Source: Pseudodesulfovibrio portus
GTDB taxonomy: Bacteria; Desulfobacterota; Desulfovibrionia; Desulfovibrionales; Desulfovibrionaceae
NCBI RefSeq assembly: GCF_026000375.1
Contig: NZ_AP026708.1
Span: 1,118,501 to 1,182,500 of the forward strand
Length of the DNA: 64,000 bases
Direction: 5' to 3'
Both the position numbers and the translations under genes were made by a program. Positions 1 to 64,000 of this stretch are shown piece by piece. Under the pieces are notes generated by a model. The model was not told where the DNA came from. It saw only the letters and a list, made by a program, of their open reading frames with translations, and did no database searches. How positions within the stretch are numbered: position 1 is the stretch's first letter; every line of letters begins with the position of its first letter.

Positions 1-2923
1 CGGTACCCGGCGTGGTCCAGCCGAAGCAGAACGGCATGCCGATTTCGTGGATGATGCGTCCGTGCACCAGGAGCGGGCGCATGCGGACCGTGACCATGGC
101 GATGGCCTCGACCCGACCGCGAATGGATTCGACAATGACGCCGTCACCGTTCTTGATGCCCTTTTCCTCGGCCAGTTCCGGGCTCATCTCGACGTAGAGC
201 TGGGGCTCGGCCTCAAGCAGGTTGGGCACGTTGCGGGTCTCGCCGCCGCCGCACCAGTGCTCCGTCAGGCTGTACGTAGTCAGCACGACGGGGTACTCGG
301 GATCAGCAGGCTTGCACAGCTTGTCCATGTCGCTCGTAACGAACTTGTAGACCGGGCTGTTGAGCTGCTTCGAGAACAGGTTCTTGTTTACGGGCGTTTC
401 CACCGGCTCATAGTGCTCGGAGAACGGGCCGTCCATGCGGCCCGGGCCGAAGAGCTGGCCAAAGCCGTGCTTGTGCATGATGAACGGATAGCGTCCCTTG
501 CCGGTGGCCATGGGCGGCCAGCCGCCGTCGGGCACGTCGCCCACCCACTTGCCGTCCTTCCACTCGATAACGGCCTTGGCCTTGTTGTACGGCCGGCCGT
601 TGAGGTCCACGGAAGCGCGGTTGTAGAGGATGCGGCGGTTGACCGGCCAGCACCAGGCCCACTTGGGGTACAGGCCGATGTTCTTCTGCATGGCGGTCTG
701 TTCGGTGGAGCGGCGCTTGGCCTTGTTGCCGTCTTCCTCGGTATAGGAACCGGCGTAGAGCCAGTTCAGGCTCATGGTCGAACCGTCGTCCTTCAGGGCG
801 GTGAAGGAAGGAACCTGCTGGCCCTTCTTGTACTTCTTGCCCTTGACCTCGGCATCCTGGGTGAAACGGCCGTTGATGCGCTGGCACAGATCGTCGGGAT
901 CGTAGGCTTCCGGGTAGTCCAGCCAGGTCACGGCCTCGGGCAGCTTGCCGCCCTCCTTGGCATACAGTTTCTGCAAACGGCCCATGAAGCCGCAGAACAT
1001 GTCGCCGAAGGGCTTGGCCTGGAAGGCGGGCTCCACGGCCTTGTAGTGCCAGAGCAGCCAGCGGCCGGAGTTGGTCACCGAGCCTTCCTTTTCCAACCTG
1101 TGTGCCGACGGCAGCAGGAACACCTCGGTCTTGACCTTCTTCGGGTCAACGCCGGGGCGGTGCCAGTTGTCGGTGGTCTCGGAGTGATGGAGTTCCGAAG
1201 TGACGAGCCACTCCAGGTTGTCCAGCGCCTTCCTGAGCTTGTTGGAGTTGGGCACGGAGTTCATCGGGTTGAGGCCGATGATGATGCCGCCGCGAATCTT
1301 GTTCCGGTACATGCGGTCGAAGAGATAGAGGTAGGAATAGTCCCCGCCCTTCTCGATCTTCGGCAGCAATTCGTAGCAGAAACCGTTTTCCTTGGTGGCG
1401 TGATCGCCGTACCACGCTTTCAGCAGTGAAGCGAAGTACTTGGGCTTGTGCTGCCACCAGTTGGCCGACTGCGGGTCGCCGGAAACCGGAGTATTGCCTT
1501 TGACGTACTCGTCATAGGTCTGCCAGCCGTTGTGCGGCATGGCCATGTAGCCGGGGATGATGTGGTACAGCAGGGTGTGGTCGGTGGAACCCTGAACGTT
1601 GGGCTCGCCGCGCAGGGCGTTGATGCCGCCGCCGGCCACGCCGATGTTGCCCAGCAGGAGTTGGATGATACCGGCGGAGCGGATGTTCTGCACGCCGACG
1701 GTATGCTGGGTCCAGCCCAGGGCGTACATGACCGTACCGGCCTTGTCGCCGCGACCCGTTGCCGCGAAGTTCTTGTAGACCTTCATCAGGTTTTCGGCGG
1801 AAACGCCGGTGGTGGCCGAGACGGTATCGATGTCGTACCGGCTGTAATGCTCACGCATCAGCTGGAGGACACACCGGGGGTTCTTCAACGACTTGTCCCG
1901 CTTGGGCACGCCGTTCTTGTCCAGTTCGAAGCCCCATTTGGACTTGTCGTAGGTCCGGGTCTTCTCGTCGTAACCGGTGAAGAGGCCGTCCTTGAAACCG
2001 AACTCCTTGCCCACGACGAGCGCGGCGTTGGTGTATTCAACGACGTATTCCTTGAAGTATTTCTCGTTGTCGAGGATGTACTTGATCATGCCGCCCAGGA
2101 AAGCGATATCCGTGCCGGACCGCAGGGGGACATGGAAGTCCGACCTGGCGGATGTACGGGAGAACTTCGGGTCCACATGCATGACTGTGGCGCCCTTGTC
2201 CTTGGCCTTCAACACCCACTTGAATGAGATCGGATGATGTTCGGCAGCATTACTGCCCATTATGAGGATTGAATCGGCATTCTTGATGTCGATCCAGTGG
2301 TTGGTCATCGCACCGCGTCCGAACGACTCTCCCAGAGCCGCAACAGTTGCGCTGTGTCAGATCCTTGCCTGGTGGTCCATGTGGACGACGCCCAGGCCGC
2401 GCATCGCCTGATGGGCAATTGCGCATTCTTCGTTGCCTGCGTGGGAGGTGCCCAGCAGGAACATGGATTCGAGTCGGTTGACGGTGTCGCCCTTCTCGTT
2501 CTTGAGGATAAGGTCCTTGTCCCGGGTGTCCTTGATGCGCCGCGCGATGCGGTCGAACATCCAGTCCCAGTCCTTCTCTTCCCACTTGTCGCTGTAGGGA
2601 GCGCGGTAAAGCGGCTTCTGCAGCCGGTGCTTGCCGGTGGTCATGCTGAACATGGCCGCACCCTTGGCGCACAGCGAACCTTCGTTGATGGGGTAGTCCG
2701 GGTCGCCCTCTGCGTTAACCAGCTTCCCGTCCTTGACGTAACCGATCACGTGACAGCTCACCGAACAGAACGGACAGACCGTCACAACCTCTTTTGCACC
2801 GGAAATCTTGATTCCCGAGGCATAGGCCTTGACCGGAGCCAGACTGACTCCGAGCTGCCCGAGGGTGAGACACGCCGCTGACGAGCCTGCGAGCTTCATG
2901 AAGCTTCGGCGGTCGAGTTTCAT
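1..2923 (-). CDS. fdnG: Formate dehydrogenase alpha subunit, selenocysteine-containing (3' end outside window)
   Basis: Catalytic subunit of a periplasmic Mo/W-bis-MGD formate dehydrogenase, which oxidises formate to CO2. The start at 2923 follows an AGGAGG site and opens a twin-arginine signal (RRSFMK, residues 5-10). Cys50, Cys53, Cys57 and Cys85 match the [4Fe-4S] site of the family. Codon 189 is TGA (2359-2357), in the context HQARI-Sec-HSATV, exactly where FdnG carries Sec. The frame stays open after it: about 974 codons are visible, the last reading IHEIGMPFCFGW near the left edge, which resembles the family's C-terminus, so about 35-40 residues are missing. The beta subunit would lie to the left. 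A ModE-like regulator and a MoeA-type gene lie just upstream. Open-reading-frame callers that treat TGA as stop split this gene. Confidence 0.95.
2324..2359 (-). promoter_or_regulatory. SECIS element of fdnG
   Basis: The Sec UGA occupies 2359-2357. On the minus strand, 16 nt later, CGGCTC (2340-2335) pairs with GAGTCG (2329-2324), including one G-U pair, around the loop TGGGA. The apical loop starts about 22 nt after the UGA with G at its second position. This fits the rules for bacterial SECIS elements bound by SelB. Confidence 0.8.
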
Positions 2924-2977
2924 ACCTGTGGCCTCCTTGCTGTTTGCCGTGCGCACTGCACCCGGCAATGGTTTCCC

Positions 2978-2992
2978 CGAACACGATGTTCG
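2978..2992. promoter_or_regulatory. Short inverted repeat upstream of fdnG
   Basis: CGAACA and TGTTCG are separated by CGA, about 55-70 bp upstream of the fdnG start. It could be a regulator site in the fdnG promoter. The arms are short and no regulator can be assigned. Confidence 0.3.
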
Positions 2993-3026
2993 AGCAGCAT
3001 CAAGATATCATAAAATTCAATTAAAT

Positions 3027-3050
3027 CAATATGTTATATTTAACATATTG
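3027..3050. promoter_or_regulatory. Perfect AT-rich inverted repeat in the fdnG upstream region (candidate operator)
   Basis: CAATATGTTA (3027-3036) and TAACATATTG (3041-3050) are perfect 10-bp arms around TATT. The site lies about 105-125 bp upstream of fdnG and just after the ModE-like gene. It has no GC stem and no T-tract, so it is not a terminator. The half-site GTTATAT recalls the TATATAAC-type half-sites of ModE operators, which suggests the neighbouring ModE-like protein as the binder. That assignment is inference. Confidence 0.5.
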
Positions 3051-3068
3051 AAAAGGCGAGAAAGCCGC

Positions 3069-3464
3069 TCACTCGTATTTTTCAAGAGAAAAAGGCAGTA
3101 ATTCCCGGCTTTTGGACAGGGCGTAGGACTCAACTTCACGGAACCACTCGTCAAAGCTCTTGGCAATGCCCAGGCCGTACTGCGTGAGGTGGTACCCGGC
3201 GCGGCGGCTGGCGGCCCGCTCGATGAGTTTCTGGCCGATCACTTCCTCGGTGGCCTTGATCTTGCCCCAGGCCCCCCGGTAGGACATGCCCAGGGACTCG
3301 GCCGCAGCCTTGAGGGAGCCGCACCGCTCCACCTGGCGGAGCAGTTGCAACCGGCCGAGGCCGAAAACGACGCCCCCGCTGGTTTCGAACCAGAGGTGGA
3401 TCCTCATGGTGGGACCGATTCGGGTTGCGGATTTGATGGACGTGACGGGATCTGGATTCAGCAT
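3069..3464 (-). CDS. ModE-like winged-helix regulator (DNA-binding domain only)
   Basis: 131-residue protein carrying only the LysR-type winged-helix found at the N-terminus of molybdate regulator ModE. Typical ModE residues are seen in GRLQLLRQVERCGSLKAAA and in SYRGAWGKIKATEE (about residues 37-75). No C-terminal molybdate-binding (TOBE/MOP) domain follows, so metal sensing would have to be indirect or absent. The start at 3464 is supported by GGGAGG, which overlaps the last codons of the upstream FmdE-MoeA gene (gap 3 bp), implying translational coupling. It lies between a molybdopterin gene and fdnG, so a role in Mo/W-dependent expression of formate dehydrogenase is likely. Confidence 0.8.
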   Translation of the reverse strand: MLNPDPVTSIKSATRIGPTMRIHLWFETSGGVVFGLGRLQLLRQVERCGSLKAAAESLGMSYRGAWGKIKATEEVIGQKLIERAASRRAGYHLTQYGLGIAKSFDEWFREVESYALSKSRELLPFSLEKYE

Positions 3465-3467
3465 GAT

Positions 3468-5129
3468 CTACCTCCCGAAAGGACATTTGGGGAATGTGCA
3501 GGACGCACACTCCATGCACATCCCGCCGTTGCCCAGCTTGGCAACGTCGCTGCGGGTGATGGGCAGGTCCGCCAACAGCCGGGGCAGCATCAGGTCCAGG
3601 CTGGTGGTCTTGTGGAACAGGGCGCAAGCCGGTACGCCGAGGACCCGGGCGTTGCCGATGCGGCCCACAAGGGTCATGGCTCCGGGCAGGACCGGCATGC
3701 CGTAGAGGATATCGGTCAGCCCGGCCCGGGCCAGGCCGATCCGGGTGACGTCGTCCGGGTCCACGGAAAGGCCTGCCGTGGTGATGATCAGATCGCACCC
3801 GATCTTTTCCAGTCCGCTGGCTGCGCCCGCGATCTCGACGGCGTCGTCCGGCCGTATCAGGGTCTCAACGATGCGTCCGCCGTATTGGGCCACCTTGGCC
3901 TGGATGACTTCCTCGAAACGATCCTCGATCAACCCCTTGAACACCTCGTTGCCGGTGATGAGCAGTCCGACCTTGGCGTTGCGCAGGGGAGCCACGGAAA
4001 ACAGCGGCGTGCCGTTGAGGATGGCCAGGGCACGGCCGTAGATATTCCGGTCGATAAACAGGGGAATGGCCCTGGTGGCCGCCACGCGGCGCCCCTCGCG
4101 CACCAGGCTGTATTCGTGCCGCGAGGAGACGATGACGTCCTGGAGCGAGTTGAACGCGCGCTGGACCGAATCGTTGAAGACGAGGATGCCGTCGCGGGCG
4201 GCGACCATGTTGATCCGTCCCTCGCACGGTTCGCCCTCGGCCCTGACGCCGTCGCCGCACATCCGACCGGCAAAGGCCCGGGCCGCGTCGTCTTCATGGA
4301 TGAACCCCGCCGGGGCTTCCTGGTCCACATACAGGTTGAAGCGGCCCATCTGCTGCAACCGGCAGACATCGCCCGCCGTGACCACGTGCCCGCGCGAAAA
4401 GGCCACTCCCTTGGACCGACCGGGAACGATGCGCGTCATGTCGTGGGCAATGGTTTTGCCGAGGCTCTCTTCCACGGGTGTGGACGGAATGGATTCCTTG
4501 ATGTCCATGACCACGGTCGCGGACCTGTCGTCGAGATACGGGGAGTCCCCGGCGCAGGACCGGCAGATGGAGCCGTGAAAGTCGGGATAGGCGTCCCCGC
4601 AAATGGGACACAGGGAGATGGCTCCCTTGCTCCGCTTGCGCACGACCTCGGCTTTGACGGTCACCTTCTCCACGCTCAGCATCTCGAGCCCGTGGTCCCG
4701 GATTTCCCGGCGCAGGGCCTCGGAGTCCTGTTCCGATTTGGGACGGGTCTTCATCAGCCAGCACAGGGTATGGGGGAAGGATTCGAGCTTGGCCGGGTCA
4801 AGGCGGACGCGAACGCCCTCTCCGGTATGCTTGTCGAACAGGGACACGGCGTAGACGCCCGCGTTGACGACCCGCAGCCAGCCGTTGCCGATGGTGCAGG
4901 GTGTCAGGAGCTGGACCGCGTCCGGCAGACACCAGGACGTCTCGCTCACGGCGTCGAAGAGCACGCCCTCCGGGATGTGGCGCTTGGCCTCTTCCACCAT
5001 GTAGCCGCCGAGCAGCAACCCGGGTGCGGGATAATTGTGAAACCACGTGGCCAGCTCCACGAACCCCTCGAAGGTGAAATCCTGCCCCGCTTCAATACCG
5101 GGTGCCTGTCCGGCCGTCTGATTCAGCAT
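3468..5129 (-). CDS. FmdE domain / zinc ribbon / MoeA-type molybdopterin-binding fusion protein
   Basis: 553 residues from the start chosen here. Residues about 10-165 resemble FmdE (formylmethanofuran dehydrogenase subunit E family). A zinc ribbon, CPICG and CRSC, lies near residues 174-192. The C-terminal half, from about 200, resembles a MoeA/MogA-type molybdopterin-binding module (LLITGNEVFKG, then TTAGLSVDPDDVTR and GMPVLPGAM). Together they suggest a role in inserting Mo or W into the pterin cofactor, probably for the adjacent formate dehydrogenase. The frame is open to 5240, but the extra 37 residues (MVWCQNVIKS...) do not look like FmdE, so 5129 is preferred although its ribosome site is weak. 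A separate, standard MoeA is encoded at 62261. Confidence 0.8.
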   Translation of the reverse strand: MLNQTAGQAPGIEAGQDFTFEGFVELATWFHNYPAPGLLLGGYMVEEAKRHIPEGVLFDAVSETSWCLPDAVQLLTPCTIGNGWLRVVNAGVYAVSLFDKHTGEGVRVRLDPAKLESFPHTLCWLMKTRPKSEQDSEALRREIRDHGLEMLSVEKVTVKAEVVRKRSKGAISLCPICGDAYPDFHGSICRSCAGDSPYLDDRSATVVMDIKESIPSTPVEESLGKTIAHDMTRIVPGRSKGVAFSRGHVVTAGDVCRLQQMGRFNLYVDQEAPAGFIHEDDAARAFAGRMCGDGVRAEGEPCEGRINMVAARDGILVFNDSVQRAFNSLQDVIVSSRHEYSLVREGRRVAATRAIPLFIDRNIYGRALAILNGTPLFSVAPLRNAKVGLLITGNEVFKGLIEDRFEEVIQAKVAQYGGRIVETLIRPDDAVEIAGAASGLEKIGCDLIITTAGLSVDPDDVTRIGLARAGLTDILYGMPVLPGAMTLVGRIGNARVLGVPACALFHKTTSLDLMLPRLLADLPITRSDVAKLGNGGMCMECASCTFPKCPFGR

Positions 5130-5516
5130 AGTCCGTCCGTAGATATTTATTATGCCCACACGGGCACAATCAACCCCTATGAGAAGACGACACATCCAGA
5201 CAATGTGCTCAGACTTGATCACGTTCTGGCACCAAACCAATTTACATCCACATTTCCAGCCGGTTGCAACCTAGCCACCAACTGCGGGAAGCTCCTTCAA
5301 GACTGAAAAGCGTCTTTATTTTTTGGGGAATAAATCAGTATTTCGGACAGATAGGCATCAAAAATCAAACTATCGAAAAAACTGGTGTCAAAACGTGGTG
5401 CAGTCTGAAAATATCCATTTTCCAGGCTCAAAAACCATACGGTTTTTTGGTGCATGGGCTAAAAGAATTGCACCTTGACCAGTCCGGGACGGAAAAAACT
5501 CCCGAATTCCGTCCAC
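5130..5516. other. Intergenic region with weak hairpin
   Basis: About 390 bp without a gene between the FmdE-MoeA start and the end of the kinase gene. The middle is AT-rich and probably holds the promoter of the minus-strand molybdenum cluster. CAAAAACC (5429-5436) and GGTTTTTTG (5441-5449) can form a small hairpin that might terminate the kinase transcript. Nothing else was recognised. Confidence 0.4.
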
Positions 5517-7628
5517 TCAGGCGGTATCCTGGAGGTCGGTTTCTAAAACCGAGGCCACTGCCCCCAGCAGGGTGTCGGAATCCAGGGGCTTGGACACGTA
5601 CCAGTTCATGCCCGCTTCCAGGAACCTGTTCTTGTCCCCGGCCATGGAATGGGCGGTCAGGGCGATTGCCGGGATGTCCCTGTTCGTTTCCCCGGCGTCA
5701 CCGCGACGGAGCGCCTTCATGGTTTCCATGCCGTCCAGAACGGGCATCTGAATATCCACGAGCAGGATGTCGAAGGGCTCGGCTCGCAGGGCGTCCAGAG
5801 CCTGCTCCCCGTTTTCCACGACCGTCACCGTATGCCCGCCTTTTTCAAGGACTCGCCGGGCGAACAGGCGCGACGTACCGTCGTCTTCGGCCAACAGGAC
5901 TTTCACACCCGTCACGAGAACAGGCCCCATGCGTTTCCCGGCGACAGAGGCCGCAGGCTCGGCGATTTTGAAGGGAATGCTGAAATAGAATTGTGAACCG
6001 ACGCCGAGCTCGCTATCCACGGCCATGGTGCCGTTCATCAACTCCAAGAGACGCGCGCAGATGGCCAGGCCAAGTCCCGCGCCCTGGAAACGGCGGCGGT
6101 AGCTTCCGTCGACCTGGGTAAAGGGCGTGAACACCCGCGCCAGCTGCTCGTCGGCTATGCCGGGCCCGTTATCGGAAACCGTGAACAGCAACCGACACTC
6201 GCCCTCGGCGTGGATCGGCAGCGGACGGACGTCCACGTCGACCCTGCCTGCCTCGGAAAACTTGAGGGCGTTGCCGACCAGATTGCCGAGAATCTGCTGG
6301 GTGCGCACGGCGTCGCCATTGAGTCTGGCCGGGACATCCGGGCTGACCTGAACCCGCAACTCAATCCCCTGCTCTCTGGCGGCAGGGGCGAAGAGATGGA
6401 GCATGCTCTCCATGATATCGGCCGGGCTGAAGGGCTCGGCAACGATTTCCATGCGGCCCGACTCGACCCGGGTCAGGTCGAGAATATCCGACAACAGCCG
6501 GATCAGCCTGTTGCTCGCCTGAAGCGCATATTCGATGAACTCATGCTGCTCTTCCGTCAGTTCCGTTGTGTTCATCAACTGCAGCATGCCCATGATGCCG
6601 TTGATGGGAGTGCGGATTTCATGGCTCATGTTTGCCAGGAACTCGCTCTTGACCTTGGAGGCGGATTCAGCGGCCTGCTTGGCCTCCACCAGGGCGGCTT
6701 CGAAGCGTTTCCGGTCGGAGATGTCCCGGCAGATGGCCAGGATGAGCGGCACACCGCCCGCCAGAAGGCCCCGCGCACTCACTTCCACATCGTAGGAGGA
6801 GCCGTCCTTGCGCCGATGAACAGTTTCAAATATCTTGTTTATCTTGGTCAGGTCTTCGAAATTATTTAATATTTCATCCCTTGACGTGTTCACCTCATAA
6901 TCCCAGGTGTGCAAGCCGACGACCTCTTCCGCAGAATAGCCCAGCATGGCGGCGAACTGCTCATTGGCTTCGATAATCCGGTGCTCCTGGTCAATGATGA
7001 CTATGCCGTCATTGCTCTTTTCCAAAAGCACCCTGCGCCGCTGGGCTTCGCTCTCCAGCAGGGATTCGGCCTTTCTCTGGCGGGAGATGCTGACCACGGT
7101 TTCAAGCCGTTTATCCTCCCCTCCGAGGTTCAGGCGCTTCACCGAGCGAAGGACGGGGATGGGGGCCTTGCCCGGGGTGAGCAGGATGCATTCCGCCTTG
7201 TCCTCTGCCGTGACGGGACCATCCGACTCCCGAGAGCCGTGGTCGCAGATGACCAGCGGGGCGGTCTTGCCCACCACGTCGCCTTCAGCGGTTCCCATGA
7301 GGTCCAGCACATGGTGGTTCACCTTCTCGATGACCTTGGTCTTGTCGTCAATGATGAACACGCCGACGTCGATGGTGTCGAGCAGGGTCCGCTGCAGGGC
7401 CTCTGCGGCCGCCAGGCGGGTGTTCGCCGCTTTGAGGATATAGAAGAAATAGCCAACGAGCAGGCCGGTCGTTCCGCCGACCAGAAAGGAAACGACATAG
7501 GTCGTCAGCCGAAACGGATCGATTCCCGTCGCCATCTTCTGAACAAACGACAACCCTGTCAGGAAGGCCGCGCCAGCCAGGAAGGCCACCCCGAAAAAAA
7601 GCGTTCTGGTTGCAATTCGTCTGTTCAT
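5517..7628 (-). CDS. Membrane-bound PAS-PAS hybrid sensor histidine kinase
   Basis: 703 residues from ATG 7628. Two membrane helices near residues 8-30 and 43-64 are followed by two PAS-like segments (about 75-185 and 200-308; the second has [19 protein letters not shown]). The HisKA phospho-acceptor is His336 in [14 protein letters not shown] HATPase domain with DNGPGI and GAGLGLAI motifs follows, and the C-terminus is a receiver domain ([12 protein letters not shown] supplies the phospho-Asp). The frame is open upstream to 7781, but the extra residues do not resemble a sensor. No response regulator or histidine phosphotransfer gene is adjacent, so the partner and signal are unknown. Confidence 0.9.
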
Positions 7629-7831
7629 GTTCCACGTGGATTGCAGATGACACCCGGAATCGGTCAACCGGTCCTCTTCGATCATGCAGATGCGGCCATG
7701 TCCATGGGATAGGCACACCTCACTGAAGACGATAAAACAAATATAGGCTTGCCGTCCAGATAATCGGTTTTTTTCTCCCATACCGCCATGCGGAGGACGG
7801 GATCGGGCCGAAACGGCGTGTGCGAAGGGGG

Positions 7832-8296
7832 TTATTGGGCCACGGGCGAAAAGGACGCTCCGGTCAGGTCGGCCAGATCGCGGGGGGAGAGCTCGACCTC
7901 CAGGCCCCGGCGCCCGGCGCTGACGAAAATGGTGTCCTGATCGAACGCGGATTCGTCGATGACCGTTGGCAGCGGCTTCTTCTGGCCGAGCGGGCTCACG
8001 CCGCCGACCACATAGCCGGTCACCCGTTCCACCTGCCTGACGTCGGCCATGGCCGTCTTTTTCGCGCCCACGGCCTTGGCCAGCCGCTTGAGGTTGAGCC
8101 GACAGGCAACGGGCAGCACCGCCACCACCAGTTCGGGCCCGGCGGCCACCACCAGGGTCTTGAACACCCTGGCCGGGTCCAGGCCGAGCTTTTCAGCCGC
8201 TTCCAGGCCGTAGGAATCCGCCGACGGATCGTGTTCGTATTCGTGGACGGCGTAGGCGATCTTCGCCCTTTTCGCCGCGTGGATGGCCGGTGTCAT
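7832..8296 (-). CDS. ybaK: YbaK/EbsC-type aminoacyl-tRNA (Cys-tRNA-Pro) deacylase
   Basis: 154 residues, the usual size for the YbaK family, which hydrolyses mischarged Cys-tRNA(Pro) in the cytoplasm. Family features visible are FKTLVV near residue 45, the conserved-lysine region NLKRLAKAVGAKKTAMA, and YVVGGVSPLGQKK, the glycine-rich substrate loop. The start follows GAGGAG at a good distance. It is probably monocistronic or transcribed from near the divergent CorA/MscS region. Confidence 0.9.
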   Translation of the reverse strand: MTPAIHAAKRAKIAYAVHEYEHDPSADSYGLEAAEKLGLDPARVFKTLVVAAGPELVVAVLPVACRLNLKRLAKAVGAKKTAMADVRQVERVTGYVVGGVSPLGQKKPLPTVIDESAFDQDTIFVSAGRRGLEVELSPRDLADLTGASFSPVAQ

Positions 8297-8368
8297 GATG
8301 CGCTCCTCGTCAGTTGCGGCGCAGCATAACCAAGTCGCCCCAAACCTTCAACAGGTCGGCCCGGTCGG

Positions 8369-9421
8369 TCAGAGCATCTTCTTCCGGTAAAAATAGAAGA
8401 ACATGCCCACACCGACCACGCCCATGACGGCCATGACTATATAATAGCCGTAATACCATTCCAGTTCCGGCATATACTTGAAGTTCATGCCGTACACCCC
8501 GACAATGAAGGTCAGCGGGATGAATATGGTGGCGATGACGGTCAGGAGCTGCATGACCTTGTTGGTTCTGATGCCGATGAGTGAGATCTGATAGTCGATC
8601 ATGGACTTGAGGATGTCGTGCAGTGCCGTGGCCCCTTCCAGGGTCTGCTCGTGGTGGCCGACCACGTCCACGAGGAAAGGATGGACCTGCTCCGATATCT
8701 CGGTGTCGTCCCGGAGCAGGGACTTGAATATTTCCCGGATGGGCACCAGGGTGTTGCGCAGCAGGATGGTCTCTCGTTTCAATTCATAGAGTTCGCCCAG
8801 CATGTCGTCGGAAATCCCGCTGCTCAACCTGCCTTCGAGTGCCTGGGCCGCCTCGCCGAACCGGGCCAAGGCCAGCATATGCTGGTCCACCAGGGCGTCG
8901 AGGATGGCCACCATCAGGTATGACGAGTCGGAGTTACGGATGCGCCCCTTTCCCTTGTGGATGCGGGCCAGGATGCCGTCCAGCAGGTCGCTCTCCCGTT
9001 CCAGGAACGCCACCACCAGATTGTCCCGCCAGAACAGGCTGACCTGCTCGGACTTGAGCAGGCCGTCCGCGACCATCATGTGCTTCATGACGATGAATCC
9101 GGTGTCGTCGTCCGCCCAGACAAAATGCGGTCGCTGCCCGGTGTTGAGCACGTCCTCCAGGAAAAGGGGCGGGATGGAGAGCTTCGCGCCGATGCCCTTG
9201 ACCATGTCCGGCTGATGGATGCCGGTGGCGATGAGAAAATTGATGCAATCCGGCTCGAAGACAATGCCGTCCGCAGAGAGCACGCACTCCTCCGTGACCT
9301 TGTCCGACCTGTAGGAATACGTCGTCACGGACGGGGTGAAATCGCGTTTCTCCCCGGCATAGACGAGAGTTCCCGGGGCCGCATCCAACTTGACGCTGTT
9401 CCACTTGAGAAAATCAAACAC
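8369..9421 (-). CDS. corA: CorA-family divalent cation channel
   Basis: 350-residue CorA-type Mg2+/Co2+ transporter. A cytoplasmic alpha/beta domain and long helices precede two C-terminal membrane helices. The selectivity signature YGMNF follows FIPLTFIVG near residue 305. The start is taken as GTG 9421 because CCGAGGAGGGGACA sits directly before it. An upstream in-frame ATG (9475) has no comparable site. It is divergent from the MscS gene at 9524, with 102 bp between the starts, so both could share a control region. A second CorA is encoded in the tRNA-Ala island (32138). Confidence 0.9.
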   Translation of the reverse strand: MFDFLKWNSVKLDAAPGTLVYAGEKRDFTPSVTTYSYRSDKVTEECVLSADGIVFEPDCINFLIATGIHQPDMVKGIGAKLSIPPLFLEDVLNTGQRPHFVWADDDTGFIVMKHMMVADGLLKSEQVSLFWRDNLVVAFLERESDLLDGILARIHKGKGRIRNSDSSYLMVAILDALVDQHMLALARFGEAAQALEGRLSSGISDDMLGELYELKRETILLRNTLVPIREIFKSLLRDDTEISEQVHPFLVDVVGHHEQTLEGATALHDILKSMIDYQISLIGIRTNKVMQLLTVIATIFIPLTFIVGVYGMNFKYMPELEWYYGYYIVMAVMGVVGVGMFFYFYRKKML

Positions 9422-9523
9422 TGTCCCCTCCTCGGTCAGCGGGATTGGTCGTGGCTTTTCATTGCAACCTTTCATACAACGGTGATAGGAACGGTGTCCA
9501 CTGATTACACAACGGAGAAACCC

Positions 9524-10351
9524 ATGCAGGAATTCCTGAACAACCCATACGTGGTCAAGGCGCTGCTGAGCCTGGCCCTGACCCTGGCCATCCTGATCCT
9601 GGCCAGGATCGCGGTGTCCGTAGCCACGCACAAGGGGCGGCAGGCCACTGAAGCTCCGTTCATCATCAAATACACTGCCCTGTTCCTGATCGCCATGTCC
9701 CTGGTGGTCATCTGGCTGGACGGCATCACCCCCATCCTCACGGCGCTGACCATCGTGGCGGCTGCGCTGACCATCGTTTCCAAGGAGCTGATCCTCAACT
9801 TTCTCGGCTCGTTCGTGATCTTCTGGCGGGAGGTCTTCGCCATCGGTGACCGGGTGGAAATCGGCGATTTTTCCGGCGACGTCATCGACAAGGGCATCCT
9901 CTACTTCACCCTGCTGGAAACCGGCAGGACCGACTCCACCAACCACTCCACGGGGCGGCTCATCAAGGTCCCCAACGCACTGACCCTGACCCTGCCGGTG
10001 GTCAACTCCACCCGGGGGGCGGGATACGTATGGACGGAGCTGCGCATCGTCCTCACCCCGGAAAGCGATTGGGAAAAGGCCAGGGAACGGCTCCTCGACC
10101 TGATCAATGCCTATTACGTATCCGAAAAAATCGATCTGGAACGGGTAAAGCGGGTGTTCGAGAAACGGAGCATCTTCTTCAACAGGCTGACACCCAGGGG
10201 CTATGTGGACCTGGCCTCCGGCGGCGTGCGCATCACCCTGCGCTATCTGTGCCGCTCCCGCATGACCAGGGAGAGCCGGGACTTCATCCTGACCCGGTTC
10301 CTGCCCGAACTGGGCTCGCTCAACGTCAGGCTGGCGGACGAGCAATCCTGA
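9524..10351 (+). CDS. Small-conductance mechanosensitive channel (MscS family)
   Basis: 275 residues. Three hydrophobic segments lie in the first 100 residues, and the pore-lining helix is followed by the MscS beta domain (FWREVFAIGDRVEIGDFSGDV, then RLIKVPNALTL). It releases solutes on osmotic downshock. The start ATG follows CGGAG. It is divergent from CorA, suggesting co-control of ion and osmotic homeostasis. The pore helix is Ala/Val-rich rather than the Ala-Gly repeat of E. coli MscS. Confidence 0.88.
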   Translation: MQEFLNNPYVVKALLSLALTLAILILARIAVSVATHKGRQATEAPFIIKYTALFLIAMSLVVIWLDGITPILTALTIVAAALTIVSKELILNFLGSFVIFWREVFAIGDRVEIGDFSGDVIDKGILYFTLLETGRTDSTNHSTGRLIKVPNALTLTLPVVNSTRGAGYVWTELRIVLTPESDWEKARERLLDLINAYYVSEKIDLERVKRVFEKRSIFFNRLTPRGYVDLASGGVRITLRYLCRSRMTRESRDFILTRFLPELGSLNVRLADEQS

Positions 10352-10675
10352 CCGCCGCCCCGCCTGCCCGAATCCGGACCGGCGAATCCCCCTGAGGATC
10401 CTTCCGATTCCTCCCATTCCAGGCCGAAAAGGCCGACCCCGACCGATTGTGAAAACAACCGCGCCAAGACGTTCTGACACCTTGACATGGATATCCTTTT
10501 TAAAATAGTACCTCTATTGTGTTATTAATTTCATATTTGTGCTAACGGCTCCGATTCTTTCCCGACAGGTCCCGTTAGCCGAGGAGGGTATCCCATGTCA
10601 GGATGCACACCCAAGTCAGCTCCGGCAGTTGCGCCGGTGGACTTGTCTTCAATCCACCCCAACAAGGAGGGAACG
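10352..10675. promoter_or_regulatory. hydAB promoter region
   Basis: About 325 bp before hydA. TTGACA (10482-10487) is followed 18 bp later by TAGTAC (10506-10511), a plausible but imperfect sigma-70 promoter. The sequence downstream of it is AT-rich (TTGTGTTATTAATTTC). Two good ribosome sites follow, AGGAGGG (10582-10588) before ATG 10595 and AAGGAGGG (10664-10671) before ATG 10676. Confidence 0.4.
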
Positions 10676-11935
10676 ATGAAAAAGATTGAAGGCGTGATGG
10701 CTCAAACCAACGCCCCCAAGGGCATCGACCCGGACGGAATTTTCTTTGTCCAGGTCGATCCCACCAAATGCGAGGCATGCGGCACGTGTGAAGAGGTCTG
10801 TGCCACAGGCGCGATCCAGGCCATCAACGAAGACGGCATTCGTGCGGTCGTGGACCCGGCGGCCTGCATGAACTGCGGCCAGTGCCTGACCAACTGTCCC
10901 TACAGCGCCATCTACGAAGGCGTGTCCTTTGTGGACGAGATCTTCGAAAAGCTGCAGGACCCGGACACCGTGGTCGTGTCCATGCCCGCCCCCGCCGTCC
11001 GGTACGGCCTGGGCGAAAGCTTCGGCGCGCCCACCGGCACCTATGTCGGCGGCCAGATGCACGCGGCCCTGCGCAAGCTCGGCTTCGACTACATCTGGGA
11101 CAACGAGTTCACCGCCGACGTGACCATCATGGAAGAAGGCACCGAACTCATCCAGCGGGTCAAGGAACAGGGCAAGAAGGGCGCCCGCCCCCTGCCCCAG
11201 TTCACGTCCTGCTGCCCGGGCTGGGTCAAGTTCACCGAGACCTTCTACCCGGACCTGCTGCCGAACCTGTCGAGCTGCAAGTCTCCCATCGGCATGCTCG
11301 GCCCCCTGTCCAAGACCTACGGAGCGCACGAGACCCATACCCCGGCCAAGAAGATCTACACGGTCTCCATCATGCCGTGCATCGCCAAGAAGTACGAAGG
11401 GCTGCGCCCGGAGTTGGCGGACAGCGGCTTCCGCGACATCGACGCCACCATCAATACCCGCGAGCTGGCCTACATGATCAAGACTGCGGGCATCGACTTC
11501 AACTCGCTGCCCTCGCAGAAACCCGACCCGATCCTGGGCGACTCCACCGGCGCGGCCACCATCTTCGGCAACTCCGGCGGCGTCATGGAAGCGGCCCTGC
11601 GCCTGGCCTACGAGGTCCTGTCCGGACAGACCCTCAAGAACCCGGACATCAAGGTCGTGCGCACCCACGAAGGCATCAACACCGCCGATGTCGCGGTGCC
11701 CGGCTTCGGCACGGTCAAGGTGGCCGTGGCCAGCGGCCTGGCAAACGCCGCCAAGCTCTGCGACGAAGTCAGGGCCGGGAAATCCCCGTACCACTTCATC
11801 GAGATCATGAGCTGCCCCGGCGGTTGCGTTAACGGCGGCGGCCAGCCCATCGACCCCGAGGTCACGGCTTCCCTGTTCCGCAGCACTGTGGCCAAGATCA
11901 ACAAGCGTTTCCGGGCACGCCGGGTCAGCGCATAA
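10676..11935 (+). CDS. hydA: Periplasmic [FeFe]-hydrogenase large subunit
   Basis: 419 residues. Two ferredoxin-type [4Fe-4S] motifs (CEACGTCEEVC and CMNCGQCLTNC) precede the H-cluster domain with its three signatures, TSCCPGW, MPCIAKKYE and SCPGGCVNGGGQP. It catalyses reversible H2 oxidation. Like the D. vulgaris enzyme it lacks its own signal and is presumably carried out by the Tat signal of HydB. The start at 10676 (MKKIEGVMAQ) aligns with the D. vulgaris N-terminus and has a strong ribosome site. An in-frame ATG at 10595, also with a strong site, would add 27 residues. The maturation operon lies immediately downstream. Confidence 0.97.
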   Translation: MKKIEGVMAQTNAPKGIDPDGIFFVQVDPTKCEACGTCEEVCATGAIQAINEDGIRAVVDPAACMNCGQCLTNCPYSAIYEGVSFVDEIFEKLQDPDTVVVSMPAPAVRYGLGESFGAPTGTYVGGQMHAALRKLGFDYIWDNEFTADVTIMEEGTELIQRVKEQGKKGARPLPQFTSCCPGWVKFTETFYPDLLPNLSSCKSPIGMLGPLSKTYGAHETHTPAKKIYTVSIMPCIAKKYEGLRPELADSGFRDIDATINTRELAYMIKTAGIDFNSLPSQKPDPILGDSTGAATIFGNSGGVMEAALRLAYEVLSGQTLKNPDIKVVRTHEGINTADVAVPGFGTVKVAVASGLANAAKLCDEVRAGKSPYHFIEIMSCPGGCVNGGGQPIDPEVTASLFRSTVAKINKRFRARRVSA

Positions 11936-11949
11936 GGAGGATAGCAACC

Positions 11950-12282
11950 ATGAAAATGAACAGACGCGGTTTCATCAAGGCCTGCGGCTTCATGGCCGGA
12001 TATGCCGTTCTCGGCGTCAACCTGACCAAGGAAGCGGTCGCAAGCTCCATGAACTTCGTTGGCCTGCGCCAGAAGTCCGTGTACGACGCCGACGCCAAGA
12101 TCTACAAGGTCAGGAAGTCCCAGGACAACCCCATGATCGCCAAGATCTACGACCACAAGGACGGCTTCCTGCATGAAGGTCCCTGCGGCCACATGTCCCA
12201 CCACCTGCTGCACACCCACTACGTGGACCGCAGCGCGCGGTTGGCTGCACTCAAGGCCAAGGGCTTCAAGTTCAACCTCTAA
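11950..12282 (+). CDS. hydB: Periplasmic [FeFe]-hydrogenase small subunit with Tat signal
   Basis: 110 residues. The N-terminus NRRGFIK plus a hydrophobic stretch ending near AVA-SS (residue 32) is a twin-arginine signal that exports the HydAB dimer folded. The remainder matches the small subunit that wraps the catalytic subunit (GPCGHMSHHLLHTHYVDRS). It starts 14 bp after hydA, behind AAGGAGG, so the two are co-translated. Confidence 0.95.
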   Translation: MKMNRRGFIKACGFMAGYAVLGVNLTKEAVASSMNFVGLRQKSVYDADAKIYKVRKSQDNPMIAKIYDHKDGFLHEGPCGHMSHHLLHTHYVDRSARLAALKAKGFKFNL

Positions 12283-12679
12283 GACCTGACAGCTTCGACC
12301 TGCGGCGAGGACATTTCTGATCCTAGGGCCGAAAGCTTTTCCCTCCTTCCCCGTTTCACTCTGCAAGACACCCCGCGCGCTCCGCGCTGCTCTCTCTGTT
12401 TCGTAATACTTTTTTTAAAAAGTTATGCGTTCAGTATAATTTTTTCTTGATTAGTAATATTTTTTCTCGTAAGAATTTCCCCGGAACACCTCCATTCGGA
12501 GAAATTCTGCCTGCGGGAAGGGTTCGCCTGAACCACAGGGTGGAGCCAACTGGCCCTGCCCGTTTCCGCGGCCGGGAGAACCGTCCAGAAGCTCCGCCCA
12601 TATTCCCTCGAAGCAGAAGGCCCGGGAGTGCTAAACCGGGCTCTTCTCTTTACGGAGCAAGCCACCAACAGGAGGATAC
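12283..12679 (+). other. Long intergenic leader between hydAB and the maturation operon
   Basis: About 400 bp with no gene. The first part is pyrimidine-rich and has a small GC hairpin (GCGCG-CTC-CGCGC, 12375-12387), perhaps the end of the hydAB transcript. An AT-rich stretch contains TATAAT (12435-12440), a possible -10 box. From about 12500 the sequence becomes GC-rich with several self-complementary segments (for example GGTTC-GCCT-GAACC, and CAGGG with CCCTG), ending in a terminator-like hairpin at 12620-12641. This could be a structured leader. I could not match it to a riboswitch class that I know. Confidence 0.45.
12620..12650 (+). terminator. Terminator-like hairpin in the maturation-operon leader (possible attenuator)
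   Basis: GCCCGG (12620-12625) pairs with CCGGGC (12636-12641) around a 10-nt loop and is followed by the pyrimidine run TCTTCTCTTT. It sits only about 40 nt before the start of the next gene, so it could act as an intrinsic attenuator. Confidence 0.45.
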
Positions 12680-12682
12680 GTG

Positions 12683-12925
12683 ATGCAGAAGCGACTCGGT
12701 ATCGTCGGCATCATCATCAAGGACAGGCAAAAGGCGGCCGCGACCGTCAACACCATCCTGAGCGATTATGGGGACATCATCGTCGGGCGCATGGGCCTGC
12801 CCTTCAGGGACAGGGGCGTGAGCATAATCGACCTGATCATCGAAGCCACCACCGACGAGGTGGGGGCGCTGACCGGCAAGCTGGGCAATCTGGACGGCGT
12901 TCGGGTCAAATCACTTCTGGTGTGA
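12683..12925 (+). CDS. TM1266-type iron-only hydrogenase system regulator
   Basis: 80 residues with an ACT-like, NikR-C-terminus-like fold (RLGIVGIIIKDR, GDIIVGRMGLP, SIIDLIIEATTDEVGALTGKLG). Members of this small family occur beside hydG/hydE and are annotated as putative regulators of the [FeFe]-hydrogenase system. They lack a DNA-binding domain. ATG 12683 is preferred over GTG 12680 because AGGAGG (12670-12675) is then 7 bp away. It is the first gene of the maturation operon. Confidence 0.8.
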   Translation: MQKRLGIVGIIIKDRQKAAATVNTILSDYGDIIVGRMGLPFRDRGVSIIDLIIEATTDEVGALTGKLGNLDGVRVKSLLV

Positions 12926-12941
12926 ACCAGGGAGGCAACCA

Positions 12942-14366
12942 ATGAAACAGGACAACACGCTGGGCCAAGGCCTGCACAATTTCGTGGACGAGGCGACCAT
13001 CCGGGAGGAAATGGCCCGGTTCGAGAATCCGGACCCGGGACGTATCAGGGAAATTCTGGCCAAGGCCCGCGAGAAACAGGGACTGGACCCGGATGAGGCC
13101 GCCGCCCTGCTGCGAAACAAGGACAGGGACCTGGACGAGGCCATCTTCGAGACCGCCATCACCATCAAGAAAGCCATCTACGGCAACCGCATCGTGGTCT
13201 TCGCACCGCTGTACATCACCAACGAATGCAAGAACCGCTGCCAGTACTGCGGGTTCAAGGCCTCCAACAAGGAATTGGACCGGCGCACCCTGAGCTCAGA
13301 GGAGATCAGGGCCGAAGTCACCGTGCTCGAGGACCTCGGGCACAAGCGGCTGCTCCTCGTCTACGGAGAGCACCCCACGCTGGGCGCGGACTGGATCGCC
13401 CAGACCGTGCGGGACGTCTACGCCGTGACCTCGGCCAAGAGCGGCGAAATCCGCCGGGTCAACATCAACTGCGCGCCCCTTGACGTGGACGGCTTCAAAC
13501 AGCTTCACGAGGTGGGCATCGGCACCTACCAGTGCTTCCAGGAATCCTACCACCGGCCCACCTACGAGAAGCTGCACCACGCCGGGCCCAAGACCAACTT
13601 CCTGTGGCGGCTGCACGCCATGCACCGGGCGCAGGAAGCGGGCATCGACGACGTGGGCATGGGCGCGCTCTTCGGCCTGTACGACCCGGTCTACGAGGTG
13701 CTCGGGCTGCTCCACCATGCCCGCCAGCTCGAACGCGACTGGGGCGTGGGACCGCACACCATCTCCTTCCCCCGGCTCGAACCCGCCCTGAACTCGGACA
13801 TCGCCTACAATCCGCCCTATCCGACCACGAACCACGAATTCAAGAAGATCGTGTCCGTGCTCCGGCTGGCCGTGCCCTACACGGGGCTCATCCTGACCAC
13901 GCGGGAAACCGCCGAGTTCCGCAGGGAACTGATGGAGCTCGGGGTATCCCAGATCTCGGGCGGCTCCCGCACCTATCCCGGCGCGTATTCCGACCCGGAA
14001 TACGACCGCCCGGACGTGCAGCAGTTCTGCGTCGGCGACAGCCGCAGCCTGGACGAGGTCATCCGGTCCGTGGCCGGGGATCACGGCTACGTGCCGTCCT
14101 GGTGTACGGCGTGCTACCGGCTGGGCCGCACCGGCGAGCACTTCATGGAACTGGCCAAGACCGGATTCATCCAGAAATTCTGCCTGCCCAACGGGCTGCT
14201 GACCTTCAAGGAATACCTGGAGGACTACGCCTCGGAAGAGACCAAACGGATCGGCGAGGCCCTCATCAAGAACGAAGTGGACAACTACCCCGACCCCGAC
14301 CGGAAAAAGCTGTTGACCGAACGCCTGGTCCGGATGGAGGCGGGAGAGCGGGACCTGTACCTGTAA
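12942..14366 (+). CDS. hydG: [FeFe]-hydrogenase maturase, radical SAM tyrosine lyase
   Basis: 474 residues. HydG cleaves tyrosine to p-cresol, CO and cyanide and builds the Fe(CO)2(CN) synthon of the H-cluster. The radical SAM cysteines are Cys96, Cys100 and Cys103 (CKNRCQYC). The C-terminal auxiliary cluster motif CTACYRLGRTGEHFME followed by KFC is present. The start follows CAGGGAGG-type sequence 16 bp after the preceding gene. The length matches known HydG proteins. Confidence 0.97.
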   Translation: MKQDNTLGQGLHNFVDEATIREEMARFENPDPGRIREILAKAREKQGLDPDEAAALLRNKDRDLDEAIFETAITIKKAIYGNRIVVFAPLYITNECKNRCQYCGFKASNKELDRRTLSSEEIRAEVTVLEDLGHKRLLLVYGEHPTLGADWIAQTVRDVYAVTSAKSGEIRRVNINCAPLDVDGFKQLHEVGIGTYQCFQESYHRPTYEKLHHAGPKTNFLWRLHAMHRAQEAGIDDVGMGALFGLYDPVYEVLGLLHHARQLERDWGVGPHTISFPRLEPALNSDIAYNPPYPTTNHEFKKIVSVLRLAVPYTGLILTTRETAEFRRELMELGVSQISGGSRTYPGAYSDPEYDRPDVQQFCVGDSRSLDEVIRSVAGDHGYVPSWCTACYRLGRTGEHFMELAKTGFIQKFCLPNGLLTFKEYLEDYASEETKRIGEALIKNEVDNYPDPDRKKLLTERLVRMEAGERDLYL

Positions 14367-14383
14367 CCTTAGCCGGACGAACC

Positions 14384-15823
14384 ATGCGGAACCAGGAACC
14401 GGAACGACTGCGGACCGAACGTGACGGGATCGGCGAAATCGATCTGCCTGCGGATGCCTACTACGGCATCCACACCTCGCGGGCAGTGCGCAACTTCCCC
14501 TTCTCCGGATATCGGCTGCACCCGGCCTTCATCCGCGCCTTCGCACAAGTGAAACAGGCCTGCGCAAAGACCAACGCGCTCCTCGGGCATCTGTCCGGGG
14601 AGCGCGGACAGGCGATCATGGACGCCTGCGCCGAAATCGCGGGCGGCGCGTTCCACGACCAGATCGTGGTGGACCCCTTCCAGGGCGGGGCCGGGACCTC
14701 CACCAACATGAACTTCAACGAGGTCATCGCGGCGCGGGCAGCCGAACGGCTCGGCGGAGACAGGGGCGACCGCGAACTGGTCAACCCCCTGCGCCACGTC
14801 AACATGCACCAGTCCACCAACGACGTGTTTCCCACGGCCCTCCGGGTGGCGGCCACCGACCTGCTCATGGAACTGGAAAGGGCCGTGGCCTCGCTCCAGG
14901 AATCCCTCCAGCGCAAGGAGACCGAGTTCCGCGACGTGGTCAAGGTGGGGCGCACGGAACTGACCGACGCCGTGCCCATGACCCTGGGCATGAGTTTCGG
15001 GGCCTTTGCCGAGGCCGTTTCCCGCGATCGCTGGCGCATCTTCAAGTGCCGGGAACGCATAAAGCGGGTCAACCTCGGCGGCACGGCCATCGGCACCGGT
15101 CTGGGCGCGCCGCGAGACTATGTGCTGGCCGTGGCCGGGAACCTGGCCGCCATCACCGGGCTGCCCGTGTCCCGGGCCGAGAACCTGTTGGACGCCACCC
15201 AGAACGCGGACGTCTTCGTGGAGGTCTCGGGCATGCTCAAGGCGTGCGCGGCCAACCTGCTCAAGATCGGTTCGGACCTCCGGCTGCTGTCCAGCGGCCC
15301 GGCCGCCGGGCTGGGCGAGATCACCCTGCCGCCGATCCAGGCCGGGTCCTCGATCATGGCCGGAAAGGTCAACCCGGTCATGCCCGAAGCGGTCACCCAG
15401 GCCGCCCTGCGGGTCATGGGCAACGATCAGACCATCGCCCTGGCCGCCGGGCTGGGGCAGCTGGAGCTCAACCACCTGCTGCCGCTCATCACCCACTCCC
15501 TGCTCGAGTCCATGACCCTGCTGACCGCCTCCTGCCTCGGCCTGGCGGACAACTGCGTGCGCGGCATCGAAGCCCGGCCCGACCGCTGCCGGGCCCATGT
15601 GGAACAAAGCGCGGCCCTGGCAACGGTGCTGGTGCCCGTACTCGGCTACGACGCGGTGGAAAAGCTGGTGGCCGACGCGCGGCGCAACGGGACCCCCATC
15701 CCGGCCCATATGGTGGAAGCGGGCGTGGCCCCGGCAGACACCGTGGAACGCCTTTTTTCGCCCCGTCAATTATGCAAGCTGGGCTTCACGCCCGGAGAGT
15801 ACGAAGAGGTGAACACGCCATGA
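14384..15823 (+). CDS. aspA: Aspartate ammonia-lyase
   Basis: 479 residues of the aspartase/fumarase superfamily, converting aspartate to fumarate and ammonia. The signature GSSIMAGKVNPVMPE (around residue 320) and the STNDVFPTA segment are present. The N-terminus (GEIDLPADAYYGIHTSRA) is typical of AspA rather than FumC. It lies inside the hydrogenase maturation operon, and its stop overlaps the next start (ATGA). Aspartase genes are known companions of hydE/hydG, and the likely link is a supply of ammonia for the azadithiolate bridge. That role is inference. Confidence 0.9.
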   Translation: MRNQEPERLRTERDGIGEIDLPADAYYGIHTSRAVRNFPFSGYRLHPAFIRAFAQVKQACAKTNALLGHLSGERGQAIMDACAEIAGGAFHDQIVVDPFQGGAGTSTNMNFNEVIAARAAERLGGDRGDRELVNPLRHVNMHQSTNDVFPTALRVAATDLLMELERAVASLQESLQRKETEFRDVVKVGRTELTDAVPMTLGMSFGAFAEAVSRDRWRIFKCRERIKRVNLGGTAIGTGLGAPRDYVLAVAGNLAAITGLPVSRAENLLDATQNADVFVEVSGMLKACAANLLKIGSDLRLLSSGPAAGLGEITLPPIQAGSSIMAGKVNPVMPEAVTQAALRVMGNDQTIALAAGLGQLELNHLLPLITHSLLESMTLLTASCLGLADNCVRGIEARPDRCRAHVEQSAALATVLVPVLGYDAVEKLVADARRNGTPIPAHMVEAGVAPADTVERLFSPRQLCKLGFTPGEYEEVNTP

Positions 15824-16452
15824 AGATCGTCACCACCATCGACCGGCTGGACACGCCGTCCCTGTTCGCCCGGAGCCGCCGCAGGATCATCCTGCACGCG
15901 GCGGTGTACGGCGCGTTCGCCCGATCCCGGCCGCACAGGGAAGGGCTTGAGACCGCCCTGGAAAAGCCCGAATTCGAACGGCTGGACATCATCGTCCTCG
16001 AACCGGGCAACGACCAGGGCTGGGTGCGTCCCTTCCTGGACGCCCTGCGCTTCGGCATCTCGCCCCAGGCGGCGGACGACGAGGTGGCCCTGTCCCACCG
16101 GTTCATGACCGAGCTGGCCCACCGCTTCCCGGACAAGGTGTACCTGCACCCGGCCAGGCGGCTGCCCTGCCTGCCCGTGGTCATCGCGGACGACACCATC
16201 ATTTTCGGCCAGTACGCCCACGCCAACGTGCACGCGCCCCAGGGATTCTGGGGCATGATCCGGGCGGACGTGCCCACCCTGCTCAAATGGACCATGGCCG
16301 GCAAGCCTCCATACCACGCCGACGACGAGGAGATTGCCGCCTTCCGTCTGGTCAACGAGTGCGCCAGGGCCATGTGCCGGTGCCGCGCTTTGTCGACCGT
16401 TCCCGCCCGACAACTCGAACACCGGGACACCCCGGCCACCACCACGCCATGA
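15820..16452 (+). CDS. Unrecognised protein in the hydrogenase maturation operon
   Basis: 210 residues, beginning MKIVTTIDRLD and overlapping aspA by 4 bp (ATGA). Its stop overlaps hydE in the same way. It is soluble, with no signal or membrane segment. Visible features are a basic patch (RSRRRIILHAAVYGAF), an acidic middle, the segment PARRLPCLPVVIADDTIIFGQYAH, and three closely spaced cysteines near the C-terminus (NECARAMCRCRA). The alpha/beta character faintly recalls phospholipase-D-like or effector-binding domains, but no HxK motif is seen. I do not recognise a family. Tight coupling between aspA and hydE argues for a function in H-cluster assembly. Confidence 0.85.
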   Translation: MKIVTTIDRLDTPSLFARSRRRIILHAAVYGAFARSRPHREGLETALEKPEFERLDIIVLEPGNDQGWVRPFLDALRFGISPQAADDEVALSHRFMTELAHRFPDKVYLHPARRLPCLPVVIADDTIIFGQYAHANVHAPQGFWGMIRADVPTLLKWTMAGKPPYHADDEEIAAFRLVNECARAMCRCRALSTVPARQLEHRDTPATTTP

Positions 16453-17447
16453 ACACGCACGACATCCTCGAATACCTGAACGGCAGCGACGACGCCGGTC
16501 TGTTCGCCGAAGCCCACGCCACCCGGCAGCGGGTCTTCGGCAACGACGTCTACATCCGGGCCATCGTCGAATTCTCCAACGTCTGCGACAAGCACTGCCG
16601 CTACTGCGGGCTGCGCGCCGACAACAAGAACCTCACGCGGTACCGCATGCAGGCCGAACACATTCTCGACGCCGCGGCCCGGGCCGTGGCCGAAGGGGCC
16701 GGGACCGTGGTCCTGCAGTCCGGCGACGACACCGGTTTTTCCATGGAACTGATCGGCGAGCTGATACGGACCATCAAGCGGTGCCACGACGTGGCCGTGA
16801 CCCTGTCGCTGGGAGACCGGGGCATCGACGAATACGCCTTCTGGCGCGCCTGCGGCGCGGACCGCTGCCTGCTCAAGCTGGAGACCACGGACCGCAACCT
16901 CTACAAACGGCTGCGACAGGGCGAGGATTTCAGCGCCCGGCTCCACCGGCTGGAGGGCCTGCGCAACCTCGGCTTCGAGGTGGGGTCCGGGGTCATCGCC
17001 GGGCTGCCCGGCACCACCCCCATGGACGCGCTCAAGGACATCCTCTTTCTCACGGACCTCGGCCTGGACATGATCGCGGTGGGGCCGTTCGTGCCCAATT
17101 CCGACACCCCTCTTGCGGGCTGCGCGCCGGGCTCGGCGCGGCTCTCCAACCGCATGACCGCCATCCTGCGCCTCCTCAACCCCGAGGCGAACATCCCGGC
17201 CACCTCGGCCCTGGACGCCCTGCGCCCTGAGAGCCGGGCCGAGGCCCTGCGCCGGGGATGCAACGTGCTCATGCCGTCCATGACCCCGGCGGACATCCGG
17301 GGGAACTACATCATCTATCCGGGCAAGAACGCGGACCCGCTGGACGGCCCTCCGACCCTTGACCGGGCCAGGCGGGCCATCGAGGGCTCGGGCTTCGCCG
17401 TGTCCTCGGCCAAGGGGTTCTCCCCGAGGAGGAATCATGTCGAATAA
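16449..17447 (+). CDS. hydE: [FeFe]-hydrogenase maturase, radical SAM protein HydE
   Basis: 332 residues. The radical SAM motif is Cys46, Cys50 and Cys53 (CDKHCRYC). The barrel contains GTVVLQSGDD and GVIAGLPGTT. HydE acts on the HydG product to make the diiron precursor of the H-cluster. It overlaps the preceding unknown gene by 4 bp and hydF by 11 bp, a fully coupled operon. The C-terminus ends at RNHVE. Confidence 0.95.
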   Translation: MNTHDILEYLNGSDDAGLFAEAHATRQRVFGNDVYIRAIVEFSNVCDKHCRYCGLRADNKNLTRYRMQAEHILDAAARAVAEGAGTVVLQSGDDTGFSMELIGELIRTIKRCHDVAVTLSLGDRGIDEYAFWRACGADRCLLKLETTDRNLYKRLRQGEDFSARLHRLEGLRNLGFEVGSGVIAGLPGTTPMDALKDILFLTDLGLDMIAVGPFVPNSDTPLAGCAPGSARLSNRMTAILRLLNPEANIPATSALDALRPESRAEALRRGCNVLMPSMTPADIRGNYIIYPGKNADPLDGPPTLDRARRAIEGSGFAVSSAKGFSPRRNHVE

Positions 17448-18648
17448 GGCGCCGCGCGGGGTTCGGCTGGTCATCGCCCTGGCGGGCAGGCGCAATGCGG
17501 GCAAGTCTTCCCTGATAAACGCCCTGACGGGCCAGGACACGGCCATCGTGTCCGACACGCCGGGCACCACCACGGACCCCGTGGCCAAGCACTACGAGCT
17601 GCTGCCGCTGGGGCCGGTGACCTTCTACGACACCGCCGGGCTGGACGATACGGGCGAACTGGGCGAACTGCGCGTCAAGGCCACCCGCAAGGTTCTCTAC
17701 CGCTGCGACGTGGCCGTGGTCGTCCTGGGCGAGGAAGGGCTCACCGAATACGAACACGACCTGCTGGAAGCCATCCGGGAGATGAACGTCCCGCACATCA
17801 TCGCCTGGAACAAGGCGGACCTGCGCACGGGCATCATGGACGGGACGGCCATTCTGCCCGGCGGCGAGGCCGTTCCCCTGGTCCACGTCTCCGCCGTGTG
17901 CAACACCGGCGTGGACCGTCTGAAGCAGATGATCATCGACAGCGCGCCGCCGGAATACCGGCAGGAGCGGCTGATCCTCGGCGACATGATCAGCGGAGGA
18001 GACCTGGTGCTCTGCGTGGTGCCCATCGACCTGGCCGCGCCCAAGGGCCGCCTGATCCTGCCCCAGGTGCAGGTGCTGCGCGAAATTCTGGACTGTGACG
18101 CCGTCGGGGTCACGGTCAAGGAACGGGAAATCCAGGCCGCGCTGGACGGGTTCAGGGAAAAGCCCGCGTTGGTCGTCACGGACTCGCAGGTGGTCATGAG
18201 CGTGGCCGGGGACGTGCCCGACGACATCCCCATGACCACCTTCTCCACCCTGTTCGCCCGCTACAAGGGCGACCTGGACAGCCTGGTCAGGGGGGCCTCG
18301 GCCATCGACGACCTCAAAGACGGCGACACCGTGCTCATCGGCGAGGCGTGCTCGCACCACAACGTTGCCGACGACATCGGCAGGGTCAAGATTCCGCGCT
18401 GGATGGGACAGTATACGGGCAGGGACCTGCGTTTCGAGGTCTATTCTGGGCACGACTTCCCCGAGGACCTGGAACGGTTCAGCCTGGTGGTCCACTGCGG
18501 GGCGTGCATGCTGAACCGCACGGAGATGCTCCGGCGGATAACGGAATGCGGCCGCCGGGAGGTCCCGGTGACCAACTACGGGGTGTGCATCTCCAAGCTC
18601 CAGGGGCTGCTCCCCCGCGTGCTCCGTCCCCTGGGCGTCGTGCCGTGA
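17437..18648 (+). CDS. hydF: [FeFe]-hydrogenase maturation GTPase, scaffold protein
   Basis: 403 residues. The N-terminal GTPase has G1 GRRNAGKSS, G3 DTAGLDD and G4 NKAD. A dimerisation domain follows, then the cluster-binding domain with CSHH (about residue 305) and HCGAC (about 355), matching the HydF cluster ligands. HydF carries the diiron subcluster to apo-HydA. The start at 17437 follows GAGGAGG inside hydE. It is the last gene of the operon and converges on the His-rich gene. Confidence 0.96.
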   Translation: MSNKAPRGVRLVIALAGRRNAGKSSLINALTGQDTAIVSDTPGTTTDPVAKHYELLPLGPVTFYDTAGLDDTGELGELRVKATRKVLYRCDVAVVVLGEEGLTEYEHDLLEAIREMNVPHIIAWNKADLRTGIMDGTAILPGGEAVPLVHVSAVCNTGVDRLKQMIIDSAPPEYRQERLILGDMISGGDLVLCVVPIDLAAPKGRLILPQVQVLREILDCDAVGVTVKEREIQAALDGFREKPALVVTDSQVVMSVAGDVPDDIPMTTFSTLFARYKGDLDSLVRGASAIDDLKDGDTVLIGEACSHHNVADDIGRVKIPRWMGQYTGRDLRFEVYSGHDFPEDLERFSLVVHCGACMLNRTEMLRRITECGRREVPVTNYGVCISKLQGLLPRVLRPLGVVP

Positions 18649-18698
18649 TGGGGCGACCGGTGCCGGCTATGGTTCCGACACCAGCCGCAGGGCGTTCA

Positions 18699-18998
18699 TC
18701 AACCGTGATTGTGGTCGTGCCCTTCGCCGCCATGCCCGTGGCCGTGGTCCACGTCATGGCTGTGGGCCCCGTGATCGTGCTCGTGCTCGCCGTCCACGCC
18801 GTGCTCGTGCCCGTGACTGTGGGTATGGCTGTGCACGTGGCAGTGCTCATGGGAGTGGGTGGTGCCGTCCGCGTGGGTGTGCTCATGCACGTGGGCATGC
18901 TGGTGCTCGTGCTCATGGCCATGGATGTCCTGGCCGCCGTGGGCATGCTGATGGGCCACCCGGTCCTTGTCGAGATTGCAGCCGCAGTTCTTGCACAT
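18699..18998 (-). CDS. Small histidine-rich protein with a HypB-like N-terminus
   Basis: 99 residues, of which about 33 are His, arranged as alternating HxH runs with Asp, Glu and Gly. It begins MCKNCGCN, very similar to the CxxCGC metal site that opens HypB, the nickel GTPase of [NiFe]-hydrogenase maturation. No GTPase domain follows, so this is a stand-alone version of the HypB metal-binding head, or an independent metal store. There is no signal peptide. CAGGAGAC precedes the ATG. It converges on hydF and is divergent from the ABC importer, which suggests Ni, Zn or Co buffering. Confidence 0.8.
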   Translation of the reverse strand: MCKNCGCNLDKDRVAHQHAHGGQDIHGHEHEHQHAHVHEHTHADGTTHSHEHCHVHSHTHSHGHEHGVDGEHEHDHGAHSHDVDHGHGHGGEGHDHNHG

Positions 18999-19042
18999 AT
19001 CCGTCTCCTGTCGCTTGACTGTTTGCCTTCCCTCTGCCTGTA

Positions 19043-19070
19043 ATCATAATCCGTTTTCCAAGCCGATCAA
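19043..19070 (-). promoter_or_regulatory. Putative promoter of the His-rich gene
   Basis: On the minus strand TTGATC (19070-19065) and TATGAT (19048-19043) are 16 bp apart, about 45 bp upstream of the His-rich start codon. Confidence 0.4.
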
Positions 19071-19290
19071 GCCCCGCAAGAAAATAAATCCTGTACACAC
19101 GGCGGGATACACAAGACCGATTGGTGCCATCCCTTGCCACGCAAACGAAGATCGTCTGCACGAGGGGCGATCCCGCGCCCAGCGATATACCCTTTCGCCC
19201 CACCGAACCCATGCGACACCCCCTCTCAGGCTGCCCACCCAGTCCGCCCGCCTTGTCTAGTCTGACTGTTTTTGATTTAGGTCGCTTTTA

Positions 19291-19319
19291 TTGACACGAT
19301 TTTTATATTAATGTTATTT
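19291..19319 (+). promoter_or_regulatory. Putative promoter of the ABC importer operon
   Basis: TTGACA (19291-19296) and TTATTT (19314-19319) are 17 bp apart in an AT-rich stretch, about 43 bp upstream of the substrate-binding protein start. The remainder of the 18999-19361 gap shows no gene and no clear operator. Confidence 0.45.
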
Positions 19320-19361
19320 AGCGCAATCTTTTTTAAAACCCGTATACGAAGTGAGGAGTTC

Positions 19362-20963
19362 ATGCGCGTTTTCAAAACAATCCCCGCAGGGAGGCTGGCG
19401 CTGGCCCTGGCGGTCGGCCTGATGCTGCTGTGCACCATGGCCGTGTCCCCGGTCCTGGCCAAGGACACGCTCACCCTGGCCATTCAGGGCGAGCCCGAAG
19501 ACGGATACGACCCGACCCTGGGCTGGGGCCGTTACGGCAGCCCCCTGTTCCAGTCCACCCTGCTCAGGCGGGACGAAAACCTGAACATCGTCAAGGACCT
19601 CGCCACACGGTACGCACTTTCACAAGACGGCCTCACCTGGACCGTGACCATCCGCGAGGACGCCAGGTTCTCCGACGGCACCCCGTTGACCGCCGAGGAC
19701 GTGGCCTACACCTTCAACACCGCGGCCAAGGTGGGCGGCAAGGTCGATCTGATGAAAATGGACCGGGCCGAGGCCACCGGCAAATACGAAATCGAATTCC
19801 GGCTCACGTCGCGCGACTCGACGTTCGTCAACCGGTTCATCAGCCTCGGGATCGTTCCCAAGGCCGCGCACGGGCAGGACTATGCCCGCAAGCCCGTCGG
19901 GTCCGGCCCCTACATGATGGTGGAATGGAACGAGGGCCAGCAGATGATCGCCCAAGCGAATCCCCACTATTACGGCGACAAGCCCTTTTTCAAGCGCCTC
20001 GTCTTCCTGTTCACCGACGAGGACACCTCCTTTGCCGCCGCCCGGGCGGGCAAGGTCGATGTGGTCGTGGTGCCGCAGGCCCTGGCCGTGCAGACCATTC
20101 CCGGCATGAAGCTGCACCCCGTCAGGAGCGTGGACAACCGGGGCCTGATGTTCCCCACCGTCCCGGACAAGGGTGAAAAGACGGCTGACGGCCTGCCCAT
20201 AGGCAACAACGTCACCACCGACCCGGCCATCCGCAAGGCCATCAACGTGGCCATCGACAGGAAGCTCCTGGTCGCAGGCGTGCTCGAAGGCTTCGGCCGT
20301 CCGGCTTACGGCCCCTGCGACGGGCTGCCGTGGGACAATCCCGCCAACGTCATCGCCGACGCCGACACCGAGTCCGCCCGCAAGATCCTTGCCGACGGCG
20401 GCTGGAAGGATTCCGACGGGGACGGCATCGTCGAGAAAGACGGCCTGAAGGCCGAATTCACCATCATCTACCCGGCCACCCGCTCCATCCGCCAGTACCT
20501 GGCCCTGGCCTGCGCCGACATGCTCAAGAACATCGGCATCAACGCCCTGGTGGAAGGCAAGCGCAGTTGGGATGAAATCAGGCAGCTCAAACACTCACGG
20601 GTCGTCGTCTTCGGCTGGGGCAGCCACGATCCCATCGAGGTCTACCACCTCTACAGCAGCCACCAGGCAGGGGAAGGATACAACAACGCGGGCTTCTACA
20701 CGAACCCGAAGGTGGACGAATACCTGGACGCAGCCCTCGCCGCAGACAGCTACGAAGCGTCGCTCGAATTCTGGAAAAAGGCGCAATGGGACGGGAAGAC
20801 CGGTTTCAACGCCAGGGGCGACGCTCCCTGGGCGTGGCTGGTCAATCTCGATCACACCTACTTCATCGACGAGCACCTGGATGTCGGCGTCTCGCAGGTC
20901 GAGCCCCACGGCCACGGCTGGCCCATCACGGCCAACATCCAGAAATGGACCTGGAAAGACTGA
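19362..20963 (+). CDS. ABC importer substrate-binding protein, nickel/peptide type (SBP_bac_5)
   Basis: 533 residues. The Sec signal peptide ends near VSPVLA-KD (about residue 34). The family pattern is clear: LSQDGLTWTVTIREDARFSDGTPLTAEDVAYTF in two short stretches, then PVGSGPYMMVEW. The start at 19362 follows GTGAGGAG; the open frame upstream to 19311 is not plausible. The family binds peptides, nickel chelates or metallophores, which cannot be separated by eye. A position next to a His-rich metal protein and hydrogenase genes favours metal uptake. It is the first gene of a five-gene importer. Confidence 0.88.
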   Translation: MRVFKTIPAGRLALALAVGLMLLCTMAVSPVLAKDTLTLAIQGEPEDGYDPTLGWGRYGSPLFQSTLLRRDENLNIVKDLATRYALSQDGLTWTVTIREDARFSDGTPLTAEDVAYTFNTAAKVGGKVDLMKMDRAEATGKYEIEFRLTSRDSTFVNRFISLGIVPKAAHGQDYARKPVGSGPYMMVEWNEGQQMIAQANPHYYGDKPFFKRLVFLFTDEDTSFAAARAGKVDVVVVPQALAVQTIPGMKLHPVRSVDNRGLMFPTVPDKGEKTADGLPIGNNVTTDPAIRKAINVAIDRKLLVAGVLEGFGRPAYGPCDGLPWDNPANVIADADTESARKILADGGWKDSDGDGIVEKDGLKAEFTIIYPATRSIRQYLALACADMLKNIGINALVEGKRSWDEIRQLKHSRVVVFGWGSHDPIEVYHLYSSHQAGEGYNNAGFYTNPKVDEYLDAALAADSYEASLEFWKKAQWDGKTGFNARGDAPWAWLVNLDHTYFIDEHLDVGVSQVEPHGHGWPITANIQKWTWKD

Positions 20964-21017
20964 TACCCATGCCCGGCGGCGAGGCTGACGCTCGCCGCCG
21001 GGCCGGGACAAGCAGAT

Positions 21018-22013
21018 ATGAACGTCATCTCCCCCTCCTTCTGCCTGGGCAAGGCCGGCCGACTGTTTCTCATCCTGTCGCTGGTCTCGATCCTGGCCTT
21101 TACCCTGGTTTCCCTGTCGCCCATCGACCCGGTCACTGCCTACATCGGCATCGACCGGATGCAGATCAGCGTTGAGCAGGAACAACGAATCATCGAGCGC
21201 TGGGGGTTGGAAAAGCCCGCGCCCGAACGCTTCTTCATCTGGCTCGGCAACGCGGTCCGGGGCGACCTGGGACAATCCATGATCTTCAACGAGCCCGTGA
21301 CCACGGTCATCGGCAAACGGTTCGTGACCTCACTGTGGCTCATGGCCTCGGCCTGGCTGCTGTCGGGCGGTCTCGGCTTCGTCCTCGGGGTGGTGGCGGG
21401 CACCAACCGGGGCTCCCTGACCGACAGGATCATCCGCATCTACAGCTACACCCTGGCCTCGACACCGTCCTTCTGGATGGGGCTGGTGCTGCTGGCCGTG
21501 TTTTCCGTTTCCCTGGGGCTGACCCCCATCTGCTGCGCCACCCCGCCGGGGGTCTCGCCCGACGACGCCACCCTGTGGCAGCGCCTCCACCATCTGATCC
21601 TGCCCGCAGCCACCCTGTCGCTCATCGGCGTGGCCCAGATCGCCCTGCACACGCGCGAAAAGACCATCGACGCCATGAACAGCGAATACGCCCTGTTCGC
21701 CTTTGCCCAGGGCGAATCGCGGACGGGCGTGGCCTGGCGGCACGCGGTGCGCAACGTGGCCCTGCCCGCCGTCACCCTGCAGTTCGCCTCCCTGGGCGAG
21801 CTGTTCGGCGGTTCGGTGCTGGCCGAACAGGTCTTCTCCTACCCCGGCCTGGGCAAGGCCACGGTGGAGGCGGGCATCCGAGGCGACGTGCCGCTCCTGC
21901 TCGGAATCACCCTGTTCAGCGCCGTGTTCGTCTTTGCGGGCAATCTCATCGCGGACATCCTCTACGGGGTCCTCGACCCGCGCATCCGCATCGGCACGGA
22001 GGAAGCGAAATGA
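21018..22013 (+). CDS. ABC importer permease, DppB/NikB type
   Basis: 331 residues with about six membrane helices. The N-terminal segment LVSLSPIDPVTAYIG and the conserved LGAPxxxAEQVFSYPGLGKATVEA-like region (here GGSVLAEQVFSYPGLG) are those of the first permease in peptide/nickel importers. It follows the binding protein by 54 bp and overlaps the next permease by 4 bp. Confidence 0.9.
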   Translation: MNVISPSFCLGKAGRLFLILSLVSILAFTLVSLSPIDPVTAYIGIDRMQISVEQEQRIIERWGLEKPAPERFFIWLGNAVRGDLGQSMIFNEPVTTVIGKRFVTSLWLMASAWLLSGGLGFVLGVVAGTNRGSLTDRIIRIYSYTLASTPSFWMGLVLLAVFSVSLGLTPICCATPPGVSPDDATLWQRLHHLILPAATLSLIGVAQIALHTREKTIDAMNSEYALFAFAQGESRTGVAWRHAVRNVALPAVTLQFASLGELFGGSVLAEQVFSYPGLGKATVEAGIRGDVPLLLGITLFSAVFVFAGNLIADILYGVLDPRIRIGTEEAK

Positions 22014-22894
22014 CAACGGACACCTGCCGCCCCTCCCTGCCGGACCGGCTGCATCTCCTGGCCCACCGGCTGCGCCTCGGGGACGGCCGGGGCCGGGCCG
22101 TATGGGTCCTCTGCCTCTGCATGGCCTATTTCGCCACCCTGACCGCGACCGCCAACCTGATGGGAGACGCCGGACTGGCCACGGATTTCCTGCACAGAAA
22201 GCTGCCGCCGTGCCTGGAGTTCCCCTTCGGCACGGACTGGCTGGGCCGCGACATGTTCGTGCGCACGGTCAAGGGGCTCACCCGCAGCCTGGGCATCGGA
22301 CTCCTGGCGGCCACGGTCAGTTCCGTGGTCTCGGTCGTGCTCGGCACCCTGTCCGCAACCATGGGCAGAAAGACCGACGCTGTGGTGACCACGCTCATCG
22401 ACCTGATCATGGCCACCCCGCACCTGGTGCTGCTCATCCTGGTGTCCTTTGCCTGCGGCGGCGGGGCCACGGGCGTGATCATCGCCGTGGCCATATCCCA
22501 CTGGACGCGGCTGGCGCGCATCATCCGGGCGGAAATCCTGCAACTCAAACAGGCCGAGTTCGTCATGGTCTCCCGCAGGCTGGGCCGGTCGCCCTGGTGG
22601 ATCGCGCGAAAGCACATGCTGCCGCACATCGTTCCCCAGTTCACCATCGGCCTGATACTGCTCTTCCCGCACGCCATCCTCCACGCCGCCGGACTGACCT
22701 TCCTCGGGTTCGGGCTCTCCCCGCACAACCCGTCCATCGGCATCCTGTTGTCCGAAGCCATGCGCCACATCTCCACCGGCTACTGGTGGCTGGCCATCCT
22801 GCCCGGCCTGTCCCTGCTGGTGACGGTCAAGCTCTTCGACATCCTGGGCAACAGCCTCCGCGTCATAACAGACCCGAAAACCAGCCAGGAGTAG
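22010..22894 (+). CDS. ABC importer permease, DppC/NikC type
   Basis: 294 residues, with about six membrane helices after a 35-residue cytoplasmic lead. The hallmark GTDWLGRDMFVRTVKG is near residue 75, and the cytoplasmic coupling loop contains EFVMVSRRLGRSPWWIARKH. The ATGA overlap with the upstream permease couples translation. Confidence 0.9.
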   Translation: MTTDTCRPSLPDRLHLLAHRLRLGDGRGRAVWVLCLCMAYFATLTATANLMGDAGLATDFLHRKLPPCLEFPFGTDWLGRDMFVRTVKGLTRSLGIGLLAATVSSVVSVVLGTLSATMGRKTDAVVTTLIDLIMATPHLVLLILVSFACGGGATGVIIAVAISHWTRLARIIRAEILQLKQAEFVMVSRRLGRSPWWIARKHMLPHIVPQFTIGLILLFPHAILHAAGLTFLGFGLSPHNPSIGILLSEAMRHISTGYWWLAILPGLSLLVTVKLFDILGNSLRVITDPKTSQE

Positions 22895-22896
22895 TC

Positions 22897-23820
22897 ATGC
22901 TGACGGTCAACAACCTGTCCATCGAATTCAAACGGTACGGAAGCGGCTGGCGCCGCGCCCCCCTCCACCCGGTCAGGGACCTGTCCCTTCAGATCGGCCA
23001 CGGGGAAATCGTGGCCGTGGTGGGGTCCAGCGGTTCCGGCAAAAGCCTCCTGGCCCACGCGGTCCTCGGGCTGCTGCCGAAAAACGCCCGCATCACCGGC
23101 GACATCCTGTTCAAGGGCGAGGCCGTGACGCCCCGCTCCATCCCCCGGCTGCGGGGCAGACAGATCGCCCTCATCCCCCAGTCCGTGGCCTACCTGAACC
23201 CGCTTTCCCGCGTGGGCAGGCAGGTCTACCGGGCATCCCGGCTGAGCGGCCAGTGCTGCCGGTCGGCGGCCAGGAACACGGACACGGCCTTTGCCCGTTA
23301 CCGGCTGGAAAACGAGGTCAAGGCCATGTTCCCCTTCCAGGTCTCCGGAGGCATGGCCCGGCGGGTGCTGACCGCCACGGCCACGGCGGGCGACGCCGCC
23401 CTGCTCATCGCCGATGAGCCCACCACCGGGCTGGACCCCGCCGTTGCCCGGCAGTCCCTGCACCACCTCCGGGAGCTGGCCGACTCCGGCAAGTCCATCA
23501 TGCTCATCACCCACGACCTGGACGCCGCCGTGACCATTGCGGACAGGGTGGCGGTCATCTACGCGGGCACCACGGTGGAGATGGCGTCCGCCCGGGACTT
23601 CCGGGAGCGGGAAAAACTCCGGCACCCGTACACGCAGGCGTTGTGGAATGCGCTGCCGCAACAGAATTTCGGATTCGTGCCCGGCAACCAACCCATGGAG
23701 GACCGGGCCGTGGCGGGATGCATCTATGGCGACCGGTGCCCGAAAAAGACTGCGGAGTGCCTGGGACCCCAGCCCCTGCGCCCCGTGGGGGACGGCCAGG
23801 TGAGGTGCTGCCATGCTTAA
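22897..23820 (+). CDS. ABC importer ATPase, DppD/NikD type
   Basis: 307 residues. Walker A is GSSGSGKS, the Q-loop is IPQSVAYLNP, the signature is VSGGMARR (unusual; normally LSGGxxQR) and Walker B is LLIADEPTTGLD. The C-terminal CIYGDRCPKKTAECL is the cysteine-containing oligopeptide/dipeptide extension. The start follows CCAGGAG 2 bp after the permease stop. Confidence 0.9.
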   Translation: MLTVNNLSIEFKRYGSGWRRAPLHPVRDLSLQIGHGEIVAVVGSSGSGKSLLAHAVLGLLPKNARITGDILFKGEAVTPRSIPRLRGRQIALIPQSVAYLNPLSRVGRQVYRASRLSGQCCRSAARNTDTAFARYRLENEVKAMFPFQVSGGMARRVLTATATAGDAALLIADEPTTGLDPAVARQSLHHLRELADSGKSIMLITHDLDAAVTIADRVAVIYAGTTVEMASARDFREREKLRHPYTQALWNALPQQNFGFVPGNQPMEDRAVAGCIYGDRCPKKTAECLGPQPLRPVGDGQVRCCHA

Positions 23821-24457
23821 GGGAAACAACCTGTCCTTCCGGTATGATTCCACACCCTGGATTCTCAAGGACCTGAATTTCCACGTCCGTCCCGGCGAGG
23901 TGGTCGGACTGCCCGGCCCCAGCGGTCGGGGAAAATCCACCCTGGCCAAGATCCTTGCCGGACATCTGGTCCCGCAACAGGGCTTGGTGAGCTGCGACGG
24001 CCAACCGCTTCCGACCCGCGTTTTCTCCCCGGTGCAACTCATACTGCAGCACCCGGAGCTGACCATGAACCCCCGCTGGAAAATCGGCGACAGCCTCGCC
24101 GAGGGGCATAATCCCGGCCCCCGCACGCTCGAGCGGCTGAACATCGAGCCCGCCTGGCTGTCCCGCTACCCCCACGAACTGTCGGGCGGCGAGCTGCAAC
24201 GGCTCGCCCTGGCCCGGGTCATGACCCCGAAGACCCGGTACCTGATCGCCGACGAGATGACGGCCATGCTCGACCCCAACACCCAGGCCCTGGTCTGGGA
24301 CGCGGTGCTCAAGTGGGCCGGGAAACACGAGGTGGGCGTGCTGGCCATCAGCCATGACCGCCACCTGCTGGCGCGCGTGGCCCACCGCATCGACGAGACC
24401 TTTGCCCCCCGGGACGCGGTGTCCCATGAAGAAGAATCCTGCCGGGCCGCAGCCTGA
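23813..24457 (+). CDS. ABC importer ATPase, NikE/DppF type (short)
   Basis: 214 residues. Walker A is GPSGRGKST, the signature is LSGGELQRLALAR, and Walker B is LIADEMTAMLD (Pro of the usual DEPT replaced by Met). It is shorter than DppF and lacks the oligopeptide C-terminal extension, resembling NikE. It overlaps the preceding ATPase by 8 bp and ends the operon before a strong terminator. Confidence 0.88.
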   Translation: MLKGNNLSFRYDSTPWILKDLNFHVRPGEVVGLPGPSGRGKSTLAKILAGHLVPQQGLVSCDGQPLPTRVFSPVQLILQHPELTMNPRWKIGDSLAEGHNPGPRTLERLNIEPAWLSRYPHELSGGELQRLALARVMTPKTRYLIADEMTAMLDPNTQALVWDAVLKWAGKHEVGVLAISHDRHLLARVAHRIDETFAPRDAVSHEEESCRAAA

Positions 24458-24479
24458 TCGGTCGGGCAGCCTCGAAAAA

Positions 24480-24508
24480 GGCCTGGAAGGAAAACCTTCC
24501 AGGCCTTT
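24480..24508 (+). terminator. Bidirectional intrinsic terminator
   Basis: GGCCTGGAAGG (24480-24490) and CCTTCCAGGCC (24495-24505) form a perfect 11-bp stem with an AAAA loop, followed by TTTC and preceded by AAAAA. It separates the ABC operon from the convergent chemoreceptor gene. Confidence 0.85.
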
Positions 24509-24555
24509 CAAGGCATGAGTGAAATCAAAGGGACAATCCCTTCAGAACGGTTTAC

Positions 24556-26508
24556 CTAAAACCGTTCAAAGTCCTCGTCGTCCATCTCCAGGTTCATCCC
24601 GCCTGAGGGAACATCCTCGGGCGCGGACGCAGAAGCTCCTGTCGATCGCGCGGGCAAGGCGGGCGCAGGCTTGCGCTTGACCGTCCTGACGGGCCTTCGG
24701 GCCATGGTGCGGGACGCCCTGCCCTGCCCGGCCGCCGTCTTGAAGAAGGACATGGTTTCCTGCAGTTGCGCCGACTGGGCCGAGAGCTCTTCCGCACTGG
24801 AAGCGACCTCTTCGGACATGGCCGCGTTGGACTGGATGACCTTGTCCAACTCCTGCATGGCCTTGTTTATCTGTCCGGCGCCGGAATGCTGTTCGGTCGT
24901 GGCCACGGATATTTCCTGCACCAGCTCCGCCGTCTGCGTGATGTCCGGCACGAGCTTGTCCAGCATCTGGCCTGCCTCTTCAGCCACCTCGACGCTCTTG
25001 GAGGATATCTCGCTGATTTCCGAGGCGGCCACACCGCTTCGTTCGGCCAGCTTTCTCACCTCGGCGGCGACAACGGCGAATCCCTTGCCGTGTTCCCCGG
25101 CCCGGGCGGCCTCGATGGCCGCGTTCAGGGCCAGCAGGTTGGTCTGACGGGCGATCTCCTCGATGATGACGATCTTCTCCGCAATGTTCTTCATTGCGGT
25201 GACGGCCTCGGACACGGCCTTGCCGCCCCGGCGGGCGTCTTCTGCGGCTCGTGCGGCCAGCTCTTCGGTCTTGTTGCTGTTCTCCGCGTTCTGGGTGATG
25301 TTCGAGACCATCTCCTCAACCGAGGCGGACACCTCTTCGATGGAGGCGGCCTGCTCGGTGGACCCCTGCGACAGGGTCTGCGAGGCATCGGTCAGCTCCG
25401 CCCCGCCCACGGAAACGGCCCGGCTGGCTTCCTTCACGTCCGTGACGATGGCCAGCAGCCGCTCCACCATGGAAATGAACGCCTCGCGAAGCATGGCCAG
25501 CTCGGCCTTGAACGATCCCTCGATGTTCGGATCGAGTACGCCCTCGGCCAGGGTGGCGAACTTCTGCTGGATGCGCTGCAGCGGGACCGTAACCAATCGC
25601 TTCACGAAGAAGAAGATGATGACCACCGTCAGCAAAAGGCCGCACACGCCGAGTAGCAGCAGGAATTTCTGCAGCGTATAGGCGGCGCTCATCAGGTCGT
25701 CCTGCTCCGCGCTCAGCGCCACGACCCAGCCGGTCTTCTTCACATCGGAAAAGGCCATGTACTTGGTCGCGCCCTTCCACTCGTAATTGATGAATCCGTT
25801 CTTGCGAGTGACGGCTTCCTGGATGAAATGATAATTCGACAGGTCCTTGAAGATGGTATCCTTGTCCGGGTGGGCCAGGATCTTGCCCTCGGGATCGACG
25901 ATGAAGCAATAGCCCTTTTCGCCGACCTTTATGGGGTCAATAAACCTTTCGGTGAACGCGGTGGCCAGCACCGACATGCCCACATATCCGATCGTTTTCC
26001 CGCCATCTTTCACTGGGACGGCAATTGCCAGCCTAGGCTTGTTCGAGACAGGCGAAAGCGTGATGTCGGAAATGTAATACGGCTTCTTGTCGACGATAAT
26101 ATCTTTATAATATCCTCGGGACTTGTAGTTTTTCCCTCTTCCGCCTTGATTGGTGGTGATGACGGACGTCCCTTCGGCGTCGTGAGCAAAAAAAGACTCC
26201 AACGACGCATCCCTGGCCTTGGCAGCAAGCGCGATATCGGTTGCCACGGTATAATCGCCATGGTTCAAAGCCTCTATCACGCTGGGTTCCGAAGCCAACA
26301 GACTGAGCAAGCTCAAACGCTCATCCAGCCAACTGTCAAGAGTGGCGGAAACGGAATTCGCATTCTGGCTGAGTACATTTTCAGATAAGTCAAGGGTAAG
26401 ATTTTTGGTTCCGACATTGACGGCCAGGAGTGTTCCGGTGACGAGAAAGAGGACGACAACACTCACGAGAAGAACGAGGCGTTGTCCGAGTCCAAGGTGT
26501 ATCTTCAT
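24556..26508 (-). CDS. Methyl-accepting chemotaxis protein with dCache sensor domain
   Basis: 650 residues. The first membrane helix (about 8-30) precedes a periplasmic double-Cache domain (about 36-280), with [15 protein letters not shown] and [21 protein letters not shown] typical of dCache_1. A second helix (about 285-307), HAMP and a methyl-accepting signalling domain follow. The highly conserved hairpin tip [21 protein letters not shown] is intact. CTGGAGG precedes the ATG. No CheB/CheR-binding pentapeptide is seen at the C-terminus, which ends EDFERF. The ligand is unknown. Confidence 0.93.
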
Positions 26509-26657
26509 GGTTACCTCCAGGTATTATTTCGCACGCTAGCTCATTTGTTGGGAGGATCAATTATAATAATTGGCAATAATGCGGGTTAATTCATTGTCCT
26601 GATAGCCCATTTTTCCGGCTGCATCCGCCGGTGGCGAATACATATTCCAGGTATGCA

Positions 26658-26686
26658 AAACCCGTTTCCGGCCAAGCCGGGTTTTT
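26658..26686 (+). terminator. Terminator-like hairpin upstream of tpx
   Basis: AAACCCG (26658-26664) and CGGGTTT (26678-26684) are followed by further T residues and TCTTT. It lies about 70 bp before tpx in the gap between divergent genes. No upstream plus-strand gene needs it, so it may regulate the tpx transcript or end a small RNA. Confidence 0.35.
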
Positions 26687-26755
26687 CTTTACTCCTTTCC
26701 TTTGCCATGTGGTATGGTGTGAAAAAGACCCATCAGCTTTGATAAGGAGATACTC

Positions 26756-27274
26756 ATGAGTGAAAGAACCGGAATAATCACGTTCCAGGGGAATCCCCTG
26801 ACCCTGGTCGGCCCCGAGATCAAAGTCGGCGACACGGCTCCCGACTTCACGATTGCCGCCAACGACCTGTCCCCGGCCACCCTGGCCGACTTTGCGGGCA
26901 AGGTGCTGATCATCGCCGCGGTCCCGTCCCTGGACACGCCCGTGTGCGACATGGAAACCCGCCGCTTCAACACCGAGGCTGCGGCCCTGGGCGACGAGGT
27001 GAAAATCCTGACCGTGAGCATGGACCTGCCCTTTGCCCAGGCACGCTGGTGCGGGGCCGCCGGAATCGAGGCCGTGCAGACGCTGTCCGACCATGCCGGG
27101 GCGTCCTTCGGCGAGAACTGGGGCACCCTGATCAAGGAACTCCGCCTCCTGACCCGCGCGGTCTTCGTGGTGGGCAGGGACGGCAAGGTCGAGTACGTCG
27201 AATACCTGAAAGAGATAACCGAGGAGCCCGATTACGAGGCAGCCCTGGCTGCCGCCAAGAAGGCCGTGGCCTGA
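26756..27274 (+). CDS. tpx: Thiol peroxidase, atypical 2-Cys peroxiredoxin
   Basis: 172 residues. Tpx reduces H2O2 and alkyl hydroperoxides using thioredoxin. The peroxidatic Cys64 (PSLDTPVCDMETRRF) and the resolving Cys99 (QARWCGAAG) are both present with family spacing. A strong ATAAGGAG precedes the start. It is monocistronic with its own terminator, an oxygen-defence gene typical of sulfate reducers. Confidence 0.95.
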   Translation: MSERTGIITFQGNPLTLVGPEIKVGDTAPDFTIAANDLSPATLADFAGKVLIIAAVPSLDTPVCDMETRRFNTEAAALGDEVKILTVSMDLPFAQARWCGAAGIEAVQTLSDHAGASFGENWGTLIKELRLLTRAVFVVGRDGKVEYVEYLKEITEEPDYEAALAAAKKAVA

Positions 27275-27298
27275 TACAGGCAACGGATACCGACAACC

Positions 27299-27326
27299 GG
27301 CCCGGAAGGAACCTTCCGGGCCGTTC
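27299..27326 (+). terminator. Intrinsic terminator of tpx
   Basis: GGCCCGGAAGG (27299-27309) and CCTTCCGGGCC (27312-27322) form a perfect 11-bp stem followed by GTTCTC. The T-tract is weak, but the position fits. Confidence 0.65.
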
Positions 27327-27495
27327 TCATGCCCGGTCATTTCGCCGTCTCGCCGGGGCATGGTCCGCGCAAATTGGGAATTGTGCTCTGGACGACTCGG
27401 GGGTACTACTACAAGCTGTCGATCGGACTCGAAACGACAGGGGAAGGATCAGGCCACGGGCATTTCCGCCATAACGGATTACCACCACACACAAT

Positions 27496-28281
27496 ATGCC
27501 GAATTTTTTCAACAGCCTGAAACAGGCCTGGCCCAGCAGACGCACCCCCTCGGAAGACACCCGGGAAGAGCGAACCGTGACGGAGACACAACCCGACGCT
27601 GCGCAACGGCGCCCTACCAAACTCAGTGCATTGCAGATGATCGTGGAACTCGGGATACCGGTCGGCACGGTCATAGATGTCGGCGTCCTGAGCCAGACCT
27701 CTGAATTGATCCGATGCTTTCCGGACAAGAAGCACGCCCTGTTCGAGCCCGTCCCCGACCACGAGCAGGCCATCAGGCAGGCCTACAAGGACCTGGATTA
27801 CGACCTGCACCAATGCGCGGTCTCCGACCAGGACGGGACAAGTTTCCTGAGACTGATCCGAACCGACCGGCAGGCCGTCAGCCACTCCCAGCTTGCCGAC
27901 ACCGAAGGAGAAGACTGCATATCCGTCGAGCAGCACAAGCTGGACACGATCATTCCCGCCCACTCCTACGCGGCCCCGTTCCTCTTGAAGATCGACGTGG
28001 ACGGCAAGGACATCGAAGTGCTGAAAGGCTGCCGGGAGGTTCTCCCCCAATGCTCCTGCGTTGTCGTCGAAGCCACTGTACCACGGATCGGGCCCACCCT
28101 TTCTCTGCTTTCCCGGCAGGGGTTCTTCCTGTGGGACATCGTCGATCTCTGCTACTCCCACGGCACCCTGTGGCAGGTCGACCTTGTTTTCCTGCCGAAG
28201 AAATACCAGGCCGAGTACAGCATGAAATCGCCGAAGGAACCGGCGACGAGCCACCACTCTCCGTGGCAGCCGATATTCTGA
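27496..28281 (+). CDS. FkbM-family methyltransferase
   Basis: 261 residues. After a charged 40-residue lead, the SAM-binding segment GTVIDVGVLSQTSELI is followed by FEPVPDHEQA and by LLKIDVDGKDIEVLKG, the pattern of the FkbM family of O-methyltransferases that modify sugars or polyketides. The usual glycine-rich loop is weak (DVGVLSQ), so activity is not certain. No neighbouring glycan genes are present. The start follows weak context. Confidence 0.75.
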   Translation: MPNFFNSLKQAWPSRRTPSEDTREERTVTETQPDAAQRRPTKLSALQMIVELGIPVGTVIDVGVLSQTSELIRCFPDKKHALFEPVPDHEQAIRQAYKDLDYDLHQCAVSDQDGTSFLRLIRTDRQAVSHSQLADTEGEDCISVEQHKLDTIIPAHSYAAPFLLKIDVDGKDIEVLKGCREVLPQCSCVVVEATVPRIGPTLSLLSRQGFFLWDIVDLCYSHGTLWQVDLVFLPKKYQAEYSMKSPKEPATSHHSPWQPIF

Positions 28282-28732
28282 CGAGAGACACCGGCGGGGC
28301 TTGAATCGTGGGGGTTCATTCATGCCGGAATCCCGTCCTTCACGGACTGCCCCCGGCTCTCTCCCCAATGCAGGAAAGTCACAGCGGTTGACACCTGCGG
28401 ATCGGTCGGGCTAATTTGCCTGCACATTGCATCAAACAGGAGATTTTATGTTCACCCGGTTTATTGATCTTGTGTCCGAAGTTGCCGAAATAAAGGGCAA
28501 TCGACAGGCTTAAACCGCTTCCGGACCGCAATCATCTGCGGTTTGCACCCAGGTCTTTACGGCCAGTCCGATTCGCGTTTCTTCCGAAATCGGTCTTTTG
28601 TCGCACCCTTCATTTCCGCAACGCATTCACCATCGTACAAGCATCGAAGCCCCTGACCGCGAGTCACCGGCTTCCGCCGACTCAATCATGGTCGATCGAA
28701 TGCGATCGGCCTCAACGAAATGGTGATGACAA
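28282..28732. other. Intergenic region with one possible small ORF
   Basis: About 450 bp. The only coding candidate is a 21-codon ORF at 28448-28513 (MFTRFIDLVSEVAEIKGNRQA) preceded by AGGAG. The remainder has no recognised gene, repeat or terminator. Confidence 0.4.
28448..28513 (+). CDS. Possible 21-residue peptide
   Basis: ATG at 28448 is preceded by AACAGGAGATTTT and reads MFTRFIDLVSEVAEIKGNRQA to TAA. The good ribosome site in an otherwise gene-free stretch is the only support. It may be the relic start of a longer lost gene. Confidence 0.25.
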   Translation: MFTRFIDLVSEVAEIKGNRQA

Positions 28733-29842
28733 ATGATCAATCACATACACGTACCGGCAAACACGCCCGGTGATCCGACACGTCTCCGCCAACTGGGGTG
28801 GAACGAACACTTCGAACGCCACGTGGCTGCCATGAACAGGTCGCAGGACCGCATCGGGCGCGTTGTCAGCGTGCTGCGAAACCGGTTTCTGGTGACGGAC
28901 GGCCGGGACGAATGGCTGTGCGCTCCTGCGGGCAAGCTCCTGCATTCCCCGCACCGGGACTACCCCGTCACCGGGGACTGGGTGCTGGTTGACGACACCG
29001 TTGTTACCCGCGTCATTCCCCGCAGGAACCTCCTGTCCCGGGGCGAGTCCGGTTCACGCGGCAACCTGTCCAAGGCCGTTAAACGCGAGCAGGCGATCGC
29101 CGCCAATCTCGACACCGTATTCATTGTTTGCGGCCTGGACCGCGATTACAATGCCAGACGCCTGGAGCGGTACATGACGCTGGTCCACAACTGCGGCCTC
29201 TCCCCTGTGGTGGTGTTGACAAAGGCGGACCTGCATGAAGACCCGGTCCCCTTTCGACTGGAAATCGAGAGCATCGCCTTCGGAGTTCCCGTGGTGTTGA
29301 CATCCATGCTGGACGACAGGGGCAAGGATGAATTGGAGAGCCGCCTCGGCGAAGGACAGACCGTCGCCATGATCGGCTCGTCCGGTGCGGGCAAGTCCAC
29401 ATTGGCCAACATGCTGTACGGCAGCGCGATCCAGGCCATCGGCGAAGTCAGCGGCAGCGTCGGCAAGGGACGCCACACCACCACGACCCGGGAGCTCATC
29501 CGCATGCCCCAGGGCGGGATGCTCATGGACAACCCCGGCATTCGGGAGATCGCGTTCCATGAAAACGGCCACGGGGTGGAAAGCACGTTCGAAGACATAC
29601 GGGAGCTGGCCGGGATGTGCCGCTTTGCGGACTGCTCGCACGAACAGGAACCCGGCTGCGCCGTCCAGCAGGCCGTCAGGGACGGCGAACTCCCGCAGGC
29701 TCGCCTGGAGAGCTATCGCAAGATGAAACGCGAGATGCAGTATCTTGCCGACCGCCGCACAAAAAGCGCGAACCGCATCGAAAAGGAGCGCAGACAGGGC
29801 ATCGCCCTGCTGATAAAGGATATGAACAAGCGGAAAAAATAG
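28733..29842 (+). CDS. rsgA: Ribosome small-subunit-dependent GTPase A
   Basis: 369 residues. RsgA is a circularly permuted GTPase that matures the 30S subunit. An N-terminal OB fold is followed by G4 (LTKADL), then G1 (GSSGAGKST) and G3 (DNPG). The C-terminal zinc knuckle CRFADCSHEQEPGC matches C-x4-C-x-H-x5-C. A basic lysine-rich tail ends the protein. The bacterial version is slightly longer than E. coli RsgA at the N-terminus. Confidence 0.93.
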   Translation: MINHIHVPANTPGDPTRLRQLGWNEHFERHVAAMNRSQDRIGRVVSVLRNRFLVTDGRDEWLCAPAGKLLHSPHRDYPVTGDWVLVDDTVVTRVIPRRNLLSRGESGSRGNLSKAVKREQAIAANLDTVFIVCGLDRDYNARRLERYMTLVHNCGLSPVVVLTKADLHEDPVPFRLEIESIAFGVPVVLTSMLDDRGKDELESRLGEGQTVAMIGSSGAGKSTLANMLYGSAIQAIGEVSGSVGKGRHTTTTRELIRMPQGGMLMDNPGIREIAFHENGHGVESTFEDIRELAGMCRFADCSHEQEPGCAVQQAVRDGELPQARLESYRKMKREMQYLADRRTKSANRIEKERRQGIALLIKDMNKRKK

Positions 29843-29909
29843 TATAGACAGGCAGCCCTTCCCACATTCTGAAAGCCAAAAGAGGGCAACAGGCAGCGCC
29901 TCAACACAC

Positions 29910-29943
29910 AAAGAGGTTATCCAAACAAATGGATAACCTCTTT
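29910..29943. terminator. Strong hairpin terminator, probably the original tRNA-Ala terminator
   Basis: AAAGAGGTTATCC (29910-29922... starting at the last A of CACA) pairs with GGATAACCTCTTT (29931-29943) around AAACAAAT. It is usable on both strands: for rsgA on the plus strand, and for a tRNA transcript coming from the right on the minus strand. It lies 7 bp from the tRNA 3' fragment at 29951, which suggests that it served the tRNA gene before the island inserted. Confidence 0.7.
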
Positions 29944-29950
29944 CCCTTCT

Positions 29951-29975
29951 TGGTGGAACTGGAGGGAATCGAACC
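29951..29975 (-). repeat. Attachment-site copy of the tRNA-Ala 3' end (att)
   Basis: 25 bp matching 35041-35065 (the 3' end of the tRNA-Ala gene, T-loop through CCA) at 24 of 25 positions. The difference is A at 29958 versus G at 35048. It is not part of a complete tRNA. It is the duplicated core left by site-specific integration into the tRNA gene. Confidence 0.85.
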
Positions 29976-29976
29976 T

Positions 29977-30027
29977 GACCTGACCCCGTTCTCGCCGTTC
30001 TCGCGCTAAAATAAAAGACCTGACCCC
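29977..30027. repeat. Direct repeat GACCTGACCCC, two copies
   Basis: GACCTGACCCC occurs at 29977-29987 and 30017-30027, directly beside the att copy. The second copy encodes the final residues of the truncated CNNM reading frame. Recombination here may have removed the rest of that gene. Confidence 0.6.
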
Positions 30028-30398
30028 TTTCTGTCCAGCGGGGCAAGGAAAGACCCCACGACGAGTGCCTTTCTAGAAAAATAAGCTTGCGGTACGATCT
30101 CACCTACAAGGGTAATAACGACTGTTGAAAAAACAAATGACCCGACACCAGCCATAACTGACTCGGAAAGCAGTGTTAGCAGGACATTGATGCTCACGTT
30201 GCCCCACAAAATTGTGCACAAAAGACGGTTTGGGTCCTGTCGTAAAGCCAAAACGGTCGCAGCCATCTTGTTCCCAGAGTGCGCCTCGACTTCAAGACGA
30301 AGCCTGCTCAGGCTAAAATAAGCCAAATTAAGACCAGAAAAAACTGCCGATTGAGATAAGCAAAAGATGATACCAACCCATATCAATGCTGACTGCAT
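30006..30398 (-). pseudogene. Truncated CNNM/CorC-type (DUF21) membrane protein
   Basis: 130 residues matching the N-terminal DUF21 membrane domain of the CNNM/CorC (HlyC/CorC) family: GLNLAYFSLSRLRLEVEAHSGN, then LLCTILWGNVSINVLLTLL and GEIVPQAYFSRKA. These proteins extrude or regulate Mg2+. The full protein continues with more helices and CBS domains, which are absent. After FLAPL the frame runs into the GACCTGACCCC repeat and stops. TGAGGATAG before the ATG is a good ribosome site, so a fragment may still be made. Confidence 0.75.
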
Positions 30399-30412
30399 AT
30401 ACTATCCTCAGT

Positions 30413-30434
30413 AGATATGATAATGACCATATCT
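30413..30434. promoter_or_regulatory. Inverted repeat between divergent island genes
   Basis: AGATATG (30413-30419) and CATATCT (30428-30434) are perfect 7-bp arms 8 bp apart, between the divergent CNNM fragment and DUF389 gene. It is a possible operator. Confidence 0.35.
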
Positions 30435-30476
30435 GTCTAATTATAAAGAATTAACAACCAGCATAGGGGACTAGCC

Positions 30477-31511
30477 ATGCCATTGCGGGTCATCGAAATA
30501 GTGACACCTCGCTCAGATAAGGACCAAGTCATACAATCCCTTGAAGCTCATCGCCCTAAAGAAGGGTACGTCTTTTGGGCCTCTCCTCTTGAAGATGAAG
30601 AAGCACTCGCTTTCAAAATCATCCTTGATGTTCAAGAATCTGAGAATGTTATGGACAAAATGGAACATCTTTTCGCGTGGTCTGAAAAATACCGGATAGT
30701 AGTCTACCCGGCCGAAGCGACCCTACCTCGTTTGGACCCTCTCGCAAAGGAGGAAGACGAAAAGGAAATGAACGATCCCACCGACAACGATGATGAAATA
30801 AAAAAGAACAGAATAAGTCGCGAAGAACTATATTCCGATGTCCTCGACACTACAATTATTTCTAAGAACTATATGGTGCTGATATCCCTTTCTTCAATAG
30901 TCGCGATAATTGGGCTCAGACGGGACAGCGTGGCAATCATCATTGGAGCCATGGTCCTTGCACCGCTACTAGGACCCAATGTTGGCCTGGCTCTCGCAAG
31001 CACTCTGGGCGATTACAAACTGGCACGTGAAGCAATAAAAACATTGTTCTGTGGGATCAGCCTTTGCTTTGCCCTTTCCTTTGCTGCTGGCAGTATTTTT
31101 GGGTTGCCGAACATGACTAACGAACTTCTGCTAAGAAATACAATGGCATATTCAGATATCATCCTCGCAATCGTATCCGGTGCAGCAGGTATTGTGTCAT
31201 TCACTATGGGCGTCCCGACTTCAATAGTCGGAGTCATGGTTGCCCTCTCATTGCTACCACCTCTCACTGCAAGTGGTTTGTTCTTAGGATCCGGAATGAC
31301 CGGATATGCGATAGGAGCAGGACTCCTCTTTATTGCAAACATCATCTGTCTGAATCTTGCCGGCATTGTCACTTTTCTTGTTCAGGGAATTCAACCTCTA
31401 TCTTGGAGAGACAAAGAACAGGCTAGGACAACGACGGTCCGCGTAGCTCTTCTGTGGAGTAGCTTGCTAGTTGCACTTATCATGCTTCTGTACTTCGAAA
31501 TAGTTCGGTAA
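30477..31511 (+). CDS. DUF389 (TIGR00341-type) integral membrane protein
   Basis: 344 residues. A soluble N-terminal domain (about 1-95) and an acidic linker (EKEMNDPTDNDDE) precede about six membrane helices (about 130-340). The family core SSIVAIIGLRRDSVAIIIGAMVLAPLLGP is clear, as is FTMGVPTSIVGVMVALSLLPP. The function of DUF389 is unknown; a transport role is often assumed. It lies on the AT-rich island beside CorA and MscS. The start follows TAGGGGAC. Confidence 0.85.
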   Translation: MPLRVIEIVTPRSDKDQVIQSLEAHRPKEGYVFWASPLEDEEALAFKIILDVQESENVMDKMEHLFAWSEKYRIVVYPAEATLPRLDPLAKEEDEKEMNDPTDNDDEIKKNRISREELYSDVLDTTIISKNYMVLISLSSIVAIIGLRRDSVAIIIGAMVLAPLLGPNVGLALASTLGDYKLAREAIKTLFCGISLCFALSFAAGSIFGLPNMTNELLLRNTMAYSDIILAIVSGAAGIVSFTMGVPTSIVGVMVALSLLPPLTASGLFLGSGMTGYAIGAGLLFIANIICLNLAGIVTFLVQGIQPLSWRDKEQARTTTVRVALLWSSLLVALIMLLYFEIVR

Positions 31512-31889
31512 CAACCAACACTCCGGATTGTATTGACACTCAATGTCTCGGACAAACTATAAAAAAAATGGGAAACGACTGATGTATTTCCATCAATTCA
31601 GAAAATAGACGCAGTATGACACGATCAATAAAACAATTACAGAAAAACTAACGCTCTCTCCCGCATTTTAAAAAGCAAACAAGCAGAGTTTTCGGCTTGA
31701 TTTTGAAATATTTCACATTACATACTGAAGTCCACTCACAAACGCTCACATCGAGAACAAGAACCGCCAAAGCGATTCTTGCAGACTTGCTTCGTATAAC
31801 GTCTCTCCTTATTGCGCTTAAATGAAAATATGATTATTTTTTGACAAATAACATTCGAGCTTAACAGCTATTCTAAATTTGGAGTTCCA
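31512..31889. other. AT-rich intergenic region of the island
   Basis: About 380 bp without a gene. TTGACA (31841-31846) lies about 45 bp before the LapA-like gene and may be a -35 box, but no good -10 box is spaced correctly. No terminator or repeat was recognised. Confidence 0.4.
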
Positions 31890-32126
31890 ATGAAAACACC
31901 GACTCTAAGCCTATTGGGAAAAGCCAAAGTATTTAGCATGATAACCCTACTCGTTTTGTTCCTGCTGTTCCTTTTTCAAAACATACAGCAAGTGGAGATT
32001 TCTTTCATATTTTGGACCATTTCAACTCCACGCGCCCTTTTACTATTCGCGACATTGAGTATAGGCATTGTAATCGGATATCTGCTCGCACAGACGAAAA
32101 AATCATGCTCGGCTGAAACAAATTAG
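31890..32126 (+). CDS. Small LapA-domain (DUF1049-like) membrane protein
   Basis: 78 residues with two membrane helices (about 17-34 and 45-66). The pattern LFLFQNIQQVEISFIFWTIS followed by a glycine-containing helix (SIGIVIGYLLA) is that of the lipopolysaccharide assembly protein A domain. In E. coli the family includes LapA/YciS, which works with LapB in LPS synthesis control; here no LapB is present. It is 11 bp upstream of CorA and preceded by TTTGGAG, so the two form an operon. Confidence 0.75.
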   Translation: MKTPTLSLLGKAKVFSMITLLVLFLLFLFQNIQQVEISFIFWTISTPRALLLFATLSIGIVIGYLLAQTKKSCSAETN

Positions 32127-32137
32127 GAGGGGGAATT

Positions 32138-33202
32138 ATGGCTCGGTTTCTTAAAAAATTTGATCGGAAAAAAGGTTTGCCTCCTGGGTCTCTTGTCTTT
32201 GTCGGGCAACAAAAAACAGACAAACCTCGCCTTCGAATTATTGACTATGACATTTCAATGATGCGTGATGAATTCATTCAAAGCATCGATGATGCTGCCT
32301 GGACAAAAGAAACCGAAACAACCAGCTGGATCAATATCGACGGCCTTCATGATGCGGAATTGATGAAAAGAGTAGGTGACAATTTCTGCCTGCCGTCAAT
32401 GGTTCTCGAAGACATAATGAATACAGGACAACGGCCTAAGATCGAAGAACACTCCGACCACATTTTTATTACCATGAAAATGCTCTCTCTTGACGAAGCC
32501 CAAGGCAAAGTCAAATCAGAACAAGTGAGTGCCGTTTTGGCAAGGAACTACTTGATCACATTTCAAGAGCAACCTGGGGACGTCTTTGAACCCGTTCGTG
32601 ATAGGATTAAAAGACAAAATGGAAGGCTTCGGAAATTCGGACCAGACTATTTATTATATACGCTCATCGATTCCATCCTGGAAAACTATCTAAAAGTAAT
32701 AGAAACGATGGGAGAAAGAATAGAAGAGATGGAAGATGAAGTTTTGGCCAACCCGGACCCAAAACTTTTGGAAGAGATAAATTTGTATCGACAAGAAATT
32801 GCTTACGTTCGCAAGTCTGTACGCCCCGCTCGGGAGATCATATCCAGAATCAATAAACTTGAATCGGACATTATTACCGCCGACATATTGCCTTACTTAA
32901 TGGATTTATCCGATATTTCTGAACTATCTGTAGACTCTGCTGAAATATATAAAGAGATGCTTGCCTCTCACATCACCACATACAATATGGTTATGGGAAA
33001 CAGGTTGAATGAAATCATGCAATTTCTGACAATATTTGCAACTATTTTCATCCCTCTTACCTTTCTTGCCGGTATATATGGAATGAATTTCGAGTTTATA
33101 CCAGAATTACATTACAAATATGGGTACTTTATCCTGTTGTTTGTCATGCTGGCAGTAACAATAACAATGTTAATGTACTTTAAAAAAAGAAAATGGATTT
33201 AA
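32138..33202 (+). CDS. corA: CorA-family divalent cation channel (island copy)
   Basis: 354 residues. It has the same architecture as the chromosomal CorA at 8369 but diverged sequence and AT-rich codons. Shared landmarks are PSMVLEDIMNTGQRP, the long stalk helices, IFIPLTFLAG and the YGMNF selectivity motif, then a basic C-terminus. TAGGAGGGGG precedes the start. It converges on MscS. The coding style indicates acquisition rather than recent duplication. Confidence 0.92.
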   Translation: MARFLKKFDRKKGLPPGSLVFVGQQKTDKPRLRIIDYDISMMRDEFIQSIDDAAWTKETETTSWINIDGLHDAELMKRVGDNFCLPSMVLEDIMNTGQRPKIEEHSDHIFITMKMLSLDEAQGKVKSEQVSAVLARNYLITFQEQPGDVFEPVRDRIKRQNGRLRKFGPDYLLYTLIDSILENYLKVIETMGERIEEMEDEVLANPDPKLLEEINLYRQEIAYVRKSVRPAREIISRINKLESDIITADILPYLMDLSDISELSVDSAEIYKEMLASHITTYNMVMGNRLNEIMQFLTIFATIFIPLTFLAGIYGMNFEFIPELHYKYGYFILLFVMLAVTITMLMYFKKRKWI

Positions 33203-33261
33203 CAGAGACGTAGACCATTGCCAATCGGCACGAAATTACAATATATTAATTCTATTTGAAA

Positions 33262-34125
33262 TTATTCGTTAGACATCTTAACATTGACAGTGTGTTGAGC
33301 AAGTTGTATTGTTTCGCAAGGCATTTCTATTCCAGAAGAAATAAATGATTTAAATATTCTCTCCCGCAACTCATAAGCCTTTTTAATATGCTTTCGTTCG
33401 TTGCTGATCCATGCTTGTAACTCCAACTCAACATTGTAGTCATTGAGTTGTGTCACAACAACAGCAGGTGAAGGCGTTGTCATATAGTCTGGATCATTTT
33501 CAATTTGTGACAACAACAACATTCTAGCATTGTCTAAGTCTTCTGAAACTCCAACACATACAGAGATATCCAGCCGAAGATGAGGAAAATTTGTATATGA
33601 TACAACTGTCTTATTCATTACCTCGGCATTAGGTACTGCGACCATCTTTCCATCGTTTGTTACGATCCGTGTAGTACGCAATGTGATTAAATCCACCCTC
33701 CCATATTTTCCATCGACTTCAACTAAATCATCAACAGTAAATGGCCTATCCATATGCAAAAGAACGCCAGAAATTATATTTGAAATCACGTCTTTCAGCG
33801 CAAATCCAAGAGTAAGACCAACTACCCCCAGAGAGCCTAATAGTGCTGCTGTCTCAACCCCGGCAGCGCTAAGTGCAACAACAAAGCCTATTCCAAATAA
33901 ACATATTTTAATCGATATACTAGCGAATGATGCGCTGGTTTTATCAAAACGCCTGTTCAAAGTTGATTCTATCAAACGGCTTAGCAACCACCAAATAGTA
34001 TAAAACACCATTAAAACTAAAATAAAAATCACCAGCTTAACGAATAGCCCACTCAAAAGCTCTCCAAACCGGTCTATGCTAAAGTAAGCTTGTAATTTAA
34101 TAAATATGCTCTCAATTAATTGCAC
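33262..34125 (-). CDS. Small-conductance mechanosensitive channel (island copy)
   Basis: 287 residues from GTG 34125, chosen because TAGGAGCGACA precedes it; an ATG at 34143 lies upstream of that site. Three membrane segments are followed by the pore helix AAGVETAALLGSLGVVGLTLGFA and the canonical DVISNIISGVLLHMDRPF, a much closer match to E. coli-type MscS than the chromosomal copy. It converges on CorA, with 59 bp between the stop codons. Confidence 0.88.
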   Translation of the reverse strand: MQLIESIFIKLQAYFSIDRFGELLSGLFVKLVIFILVLMVFYTIWWLLSRLIESTLNRRFDKTSASFASISIKICLFGIGFVVALSAAGVETAALLGSLGVVGLTLGFALKDVISNIISGVLLHMDRPFTVDDLVEVDGKYGRVDLITLRTTRIVTNDGKMVAVPNAEVMNKTVVSYTNFPHLRLDISVCVGVSEDLDNARMLLLSQIENDPDYMTTPSPAVVVTQLNDYNVELELQAWISNERKHIKKAYELRERIFKSFISSGIEMPCETIQLAQHTVNVKMSNE

Positions 34126-34573
34126 TGTCGCTCCTATAGGCAACTAAAATTTGAAGTCTTTCTCTACAATCAATTTTATGTCCTGACATTTAATCCGCCG
34201 GAATTCCAATTGCTATAATTTCCAACACGGACTTGGCCCCTCGTTGAGAATAAAAAGATCAGGATAAACAAACAAATAAAAGTTGGGCCAAGAAACTAGA
34301 CCACAACTCAATGTAAACTCACGACACCTGAGTTCTGCCCTATCTTTCCCGATTTGTGCCAAATTGGATAAGCACACACCTGATCATAATTAAATATATA
34401 TGACAGGAGCATATTAAAAACAATATTTTTCTAGGGGCTGTACCAGATAACACCTCTGGTTATCTGGTACAGCCCAAAAGAAATCAGGACTGTCCGAGAC
34501 TCGTTGGTCTCTCCTCGCTAGTTACTATGCACACCCTGCGTGTCTGGGTGAATGAAACTGCTCGGAGAGGACT
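34126..34573. other. Gene-free stretch of the island with a 17-bp inverted repeat
   Basis: About 450 bp, AT-rich up to 34430. No gene was seen. The only clear structure is the perfect inverted repeat at 34435-34475, after which the composition becomes richer in GC towards the recombinase remnant. Confidence 0.5.
34435..34475. repeat. Perfect 17-bp inverted repeat (possible IS or MITE remnant)
   Basis: GGGCTGTACCAGATAAC (34435-34451) and its exact complement (34459-34475) flank ACCTCTG. A T-run lies only on the upstream side of the plus-strand hairpin and an A-run on the other, so neither strand has a T-tract after the stem. The sequence resembles two terminal inverted repeats of an insertion sequence joined with almost nothing between them. 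Confidence 0.6.
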
Positions 34574-34963
34574 ATGGATACGCAAAAATTACTGCTCAAG
34601 AGATGGGACAAGAATGTTGCGGGAACGATCACCAAAGAGGATTTGCTGGAATACAGGGCCGAAGTTGTCGGCCATCTGGACGGCAGCAGGATGAGCGAGT
34701 TCAATTCAGCCTGAAAGAGTGTGTGCAAGTCTCTCGGCATCGAGGATTTCCACTTCCACGACAACAGGCACACCTACTGCTCAAACATCATCATGGCAGA
34801 CGGCACACTCAAGCATGCCAAGGAGATGATCGGCCACAAGACGCTCCGCATGGCGGATCGGTATTCCCACCTTGAAGCGGCAAGAGAAAACGTCATACAG
34901 GACAATCTGGCCGCTCATTATGAAGATCAAAAAGTCAGTGTTTCGGAAAAAAGGAACACATAG
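34574..34963 (+). pseudogene. Decayed tyrosine recombinase (phage-type integrase)
   Basis: One frame runs from ATG 34574 (MDTQKLLLKRWDKN) for 46 codons to TGA 34712-34714, then stays open to 34963. The second part has the catalytic C-terminus: HDNRHTY (the HxxR box), IGHKTLRMADRYSHLE (the H/W box and nucleophile Tyr). The region with the first catalytic Arg is missing between the two parts, and the stop interrupts the frame, so it is deleted and inactive. It lies about 75 bp from the tRNA-Ala 3' end, as integrases of tRNA islands do. Confidence 0.8.
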
Positions 34964-34996
34964 CGGACATATTCTCGAAAGCGCCCCGCAGACACG

Positions 34997-35036
34997 AAAA
35001 AAGGATTCCAAGTATTGACTTGAAATCCTTATTTTT
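34997..35036 (-). terminator. Terminator downstream of tRNA-Ala (brought by the island)
   Basis: AAGGATTCCAAG (35001-35012) and CTTGAAATCCTT (35019-35030) pair with one mismatch around TATTGA. On the minus strand the stem is followed by TTTTTT, ending the tRNA transcript. It is also usable on the plus strand (TTTTT at 35032-35036). Confidence 0.7.
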
Positions 35037-35040
35037 CTTG

Positions 35041-35116
<76 letters not shown>

Positions 35117-35135
35117 ACGTAGTTGGGTGGAGGGG

Positions 35136-35164
35136 TATTTATCCAAGGCGGGGTCGGTTGTCAA
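35136..35164 (-). promoter_or_regulatory. Promoter of tRNA-Ala
   Basis: On the minus strand TTGACA (35164-35159) and TAAATA (35141-35136) are exactly 17 bp apart, about 20 bp upstream of the tRNA 5' end. Confidence 0.7.
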
Positions 35165-35258
35165 CCAGAAATCAGGGGGAGCATGCCGGAGATGCACATT
35201 GATTCGACCGGCGACTTGGCGTAAACAATATGGGCGGTTACCCTAACCTGGAAAAACG

Positions 35259-36257
35259 ATGGCCCAAGTACTGAAACGAATCCTGATCAAGCTGTTATGG
35301 GTGGGCGTGGTGTTTCTCGGCATCACGGTCATCAGCTTCTGGGTCATCCATCTGGCTCCCGGCTCGCCCACGGACTTGCAGACCACGCTCAACCCCGAGG
35401 CCGGACTGGAGGCGCGCGCCCAGCTCGAAGAGCTCTACGGGCTGGACCAGCCCATCCACATCCAATACGTCAACTGGCTGCAAAGATTGGTCAAGCTGGA
35501 CTTCGGCCAGTCCATGTCCGGCGACCACCGGCCCGTGTGGGACAAAATCAGGGAGCGGCTGCCGCTGACCTTCGGCATGAACGTGGCCTCCATGCTCCTG
35601 ACGCTTTTGATCGCCGTGCCCATCGGCGTGGCCGCAGCCTGGTGGCGGGGCGGGGCCTTTGACAAGATTTCCACGGTCATCGTGTTCATCGGATTCGCCA
35701 TGCCCGGTTTCTGGCTGGCGCTGCTGCTCATGCTCTGGCTGGGCATCGCCTGGCCCATCCTGCCCATCTCCGGCCTGACCTCCATGGGTTTCGACGCCAT
35801 GTCGCCGCTGGAAAAGGCGTGGGACGTGATCAGGCACCTGATCCTGCCGGTGTTCATCTACACCTCGGGTTCCTGGGCGGGCATGTCCCGGTTCATGCGT
35901 TCCTCCATGCTCGAGGTGCTGCGCCAGGACTACATCATGACCGCCCGCGCCAAGGGGCTCTCCAGCCGCGTGGTGCTGTTCAAGCACGCCCTGCGCAACG
36001 CGCTCATGCCGGTCATAACCATCCTCGGCCTGTCCGTCCCGGCCCTCATCGGCGGGTCCGTGATCATCGAATCCATCTTCGCCCTGCCCGGCCTGGGCCA
36101 GCTCTTCTACCAGGCGGTCATGGCCCGCGACTACCCGCTGATCATGGGCAGCCTGGTGCTGGGCGCGGTCCTGACGCTCATCGGCAACCTGCTGGCCGAC
36201 GTGGGCTACGGGCTGGCCGATCCGCGCATCCGCGTGGGCCAGGGGAGGGACCGATGA
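35259..36257 (+). CDS. ABC importer permease, OppB/DppB type
   Basis: 332 residues, about six membrane helices. Family marks are HLAPGSPTD near residue 30, and the coupling region DYIMTARAKGLSSRVVLFKHALRNALMPVIT with SIFALPGLGQLFYQAV. It is the first gene of a three-gene unit and overlaps the next permease by 4 bp. Unusually, neither a substrate-binding protein nor ATPases are adjacent. Confidence 0.9.
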   Translation: MAQVLKRILIKLLWVGVVFLGITVISFWVIHLAPGSPTDLQTTLNPEAGLEARAQLEELYGLDQPIHIQYVNWLQRLVKLDFGQSMSGDHRPVWDKIRERLPLTFGMNVASMLLTLLIAVPIGVAAAWWRGGAFDKISTVIVFIGFAMPGFWLALLLMLWLGIAWPILPISGLTSMGFDAMSPLEKAWDVIRHLILPVFIYTSGSWAGMSRFMRSSMLEVLRQDYIMTARAKGLSSRVVLFKHALRNALMPVITILGLSVPALIGGSVIIESIFALPGLGQLFYQAVMARDYPLIMGSLVLGAVLTLIGNLLADVGYGLADPRIRVGQGRDR

Positions 36258-37096
36258 AAAAACGGACCCTGAAACGGATTTCCCCCTGGGCGCGATACAG
36301 CCTGTTCGGGCTGGGCGCGCTCATCGTGGGCGTCATGTCGCTCGGCGCGGTGCTCGCTCCCTTCATCGCCCCGTTCGACCCCAACGCCATCAATGTGGAC
36401 GCCCTGCTCCTGCCCCCGGGCGCAACCCACCTCATGGGCACCGACGCGCTGGGCCGCGACGTGTTCTCGCGCATTCTCTACGGCGGCCGCGTGTCGCTGT
36501 GGGTGGGCTTCGTGGCCGTGGGCATCGCCACCTCCATCGGCCTGGTCCTCGGCCTGGTGGCGGGCTACTTCGGGCGCGTGGTGGACGAAATCATCATGCG
36601 CGGCGTGGACGTCATGCTCTGCTTTCCGTCGTTCTTCCTGATCCTGGCGGTCATCGCCTTCCTGGAGCCGAGCCTGACCAACATCATGGTCGTCATCGGC
36701 CTGACCGGCTGGATGGGCGTGGCCCGGCTGGTGCGCGCCGAGACCCTCTCCATCCGCGAGCGCGACTACGTGCTGGCCGCTCGCGCCGCAGGGGCCGGGC
36801 CCATGCGCATCATCTTCCGCCACATCATGCCCAACGCCATCGCCCCGGTGCTCGTGTCCGCGACCCTGGGCATCGCCGGGGCCATCCTGACCGAGTCCTC
36901 GCTCTCCTTCCTCGGCCTGGGCGTCCAGCCGCCCGACGCCTCCTGGGGCAACATCCTGATGGAAGGCAAGGAAGTGCTGGGCATCGCCTGGTGGCTGTCG
37001 GTCTTCCCGGGCGTGGCCATCCTGCTCACCGTTCTCGGCTACAACCTGCTCGGCGAGTCCCTGCGCGACCTGCTCGACCCGAGGCTCAAGCAGTGA
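36254..37096 (+). CDS. ABC importer permease, OppC/DppC type
   Basis: 280 residues. GTDALGRDVFSRILYGGRVSL near residue 60 and the coupling loop DYVLAARAAGAGPMRIIFRHIMPN are hallmarks of the second peptide-importer permease. It overlaps the upstream permease (ATGA) and the downstream alginate-lyase-like gene (GTGA). ATPases and binding protein must be encoded elsewhere. Confidence 0.9.
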   Translation: MKKRTLKRISPWARYSLFGLGALIVGVMSLGAVLAPFIAPFDPNAINVDALLLPPGATHLMGTDALGRDVFSRILYGGRVSLWVGFVAVGIATSIGLVLGLVAGYFGRVVDEIIMRGVDVMLCFPSFFLILAVIAFLEPSLTNIMVVIGLTGWMGVARLVRAETLSIRERDYVLAARAAGAGPMRIIFRHIMPNAIAPVLVSATLGIAGAILTESSLSFLGLGVQPPDASWGNILMEGKEVLGIAWWLSVFPGVAILLTVLGYNLLGESLRDLLDPRLKQ

Positions 37097-38343
37097 TCGA
37101 CTGCCGTCCGGCCCGGCCCGGAGGCAAAACGGCGAGTCGCGTCACAACACCGCTCCTCGTCCTCGTTTTCCTGGCCGTCCTGGCCGCTCCGGCCCTGGCG
37201 GGCCCCGTCCTGCCGGGCACCATCGTGCTTTCGCCGCAGGTCCTGTACGAAACCAGGCAGAAAATCCTACGCCGCGACCCGGCTGTAAAGCCCGCCTACG
37301 AGCAATTGCTCCGGGAAGCGGACCGCGCCCTGAAGTCGCCTGTCCGGTCGGTTGCCGACAAGCCCACAATCGAACGGGGCAGGGACGGACTCGACTATGT
37401 CTCCCTGTCGCCCTACTGGTGGCCCGACCCGGAACAACGGGACGGCCTGCCCTACCTGCGACGCGACGGCGAGCGCAATCCCGAGGCCGATTCCGACGCC
37501 TATGACCGTAAACGCATGGCCCGCATGGCCGCAGACGTGGAGACCCTGGCCCTGGCCCACTACCTCGGCAGCAACGAACTCTACGCCATCAAGGCCGCCG
37601 CCATGCTCCGCGCCTGGTTCATCGACCGGACCACGCGCATGAACCCGCACATGGAGCACGCCCAGGTACGCCCCGGCACGGCGGACGGGTCACCCACCGG
37701 CATCATCGAGACCCGCGACCTGATCCGTGTTGCGGACGCTGCCCGGCTCCTGGAGCCTTCCCGTGCCTGGACCAGGGTGGACGCCCGCAAGCTTTCGGAG
37801 TGGTTCGCGGCCTATACGGACTGGCTCATGCACAGCGACAAGGGACGCGAGGAGGCCCGGGCGGAAAACAACCACGGCACCTGGTTCGATGCCCAGGTCG
37901 CCGTGTTCGCCGTCTTCTCCGGCGACGTCCAGCTGGCCCGCGCCGTGGTCGGCACGGCGGAGCGCCGCCGCATCGTGCGCCAAATCCTGCCGGGCGGCTC
38001 CATGCCGCGCGAACTCAAGCGCACCCGGTCGCGCCACTACACCTTCTTCAACCTGGAAGCGTTCGCCGTGCTGGCGGCTGTGGGGGAAGGGCTCCACATC
38101 GACCTGTGGAACTGGCGGGACACGGTGGGGTCGTCCATACGCGAGGCCCTGGATTTCGCCGCCCCGTATCTGGACCCGGAAAAGGAGTGGCCCCACGGCC
38201 CCACCGGCGAGTTCCGCCCGGAAGAACATATCCGGCTCCTCCGCAGGGCGACCCTGGTGTTCAAAGACGAAAAGTATCTCGACTTCCTGAAGGACCTGCC
38301 GCCGAAAACCGTTGAAACCCACCGATCGACGCTCTGCCATTGA
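37093..38343 (+). CDS. Exported alginate-lyase-family protein
   Basis: 416 residues from GTG 37093, which overlaps the permease stop as GTGA; no ATG occurs before the conserved domain. A signal peptide (TPLLVLVFLAVLAAPALA) ends near residue 37. The PF05426-like alginate lyase family is indicated by SPYWWPDP (about residue 100) and AENNHGTWFDAQVAVFAVF (about residue 258), which carry the conserved Asn-His. The family cleaves uronate polysaccharides by beta-elimination. The substrate here is unknown. Coupling to oligomer permeases suggests degradation followed by uptake. Confidence 0.8.
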   Translation: MIDCRPARPGGKTASRVTTPLLVLVFLAVLAAPALAGPVLPGTIVLSPQVLYETRQKILRRDPAVKPAYEQLLREADRALKSPVRSVADKPTIERGRDGLDYVSLSPYWWPDPEQRDGLPYLRRDGERNPEADSDAYDRKRMARMAADVETLALAHYLGSNELYAIKAAAMLRAWFIDRTTRMNPHMEHAQVRPGTADGSPTGIIETRDLIRVADAARLLEPSRAWTRVDARKLSEWFAAYTDWLMHSDKGREEARAENNHGTWFDAQVAVFAVFSGDVQLARAVVGTAERRRIVRQILPGGSMPRELKRTRSRHYTFFNLEAFAVLAAVGEGLHIDLWNWRDTVGSSIREALDFAAPYLDPEKEWPHGPTGEFRPEEHIRLLRRATLVFKDEKYLDFLKDLPPKTVETHRSTLCH

Positions 38344-38361
38344 GGGACCGCCAGCCTCCGG

Positions 38362-40647
38362 TCAGACCCGCAGCCACTTGCCGACGACCTCCATCAACCG
38401 GTCCACGGCCACCGGCTTGACCACGTAGTCGTCTACCCCGGCCTCGAAAAAATTGTCCCTGTCCCCGGACAGGGCATAGGCGGTCAGGGCCACTATGGGG
38501 ATGCGCGCGTTGTGCCCGCCCGCCCGACCCGAACGGATGGCCCGGGTGGCTTCCACGCCGTCCATGACCGGCATCTGGATGTCCATCAGCACCATGGCGT
38601 AACTTTTGTCGGTCACGGCCCGGAGCGCCTCGGCCCCGTTTTCGACCGCATCGATGCGATAGCCCGCCCGGCTCAGGAGCCGCTTCACGGACAACCGGTT
38701 GACCGCGTCATCCTCCACCAGCAGGATCGGGCTATGCCTGTCGACGGGGCAGACGGTCGGCACCCGGACCCGGTCCGCCTCGACGCCCTCCCGAACCCCG
38801 AACGGCAGGCAGAAATGAAAGGTCGTGCCGCCCCCGGGCGTGCTCGCGGCAGACACGCTGCCGCCCATCAGGCCCACCAGTTGCCGCACGATGGCCAGCC
38901 CCAGCCCCGCGCCCTGATGGGAACGCCCGTACCCGTGGTCCGCCTGTATGAACGGCTCGAAAAGCCGCTCGATGTCGTCCTCCTCCATGCCGATGCCGGT
39001 ATCGGACACGGAGAACAGAATCCGGGACTCGTCCGGGCCTGCGCCGGACAACGGGTATGCCTCGAGCCGGACGCTTCCCTGATCCGTGAACTTGACCGCG
39101 TTGCCCACCAGGTTGTTGACGATCTGCTGGAGCCGCACCGCATCGCCGGTCAGGTTGTCGGGGATGGCGTCATGAACATTCACCTCAAGACCGATGCCCT
39201 TCTGCTGGCAGGACGGGGCAAACAGCTGCCTGGTGAACTGCAGCGTTTCCCTCAGGCTGAAGGCGGCTTCCGTCAGCCTGATCATGCCGGTTTCGACCCG
39301 GGTCAGGTCGAGGATGTCACCGAGCAGCGACGTCAGCCGCTTTGCGGACTGCACGGCCATGTCCACGTATTCCCCCTGCTCCCGGTCCAGGGACGTGCCC
39401 AAAAGCAACTGGTGCATACCCACGATGCCGTTCAGGGGCGTCCTCAGCTCATGACTCATGTTGGCCAGGAAAACCGTCTTGGCCTCGTTGGCGGCCTCGG
39501 CATTGGCCTTTTCCCGGGCAAGTTCGGCTTTCTGCCGCAGCAGATGCTCGCGGGCCCGTTCCAGCTTGCCCACCATTTCGTTGTAGGCCTCTCCCATCTC
39601 CAGCATCTCCAGGGGCAGCTTCTCGATGCCTATGGAGGAACCGAGCCGGCCCTTGCCCAGGCTTTCGAACGCCTCGCGGAACTGTCCCCTGGCCGCGTCA
39701 AGGAGGTTGTCCCGGCTCAATACCGTGATGCATATCCAGTCCATGCATTGCAGGGTCACCCAGTAAATCTGGTACTCGTCTTCCCCGGCCTCGACCGTCT
39801 GGTGCCCGGTTCCCTGCGTGTGCAGGGCATGCAGGTCGAGCCCGTTGAACGCCTCGTGGATGTTCCTGAACGGGGTCAAACATATCTCGCCCTTTTCCAT
39901 GTCCTCGGACAGGACGCCGTGGCTGCAGGATATGACCGTGCCGTCGGCCTGGACCACGCAGGTCAGTTGCGATTTTCTCGTCGGGGTCAGGATGGACGGA
40001 CGGACCAGGCTGTCGACCTTCAAATCGATGGACCACAGGCCTATGAACTCGTCCCGGACGTAGACGGGAATGGAGGCGGCCACTATCAGTCCCTGGCCCG
40101 CATAATCGATGTGCGGCGGGGACCAGCGGATGGATCGTTCCGGATTCACCTCCGGCTCGACCGAGGCGTAGGTATGGTAATCCCGCCACTGAAAATCCGG
40201 GGTGATGGCCGTGATCTGGTCGATGTAGGGATATTGCAGAGCCGTGTTGGTGACGTCCTGATAGTAGACCCAGACCGTGCCCGGAAGCCGCTCGCACAGG
40301 GCCATGAGCATGGGTCCCATGTCCTTGTGGCAAAACAGCCGGTAAGCCGCGTCCTGGTCGTCGCGGATGTCCCCCGGCCAGGAATAGCTCAACGCGTCCG
40401 CGTGCAGGGTCCCGCTCCTGTGCGCAGCGAGATCGGGCAGGCTGAGGAAAAATCCGTCCTCCCCCACGCCGAATCCTTCGGACGCCAGCCAGGCGCGGAC
40501 CGCTTCGGGATCACGCGGGATGACGCGAAACAACTCCAGGGAATGGTGCGCAAGATAGACCAGGGCGTCCTTGACCCGGTCCAATTCACAGGAAACGACC
40601 CGGGCGACGACCTTGAGTTGCGTCTGTATCCTTTCAAGTTCAATCAC
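38362..40647 (-). CDS. Hybrid sensor histidine kinase with Cache-like N-terminus and no membrane helix
   Basis: 761 residues. The first 310 residues resemble a Cache sensor ([24 protein letters not shown], then [24 protein letters not shown]). A helical linker is followed by HisKA with His399 ([13 protein letters not shown]), a HATPase ([14 protein letters not shown]) and a receiver domain ([13 protein letters not shown]). No membrane segment is visible, though the related family is normally membrane-bound. Either the sensor works in the cytoplasm or the true N-terminus is not in this frame; no longer frame is open. It converges on the alginate-lyase-like gene. Confidence 0.88.
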
Positions 40648-40974
40648 TCAGCGCTCCTTTGCTGCGCGGGCACAGGCCGGGTTCACGAACGGATCACCTG
40701 CCTTTCGGCAACGTCGCAGGGGATGCTCCAGGCTCCCATAGGGTCTGGGGATGCGGCAAAATTGGTGTATAATATTTGAATGCTTCTACCGGACTGTACA
40801 TTATAATCCGGCCAGGGCCTGGCACCGCGCCGACAGCGCCTTCCATGTTCCCCCTTTTCCGCAGGAGCGCAGTGGTGTATAACCGGCCATGGCAATTCGA
40901 TTTGCCGGACCGGACGCGATTGGTTGAGTTGACCGTGCGCCGGGCCAACCCTTGTTACCAGGCTGGTATATTAC
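40648..40974. other. Intergenic region upstream of recN and the kinase
   Basis: About 330 bp between divergent genes. TATAAT occurs at 40802-40807 on the plus strand, but no well-spaced -35 box is seen. GGTGTATAA appears twice (near 40765 and 40873). No LexA-type operator could be recognised for recN. Confidence 0.4.
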
Positions 40975-42588
40975 ATGCTGGAATTGTTGCGCATCCGAAA
41001 TCTTGCGCTGATCGAAGACGTGGAGTTGGAGTTTGCTCCTGGCCTGAACGCCCTGACCGGCGAGACCGGCGCGGGCAAGTCGTTCATCATGCGCGCCGTC
41101 GACTTTCTCATGGGCGAACGCATGGACCGGAACCTGGTCCGACCCGGAACGGACAAGGCCACCGTTGAGGCGCTGTTCGTGCTGCCCGAGGGCGAGACCG
41201 TCATCCGCCGCGAACTGTCCGCCGAGACCGGGCGCAGCCGGGTGTACGTCAACGACGTGCTCTCGTCCCAGCCCACCATCCGGGACATGGGCAGCAAGCT
41301 GGTGATCCACACCTCCCAGCACGGCCAGCAGCGGCTGCTCTCCCCGGCCTTCCAGGCGGAAATCCTGGACTCCTTCCTGCCCGACCGGTCCCTGGTCATC
41401 GCCCGCAACGAACAGCTCGCCGTGCTCACCGACGTGCTGGACCGCAAGCAGCGGCTCCTGGAGCGGTTCGAGGACATCGAGAAGCAACGCGACTTCCTGG
41501 AATTCCAGAAAAAGGAAATCGAGGCCCTGGACCCGCAGCCCGGCGAGGAAAACGAGTTGGAAGAACGCAAGAAGGTGCTCAAGGACCGGGAACGGGCGGG
41601 CGAATGCCTGCAAAACGCCCTGAACATCCTGCACGGCGAGGTCGGCCTGCTGGACGCCATGACCCTGCTCACCCGCGAGATGGAAATCATCGCCCGGCTC
41701 TTCCCCGGCTTCGAAGAGGACCGCGAGGCCATCGAGGAACTGCGCATGCGGCTGCACGACATGGACTCCCGGCTGCGGCGCGGACCGGAGGGTCTCGGCG
41801 ACGACGACACCATGTCCCTCGACGACATCGAGGAGCGGTTGTTCGAGCTGGCCAAGCTCAAGCGCAAACTCCGGCGCGGCCTGGACGAGATCGTCGAGAT
41901 GAAGGCCGAGATCGACGAGAGCCTGTCGTTTCTGGACGCCTGCGCCCTGGACGTCAAGGCCCTGAACCGCGAGGAGGACGCCGCGGCGACCGAATTGAAA
42001 GCGGTCCTGGCCAAGCTCAACGCGGCCCGCAAGAAGGCGGCCAGGGAACTGTCCATCCGCATCGTTGACGAGCTGCTGGACCTCGGCTTTTCCGAGCACG
42101 TCAAGGTGCACTTCGAATTCGACGCCCGCGAGCTCTACCCCGGCTGCGACGACATGCGCGGCCGCCTCATGTGGGTGCCCAACCCGGGCCAGCCCGCCCA
42201 GCCCCTGCACAAGATCGCGTCAGGCGGCGAGCTGTCCCGCTTCCTGCTCGCCCTGGTCTCCATGCGCGGCAACAACCAGGCCGATCACGACACCCTGCCC
42301 TCGCTCATCTTCGACGAGGTGGACGCGGGCATCGGCGGCCTGACGCTCAACTCCGTGGGCGACAAGCTGCGCACCCTGGCCGACCGCCAGCAGATGCTGC
42401 TCATCACCCACTGGCCGCAATTGGCGGGCAAGGCCGACCGCCACTTCCTCATCCTCAAGGAAGTGATCGACGACGCGACCTACACCAAATGCGAACGGCT
42501 GGAAGCCGACGATATCAAAAACGAGCTCTCAAGAATGGCGGGCGGCGGCGAACAGGGCGCGGCCCTGGCCGCGAAATTGGTGAAATAA
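40975..42588 (+). CDS. recN: DNA repair protein RecN
   Basis: 537 residues, an SMC-like ATPase for double-strand-break repair. The N-terminal lobe has Walker A GETGAGKS (residues about 29-36), the middle is a long charged coiled coil, and the C-terminal lobe has ASGGELSRFLLAL and the Walker B region LIFDEVDAGIGG. The length is near the family norm. The ribosome site is weak. Confidence 0.95.
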   Translation: MLELLRIRNLALIEDVELEFAPGLNALTGETGAGKSFIMRAVDFLMGERMDRNLVRPGTDKATVEALFVLPEGETVIRRELSAETGRSRVYVNDVLSSQPTIRDMGSKLVIHTSQHGQQRLLSPAFQAEILDSFLPDRSLVIARNEQLAVLTDVLDRKQRLLERFEDIEKQRDFLEFQKKEIEALDPQPGEENELEERKKVLKDRERAGECLQNALNILHGEVGLLDAMTLLTREMEIIARLFPGFEEDREAIEELRMRLHDMDSRLRRGPEGLGDDDTMSLDDIEERLFELAKLKRKLRRGLDEIVEMKAEIDESLSFLDACALDVKALNREEDAAATELKAVLAKLNAARKKAARELSIRIVDELLDLGFSEHVKVHFEFDARELYPGCDDMRGRLMWVPNPGQPAQPLHKIASGGELSRFLLALVSMRGNNQADHDTLPSLIFDEVDAGIGGLTLNSVGDKLRTLADRQQMLLITHWPQLAGKADRHFLILKEVIDDATYTKCERLEADDIKNELSRMAGGGEQGAALAAKLVK

Positions 42589-42602
42589 TTTGCCTTCGGC
42601 GA

Positions 42603-42680
42603 CCAGAGGGGAAACCCTTTGAGAAGGGTTTCCCCTCTGGACTCCCCTTCCTAAACTTTTTGTCGCGCGCTTCGCGCGGG
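42603..42680. repeat. Strong stem-loop followed by GC hairpin (REP-like, also recN terminator candidate)
   Basis: CCAGAGGGGAAACCCTT (42603-42619) and its perfect complement (42624-42640) form a 17-bp stem with TGAG loop. A short T-run (CTTTTTG) follows 16 bp later, then a second hairpin CGCGCG-CTT-CGCGCG (42664-42678). The block resembles interspersed repeats that I recall from Desulfovibrio genomes. A related GC hairpin occurs after hydB (12375-12387). Confidence 0.55.
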
Positions 42681-42686
42681 GATCGC

Positions 42687-43280
42687 ATGACCTCACTCTT
42701 CGTCTCTCTGTACATAAAACTGTTCTTCCTGCTGACGCCGTTCTTCGTGCTGTCCGTGTTCCTGTCCCTGACCGAAGGCGAGGAGGTGGCGGCGCAGCAC
42801 AGGCTGGCGGTCCGCACGACCCTGGCCGTGCTGGTCATCTCCCTGGTGCTCTATTTCGCGGGCAACCCGATCTTCGCCACGCTGGGAATCACCCTGGACG
42901 GGTTCCGGGTGGGCGCAGGCAGCCTGCTGTTCCTGTCCGCCGTGTCGCTGGTGTCGGGCAAGCGGCAGCGGCCCGAGCCCGACGATGACGCGGACGTGGC
43001 CGTGGTGCCGCTGGCCATCCCCATCACCGTAGGTCCGGCGACCATCGGTACCCTGCTCATCCTGGGCGCGGAGCTGGGCACCACTTCCCAGCGCATGATC
43101 GGCGCGGGCTCGCTGGTCGCGGCCTGCCTGACCGTGGGAATCATGCTCTTCTCGGCGTCGGCCGTGAAAAAGGTCATCGGCTCCATGGGCTTGTCCGTGC
43201 TGACCAAGGTCACCGGCCTGGTCCTGTCGGCCATGGCCGCCCAGATCGTGTTCACCGGAGTGCGCAATTTCATGGCCTGA
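42687..43280 (+). CDS. MarC-family integral membrane protein
   Basis: 197 residues, about six membrane helices. LFFLLTPFFVLSVFLSLTEG at the start and VVPLAIPITVGPATIGTLLILG in the middle are MarC-family marks. The function of MarC proteins is not established, despite the multiple-antibiotic-resistance name. The ribosome site (GGGGATC) is weak. It is followed after 61 bp by the thioesterase. Confidence 0.85.
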   Translation: MTSLFVSLYIKLFFLLTPFFVLSVFLSLTEGEEVAAQHRLAVRTTLAVLVISLVLYFAGNPIFATLGITLDGFRVGAGSLLFLSAVSLVSGKRQRPEPDDDADVAVVPLAIPITVGPATIGTLLILGAELGTTSQRMIGAGSLVAACLTVGIMLFSASAVKKVIGSMGLSVLTKVTGLVLSAMAAQIVFTGVRNFMA

Positions 43281-43341
43281 TCCCCCATGCCCCCCCTTTC
43301 CCCTTTACACGGCCCCGGATCTCCCATACAGACTAGTTGCT

Positions 43342-44103
43342 ATGACAACTAATCCTGATCTGACATTCGAACACGCCTACAATATCCGCTCCTACGAACC
43401 GCGCACCGACGGGCGCGTCTCCATCGCCTCGGTATGCAACCAGTTGCAGGACATCGCCTCGCGCCACGCCGATTCCCTCGGCTTCGGCTTCGACGACCTG
43501 CAGCAAAGCGGCCACTTCTGGATACTGGCCCGGCTGCATCTGATGATGGACCGGCTGCCCGGCTACGGCGAACAGGCGCGCATCCTGACCTGGCCCTCGG
43601 GCAACGAGCGGCTGGTCGCCCTGCGCGACTTCCTGGTCCATGACGCCGACGGGATCGTGGGCCGCGCCACCACCTCCTGGGTGACCCTGAACGCCGAGAC
43701 CCACCGCCCGGACAAGCCGGACACCGTGCTCGACCGCCGGTTCATCCCGGAGCGCGACCGCGCCCTGGAGTTCCCCTCCAAGTCCGTGACCCGGCTCAAG
43801 GAGGGCGAGCACTCCGTGCAAATCACCGCCCGCCGGGCCGACATTGACATCAACGGGCACGTGAACAACGTGAAATACGTGGAGTTCTGCCTGGAGGCGG
43901 TGCCGCAGACCTGGACCGACAGCCACCGCTGCCTGGGGCTGGACATCCAGTTCCGCACCGAGTCCTTTGCCGGAGATTCCTACGCGGCGGCCTGCTCGCC
44001 TGCGGAACCGGAAAACGGTATGGACACCTTCCTGCATTCCCTGATCCGGACCTCGGACAACCGGGAGATCGTGCGCATGAAGACGTGGTGGAGAAAGTCA
44101 TGA
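43342..44103 (+). CDS. Acyl-ACP thioesterase
   Basis: 253 residues with two hot-dog domains (PF01643-like). It hydrolyses fatty acyl-ACP. Visible family features are the RSYEPRTDGRVSIASVCNQLQDIA start, and DINGHVNNVKYVEFCLEA in the second half, which carries the catalytic Asn and His. The next gene overlaps by 4 bp, so the acetyltransferase is translated with it. Confidence 0.85.
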   Translation: MTTNPDLTFEHAYNIRSYEPRTDGRVSIASVCNQLQDIASRHADSLGFGFDDLQQSGHFWILARLHLMMDRLPGYGEQARILTWPSGNERLVALRDFLVHDADGIVGRATTSWVTLNAETHRPDKPDTVLDRRFIPERDRALEFPSKSVTRLKEGEHSVQITARRADIDINGHVNNVKYVEFCLEAVPQTWTDSHRCLGLDIQFRTESFAGDSYAAACSPAEPENGMDTFLHSLIRTSDNREIVRMKTWWRKS

Positions 44104-44531
44104 GCCAAGGCATACGGCTGGCCTTCGACAGCGAGGGTGTGGACTGGGCCGAGGCCGCATCGATCTTCGAGCGCGCCCCGCTCGGCACGCGCGAGCCTGA
44201 CAAATTCGAGCGCACCTGCCGCAACAGTGATTTGGTCTGCTTCGCCTGGGACGGCGACGTCCTGGTCGGATTGGCCCGCGCCCTGTCGGACGGCGAGGTG
44301 CAGTCGGTCATCTACGACCTGTGCACGCTGCCCGAGTACCAGGGCCGGGGCCTCGGCACCCGGATAATGGAGGCAATGATGGAGAAGCTGGGCACGCCCA
44401 ATGTGGTCCTGTGGTCTGTGCCCGGGAAAGAAGGCTTTTACGCCAGGCTCGGCTTCAAGCCCATGCTCACCGCCATGGCGCGGATGGAAGACCCGGAGGC
44501 GTCCGCAGCCCGGGGTTACATTCGTCTGTAG
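44100..44531 (+). CDS. GNAT-family N-acetyltransferase
   Basis: 143 residues. The acetyl-CoA binding motif PEYQGRGLGTRIMEAMM (about residues 80-97) and the downstream YARLGFKPM are typical. The start ATG 44100 overlaps the thioesterase stop; an ATG at 44085 in the same frame is less likely. The substrate is unknown. It resembles small GNATs of the YhbS/ElaA type. Confidence 0.85.
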   Translation: MSQGIRLAFDSEGVDWAEAASIFERAPLGTREPDKFERTCRNSDLVCFAWDGDVLVGLARALSDGEVQSVIYDLCTLPEYQGRGLGTRIMEAMMEKLGTPNVVLWSVPGKEGFYARLGFKPMLTAMARMEDPEASAARGYIRL

Positions 44532-44534
44532 GCC

Positions 44535-45542
44535 CTATTCCACCACGGTCATCTCGGTGCGCAGCTTGCCGCCCTGGATCATCAGCACGGCCAGCAGCTT
44601 GGTCAGCACTGGCTCGTATTTCGCCGTGTCCTTGGCCAGGGTGACCACGGCCTTGGGGATGTCCTTGGGTTCGCGGAAGGGACGCTCGCAGACCATGGCG
44701 CAGAAGGAGTCGGCCACCGCGCAGACCTTCCCGATGAGTGAAATATCCTTCTTGAACCGTCGGTTGGGATAGCCGGAACCGTCCAACCGCTCATGGTGCT
44801 GGCGCATGCAGTCGAGGATGATCTGGGACTGGATGCGCAGCCGCATCATCATGGACTCGCCCGCCTCCACGTGATTCTCGATGGAGGTCCGGTCCCGCTG
44901 CACCAGGTATCCGGCCCGGTCCAGGACGAACCGGGGCACCTGGATCATGCCGACATCGTGCAGCAGCAACCCCAGAGCCACGTCGACCAGGTCCGCCTGC
45001 CTGAACTTCCCGGCAGTGACCAGAGTGAACAGGGCCAATCCCACGAACATGGTGTTCACCGAGTGGGTGGTCAGGCTGTATTCCTTGTGGATGGTGGCGG
45101 TCAGGTACTCCACCCTGCCCGGATCGGCCCACACGTACTCGGCCAGGATGGACACGTCCTTGGCCATGGCCTTGAACGGCCCCTCGGTGGGATTGCCGAA
45201 AAAGTCCTCCACCCGGTCGCGGAAGGCGATGAAGAATATCTGCGCCACTTCCTGGGGAGTGAAGTCGTCCTCGGTCAGGATGAGGCCGAGCTTCTTGCTG
45301 AGGTGGCTGGCGTAGATGCGGTAGTCCTCGCGCAGAAGAAACAACAGGCTCTCCGCAGCGAAACCGGCCACTTCCGCCTGCCGGTCCTTGGACAACCGTT
45401 CCTCGGCCTTGTGGTATTTCTTGGTCTGGGCGGTGTCCATATCGAACACGTACAAATCCACGGGGGGCCGGAACTTGGGGAAACTCTCCAATATATTCGG
45501 ACTTATCTGTAAATACGTTTCCGACAGGGACTCGCCGCTCAT
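44535..45542 (-). CDS. HD-GYP domain protein (cyclic di-GMP phosphodiesterase type)
   Basis: 335 residues. The N-terminal 120 residues are of unknown type (a helical segment follows VDLYVFDMDT). The C-terminal HD-GYP domain has HDVGMIQVP for the HD pair, HHERLDGSGYP for the HHExxDGxGYP motif, and KVCAVADSFCAM. These metal-binding residues look intact, so c-di-GMP hydrolysis is plausible. ATG 45542 follows AGAGG; the open frame to 45776 runs back through the terminator and into the next gene and is not real. Confidence 0.88.
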   Translation of the reverse strand: MSGESLSETYLQISPNILESFPKFRPPVDLYVFDMDTAQTKKYHKAEERLSKDRQAEVAGFAAESLLFLLREDYRIYASHLSKKLGLILTEDDFTPQEVAQIFFIAFRDRVEDFFGNPTEGPFKAMAKDVSILAEYVWADPGRVEYLTATIHKEYSLTTHSVNTMFVGLALFTLVTAGKFRQADLVDVALGLLLHDVGMIQVPRFVLDRAGYLVQRDRTSIENHVEAGESMMMRLRIQSQIILDCMRQHHERLDGSGYPNRRFKKDISLIGKVCAVADSFCAMVCERPFREPKDIPKAVVTLAKDTAKYEPVLTKLLAVLMIQGGKLRTEMTVVE

Positions 45543-45628
45543 AAAAACACCTCTGAATGATTCAAGATACTGGCCTACTAGCCATATTCGTATAATTATT
45601 TCAAGCGTAACCGCTCGTTTGTCAACGA

Positions 45629-45662
45629 AAAAAAAGACGGGACCCGTTTTACGGGTCCCGTC
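45629..45662 (-). terminator. Intrinsic terminator of the exported-protein gene
   Basis: GACGGGACCCGT (45636-45647) and ACGGGTCCCGTC (45651-45662) form a perfect 12-bp stem with loop TTT. On the minus strand it is followed by eight T residues. It ends the transcript from 46545. Confidence 0.92.
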
Positions 45663-45687
45663 CGGGATATCAATGAGCCGGTTGCGG

Positions 45688-46545
45688 TCAGCTCTTTCCG
45701 TTGCCGTTGCCCTTGCCGTTGCCGCCGGCATTGCTGCTACCCTTGCCCTTGGCATTGCCGCTCTTGCCGCCCGCATTGGAGTTGCTCGACTTGGACTCCT
45801 TGGAGCCGGACTTGGCGCTCTTGGACGCCTTGTTCAGACCGATCCCCTTGCCGTTGCCGGCTTGCGCGCCCGGCGTGGAGGAGACGCCGGACTTGAGGTT
45901 CCGGCCCGTGGCCTTGCCTGCCGCCGAAGCGACGGCGGCCTTTTCCATGCCCACGCCCATGCTGGCGACCTTGGCCCGTTCACGATTCTGATTTTTGTGC
46001 CCCAGGCCCACGGTGCTCGGGTGCACGCCCAGTTCCTTGGCGATCTCGCCCCAACCCATGCCTTCCTCACGCATGGCCGCGACATCGGACACGTCCACGG
46101 ACGCGGCGTTAGCCGCAGCGGCGGCAGCGGCATCCTCGGCATCCTGAAGATCGGACAAGGCGCTGTCCAGAGCAGTCTGCGCCGCCGCCGTTTCCTCTTC
46201 AGTGGTGGCTGCGTCCAGGGCCTCCTGAGCCTCGGTCACGGCCTCCTGGGCCTCGGTCACGGCCGCCTCGGCTTCCTGCACCGCTCCGGCAGCGGCGGCT
46301 GCCGCTGCTTCGGCTATGGCTTCGGCCTTGGCGGCCTGTGCCGGATTGCTGAACTCGGGGGCGTCTTCGGTCTCGCCGGTGTCGCCCGTGTCGCCGGTAT
46401 CCCCTGCATCACCGGTGTCGCCGGTGTCGCCCACCGCGTCCCCCGGTGCGGGGTCTTCCTGGGCAAAGGCCGCAGGTGCGGCGAGAACGGCCACGAGAGC
46501 CGCTATCATCAGCCCGAATATAATCTTGTTCAATGTGATTTTCAT
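45688..46545 (-). CDS. Exported low-complexity protein with helical and HTH-like segments
   Basis: 285 residues. A Sec signal ends at AAFA-QE (residue 28). Acidic GDTG repeats (about 34-58) are followed by an Ala/Glu-rich coiled-coil-like helix (about 70-150), then the segment REEGMGWGEIAKELGVHPSTVGLGHK (in two parts, about 160-185), which reads like a helix-turn-helix. The C-terminal 80 residues are Gly, Ser, Asn and Lys. No enzyme motif is seen. A DNA-binding-like motif in an exported protein is odd; I do not know the function. It is last in a run of envelope genes and has a strong terminator. Confidence 0.75.
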   Translation of the reverse strand: MKITLNKIIFGLMIAALVAVLAAPAAFAQEDPAPGDAVGDTGDTGDAGDTGDTGDTGETEDAPEFSNPAQAAKAEAIAEAAAAAAAGAVQEAEAAVTEAQEAVTEAQEALDAATTEEETAAAQTALDSALSDLQDAEDAAAAAAANAASVDVSDVAAMREEGMGWGEIAKELGVHPSTVGLGHKNQNRERAKVASMGVGMEKAAVASAAGKATGRNLKSGVSSTPGAQAGNGKGIGLNKASKSAKSGSKESKSSNSNAGGKSGNAKGKGSSNAGGNGKGNGNGKS

Positions 46546-46563
46546 GATCCTCTCCTTGAGTGA

Positions 46564-47520
46564 TTACCGGACTCCGGTAATGAAGTTCACCGACTTGTCG
46601 AGGGAGAACGTCCTGTCCCCGGCCTCGACCGTCTCGGCGGTCCCGAACCAACTCAGAGGCAGCCTTTGGGCACCGATCCCCGGATGTCCGGCCAAAACGT
46701 AGTCGCGAATGCTCTTCGCGTAGGCCTTGGCCCGGGCGGCATCGCCGTCCACGTAGGAAACAACGTTCAGTGTCAGGTCCTTGTTGGTTTCAAGCAGGGC
46801 GCTGATCACGTGCAGGGTTTCCTTGCTTTGGGCATCCGGATCGCTCGATCCCGGTTTGAACGTCATGCTCTTCAGCGTGATGTTCCGTTTTCCGATTATG
46901 AAATTGCGATAGGTGAAGTCTCCGTGCAGATTGAGTCGCGCCGCAGCCTCCATGCCGAGGGTCCCGGCGGGGTAAAACTCCAGAAACTTCTTCCAGCCCG
47001 CAATCTCCTCTTGTGTTCTTTTCAGTCCGCTTAAAGCGACGCTCCTGTTGTAGAGCGCCTCGGGATTGTATTTATCCAGCCTGATGACCGTGTCGTACTG
47101 CTCGAGCGCCCGGGTCCATTCTCCCTGATCCAGGTACCCGTGTCCCAGATAGAGGTTGGCCGAAATATGTTCCGGGTCCAGGCTCAACGCCTTCTTGTAG
47201 GCCGCCCGCTCCCGCTCGAAATCCAGCATCGCCCAGTGGGCCACCCCGGTCCAGAACACGTAATCCGCGTTTTCAGGGTCCAGGGCCACGGCCTTTTCCA
47301 GATAGGGCAGGCCGTCCTCGGGCTTGTTCAGGGCCAGGTAGTATCTCCCTACGTAGTAGGCCGAGGAGGCATCCCCGGGGTTCTCCCTGAGCTGATCGCC
47401 CAATACTTCGATTCCTTCCTCGTACTTCTCGCTTTCGAGATAGTACGGTCCGACGACCTTGGCGCAACCGGCCAGGGCCAACACGGCCAGCAAAAGACCG
47501 GCAAAAGCAATTTTCTTCAC
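46564..47520 (-). CDS. Lipoprotein with TPR repeats and a C-terminal OmpA-like domain
   Basis: 318 residues. A lipoprotein signal with lipobox LAGC puts the lipid on Cys19. Four or so tetratricopeptide repeats follow (SAYYVGRYYLALNKPEDGLPYLEKAV and similar, about 50-190). The C-terminal 100 residues (LKSMTFKPGSSDPDAQSKETLHVISALLE, then a SYVDGDAARAKAYAKSIRDY helix) look like an OmpA-type peptidoglycan-binding fold, though the usual Asp-Arg pair is altered. It is an envelope protein of unknown role, 18 bp from the next gene downstream. Confidence 0.75.
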   Translation of the reverse strand: MKKIAFAGLLLAVLALAGCAKVVGPYYLESEKYEEGIEVLGDQLRENPGDASSAYYVGRYYLALNKPEDGLPYLEKAVALDPENADYVFWTGVAHWAMLDFERERAAYKKALSLDPEHISANLYLGHGYLDQGEWTRALEQYDTVIRLDKYNPEALYNRSVALSGLKRTQEEIAGWKKFLEFYPAGTLGMEAAARLNLHGDFTYRNFIIGKRNITLKSMTFKPGSSDPDAQSKETLHVISALLETNKDLTLNVVSYVDGDAARAKAYAKSIRDYVLAGHPGIGAQRLPLSWFGTAETVEAGDRTFSLDKSVNFITGVR

Positions 47521-47619
47521 AAAAGGACTCCCCTACGACATGTCATGAAAGAACCGTTGTCCTCATATACAATATATACACCCGGCCACCGTACATGGTC
47601 ACAATTCAGGCAGAAATTA

Positions 47620-48387
47620 TTATTCGGAATCCGGTTGCCCTTTCAGGCTGCGTGAGGTGAAGCCGAGCCGGGAGGAAACGTCGCGCAGCGCCCCCTTCCG
47701 TCCCAAAACCTGCCGCGCGGCTTCGGCGATGTCGGCATCATCCAGGCCGCGCTTGCGGGCCACCAGGACGATGCGGATGAAGTAGCGCCACTCGTCGGCC
47801 GGACCGCCGTTTTCAAAGGCCTCCCTGAGCATCGAGCGGGTCAGCTGGTAGTCGAAGGCCGACTGCCCGAGCAGGCAGACCATGTGCGCCCCGGTGAGGA
47901 AGGAGGCCTGCGGCCGGGTGGAAAATTCGGTGACGTATGCCTCGAGGTCGGCCTGGGGAGTGCCCTGGGACACGCCTTCACCCATGACGACGAGCAATTC
48001 CGGGGCCACCTCTGCGGACCGGCCCGAGAGCAGCCTGCGCGCGAAGCGGTAGGCTTCCAGCTTGCGCTCCAGCACCCGCACTATGAGTGACGGGGCCACC
48101 CGTTTGGCCAGCCCCTCGTCCAGCTTGTCCTCGAAAGGCACCAGCGGCAGCCTGCCGGTACAGGCTTCCAGCAGGGACCCGAGCAGAGCGCTGCCGTCCT
48201 CCTCGCTGAGATCACCCGCTTCCACACTGACCGAGACCCGGTCTATGACACCGGGAAAGACGCCGCACGTGCGGGCCTGCTCCGCCGTTTCCGAAAACGA
48301 GGCGTGATCCGCATAAGCGGTTGCCGCCGCAAGGAGACAGAAAAGGGCCGCAAGGGCGCAGAGAGTAAAACTACAGGGCCTGTTCAT
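47620..48387 (-). CDS. Exported protein of unknown function in the ECF sigma operon
   Basis: 255 residues. A Sec signal ends near TAYA-DH (about residue 26 from ATG 48387). The mature part has two Cys (TCGVFPG and EACTGRL) that could form a disulfide. It is otherwise helical and charged, with DDADIAEAARQVLGRKGALRDVSSRLG near the end. No family was recognised. The start overlaps the end of the anti-sigma-like gene by 17 bp (a GTG at 48393 is an alternative), so it is translationally coupled to the sigma/anti-sigma pair and is a likely partner or target. Confidence 0.75.
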   Translation of the reverse strand: MNRPCSFTLCALAALFCLLAAATAYADHASFSETAEQARTCGVFPGVIDRVSVSVEAGDLSEEDGSALLGSLLEACTGRLPLVPFEDKLDEGLAKRVAPSLIVRVLERKLEAYRFARRLLSGRSAEVAPELLVVMGEGVSQGTPQADLEAYVTEFSTRPQASFLTGAHMVCLLGQSAFDYQLTRSMLREAFENGGPADEWRYFIRIVLVARKRGLDDADIAEAARQVLGRKGALRDVSSRLGFTSRSLKGQPDSE

Positions 48388-48943
48388 CGTCACCGTTCAC
48401 GAACAAGATGGAGTTCCTGTTGCCGAAACCGTCGTCGCGGGTCATGGGAGCCTGGGGATCGGGCACCAGCTCCCGGCCGTTCACCAGGAAGAGATATTCG
48501 TGGTCGCCCGGCGGCAGCTTGGCTTCGAGCACCCAGGCGCGCGCCTCCGGATCATACCACATGACGGACCGCTCCGCCCGCCATTTGTTGAACGAGCCGA
48601 TGACGGACACGTTTCTGGCCTGCTGCCCGGCGTCGTGCAGGACGAACCGGACCGAGGTCATGGCGGCCGTCCGGTCCGGCGCAGGGGTGTCGTTATTGAT
48701 CACGGCCAGGGCGATGAGGGCCATGGCCAAGGTCACCGCCGGTATGACGGTCATGGGCCTGAAGGTCATGACCTGCGGCCGGATCAGCCACAGCCTGAGC
48801 CGCTTCCAGACCGACGGGCGGCGGGGCTCGAGCCCCTGCATGACCCGCTCGGCGAACCCTTCGGGCACGTCTGTGCCGGGCGAGGTCCGGATGGACTGGA
48901 TGATCACGTCTTCCGTGTAGATCTTTTTCTGTTCGTCGGTCAT
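48371..48943 (-). CDS. Anti-sigma-like membrane protein with CBM48/AMPK-type domain
   Basis: 190 residues. A cytoplasmic N-terminus (about 1-58) and one membrane helix (about 63-83) precede a periplasmic domain with VRFVLHDAGQQARNVSVIGSFNKW and LPPGDHEYLFLVNGRELVPDPQAP, the glycogen-binding/isoamylase-N (CBM48) fold. It overlaps the ECF sigma gene by 4 bp. By position and topology it is an anti-sigma factor whose sensor is a carbohydrate-binding-type domain. Zinc-binding anti-sigma cysteines are absent. Confidence 0.78.
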   Translation of the reverse strand: MTDEQKKIYTEDVIIQSIRTSPGTDVPEGFAERVMQGLEPRRPSVWKRLRLWLIRPQVMTFRPMTVIPAVTLAMALIALAVINNDTPAPDRTAAMTSVRFVLHDAGQQARNVSVIGSFNKWRAERSVMWYDPEARAWVLEAKLPPGDHEYLFLVNGRELVPDPQAPMTRDDGFGNRNSILFVNGDDEQAL

Positions 48944-49494
48944 ATGACTCCCCCGTCGAATTTCTGCCGGACCATGTCCAGCCCCCGGCTGATGCGCATT
49001 TTCGCGCCGCTCACCGATGTCTCCAGCGTCCGGGCGATTTCCTGCATGGTGAAATCGTACCGGTACCGGAGTATCAGCGCTTCCCGGTATTTCGGGTCCA
49101 GCGTCAGGACGATGTCAAACGCCTTGGCCCCGTCCAACCGGGCATGAAGCGTGTCCTGTTCGTCCGGCGTGTCCTCCTGCCTGGCCATCACCGACGCGTC
49201 TTCCACGAAGACGAGCCTGTCCCGGCCGTCGGCACGAAGCCAGTCGCGGGCGATGTTCAAGGAAACCGAATACAGCCAGGGGAAAAACCGCCTCCCCGGC
49301 TTGAAGGATTCGAGCTTATCGTACGCCCTCGTGAACGCATCCTGGGCGAGGTCGGCTGCCTTGTCTTCGTCGCCCACCATGCGAATCATGAGATTGTACA
49401 CGGGCCGTTGGTACTCGCGCACCAACAGGCCGAACGCCTGGACATCGCCCAGAAGCACCTTGCGTACGATATCCGCTTCGCGTTCCTCTTTCAT
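48940..49494 (-). CDS. ECF-family RNA polymerase sigma factor
   Basis: 184 residues. Region 2 (LVREYQRPVYNLMIRMVGDEDKAADLAQDAFTRAYD, about 22-58) and region 4 (LDPKYREALILRYRYDFTMQEIARTLE, about 125-155) are clear, and there is no other domain. ATG 49494 follows TTGGAG. It heads a minus-strand operon with the anti-sigma-like gene and an exported protein, and may also control the two envelope genes downstream. It is divergent from the nitroreductase gene. Confidence 0.92.
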   Translation of the reverse strand: MKEEREADIVRKVLLGDVQAFGLLVREYQRPVYNLMIRMVGDEDKAADLAQDAFTRAYDKLESFKPGRRFFPWLYSVSLNIARDWLRADGRDRLVFVEDASVMARQEDTPDEQDTLHARLDGAKAFDIVLTLDPKYREALILRYRYDFTMQEIARTLETSVSGAKMRISRGLDMVRQKFDGGVI

Positions 49495-49631
49495 TACACT
49501 CCAAGGGCCTCGAAGCCCCTCCGACTCTCTCTGCACCCCTATATACGCCGCAGGGGCGCTCACGGTCACACGGGCTTGCCCGCTCCGGGCTCGTGATATA
49601 CAAACATACACGCATTCAGGAGGATTATTCA

Positions 49632-50153
49632 ATGCAATACGATGACAACCCGGTTTTCCAGGCCATCTATACCCGCAGGTCCATTCGCAAGTACACGGAC
49701 GAGCCCGTCACCCGGGACGAGCTGACCGCCATCCTCGATGCGGGACGGTGGGCGCCCAGCGGCCTGAACAACCAGCCGTGGCGGTTCCTGGTGATCACCC
49801 GCGACGATGAACGGCACGAGAAGCTCGCCGAATGCACCAAGTACGCGCACATCGTCCGCGGCTCCCAGGCCTGCATCGCGGTCCTGCTCGAAAAAGAGGC
49901 CATGTACAGCGAGATGAAGGACCACCAGGGTGCCGGGGCATGCATCCAGAACATGCTGCTGGCCGCCCATGCCCTGGGCATAGGCTCGGTCTGGATCGGC
50001 CAGATCGTCAACGACCAGGCCGCATCCCTGGGCGCGCTCTCCCTTTCCGAAAACCAATACGAACTCCAGGCGGTCATTGCCCTGGGCCGTCCGGCCCAGA
50101 AGGGCGGCTCCAGCCGCAAGGAGCTTGCCGAACTCATGCTGGAGACATTCTGA
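49632..50153 (+). CDS. Nitroreductase-family flavoprotein
   Basis: 173 residues. RRSIRKYTDEPVTRDELTAILDAGRWAPSG (in two parts) at the start and GIGSVWIGQI in the middle are marks of FMN-dependent nitroreductases. The substrate is unknown. CAGGAGG precedes ATG 49632. Its stop overlaps the next start (TGATG), so it begins a four- or five-gene operon. Confidence 0.9.
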   Translation: MQYDDNPVFQAIYTRRSIRKYTDEPVTRDELTAILDAGRWAPSGLNNQPWRFLVITRDDERHEKLAECTKYAHIVRGSQACIAVLLEKEAMYSEMKDHQGAGACIQNMLLAAHALGIGSVWIGQIVNDQAASLGALSLSENQYELQAVIALGRPAQKGGSSRKELAELMLETF

Positions 50154-50773
50154 TGACCATCAAAGACTACCAACTGGGACCGCTCCAGACCAACTGCTAC
50201 CTGCTGGCCGGGGAGACCGAAGCCGTGGCCATCGATCCGGGCGGCGATCCGGCACCGGTCCTGGCCTTCCTCGAGAAAAGCGGCCTGACCCTGACGCACA
50301 TCCTGAACACCCACCTCCACTTCGACCACACGGCGGGCAACAAGGCCCTGTCCGACGCCACGGGCGCGCCGGTGCTCGGCAACAAACGCGACGCCTATCT
50401 CCTGGACACATGGCTCGGCAAGGGCGGGGACATGGGGCTGCCGCTCATCGACCCCTTCGAGTGGGACAACCTGGAACCGGGCGCACGGGCGTTCGCCGGC
50501 CTGGAATGCCGCATCCTGCACACGCCGGGGCACTCCGAAGGCAGCCTGACGTTCTACTTCCCCGAGGCCAAGGCGGCCTTTGTGGGCGACTTGATCTTCT
50601 ACCGCTCCATCGGTCGAACGGACTTCCCGGGCGGAGACATGGACGTGCTCAAGCGGTCCGTCAAGGAACACATCTTCACCCTGCCCGACGAGACCGTGAT
50701 CCTGTCCGGCCACGGGCCGGAAACCACGGTGGGCGACGAGAAGAACCACAACCCCTTTTTCGGAGGATTCTGA
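50153..50773 (+). CDS. Metallo-beta-lactamase-fold hydrolase (glyoxalase II-like)
   Basis: 206 residues. The metal motif THLHFDH (about residues 53-59), HTPGHSEGS, GDLIF and the final GHG supply the two-metal ligands of the glyoxalase II-like group. The N-terminus LGPLQTNCYLLAGETEAVAIDPGG is the usual first strand. Translation is coupled to the nitroreductase and to the following selenoprotein by TGATG junctions. Confidence 0.9.
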   Translation: MTIKDYQLGPLQTNCYLLAGETEAVAIDPGGDPAPVLAFLEKSGLTLTHILNTHLHFDHTAGNKALSDATGAPVLGNKRDAYLLDTWLGKGGDMGLPLIDPFEWDNLEPGARAFAGLECRILHTPGHSEGSLTFYFPEAKAAFVGDLIFYRSIGRTDFPGGDMDVLKRSVKEHIFTLPDETVILSGHGPETTVGDEKNHNPFFGGF

Positions 50774-51012
50774 TGGCCGAAGACGTGACCATCGACATCC
50801 GCGACAAGTGCTGAGGCGTCGGGCTGGAGGTAGGTTGGTACCTCCGTTTCGCCAAGACGGACCGCGTCACGGCCCTGGTGTCCACCAAGGGCGCGGCTCA
50901 GGTGCGCCATGAGGAACACATCTTTCCGGACTGGGAATTCGACATTGAAGAGATGGACGACCACGCACGAGCGGTCATGACCCGCAGAAAACCGTTGTTC
51001 GACAAGGAGTGA
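50773..51012 (+). CDS. Putative small selenoprotein with Cys-Sec motif (UGA read-through)
   Basis: 79 codons from ATG 50773, whose A is the last base of the preceding stop (TGATG). Codon 14 is TGA (50812-50814), in the context RDKC-Sec-GVGLEVG. The frame stays open for 65 more codons to TGA 51010-51012. The downstream part is an ordinary, balanced protein: GWYLRFAKTDRVTALVS, IFPDWEFDIEEMDD, MTRRKPLFDKE. A perfect hairpin follows the UGA at the SECIS distance. The next gene's ribosome site lies in the last codons of this frame, which argues that ribosomes reach its end. Cys13-Sec14 suggests a redox active site. I recognise no family. Confidence 0.78.
50812..50845 (+). promoter_or_regulatory. 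SECIS-like hairpin of the small selenoprotein
   Basis: After UGA 50812-50814, GGAGGTA (50826-50832) and TACCTCC (50839-50845) form a perfect 7-bp stem with loop GGTTGG. The apical loop begins 19 nt after the UGA and starts with GG, both within the rules known for bacterial SECIS elements. Confidence 0.75.
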
Positions 51013-51014
51013 AC

Positions 51015-51617
51015 GTGGACGAAGCAGTGATTTTCGCCTGCAGCCACAGAAGAGACGGCAACACGGACCACGCGGCCCGGCTGATGGCCGAGGGGGTGAA
51101 TGTTGCGGGCGGCCATGCCGAGATCATCTACCTCCGCAACCACAAGGTCCTGCCCTGCCTGGCCTGCGGGTACTGCTGCGAAGCCGTCGACCGCCGGGGG
51201 CGCGAGCGGTGCGTGCTCGGCGCAAAGGACGAGGCCTTCGAGCTGTTCGCGAAACTGTTCTCGGCCCGGACCGTCCTGTTCGCCTCGCCCATCTACTTCT
51301 ACCACCTGCCCTCCCTGTTCAAGACCTGGATCGACCGCAGCCAGCAATTCTGGACGGCCCGACAGACCGGCGAACCGTGGGTGGCGGACCTGCCCCGGCG
51401 CACGGCCCATGCGGTGCTGGCGGCCGGGCGGCCCGAGGGGGCCAGGCTCTTCGAAGGCGCCGCCCTGACCCTCAAGTATTTCCTGCACAACTTCAACATG
51501 ACCCTGGCCGAACCGCTCCTGCTGCGGGGCATTGACGACCGAACCGATCTGGCCGACCGTTCCGAACTGGAAGAACGGATCGTGGAACTCGGCAAGACGG
51601 CATGGGCATCGGCCTGA
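51015..51617 (+). CDS. Flavodoxin-fold iron-sulfur flavoprotein-like NAD(P)H reductase
   Basis: 200 residues. The flavodoxin-like start (VIFACSHRRDGNTDHAARLM) is followed by LPCLACGYCCEAVDRRGRERC, a CX2CX2C cluster plus a later Cys as in iron-sulfur flavoproteins (Isf family). ASPIYFYHLPSLFKTWIDR is the FMN-binding region. GTG 51015 is preferred because AAGGAG (51004-51009) is 5 bp away; GTG 51009 is the alternative. Its ribosome site overlaps the end of the selenoprotein frame. A redox partnership with that protein is plausible. Confidence 0.85.
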   Translation: MDEAVIFACSHRRDGNTDHAARLMAEGVNVAGGHAEIIYLRNHKVLPCLACGYCCEAVDRRGRERCVLGAKDEAFELFAKLFSARTVLFASPIYFYHLPSLFKTWIDRSQQFWTARQTGEPWVADLPRRTAHAVLAAGRPEGARLFEGAALTLKYFLHNFNMTLAEPLLLRGIDDRTDLADRSELEERIVELGKTAWASA

Positions 51618-51621
51618 GCCC

Positions 51622-52365
51622 ATGATCCCCCGGATTCTTGATCTCGCCCGCAGGATAGGCCTGACGGCCCGGCGCTGCCCCGCCTGCGGCGCGGTGACGC
51701 ACGCCCCTGCGAAGACCGACGGCAATACGCTCTGCGCCGACTGCGCCCGGGCCATGGCCCCGCGGACCGGTGGGTACTGCCCGGGCTGCGGCCACATGTC
51801 CGGCCGTAAGGACGACCCGCCCTCGCTGTGCCCCGAATGCCGCCGCACGCCCCCGCCCTGGGCCCGGCTCCATTTCCACGGCAAATACGCCGACCCCCTG
51901 CGCACCCTGATCCTCGGCTACAAGTTCGGCGGAGGCTTCGGCCATGCCCGGCTGCTGGCGGACATGGCCGAGCGGGCCTTCAACGGGACCGGGAACGCCG
52001 TGCCGGACGTCATCGTTCCGGTTCCCCTGCACAGCAGACGGCTCATGTGGCGAGGGTTCAACCAGGCCACCGAGATGTCCCGTCTCCTGTCGCGGAAACT
52101 GGGCAGGCCCATGCTCCAAAACGGCCTCGTGCGGACCAGGAACACGGTGCCCCAGACCCGCCTGGGACACAGGGAGCGCCAGGCCAACATCAAGGATGCC
52201 TTCACCGCCGACCCCGGACAGGTCAGGGGCAAGACCGTGCTCCTGGTGGACGACGTGTACACCACGGGCGCGACCCTGCGGGAGTGCGCGCGCACCCTGA
52301 ACCGGGCCGGGGCCGCCGCAGTGGAAGTGCTGGTCCTGGCCAGGGCCCAGCAGGAACCCTGCTGA
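51622..52365 (+). CDS. comF: ComF-family phosphoribosyltransferase-like protein
   Basis: 247 residues. Two N-terminal CxxC pairs (CPAC with CADC, and CPGC with CPEC) form zinc fingers. The C-terminal half is a type I phosphoribosyltransferase fold with VIVPVPLHSRRLMWRGFNQA and LLVDDVYTTGAT. ComF works in DNA uptake in competent bacteria; in sulfate reducers its role is untested. It starts 4 bp after the flavoprotein gene. Confidence 0.9.
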   Translation: MIPRILDLARRIGLTARRCPACGAVTHAPAKTDGNTLCADCARAMAPRTGGYCPGCGHMSGRKDDPPSLCPECRRTPPPWARLHFHGKYADPLRTLILGYKFGGGFGHARLLADMAERAFNGTGNAVPDVIVPVPLHSRRLMWRGFNQATEMSRLLSRKLGRPMLQNGLVRTRNTVPQTRLGHRERQANIKDAFTADPGQVRGKTVLLVDDVYTTGATLRECARTLNRAGAAAVEVLVLARAQQEPC

Positions 52366-52437
52366 GCACGGCGTATCGCAGGTATCGGAAGGGCCGGGCC
52401 CGGAGCAAAAAAATAGCAAAAAAAACCGTTCCGGGAC

Positions 52438-52467
52438 TTGACTTCTCACATAGGTTGCGGCTAGGTT
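52438..52467 (+). promoter_or_regulatory. Putative promoter of rplU-rpmA
   Basis: TTGACT (52438-52443) and TAGGTT (52462-52467) are 18 bp apart, 30 bp before the rplU start. Confidence 0.4.
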
Positions 52468-52497
52468 GCCTCCTCTTACGAATTGGAGGTTGACAAT

Positions 52498-52809
52498 ATG
52501 TTTGCTATTATCGAGACCGGCGGAAAACAGTACCGCGTTGAAGAAGGTCTTGAATTCAATGTAGATCTGATCAAGGCCGATGCAGGCAAAAGCCTGAGCA
52601 TCGATTCCGTTCTCCTGGTTGACCAGGACGGCGACACCAAGATCGGCGAGCCCTACGTCAAGGGTGCCAAGGTTGATTGCGAAGTCCTGGGCCACACTCG
52701 TGGCGAAAAGGTCGTGGTCTTCCACAAGCTGTCCAAGAAGGACGCCCGCAAGACCCAGGGTCACCGCCAGGATTATACCCAACTGAAAGTCAAGTCCATC
52801 AAGGCCTAG
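52498..52809 (+). CDS. rplU: 50S ribosomal protein L21
   Basis: 103 residues, beginning MFAIIETGGKQYRVEEG, the invariant L21 N-terminus. HTRGEKVVVFHKLSKKDARKTQGHRQDYTQ (seen in two parts) is the rRNA-binding C-terminal region. TTGGAGG precedes the start; an in-frame ATG at 52483 is not the L21 start. rpmA follows after 21 bp. Confidence 0.98.
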   Translation: MFAIIETGGKQYRVEEGLEFNVDLIKADAGKSLSIDSVLLVDQDGDTKIGEPYVKGAKVDCEVLGHTRGEKVVVFHKLSKKDARKTQGHRQDYTQLKVKSIKA

Positions 52810-52830
52810 CGGCCTGGAAGGGAGGATAAC

Positions 52831-53100
<270 letters not shown>

Positions 53101-53124
53101 TTCTCGCAGGTAAAACTTTTGCGC

Positions 53125-53163
53125 CGGGCAGGGAGCAGTTATGCTGCTCCCTGCCCGTTTTTT
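53125..53163 (+). terminator. Intrinsic terminator of rplU-rpmA
   Basis: CGGGCAGGGAGCAG (53125-53138) and CTGCTCCCTGCCCG (53144-53157) form a perfect 14-bp stem around TTATG, followed by TTTTTT. Confidence 0.95.
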
Positions 53164-53250
53164 GCGTTCTGATTCGCGAAACGCCCGGTTTGGAGACTCT
53201 TCCGGACCGGCGTCTGGCGCTTTCGGGCTAATCCGGGTTAAGGAACTGAT

Positions 53251-54300
53251 ATGAAATTCGTGGATGAAGCGACCATCAAGGTCATCTCCGGCAACGGCGG
53301 CAACGGCTGTGCGAGCCTCAGGCGCGCGGCCAACCTGCCCAAGGGCGGCCCGGACGGCGGCGACGGCGGCAAGGGCGGCGACGTCATCTTCCGTGGTTCC
53401 TCGCGGCTGATGTCCCTGTACGACTTCCGCCTCAAGCGCAAGTACGCAGCCAAAAACGGTCAGGCCGGAATGGGCCGTGACCGGTACGGCAGGGCCGCCG
53501 AGGACCTGATCGTCGATCTGCCCGTGGGCACGCTCGTCTTCGGGATCACCGAGAACGAAGACGGCTCGACCAGCGAGGAACTCATCGCGGACCTGACCGG
53601 CGACGGAACCGAAATCGTCGTCTGCCAGGGCGGCAAGGGCGGCCGGGGCAACCTGCATTTCAAGTCGTCCGTCAACCGCACCCCCCGCTATGCCGAGCCC
53701 GGTTTCCCCGGTGAAGAGAAGCATATCCGCCTGGAGCTGAAGATCCTGGCCGACGTGGGACTGCTCGGCCTGCCCTCGGCGGGCAAGTCCACCTTCATTG
53801 CCCAGGTGTCCGCAGCCCGGCCCAAGATCGCGGCCTACCCCTTCACCACCCTGGTGCCCAACCTCGGGGTCATCGAGAACGAACATTTCCAGCGGCTGGT
53901 CATAGCCGACATCCCCGGCCTCATCGAAGGAGCCCACGAGGGGCGCGGCCTGGGCATCCAGTTCCTCAAGCACGTGGAACGCACCCGCTTCCTGGTCCAC
54001 ATCCTGGCCGCCGAGGACGTCAACCGCGACAACCCCGTGGACGGCTACGCCATGCTCAACCAGGAACTGACCGAGTACAACGAGGAAATGGCCGAGAAGC
54101 CCCAGATCAAGGTCATCAACAAGATCGACACCCTGACCGAAGAGGACCTGGCGGACTTGAAGGCCAAGGTGGCCGCCTCCGGCGAAACCGTGTTCTTCAT
54201 TTCCGCCCTCACCGGCGAAGGCGTGGATGCCCTGCTGGCCGAAATGTGGAAGCAGTTGGAAGTCATGAACCAGGCCGAAGCCGCCGAGCAGACCGACTAG
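53251..54300 (+). CDS. obgE: Obg-family GTPase
   Basis: 349 residues. The N-terminal glycine-rich Obg fold (KGGPDGGDGGKGGDV, about residues 30-45) precedes the G domain: G1 GLPSAGKST, G3 DIPGLIEGAHEGRGLG and G4 NKID. Obg supports ribosome assembly and growth control. Linkage rplU-rpmA-obg-proB is common in bacteria. There is no long acidic C-terminal tail. Confidence 0.96.
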   Translation: MKFVDEATIKVISGNGGNGCASLRRAANLPKGGPDGGDGGKGGDVIFRGSSRLMSLYDFRLKRKYAAKNGQAGMGRDRYGRAAEDLIVDLPVGTLVFGITENEDGSTSEELIADLTGDGTEIVVCQGGKGGRGNLHFKSSVNRTPRYAEPGFPGEEKHIRLELKILADVGLLGLPSAGKSTFIAQVSAARPKIAAYPFTTLVPNLGVIENEHFQRLVIADIPGLIEGAHEGRGLGIQFLKHVERTRFLVHILAAEDVNRDNPVDGYAMLNQELTEYNEEMAEKPQIKVINKIDTLTEEDLADLKAKVAASGETVFFISALTGEGVDALLAEMWKQLEVMNQAEAAEQTD

Positions 54301-54429
54301 CCGTCCGCTTCACTCCCGAGTGCGGATCAGGTGGTCCGCCGCCCCCGCAGGTCCCGGAAACGGGATATCGGCGGCCAGCCCGAAGTCATGCCTTGCCACC
54401 CCCGCCCGGAGTGCTGTACTGTGCGCCCC

Positions 54430-55587
54430 ATGACGAATCATGCGATCAATCGGCAGTCCGTTCTCGCCTCGCTCAAACGTGTGGTGGTCAAGGTCGGGAG
54501 TGCCGTCATCACCACCGGGGACGGGCTCGACAGTACGGCCATCAACCGGCTCGCGGACCAGCTCTGCGGGCTGCGGGACCGGTCCGTGGACGTAATCCTG
54601 GTCTCTTCCGGCGCAGTGGCCGCAGGCCGCCAGCGCATCTTCGAACGCACGCGGCAGACGCAGAATCCTGCCGACATGGCCTCGCGCCAGGCCGCTTCCG
54701 CCGTGGGCCAGGGACGTCTCATGCACGACTACGACGAGGCCTTTGCCAGGCACGGCGTGGTCACGGCCCAGATGCTGCTCACCCGCAGCGGCCTCAAGGA
54801 CCGGGAACGGTTCCTCAACGCGCGCACCACCATGGAACGCCTCCTGGAATGGGGCGTCATCCCCATCGTCAACGAGAACGACACCGTCTCCACCCGCGAA
54901 CTGGAGTTCGGCGACAACGACACCCTCGGGGCCATGTGCGTGGGGCTGACCGGAGCCGACCTGTTCGTCAGCCTGACCTCTGCGGACGGCGTGTTCGACA
55001 GGAACCCGGACAGCAGCCCGGACGCCAAGCCCATGCCGACCATCGACAACATCTGCGACCTGGACATCGAATCCCTGTGCGACGGCAAGACCTCGGTGGG
55101 CACCGGCGGCATGTACTCCAAGCTCCGGGCCGCGCGCCGCGCCTCCCAGTTGGGCGTGCCGACCTTCATCGTGTCCGGCAAGGGCGACTTCGACATCCTG
55201 GCCGCCCTCGAAAGCAAGACCCGGGGCACCCTGATCCTGCCGCGCAAGAACGCGGTGTCGAGCAAGAAATTCTGGCTCGCCTACCACGACGACCCGGCCG
55301 GTTCCATCCGGGTGGACAAAGGCGCTGCGGGCGCACTGCTGCGCAAGGGCAAATCGCTCCTGCCCATCGGCATCGCCGGGGTGGACGGCTGCTTCGAGCG
55401 CGGGGCCCTGGTCTTCATCAGGACCCTGGAAGGCGAGGAGCTGGGTGTCGGCATATCCAATTTTTCGGCCGACGAGCTGTGCCGCATCAAGGGCAGGCAC
55501 ACCGACGAGCTGGCCGCCATCCTCGGCCCCATTCCGTCCGACGAAGCGATCCACCGGGACAACATGCTGCTGGACGCGGCCATCTAG
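54430..55587 (+). CDS. proB: Glutamate 5-kinase
   Basis: 385 residues. The first step of proline synthesis. The amino-acid kinase domain has VVVKVGSAVIT, VSSGAVAAGR and NENDTVSTRELEFGDND, and TGGMYSKLRAA is the ATP-site loop. A C-terminal PUA domain (from about 285) is present. The start at 54430 begins MTNHAINRQS and gives the family length. The MFS gene follows with no gap. Confidence 0.96.
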   Translation: MTNHAINRQSVLASLKRVVVKVGSAVITTGDGLDSTAINRLADQLCGLRDRSVDVILVSSGAVAAGRQRIFERTRQTQNPADMASRQAASAVGQGRLMHDYDEAFARHGVVTAQMLLTRSGLKDRERFLNARTTMERLLEWGVIPIVNENDTVSTRELEFGDNDTLGAMCVGLTGADLFVSLTSADGVFDRNPDSSPDAKPMPTIDNICDLDIESLCDGKTSVGTGGMYSKLRAARRASQLGVPTFIVSGKGDFDILAALESKTRGTLILPRKNAVSSKKFWLAYHDDPAGSIRVDKGAAGALLRKGKSLLPIGIAGVDGCFERGALVFIRTLEGEELGVGISNFSADELCRIKGRHTDELAAILGPIPSDEAIHRDNMLLDAAI

Positions 55588-56784
55588 ATGCGAAGACTTT
55601 ATCTCGACAAGAATCTGCAATTCATCTTCGGCGTAACCCTGATGGCCGTGCTCGGCGTGTCCTCCATCATCCCGGCCCTGCCGGATATCATGGAGGGGCT
55701 GTCCTTCACCCCGGCCACCATCGGCCTGACCATCGCGGTCTTCACCCTGCCCGGCGTGCTGCTGGCGCCCCTGGTGGGCATCCTGGCCGATCGGCTGGGG
55801 CGCAAGGTGGTGCTGGTGCCGTCCCTGTTCCTGTTCGGCGGCTTCGGATTCGCCTGCTTCTTCGCCCAATCCGTCACCCAACTGCTGGTCCTCCGCTTCT
55901 GCCAGGGCGTGGGCGCGGCCCCGCTGGGCGTGCTCTACGGGACCATGATCGGCGATCTGTACGAAGGCCGCGAACGCGGCCAGGCCATGGGCTACAATTC
56001 CTCGGTCCTGGCCATGGGCACGGCGGGCTTTCCGGCCCTGGGCGGTTTCCTGGCCCTGCTCGGCTGGAACTGGCCCTTTCTCCTGCCGCTCGTGGCCATC
56101 CCGCTGGGACTGGCCATCTCCACGGCCATGGACACGCCGGAACCCCGGATTTCCGGCAGCTTCAAGCAATATCTCTCCACCGCGCTGACCCAGATGAAAA
56201 CCCGGCAGGCGCTCTCCCTGTTCGCCACCACCCTGCTGACCTTCGTCATCCTCTACGGCCCCATCGTCACCTACCTGCCGCTGCTGCTCGACCTCCGATT
56301 CCACGCCTCGCCCGCGTCCATCGGCATGATCTTCCTCGTGGCCTCGGGCTTCTCCGGCCTGGCCTCGTTCCAGCTCGGCAGGCTGGCCGAATGTTTCGGG
56401 CAAAAGGCGCTGCTGGGCACAGCGGCCGTGCTCTACGGGCTGGCCATGCTGCTCATGCCGCATGCGCCCGGCATGTGGCAGGTGATCCCGCCCGTGATCT
56501 GCTTCGGCCTGGCCCAGGGGTTGAACATCCCGACCATCATGACCATGCTGACCTCGCTGGCGCCCATGGAACAGCGCGGCGCGTTCATGGCCGCCAACGG
56601 GCTGCTCCTGCGCCTGGCCCAGACCGTGGCCCCGTTGGTCATGGGCGGCATCTACGCCCTGTTCGGCATGGGGGCCGTCTTCCTCGGCGGGCTGGCCTGC
56701 GCTGCGGCCCTCCTCGGTCTGGCCCTGTTCGCCACCCGAAACACCCGGCCCGAGCCTAATACTCCCGAATGTCCACGCCGATAA
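55588..56784 (+). CDS. Major facilitator superfamily transporter
   Basis: 398 residues, about twelve membrane helices. The motif GILADRLGRKVVLVPSLFLFG between helices 2 and 3 is the MFS signature, and PALPDIMEGL near residue 33 resembles drug:H+ antiporter-1 members such as the Bcr/tetracycline group. The start codon abuts the proB stop. The substrate is unknown. Confidence 0.88.
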   Translation: MRRLYLDKNLQFIFGVTLMAVLGVSSIIPALPDIMEGLSFTPATIGLTIAVFTLPGVLLAPLVGILADRLGRKVVLVPSLFLFGGFGFACFFAQSVTQLLVLRFCQGVGAAPLGVLYGTMIGDLYEGRERGQAMGYNSSVLAMGTAGFPALGGFLALLGWNWPFLLPLVAIPLGLAISTAMDTPEPRISGSFKQYLSTALTQMKTRQALSLFATTLLTFVILYGPIVTYLPLLLDLRFHASPASIGMIFLVASGFSGLASFQLGRLAECFGQKALLGTAAVLYGLAMLLMPHAPGMWQVIPPVICFGLAQGLNIPTIMTMLTSLAPMEQRGAFMAANGLLLRLAQTVAPLVMGGIYALFGMGAVFLGGLACAAALLGLALFATRNTRPEPNTPECPRR

Positions 56785-56791
56785 GAAAGGC

Positions 56792-56938
56792 ATGACAGGT
56801 ATTCGAAACCGATTGCAGCACAGGCTCAACCCGCTGCACCTCTATTGCCGGCTGCGCACCCTGGGCATGACCCACGGGACGGCCGTCATTCTCTCCCGCT
56901 GCTACGAGCGGGCGCTCTACCGCCTCGTGCTTGCCTGA
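56792..56938 (+). CDS. Small basic protein (48 residues) of unknown function
   Basis: Reads MTGIRNRLQHRLNPLHLYCRLRT then GMTHGTAVILSRCYERALYRLVLA. It starts 7 bp after the MFS stop behind AAGAAAGG. It is amphipathic and rich in Arg and Leu. Its regular composition and coupling to the upstream gene make it likely real. No family was recognised. Confidence 0.5.
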   Translation: MTGIRNRLQHRLNPLHLYCRLRTLGMTHGTAVILSRCYERALYRLVLA

Positions 56939-57027
56939 CCCCTGTGCCACATTGATGGCAGGTACTTTCCCCTTGTACCCGGAAGTCCTCTGTGAGATTG
57001 TTCCGGACCGTACGAAGGGAGGGGTTT

Positions 57028-57798
57028 ATGCGTATTTTCCTGGGATTTGACGACACCGACGACCACGACTCGGCCATGGGGACCGGACGGCTGGTGCGCG
57101 AATTCGGCTGCCAACTGCCCGAGGGGTACACCCTGGCGGGCATCGTCCGGCACCAGCTGCCGCGGCTGGAAGAAATACCCTTCACCTCCAACAACAGCTC
57201 GGCCTGCGCAATCATCGACATGGACGACGACTGCTCCCCCGACATGCTGCGCGACCTGGCCGTCAAACACCTTGAAGCCCACTGCGCGCCCGGCAGCGAC
57301 CCCGGCCTGTGCCTGGCCGCAGAAGCCGACGTCGTCCCCGCCATGGTCGAATTCGGGCAAAAGGCCACCGGCCACCGGTTGACCCAGAAAGAGGCCATGG
57401 AAACGGCCCGTTCAATTCAGTTGTACGGCCTGGGCGGCACCAACGACGGCATCATCGGCGCCCTGGCCGCCGTGGGCCTGACCCGACTCGGCTGGTGCGG
57501 ACGGTTCATCGAATTCGGACGGCTGCGGGACCTCCCCGCCGACATGCACGTTCACGACCTGAACGACATCGGCGTGTCCGTGGTCTCCGTGGACCGCGAC
57601 CCGTTGGTGCCCCTGCCGGGCGACGTGGTGACAAACGCGGTCTGGATCCGCCCCTCCCTGTGGGACGGCAAACCCGTACTGCAGGTCAGGAACGTGGAAC
57701 ACGGCGTCTGGGCTCCCGCCCATTCCAAAAGGGGCAAACACAAGGACAAGGCGCGCCGGGACAAACCGGCGTCTACCCTCTCCGGTAGAACGCAATAA
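57028..57798 (+). CDS. TiaS-like kinase-domain protein
   Basis: 256 residues. The start IFLGFDDTDDHDSAMGTGRLVREF contains the DDTD motif that opens the archaeal tRNA(Ile2) agmatidine synthetase TiaS and its bacterial relatives. Only a domain of that type seems present; the OB fold and zinc ribbons that bind tRNA in TiaS are missing, and a Lys/Arg tail (KRGKHKDKARRDK) replaces them. The substrate is unknown. GAAGGGAGGGG precedes the start. Its last 26 bp overlap the convergent padR gene. Confidence 0.65.
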   Translation: MRIFLGFDDTDDHDSAMGTGRLVREFGCQLPEGYTLAGIVRHQLPRLEEIPFTSNNSSACAIIDMDDDCSPDMLRDLAVKHLEAHCAPGSDPGLCLAAEADVVPAMVEFGQKATGHRLTQKEAMETARSIQLYGLGGTNDGIIGALAAVGLTRLGWCGRFIEFGRLRDLPADMHVHDLNDIGVSVVSVDRDPLVPLPGDVVTNAVWIRPSLWDGKPVLQVRNVEHGVWAPAHSKRGKHKDKARRDKPASTLSGRTQ

Positions 57799-58117
57799 AG
57801 GCGTCGAGCCTGTCCCGCTGCTGCTCCATGTGCTGAATCCACATCTCCAGCACTTCCTCGCCCTCCGGGGTGATGGAATAGACCCGCTTTGCCGGGCCGT
57901 CGCCCTCATTGTCCCAACTCGAGGTCACCAGTCCCTCCTCGTCCATCTGCCGCAGATGGCGGTAGACCATGCCCGGAGGCGCGTCCCCGCTCAAGAACCC
58001 GTACTCGCTGATGGCGCTGATCAAAGGGTATCCGTAGTTCGGCCCCTCGCGCAGGGCCATCAAAAGGGAAGGCTGCATATACCGTTGACGCTTCTCGCCG
58101 CCGACTTTCTTCGACAT
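57773..58117 (-). CDS. PadR-family transcriptional regulator
   Basis: 114 residues. A winged helix is shown by LLMALREGPNYGYPLISAISE, then PGMVYRHLRQMDEEGLVTSSWDNEGDGPAKRVYSITPEG (in parts), the classic PadR pattern, followed by a short C-terminal dimerisation helix. It is divergent from a small gene at 58208 across a large inverted repeat, which is probably its operator. AGAAGGAA precedes the start. Confidence 0.9.
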   Translation of the reverse strand: MSKKVGGEKRQRYMQPSLLMALREGPNYGYPLISAISEYGFLSGDAPPGMVYRHLRQMDEEGLVTSSWDNEGDGPAKRVYSITPEGEEVLEMWIQHMEQQRDRLDAFIAFYRRG

Positions 58118-58145
58118 CGTACTATTTCCTTCTTGACTCTATGTG

Positions 58146-58186
58146 CTTGATGGATATATAAACACTATAGACCAATATCCATCAAG
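58146..58186. promoter_or_regulatory. Perfect 12-bp inverted repeat, probable PadR operator
   Basis: CTTGATGGATAT (58146-58157) and ATATCCATCAAG (58175-58186) are exact complements 17 bp apart, lying between the divergent padR and small-protein genes. The spacer holds a TATAGA-like -10 sequence, so binding would block both promoters. Confidence 0.75.
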
Positions 58187-58207
58187 GCTCAAGCCAAGGA
58201 GGACGAT

Positions 58208-58414
58208 ATGAAGATTTTTGTCAGGGAAAGACGGCGTTCCGACAAGGGAGACAAGAAGCCCCGTTACCGCGTTGTCGGTGTGCAGGGCGGAGACCTCAAG
58301 ATTTACGTCAAGCGCATCCGCAAATGCGAACTCGATGAAATCGCCAAGTCCACCGGTGCCGAGGTCGTTCTCCTGGAACGCGACGGCGAAGGCAAGGGCG
58401 GCGGCAAGGAATAG
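58208..58414 (+). CDS. Small basic protein (68 residues) under probable PadR control
   Basis: Starts MKIFVRERRRSDKGDKKPRYRV after a strong AAGGAGG. The middle (VVGVQGGDLKIYVKRIRKCELDEIAKSTGAEVVLLE, in parts) looks like a compact alpha/beta domain, and the tail is GEGKGGGKE. One Cys is present. No signal or membrane helix is seen. No family was recognised. It has its own terminator and is the only gene on its side of the operator, so it is probably the main target of the PadR protein. Confidence 0.75.
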   Translation: MKIFVRERRRSDKGDKKPRYRVVGVQGGDLKIYVKRIRKCELDEIAKSTGAEVVLLERDGEGKGGGKE

Positions 58415-58430
58415 CCGCGCAACGCACGCA

Positions 58431-58465
58431 AAAAAGGCCGGGAGCATCATGCTCCCGGCCTTTTT
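58431..58465. terminator. Bidirectional intrinsic terminator
   Basis: GGCCGGGAGC (58436-58445) and GCTCCCGGCC (58451-58460) form a perfect stem around ATCAT, with AAAAA before and TTTTT after. It serves both the small gene and the convergent Mo-storage-like gene. Confidence 0.95.
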
Positions 58466-58484
58466 CGCGTTTTGTCGATTCCGT

Positions 58485-59333
58485 CTAATCCTTGTAGATG
58501 ATGGTGCCCACATGCTCGCCTTCCAGGGCGGCGTGGAGGTGTTCGGGGTGGCGCAGGACGTCGATGATCTGGAAGGACTTGAGCGTCTTGGCGTTCTTGA
58601 GGAAGGTCAGGACGGGCCGCTCCACGATGAGGTCTTCCAGGTCCATCTCGATGAGTTCGTCCACGTGAATCTTGTCGAAGAACTTCATGGTCTTCCGGTC
58701 GCCCTTCTTGGGATCGTTCTCGTACATGCCCTTCTCGTCCTTGAGATAGATCAGGGACTTGGCACCGATATTTTCGGCCAGGAGGCACGCGCCCGAGTCC
58801 GTGCGGTGGGGCGGAATGGAGCCCAGCTCCGCCGGGTGCTCGAAAAACCCGTAGGGCGGGATACCGGTGGTGATGGGGATGTAGCCGAGCTGGCAGTACA
58901 TGTGCAACTGTTCCAGGTGCGCGCCGTGGCCGATCATGGCACCGCCGTGCTTGGCCAGGAGCACGGACAGCATCTCCGCGTTCTGGGCCGACACCTTGTC
59001 GCCGAGCTTGGACAGGACGCCGGTGGGCATGCCCAGATCGACGCCGATGTTGTACACGTGCCGGGCCCGGGTGCCGCCGCCGCACATGAGAAGGATCTTG
59101 TGCTTCTCCTTGGCCTTGACCAGCTCCTCGAGAATGGGGAACAGGGCTTTGGCCCCCCGGTCCATGATGGACTGCCCCCCGATCTTGAGCACGTTGACGT
59201 CCGGCTGCATGCGAAAATATTCGGCCGACTCGGTCCGACGGAGCAGCGCCTTGCCGACCAGGGACTCGCCCATCAGCGGGGTGTCAATATGCAGGCGTCC
59301 CTTTTCTTCTTGTTCCTTGATGAGCTTGCCCAT
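58485..59333 (-). CDS. Molybdenum-storage-protein-like amino-acid-kinase-fold protein
   Basis: 282 residues. It matches the MosA/MosB type of the amino-acid/UMP kinase superfamily: LKIGGQSIMDRGAKALFPI, then GGGTRARHVYNIGVDLGMPTGVLSKLGDKVS (in parts), PPHRTDSGACLLAEN and a C-terminal GEHVGTII. In Azotobacter the related hexamer stores over a hundred Mo or W atoms as polyoxometalate clusters using ATP. Here a single subunit type is encoded, next to a MOT1 molybdate transporter. GGAGG precedes the start. Whether it stores Mo or W, or acts as a kinase, cannot be told from sequence. Confidence 0.82.
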   Translation of the reverse strand: MGKLIKEQEEKGRLHIDTPLMGESLVGKALLRRTESAEYFRMQPDVNVLKIGGQSIMDRGAKALFPILEELVKAKEKHKILLMCGGGTRARHVYNIGVDLGMPTGVLSKLGDKVSAQNAEMLSVLLAKHGGAMIGHGAHLEQLHMYCQLGYIPITTGIPPYGFFEHPAELGSIPPHRTDSGACLLAENIGAKSLIYLKDEKGMYENDPKKGDRKTMKFFDKIHVDELIEMDLEDLIVERPVLTFLKNAKTLKSFQIIDVLRHPEHLHAALEGEHVGTIIYKD

Positions 59334-59438
59334 GAAATTCCTCCAAATTCAATTTTTTAAATTCACTCAGCACCATTGTACCTGCCGGGATAAAAAAAAC
59401 AAGCGGGTTATTGCGTTCCGGACTTCGGCACCGGGGGA

Positions 59439-60632
59439 TCAGACCGTGATCCGGCCCTTGTTCATGAGATGCATCAGGACGAGGCCAACGCCGAACGCCC
59501 AGGCCAGGTTGGCGGCCAGGGTGATGCCGAGCATGACCACGATGACGAACAGGTGGGAGCGGGACTCCACGTCCTGGATGGTCAGGGCCAGCTGGATGCC
59601 GGAGAAGAACAGCAGCACGCCGAGCACGCCCATGGGCAGCAGGTGCAGCGCACCTGCGGACCCCGGCCCCAGCAGCACGGCCAGGAGCAGGAAAAACCCG
59701 CCGATGACGATGTTGGACCCGGCGGTGCGCGCGCCGAAGGCGTAATGCGCGGCCAGCCCGCCCGCGCCGTGGCAGACCGGCATGCCGCCCACCAGGGAAG
59801 AAAAGACGTTGGCCAGCCCCATGGAGATGCACAGGGCGCGGTCCGTGACACGGCGGCTTTCCTCGCCGAAATATTCGAAGCTCAGGTCCCGGCTGGCGAT
59901 GACCGCGTTGCCCATGGTCATGGGAATCTGGGGCAGGACCAGGGCGAACAGGCCGTAGGTCAGGTCCACCCCCGTGGGCAGGCCGAACGGCAGGATTTCG
60001 GGCAGGTGCAGCCCCACGGAGGCCGAGGCCAGCTCGCGCCACGCGCCCAGGGCCGCCCCGAAGGCCGCCCCGCAAACCACGACCACCAGCCCGGCCGGAT
60101 AGCGACGGTTCTTGAGCAGGAACAGGGTGACCAGCCCGAACAGGACGCCCGTGACCACGGACATGGGCACCGGGCCCAGGGCCTGGACGGACAAATACGG
60201 CTCGACGCCGCCGCGCATGGCCTGGAACGGGCTGTTGCCCACGATGAGGGACGCGCCCTTGGAGAGCAGGAGCACGCCGGTTGCCAGCTGAACGCCCCTG
60301 ATGACGGGCCGGGGGACCACCTTGGCCACCACGTTGACCAGGCCCGTGGCCCCGAGAATGAGCAACAGGGCCGCCAGGAGCATCCCCGAACCGGTGATCA
60401 CGCCGGGCGTCAGCGCCAGGGCGATGCCGTAGGCGGACACCACCTTCATGGGCTGGACCGCGATGGGCACCCGGAAATAGGAACCGGCCAGGATGTACAT
60501 CAGCCCGATGGTCAGGAACAGCCCGGTGGCGGACAGCCCGTTGATCATGATCATGCCGAAGGCCAGCGGCAGGAGCGTACCCAAATCCCCCACGGACCCG
60601 GCCCATTCCATTCTGTTGAAACTGATCTTCAC
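59439..60632 (-). CDS. MOT1-type molybdate/sulfate transporter
   Basis: 397 residues, ten or more membrane helices, from GTG 60632. MEWAGSVGDLGTLLPLAFGM at the start and VPIAVQPMKVVSAYGIAL are the two conserved motifs of the MOT1 branch of the SulP superfamily, which in eukaryotes carries molybdate. The C-terminal STAS domain of ordinary SulP sulfate carriers is absent, as in MOT1. It is upstream of the Mo-storage-like gene in the same direction with a gap of 105 bp, forming a probable uptake-and-storage operon. Confidence 0.82.
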   Translation of the reverse strand: MKISFNRMEWAGSVGDLGTLLPLAFGMIMINGLSATGLFLTIGLMYILAGSYFRVPIAVQPMKVVSAYGIALALTPGVITGSGMLLAALLLILGATGLVNVVAKVVPRPVIRGVQLATGVLLLSKGASLIVGNSPFQAMRGGVEPYLSVQALGPVPMSVVTGVLFGLVTLFLLKNRRYPAGLVVVVCGAAFGAALGAWRELASASVGLHLPEILPFGLPTGVDLTYGLFALVLPQIPMTMGNAVIASRDLSFEYFGEESRRVTDRALCISMGLANVFSSLVGGMPVCHGAGGLAAHYAFGARTAGSNIVIGGFFLLLAVLLGPGSAGALHLLPMGVLGVLLFFSGIQLALTIQDVESRSHLFVIVVMLGITLAANLAWAFGVGLVLMHLMNKGRITV

Positions 60633-60736
60633 GTCCTACCGTCCTGTCATGAGTTATTGGACTCACTGGACAATTAACAGGTCCGGACAACGAAATGCAA
60701 CCGTTCCAACCCAAAAAACATACCTTTCCACTCTGA

Positions 60737-61762
<1,026 letters not shown>

Positions 61763-61771
61763 GGGGACCGC

Positions 61772-62173
61772 ATGGAGCATCCTCAATGGACCGAAAGACT
61801 CAGCGTCGGGCTGGACGCCATCGACGCGCAGCACAAGCAGCTCTTCGCCATCTCCGAGGCCCTGCACTCGGCCCTCCTCTCCGGCCAGGGAAAGGAGGCC
61901 GTGAAAAAGGCCTTCAAGGACCTGGAAGCCTACACAACCAGGCATTTCACGGAGGAAGAAGACTTCATGCGCTCCATCGGCTACCCGGACATCGAAGCAC
62001 ACAAGACCCAGCACGAACAGCTGCTGCTGCGCTGCCGGATGCTCTGGAATCTCGACCGGCGGAACGACCCCATCAAACCCGAGGGCGTCGCATTTTTCCT
62101 GGCCGAATGGCTCGACGAGCACGTCTCAACCAGCGACAAGGCCATCGGGGATTTCGTCAGGTCCCGGAAATAA
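61772..62173 (+). CDS. Bacteriohemerythrin
   Basis: 133 residues. The diiron ligands are visible in the family pattern: DAIDAQHKQLF, HFTEEEDFM, HKTQHEQL and a late DEHVSTSDK. The fold binds O2 reversibly, for sensing or delivery, and is common in Desulfovibrio. TAGGGGGAC precedes the start. It is a stand-alone domain without a chemoreceptor. Confidence 0.93.
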   Translation: MEHPQWTERLSVGLDAIDAQHKQLFAISEALHSALLSGQGKEAVKKAFKDLEAYTTRHFTEEEDFMRSIGYPDIEAHKTQHEQLLLRCRMLWNLDRRNDPIKPEGVAFFLAEWLDEHVSTSDKAIGDFVRSRK

Positions 62174-62260
62174 CCGGTGCCAAACCGGCACCAATGGCGC
62201 ACCCCTTGAACCATGGGCCGGGCCATAGGTATCCTCATCGGAACAGGAACCGATACCATC

Positions 62261-63514
62261 ATGAATCACGGATTTTTCACCATCATCAGCCGCGAGGAGT
62301 TCGTGGAACGCCTCAAGGTGTTCGCCTCCCTTGAGGCCGAAACCGTGGACCTGGCTCTGGCCCGCGACCGGGTCCTGGCCGCAGGACTGACGGCGTCCCA
62401 CGACTGGCCCCTGCTCGACCGATCCTGCATGGACGGGTTCGCGGTCAACGCCCGCGACGTGTTCGGGGCCGGCGAATCCAATCCAGGGTATCTGGAGTGC
62501 GTGGCCTCCCTGCCCATCGACCGGCTGCCGGACATCACCCTGCAGCCCGGCGAGTGCGCCCGCATCGCAACGGGCGGCATCCTGCCCGAAGGCGCCGACG
62601 CCGTGGTCATGGTCGAGCACACCCAGGCCATGGAAGAGGAAACCGTGGGCAGCACCATCGAAATCCGCAAGAGCGCGGCCCCCGGCGAAAACGTCATGCA
62701 GCGCGGCGAAGATGCCCGCGAGGGCAGGACAGCCCTGGCCCAGGGGATTGTCATGCGGCCCCAGGAAATCGGACTGGCCGCCGCCCTGGGCTTCGAGTCC
62801 GTGGAGCTGACGCGAAGGCCGCGCGTGGGCATCCTGTCCACAGGCGACGAACTCATCGAAGTGACCGGGACGCCCCGGCCCGGCCAGGTGCGCGACGTCA
62901 ACTCCCTGACCCTGGCCGCCCTGGTCGAACAGGCGGGCGGCGTTCCGACCCGCTACGGCATCATCAAGGATGTTCTGCCCTCCCTGTCCGAGGCCCTGGA
63001 ACGGGCAATCGATGAAAACGACCTGGTGCTCCTCTCCGGCGGCAGCTCCATCGGCGTGCGCGACCTCACGGTCCAGGCCATCGAGTCCATGGACAAGGCC
63101 GAAATCCTGGCCCACGGCGTGGCCCTCAGCCCCGGCAAGCCAACCATTCTCGGTCGCGTCGGGAACAAGCCCGTCCTCGGCCTGCCCGGCCAGGTGACCT
63201 CCGCCCTGGTGGTCATGCACGTGCTCATCCTGCCCCTGGTCCGCCACCTCCAGGGCGACGGCCACGCCTTCTCCGAAACCGGCCGCGCCGTGCGCAAGGC
63301 AGTCCTTTCGCGGAACCTGCCGTCCAAACCGGGCCGGGAGGACTACGTCCGCATCCGGCTGGAAACGCGCGACGGCAAACCGGACGCGGCCCACCCCGTG
63401 CTGGGCAAGTCGGGACTGCTGCGGACCATTGTCCAGGCCCACGGGCTGGCCCGCATCCCCGCCGAATCCGAAGGATTCTACGAGAACGACCTGATTGATG
63501 TATGGATTATATAA
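62261..63514 (+). CDS. moeA: Molybdopterin molybdenumtransferase
   Basis: 417 residues. MoeA inserts molybdenum into adenylylated molybdopterin. The N-terminal domains (DWPLLDRSCMDGFAVNA and CARIATGGILPEGADAVVM) and the MPT-binding domain (VGILSTGDELIEV, LLSGGSSIGVRDLT, GKPTILG, GLPGQVTSALV) are complete. ATG 62261 is preferred to ATG 62213, which adds an unrelated lead; its ribosome site is weak. It complements the FmdE-MoeA fusion at 3468. Confidence 0.94.
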   Translation: MNHGFFTIISREEFVERLKVFASLEAETVDLALARDRVLAAGLTASHDWPLLDRSCMDGFAVNARDVFGAGESNPGYLECVASLPIDRLPDITLQPGECARIATGGILPEGADAVVMVEHTQAMEEETVGSTIEIRKSAAPGENVMQRGEDAREGRTALAQGIVMRPQEIGLAAALGFESVELTRRPRVGILSTGDELIEVTGTPRPGQVRDVNSLTLAALVEQAGGVPTRYGIIKDVLPSLSEALERAIDENDLVLLSGGSSIGVRDLTVQAIESMDKAEILAHGVALSPGKPTILGRVGNKPVLGLPGQVTSALVVMHVLILPLVRHLQGDGHAFSETGRAVRKAVLSRNLPSKPGREDYVRIRLETRDGKPDAAHPVLGKSGLLRTIVQAHGLARIPAESEGFYENDLIDVWII

Positions 63515-63534
63515 GCTATCGGAATCGATAGCTT
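63513..63534. terminator. Hairpin at the moeA stop codon
   Basis: AAGCTATCG (63513-63521) and CGATAGCTT (63526-63534) are perfect 9-bp arms around GAAT and overlap the moeA stop codon. The T-tract is poor on both strands, so termination is possible but not certain. Confidence 0.4.
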
Positions 63535-63543
63535 TCGATTAGA

Positions 63544-63990
63544 TCAGTCCTGTTCGTCCAACTCCAGTATCCGCCACCCTTCCCCGCCCTTCATGAGCAC
63601 AAACACGGAGTCATCCTCGAAGTTCTTGTCCAGGTTCTCGACCTTCACGTTATAGGAGCCGAAGACCCGGACCTCGGCCAGGTCCCTGTCCAGATAGATC
63701 AGGTCGAAGCGCAGCCCGGCCGGGTCCACCCTGGCCGTGCGCAGCCGCTTGAAGGTCCCGCGCTGGCGCTGGATTTCCTTGAACACCTCGAACTGGAAGT
63801 CGAACTTGTCGCGCACATGGTGCGCGAACAGCAGATAGTAATCGTCGTCCAATGACGTCTGGCGGACGTAGAAGGTCCGCAGCAGGTCCTTGATCTCCTC
63901 GGGGACCTCGCTGGTCAGATCCGCCGGGGGCAGGCCGGAAATATCGGCGTTGTGGGCATCGATGGCCGCGCCGTCGGTCTGGGAGTTCAT
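63544..63990 (-). CDS. Conserved-looking protein of unknown function
   Basis: 148 residues, soluble. The N-terminal 30 residues are acidic and probably disordered. The rest (PEEIKDLLRTFYVRQTSLDDDYYLLFAHHVRDKFDFQFEVF, in parts, then a beta-rich FGSYNVKVENLDKNF and MKGGEGWRILEL end) suggests an NTF2-like or similar small alpha/beta fold. No catalytic motif or family was recognised. It converges on moeA. The start is 10 bp from the window edge, so the upstream context is not visible. Confidence 0.75.
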   Translation of the reverse strand: MNSQTDGAAIDAHNADISGLPPADLTSEVPEEIKDLLRTFYVRQTSLDDDYYLLFAHHVRDKFDFQFEVFKEIQRQRGTFKRLRTARVDPAGLRFDLIYLDRDLAEVRVFGSYNVKVENLDKNFEDDSVFVLMKGGEGWRILELDEQD

Positions 63991-64000
63991 GAGCGTGAGG

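Follow-up and report, generated by a model that had tools for sequence, protein, structure and literature searches.

A probable Cys-Sec selenoprotein with a predicted TusA-like fold in a conserved gene cassette of the Desulfovibrionales

Relation to described sulfur carriers and selenoproteins

Proteins of the TusA/SirA type (PF01206) are sulfur carriers in tRNA 2-thiolation and related relays. Adjacent Cys and Sec residues (CU motif) are found in the selenoproteins SaoC, SaoL, HgcA, MbdU and KCU-star, the last of which (DUF466) has its Sec at the very C-terminus. YedF (TIGR03527) joins a SirA-like to a DsrE-like domain and, according to the accessible parts of PMC5322559 and PMC2432076, has a link to selenium. 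Here we analyzed a 79-codon frame with an internal UGA in a window of 64,000 nucleotides (the whole stretch of DNA under study) from Pseudodesulfovibrio portus. The predicted protein resembles TusA and SirA in length, in its modeled beta-alpha-beta-alpha-beta-beta order, in the spacing D..R.....C and in a Sec14 that hhalign puts in register with their carrier Cys. It differs from them in having CUGVG in place of CPxP, Sec in place of Cys and conserved Trp and Arg residues of its own. With YedF it would share a SirA-like domain and a selenium link. Unlike the two-domain YedF with its CPXP motif, it has a single domain and Sec, and a selD neighbour is absent. The adjacent Cys-Sec pair is shared with the CU-motif proteins, yet none of the NCBIfam models for SaoC, SaoL, HgcA, MbdU and KCU-star matched the 65 members of the family at E <= 1. 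KCU-star (NF033934) thus gave no match, and here 65 codons follow the Sec.

The sequence-only reading had recognised no family and had called the protein undescribed. Both statements held in our searches: neither the window protein nor its 65 homologues had a significant match in Pfam or NCBIfam (release 20; best E 0.077), and no corresponding entry was recognised in the selenoprotein catalogue tables of 2026 and 2022. By names, motifs and domain identifiers in the accessible parts of these sources, the family is missing from the 2026 review table (119 entries), from the 2022 table and from the nine new deep-Sep families. The families of Haft and co-workers were compared through the review table and NCBIfam. 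Literature searches, conducted mostly outside the subscription literature, retrieved no description of the family; the literature basis was the accessible text of PMC13188914, PMC12013277, PMC9312934, PMC2432076, PMC5322559, PMC11124144, PMC1242214, PMC1914089 and PMC5029168. Two Pfam candidates, among other weak matches, were rejected. DUF6578 matched 9 of the 65 members with a best E of 0.023, the window protein scoring 15.1 bits where the cut-off is 27.8, and UL148 matched one member weakly (E 0.0058). A sequence search of the PDB returned matches at E 0.39-0.40 only. From sequence comparison this appears to be a new selenoprotein family, and to the first reading we would add a predicted TusA/SirA-type fold, a family of Cys paralogues and the occurrence of the operon across the order. 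As a whole, the explanation towards which we lean, on balance, is a selenoprotein of TusA/SirA-type fold that would act as a sulfane-sulfur carrier.

Table 1. Features of the cassette and of the paralogue loci. Positions are those of the window unless a locus is named.
Feature	Position	Strand	Basis or remark
Nitroreductase-family flavoprotein gene, first of cassette	49632..50153	+	PF00881, 8.6e-30; conserved order
MBL-fold metallo-hydrolase gene (glyoxalase II-like), stop overlapping the selenoprotein start	50153..50773	+	PF00753, 1e-32
Shine-Dalgarno-like GGAGG of the selenoprotein gene	50762..50766	+	inferred from motif
Probable TusA-like selenoprotein gene, 79 aa, Sec14, stop TGA 51010-51012	50773..51012	+	frame reading, homologues, purifying selection
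In-frame UGA, probable Sec14, directly after Cys13	50812..50814	+	same column in 65/65 alignment rows and 16/16 named-species loci
SECIS-type hairpin, 7 bp plus U-G pair (50825/50846), loop GGTTGG 50833-50838	50826..50845	+	read, folding, comparison
FMN_red-type flavoprotein gene with Cys cluster; alternative start GTG 51009	51015..51617	+	PF03358, 4.9e-14
Cys paralogue loci behind mnmE	L125:5007-5276; also L118-L128, L130-L134, L138, L140-L143		

The UGA-containing frame and the hairpin behind it

Direct reading confirmed the layout that had been proposed for the gene. Its ATG (50773) shares bases with the stop of the gene before it (TGATG, 50771-50775), codon 14 is a UGA (50812-50814) directly after Cys13 (TGC), and 65 open codons follow up to the TGA at 51010-51012. 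The last codons hold the ribosome site of the downstream gene (AAGGAG, 51004-51009), ahead of its GTG at 51015. A gene caller that halts at the UGA would report a 13-codon fragment only.

A profile search of 348 Desulfovibrionales genomes matched 168, spread over 34 of 59 genera and four families of this one order. In-frame TGA rows were obtained for 161 of the matching genomes, three gave rows that lacked it (G503, G645 and G648, the latter two showing the Cys paralogue alone) and four had no printed row. A six-frame search of a set of relatives matched 69 of 98 genomes, 67 of them with the in-frame TGA. Matches in G084 and G092 were discarded as unrelated open frames, and the profile search added G067, bringing the relatives with the gene to 68 of 98. 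Sampling across the phylum gave 6 matching genomes of 395, all from the family to which P. portus itself belongs. Scanning named-species genomes with one 8-residue motif, by which divergent members would be missed, gave 16 loci, including Pseudodesulfovibrio, Nitratidesulfovibrio and Desulfovibrio, with UGA in 16 of 16; 15 are titled Desulfovibrionaceae or its genera and one 'Proteobacteria bacterium'. No match to the selenoprotein was found by tblastn against plasmids.

In the alignment of 65 rows, D8, C13, U14 and L24 are invariant and R10, W22, R25, W54 and R71 nearly so. Left out of this alignment were L065, which had no tblastn match, the unrelated L068 and L070, and L036 because of its premature TAA. 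Across the wider context sample of 81 loci, which comprise 73 distinct sequences around the UGA and include some genomes twice, the vicinal Cys-Sec pair was kept in 81 of 81. Outside the 65-row alignment, one further locus (L215, in G633) carries Gly instead of Cys at position 13, with the UGA retained. The Sec gene of G023 (L036) contains a premature TAA, and the G020 copy (L048) is divergent and its hairpin weak; both may be decaying.

Behind the UGA, the frame is open across 55 codons in 65 of 65 homologues (65 of 66 when L036 is counted), whereas the other two frames stay open in 2 and 12 of the 65. For 29 sequences of the genus (406 pairs), pN/pS as a ratio of means was 0.373 after the UGA versus 1.157 in the +1 frame. 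These sequence comparisons indicate purifying selection on the codons that follow the UGA. The sequence-only reading had staked its proposal on conservation of this part in relatives, and the proposal survived, the exceptions being the premature stop in G023 and the replaced Sec in G503. It had also advised a search of Desulfovibrionales genomes for homologues with Sec or with Cys, and both kinds were found.

The first reading had also described a perfect 7-bp hairpin with a GGTTGG loop, starting 19 nt after the UGA. The hairpin and its loop are as described (GGAGGTA / GGTTGG / TACCTCC); it is the loop that begins at the 19th base, the stem beginning already at the 12th. We applied the bacterial SECIS rules as set out in the accessible text of PMC13188914, section 5: a loop 16-37 nt after the UGA, G among its first two bases, and -7.5 kcal/mol or lower, the energy being that of the hairpin by itself. 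In agreement with the earlier claim, 61 of 73 distinct sequences had such a hairpin, a count that averaged 9.2 and never exceeded 17 over 200 synonymous shuffles. At a threshold of -5 kcal/mol the count was 66 of 73 versus a shuffle mean of 19.8 (maximum 28-30), with 7 of 73 falling short. The loop started 17-19 nt past the UGA in 69 of 73.

Over 63 distinct rows, 89.9% of the stem cells pair. Two-sided stem changes numbered 23 cells versus 7.1 in shuffled alignments, with 0 of 500 shuffles as high, and a slid-partner control gave 0-10. Another measure of covariation over these rows, further pair types, was not above shuffles. Codon choice is unusual as well: 43 of the 63 distinct sequences have GTA or ATA as the codon for residue 20, and in eight genes of the window GTA makes up 3.3% of Val codons and ATA 3.1% of Ile codons. 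The single-sequence fold of 81 nt had ordinary stability (z 0.36), and RNAalifold returned no consensus structure for the 63-row alignment. The case for the hairpin lies in its conserved place, its energy and the codon choice, not in the stability of the whole region. Of the SECIS scoring that had been suggested, the published hairpin rules gave a positive outcome, and an Rfam scan gave no SECIS model match.

SelA, SelB, SelD and a tRNA-Sec (83.6 bits) were found in the genome, and the SelD match (G000:C1:2044643-2045572) itself has an in-frame TGA. Among the relatives, the selenoprotein gene occurs in 65 of 88 with SelB above the cut-off versus 3 of 10 without (Fisher p 0.008); the three genomes with the gene and SelB not above the cut-off (G007, G029, G048) are drafts of 82-95% completeness. 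The features by which selenoproteins are usually recognised computationally are thus present: a conserved UGA, a SECIS-type hairpin, a Sec/Cys pair and the Sec machinery. Read from the sequence, it is nearly certain that UGA codon 14 is decoded as selenocysteine via the hairpin just behind it and that the selenoprotein is real. An ordinary stop, with the following 65 codons a chance frame or a pseudogene, would agree with the premature TAA in G023. We rejected this explanation as almost certainly wrong, as the frame is conserved and under purifying selection beyond the UGA; the hairpin, the Cys pairs and the Sec-less orthologue also speak against it.

Predicted fold and the Cys paralogue family

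We modeled the protein with AlphaFold2 from 17 sequences, substituting C for U. The model (pLDDT 91.8, pTM 0.80) has strands at residues 5-9, 31-36, 54-60 and 65-71 and helices at 16-26 and 41-50. Going by this model, the selenoprotein is very probably a small beta-alpha-beta-alpha-beta-beta protein of TusA/SirA topology, in which Sec would replace the TusA carrier Cys ahead of helix 1. Among the best 50 of 1021 Foldseek matches in the PDB were the TusA chains 3lvj_C (0.60/0.61) and 3lvk_B (0.65/0.67) and the SirA-like 3hz7 (TM 0.63/0.67). TusA and SirA-like chains aligned over 72-76 columns at TM 0.60-0.67. Within the same 50, none had E <= 0.001 and other alpha/beta folds scored alongside TusA; the first match was SpoVS at TM 0.37. 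Profile comparison by hhalign with 21 TusA sequences fell short of significance, at 5.2% with the Sec profile and 16.4% with the Cys profile, but still placed the Sec/Cys column on the TusA cysteine. PF01206 was not among the Pfam matches of the 65 members at E <= 1, and the CPxP motif is absent. Given the weak hhalign result and the lack of a Foldseek match at E <= 0.001, we call the protein TusA-like, not TusA.

A Cys paralogue family was found in 78 of 348 Desulfovibrionales genomes, including that of P. portus (G000:C1:2853127-2853357, locus L125, outside the window). It is a clear homologue within the same bacterial order: hhalign between the Sec and Cys family profiles gave 98.2% (E 3.7e-14), and Cys at the Sec column is invariant in 29 rows. 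In contrast to the selenoprotein, it has a CGLVP motif, is free of UGA and often linked to mnmE, and the position before the invariant Cys is variable. The first Cys is kept in 11 of 40 paralogue loci, indicating that the dyad is not fixed across the superfamily. Scans of seven paralogue members gave nothing in Pfam and nothing significant in NCBIfam. In 18 of 35 distinct genomes the paralogue sits immediately 3' of mnmE, identified by eye, which encodes the GTPase of tRNA U34 modification. This placement suggests that the paralogue may serve tRNA thiolation as TusA does.

A different Cys form was seen in G503 (L207 / L226), where an orthologue within the operon has CPC in place of CU and Sec is gone. 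In a tree of 39 of the 81 Sec loci, 15 of the 40 Cys loci and L207, built on few columns and with many open forks, the Sec and Cys families split at 100/99. The Sec-less L207 nests beside the Sec form of a genus-mate at 100/98, and so reads as a secondary loss of Sec.

The gene cassette and possible roles of the Cys-Sec dyad

The neighbours had been named as a nitroreductase, a hydrolase and a flavoprotein, and the domain matches (PF00881, PF00753, PF03358) bear this out. The flavoprotein, from its Cys pattern, is presumably Isf-like with an Fe-S cluster. TGATG stop/start overlaps chain the nitroreductase, hydrolase and selenoprotein genes (50151-50155 and 50771-50775), so that the four genes between 49632 and 51617 look like one transcription unit.

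Of the 81 loci of the context sample, 79 have a flavoprotein match within 119 nt downstream and 74 a hydrolase match within 300 nt upstream. In four loci from one family of the order (L030, L037, L038, L069) the hydrolase lies ~1.1 kb upstream; the intervening gap in L037 contains an open frame of 358 aa. No hydrolase match was found at L051. In L062 (G039) and L064 (G043) the selenoprotein gene stands apart from the cassette, and in these genomes the hydrolase and flavoprotein genes remain adjacent on another contig. G030, the sole member of the genus (of 36) with no selenoprotein match, also had no flavoprotein match at 1e-10; its hydrolase match is 43% identical only, and the orthologous hydrolase is missing. 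The nitroreductase-hydrolase-flavoprotein cassette also occurs free of the selenoprotein, as read directly in G061 (L225), and coordinates place hydrolase and flavoprotein at most 160 nt apart in each of the 8 family f5 genomes covered. Such cassettes indicate that the selenoprotein is dispensable to its neighbours and refines, rather than defines, their pathway.

A role in redox chemistry, suggested by the sequence-only reading, is plausible. We propose that the Sec14 selenolate would accept sulfane sulfur from a persulfide or polysulfide (selenium is possible as well). Release would then proceed via a selenenylsulfide between Cys13 and Sec14, which the adjacent flavoprotein would reduce, with the MBL hydrolase and the nitroreductase-type flavoprotein acting in the same pathway. 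We rank a reductively discharged carrier first among the readings on the grounds of the carrier position of Sec, the adjoining Cys and the flavoproteins encoded alongside. Still, that the dyad is a carrier of sulfane sulfur (or selenium) discharged in this way is offered tentatively, the sulfur load, the electron donor and the roles of the partners being inferred.

Two flavoprotein-type genes in the cassette would also suit a thiol-disulfide redox protein or a peroxide or electrophile reductase that uses a TusA-like scaffold and a flavoprotein reductase, as in a thioredoxin reductase-like couple, and handles no sulfane sulfur. KCUG is similar to the GCUG at the end of mammalian thioredoxin reductase. 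Against this, the fold and a Sec column in register with the TusA Cys point to sulfur handling, and no thioredoxin-like fold appeared in the best 50 of 1021 PDB matches; we find this alternative unlikely.

Somewhat less likely again is that the dyad binds soft metals (Hg, Cu, Ag and others) or organometals for chaperoning or detoxification rather than sulfur transfer. The vicinal Cys-Sec in 81 of 81 loci fits such binding, as do the CU-motif selenoproteins with metal-related names in the 2026 catalogue (SaoL, HgcA, MbdU); in the accessible text of the 2026 review, ~20% of families have predicted binding capacity, with ~70% of the contacts being metal. However, the neighbours are a nitroreductase homologue, a hydrolase and a flavoprotein, no metal gene was recognised by eye among the adjoining frames of the window, and the Cys paralogue retains its first Cys in a minority of loci (11/40).

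A further alternative is selenium delivery, in which a TusA/YedF-like carrier would hand selenide equivalents to SelD. In other bacteria SirA-like proteins (YedF) are tied to selD by gene neighbourhood, according to the accessible parts of PMC2432076 and PMC5322559. Here, SelA, SelB and SelD are encoded elsewhere in the genome, and 23 of 88 relatives with SelB above the cut-off have no copy of the gene, which appears unnecessary for Sec synthesis. We consider selenium delivery improbable.

Returning to the sulfane-sulfur carrier, a broader view, held with slightly more reserve than the carrier mechanism itself, is that the Desulfovibrionales may possess a Sec-based sulfane-sulfur carrier/reductase module specific to the order, beside a second, Cys-based carrier tied to mnmE. 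If the fold reading is true, this would be a new placement of Sec. Should Sec indeed replace the carrier Cys of a TusA-type protein, selenium would have a new use in a sulfur relay, as opposed to peroxidase, hydrogenase or formate dehydrogenase chemistry. Research on the host organisms concerns corrosion, mercury methylation and sulfur cycling. To their known selenoproteome a widespread family would be added, and the conserved four-gene cassette makes its function directly testable.
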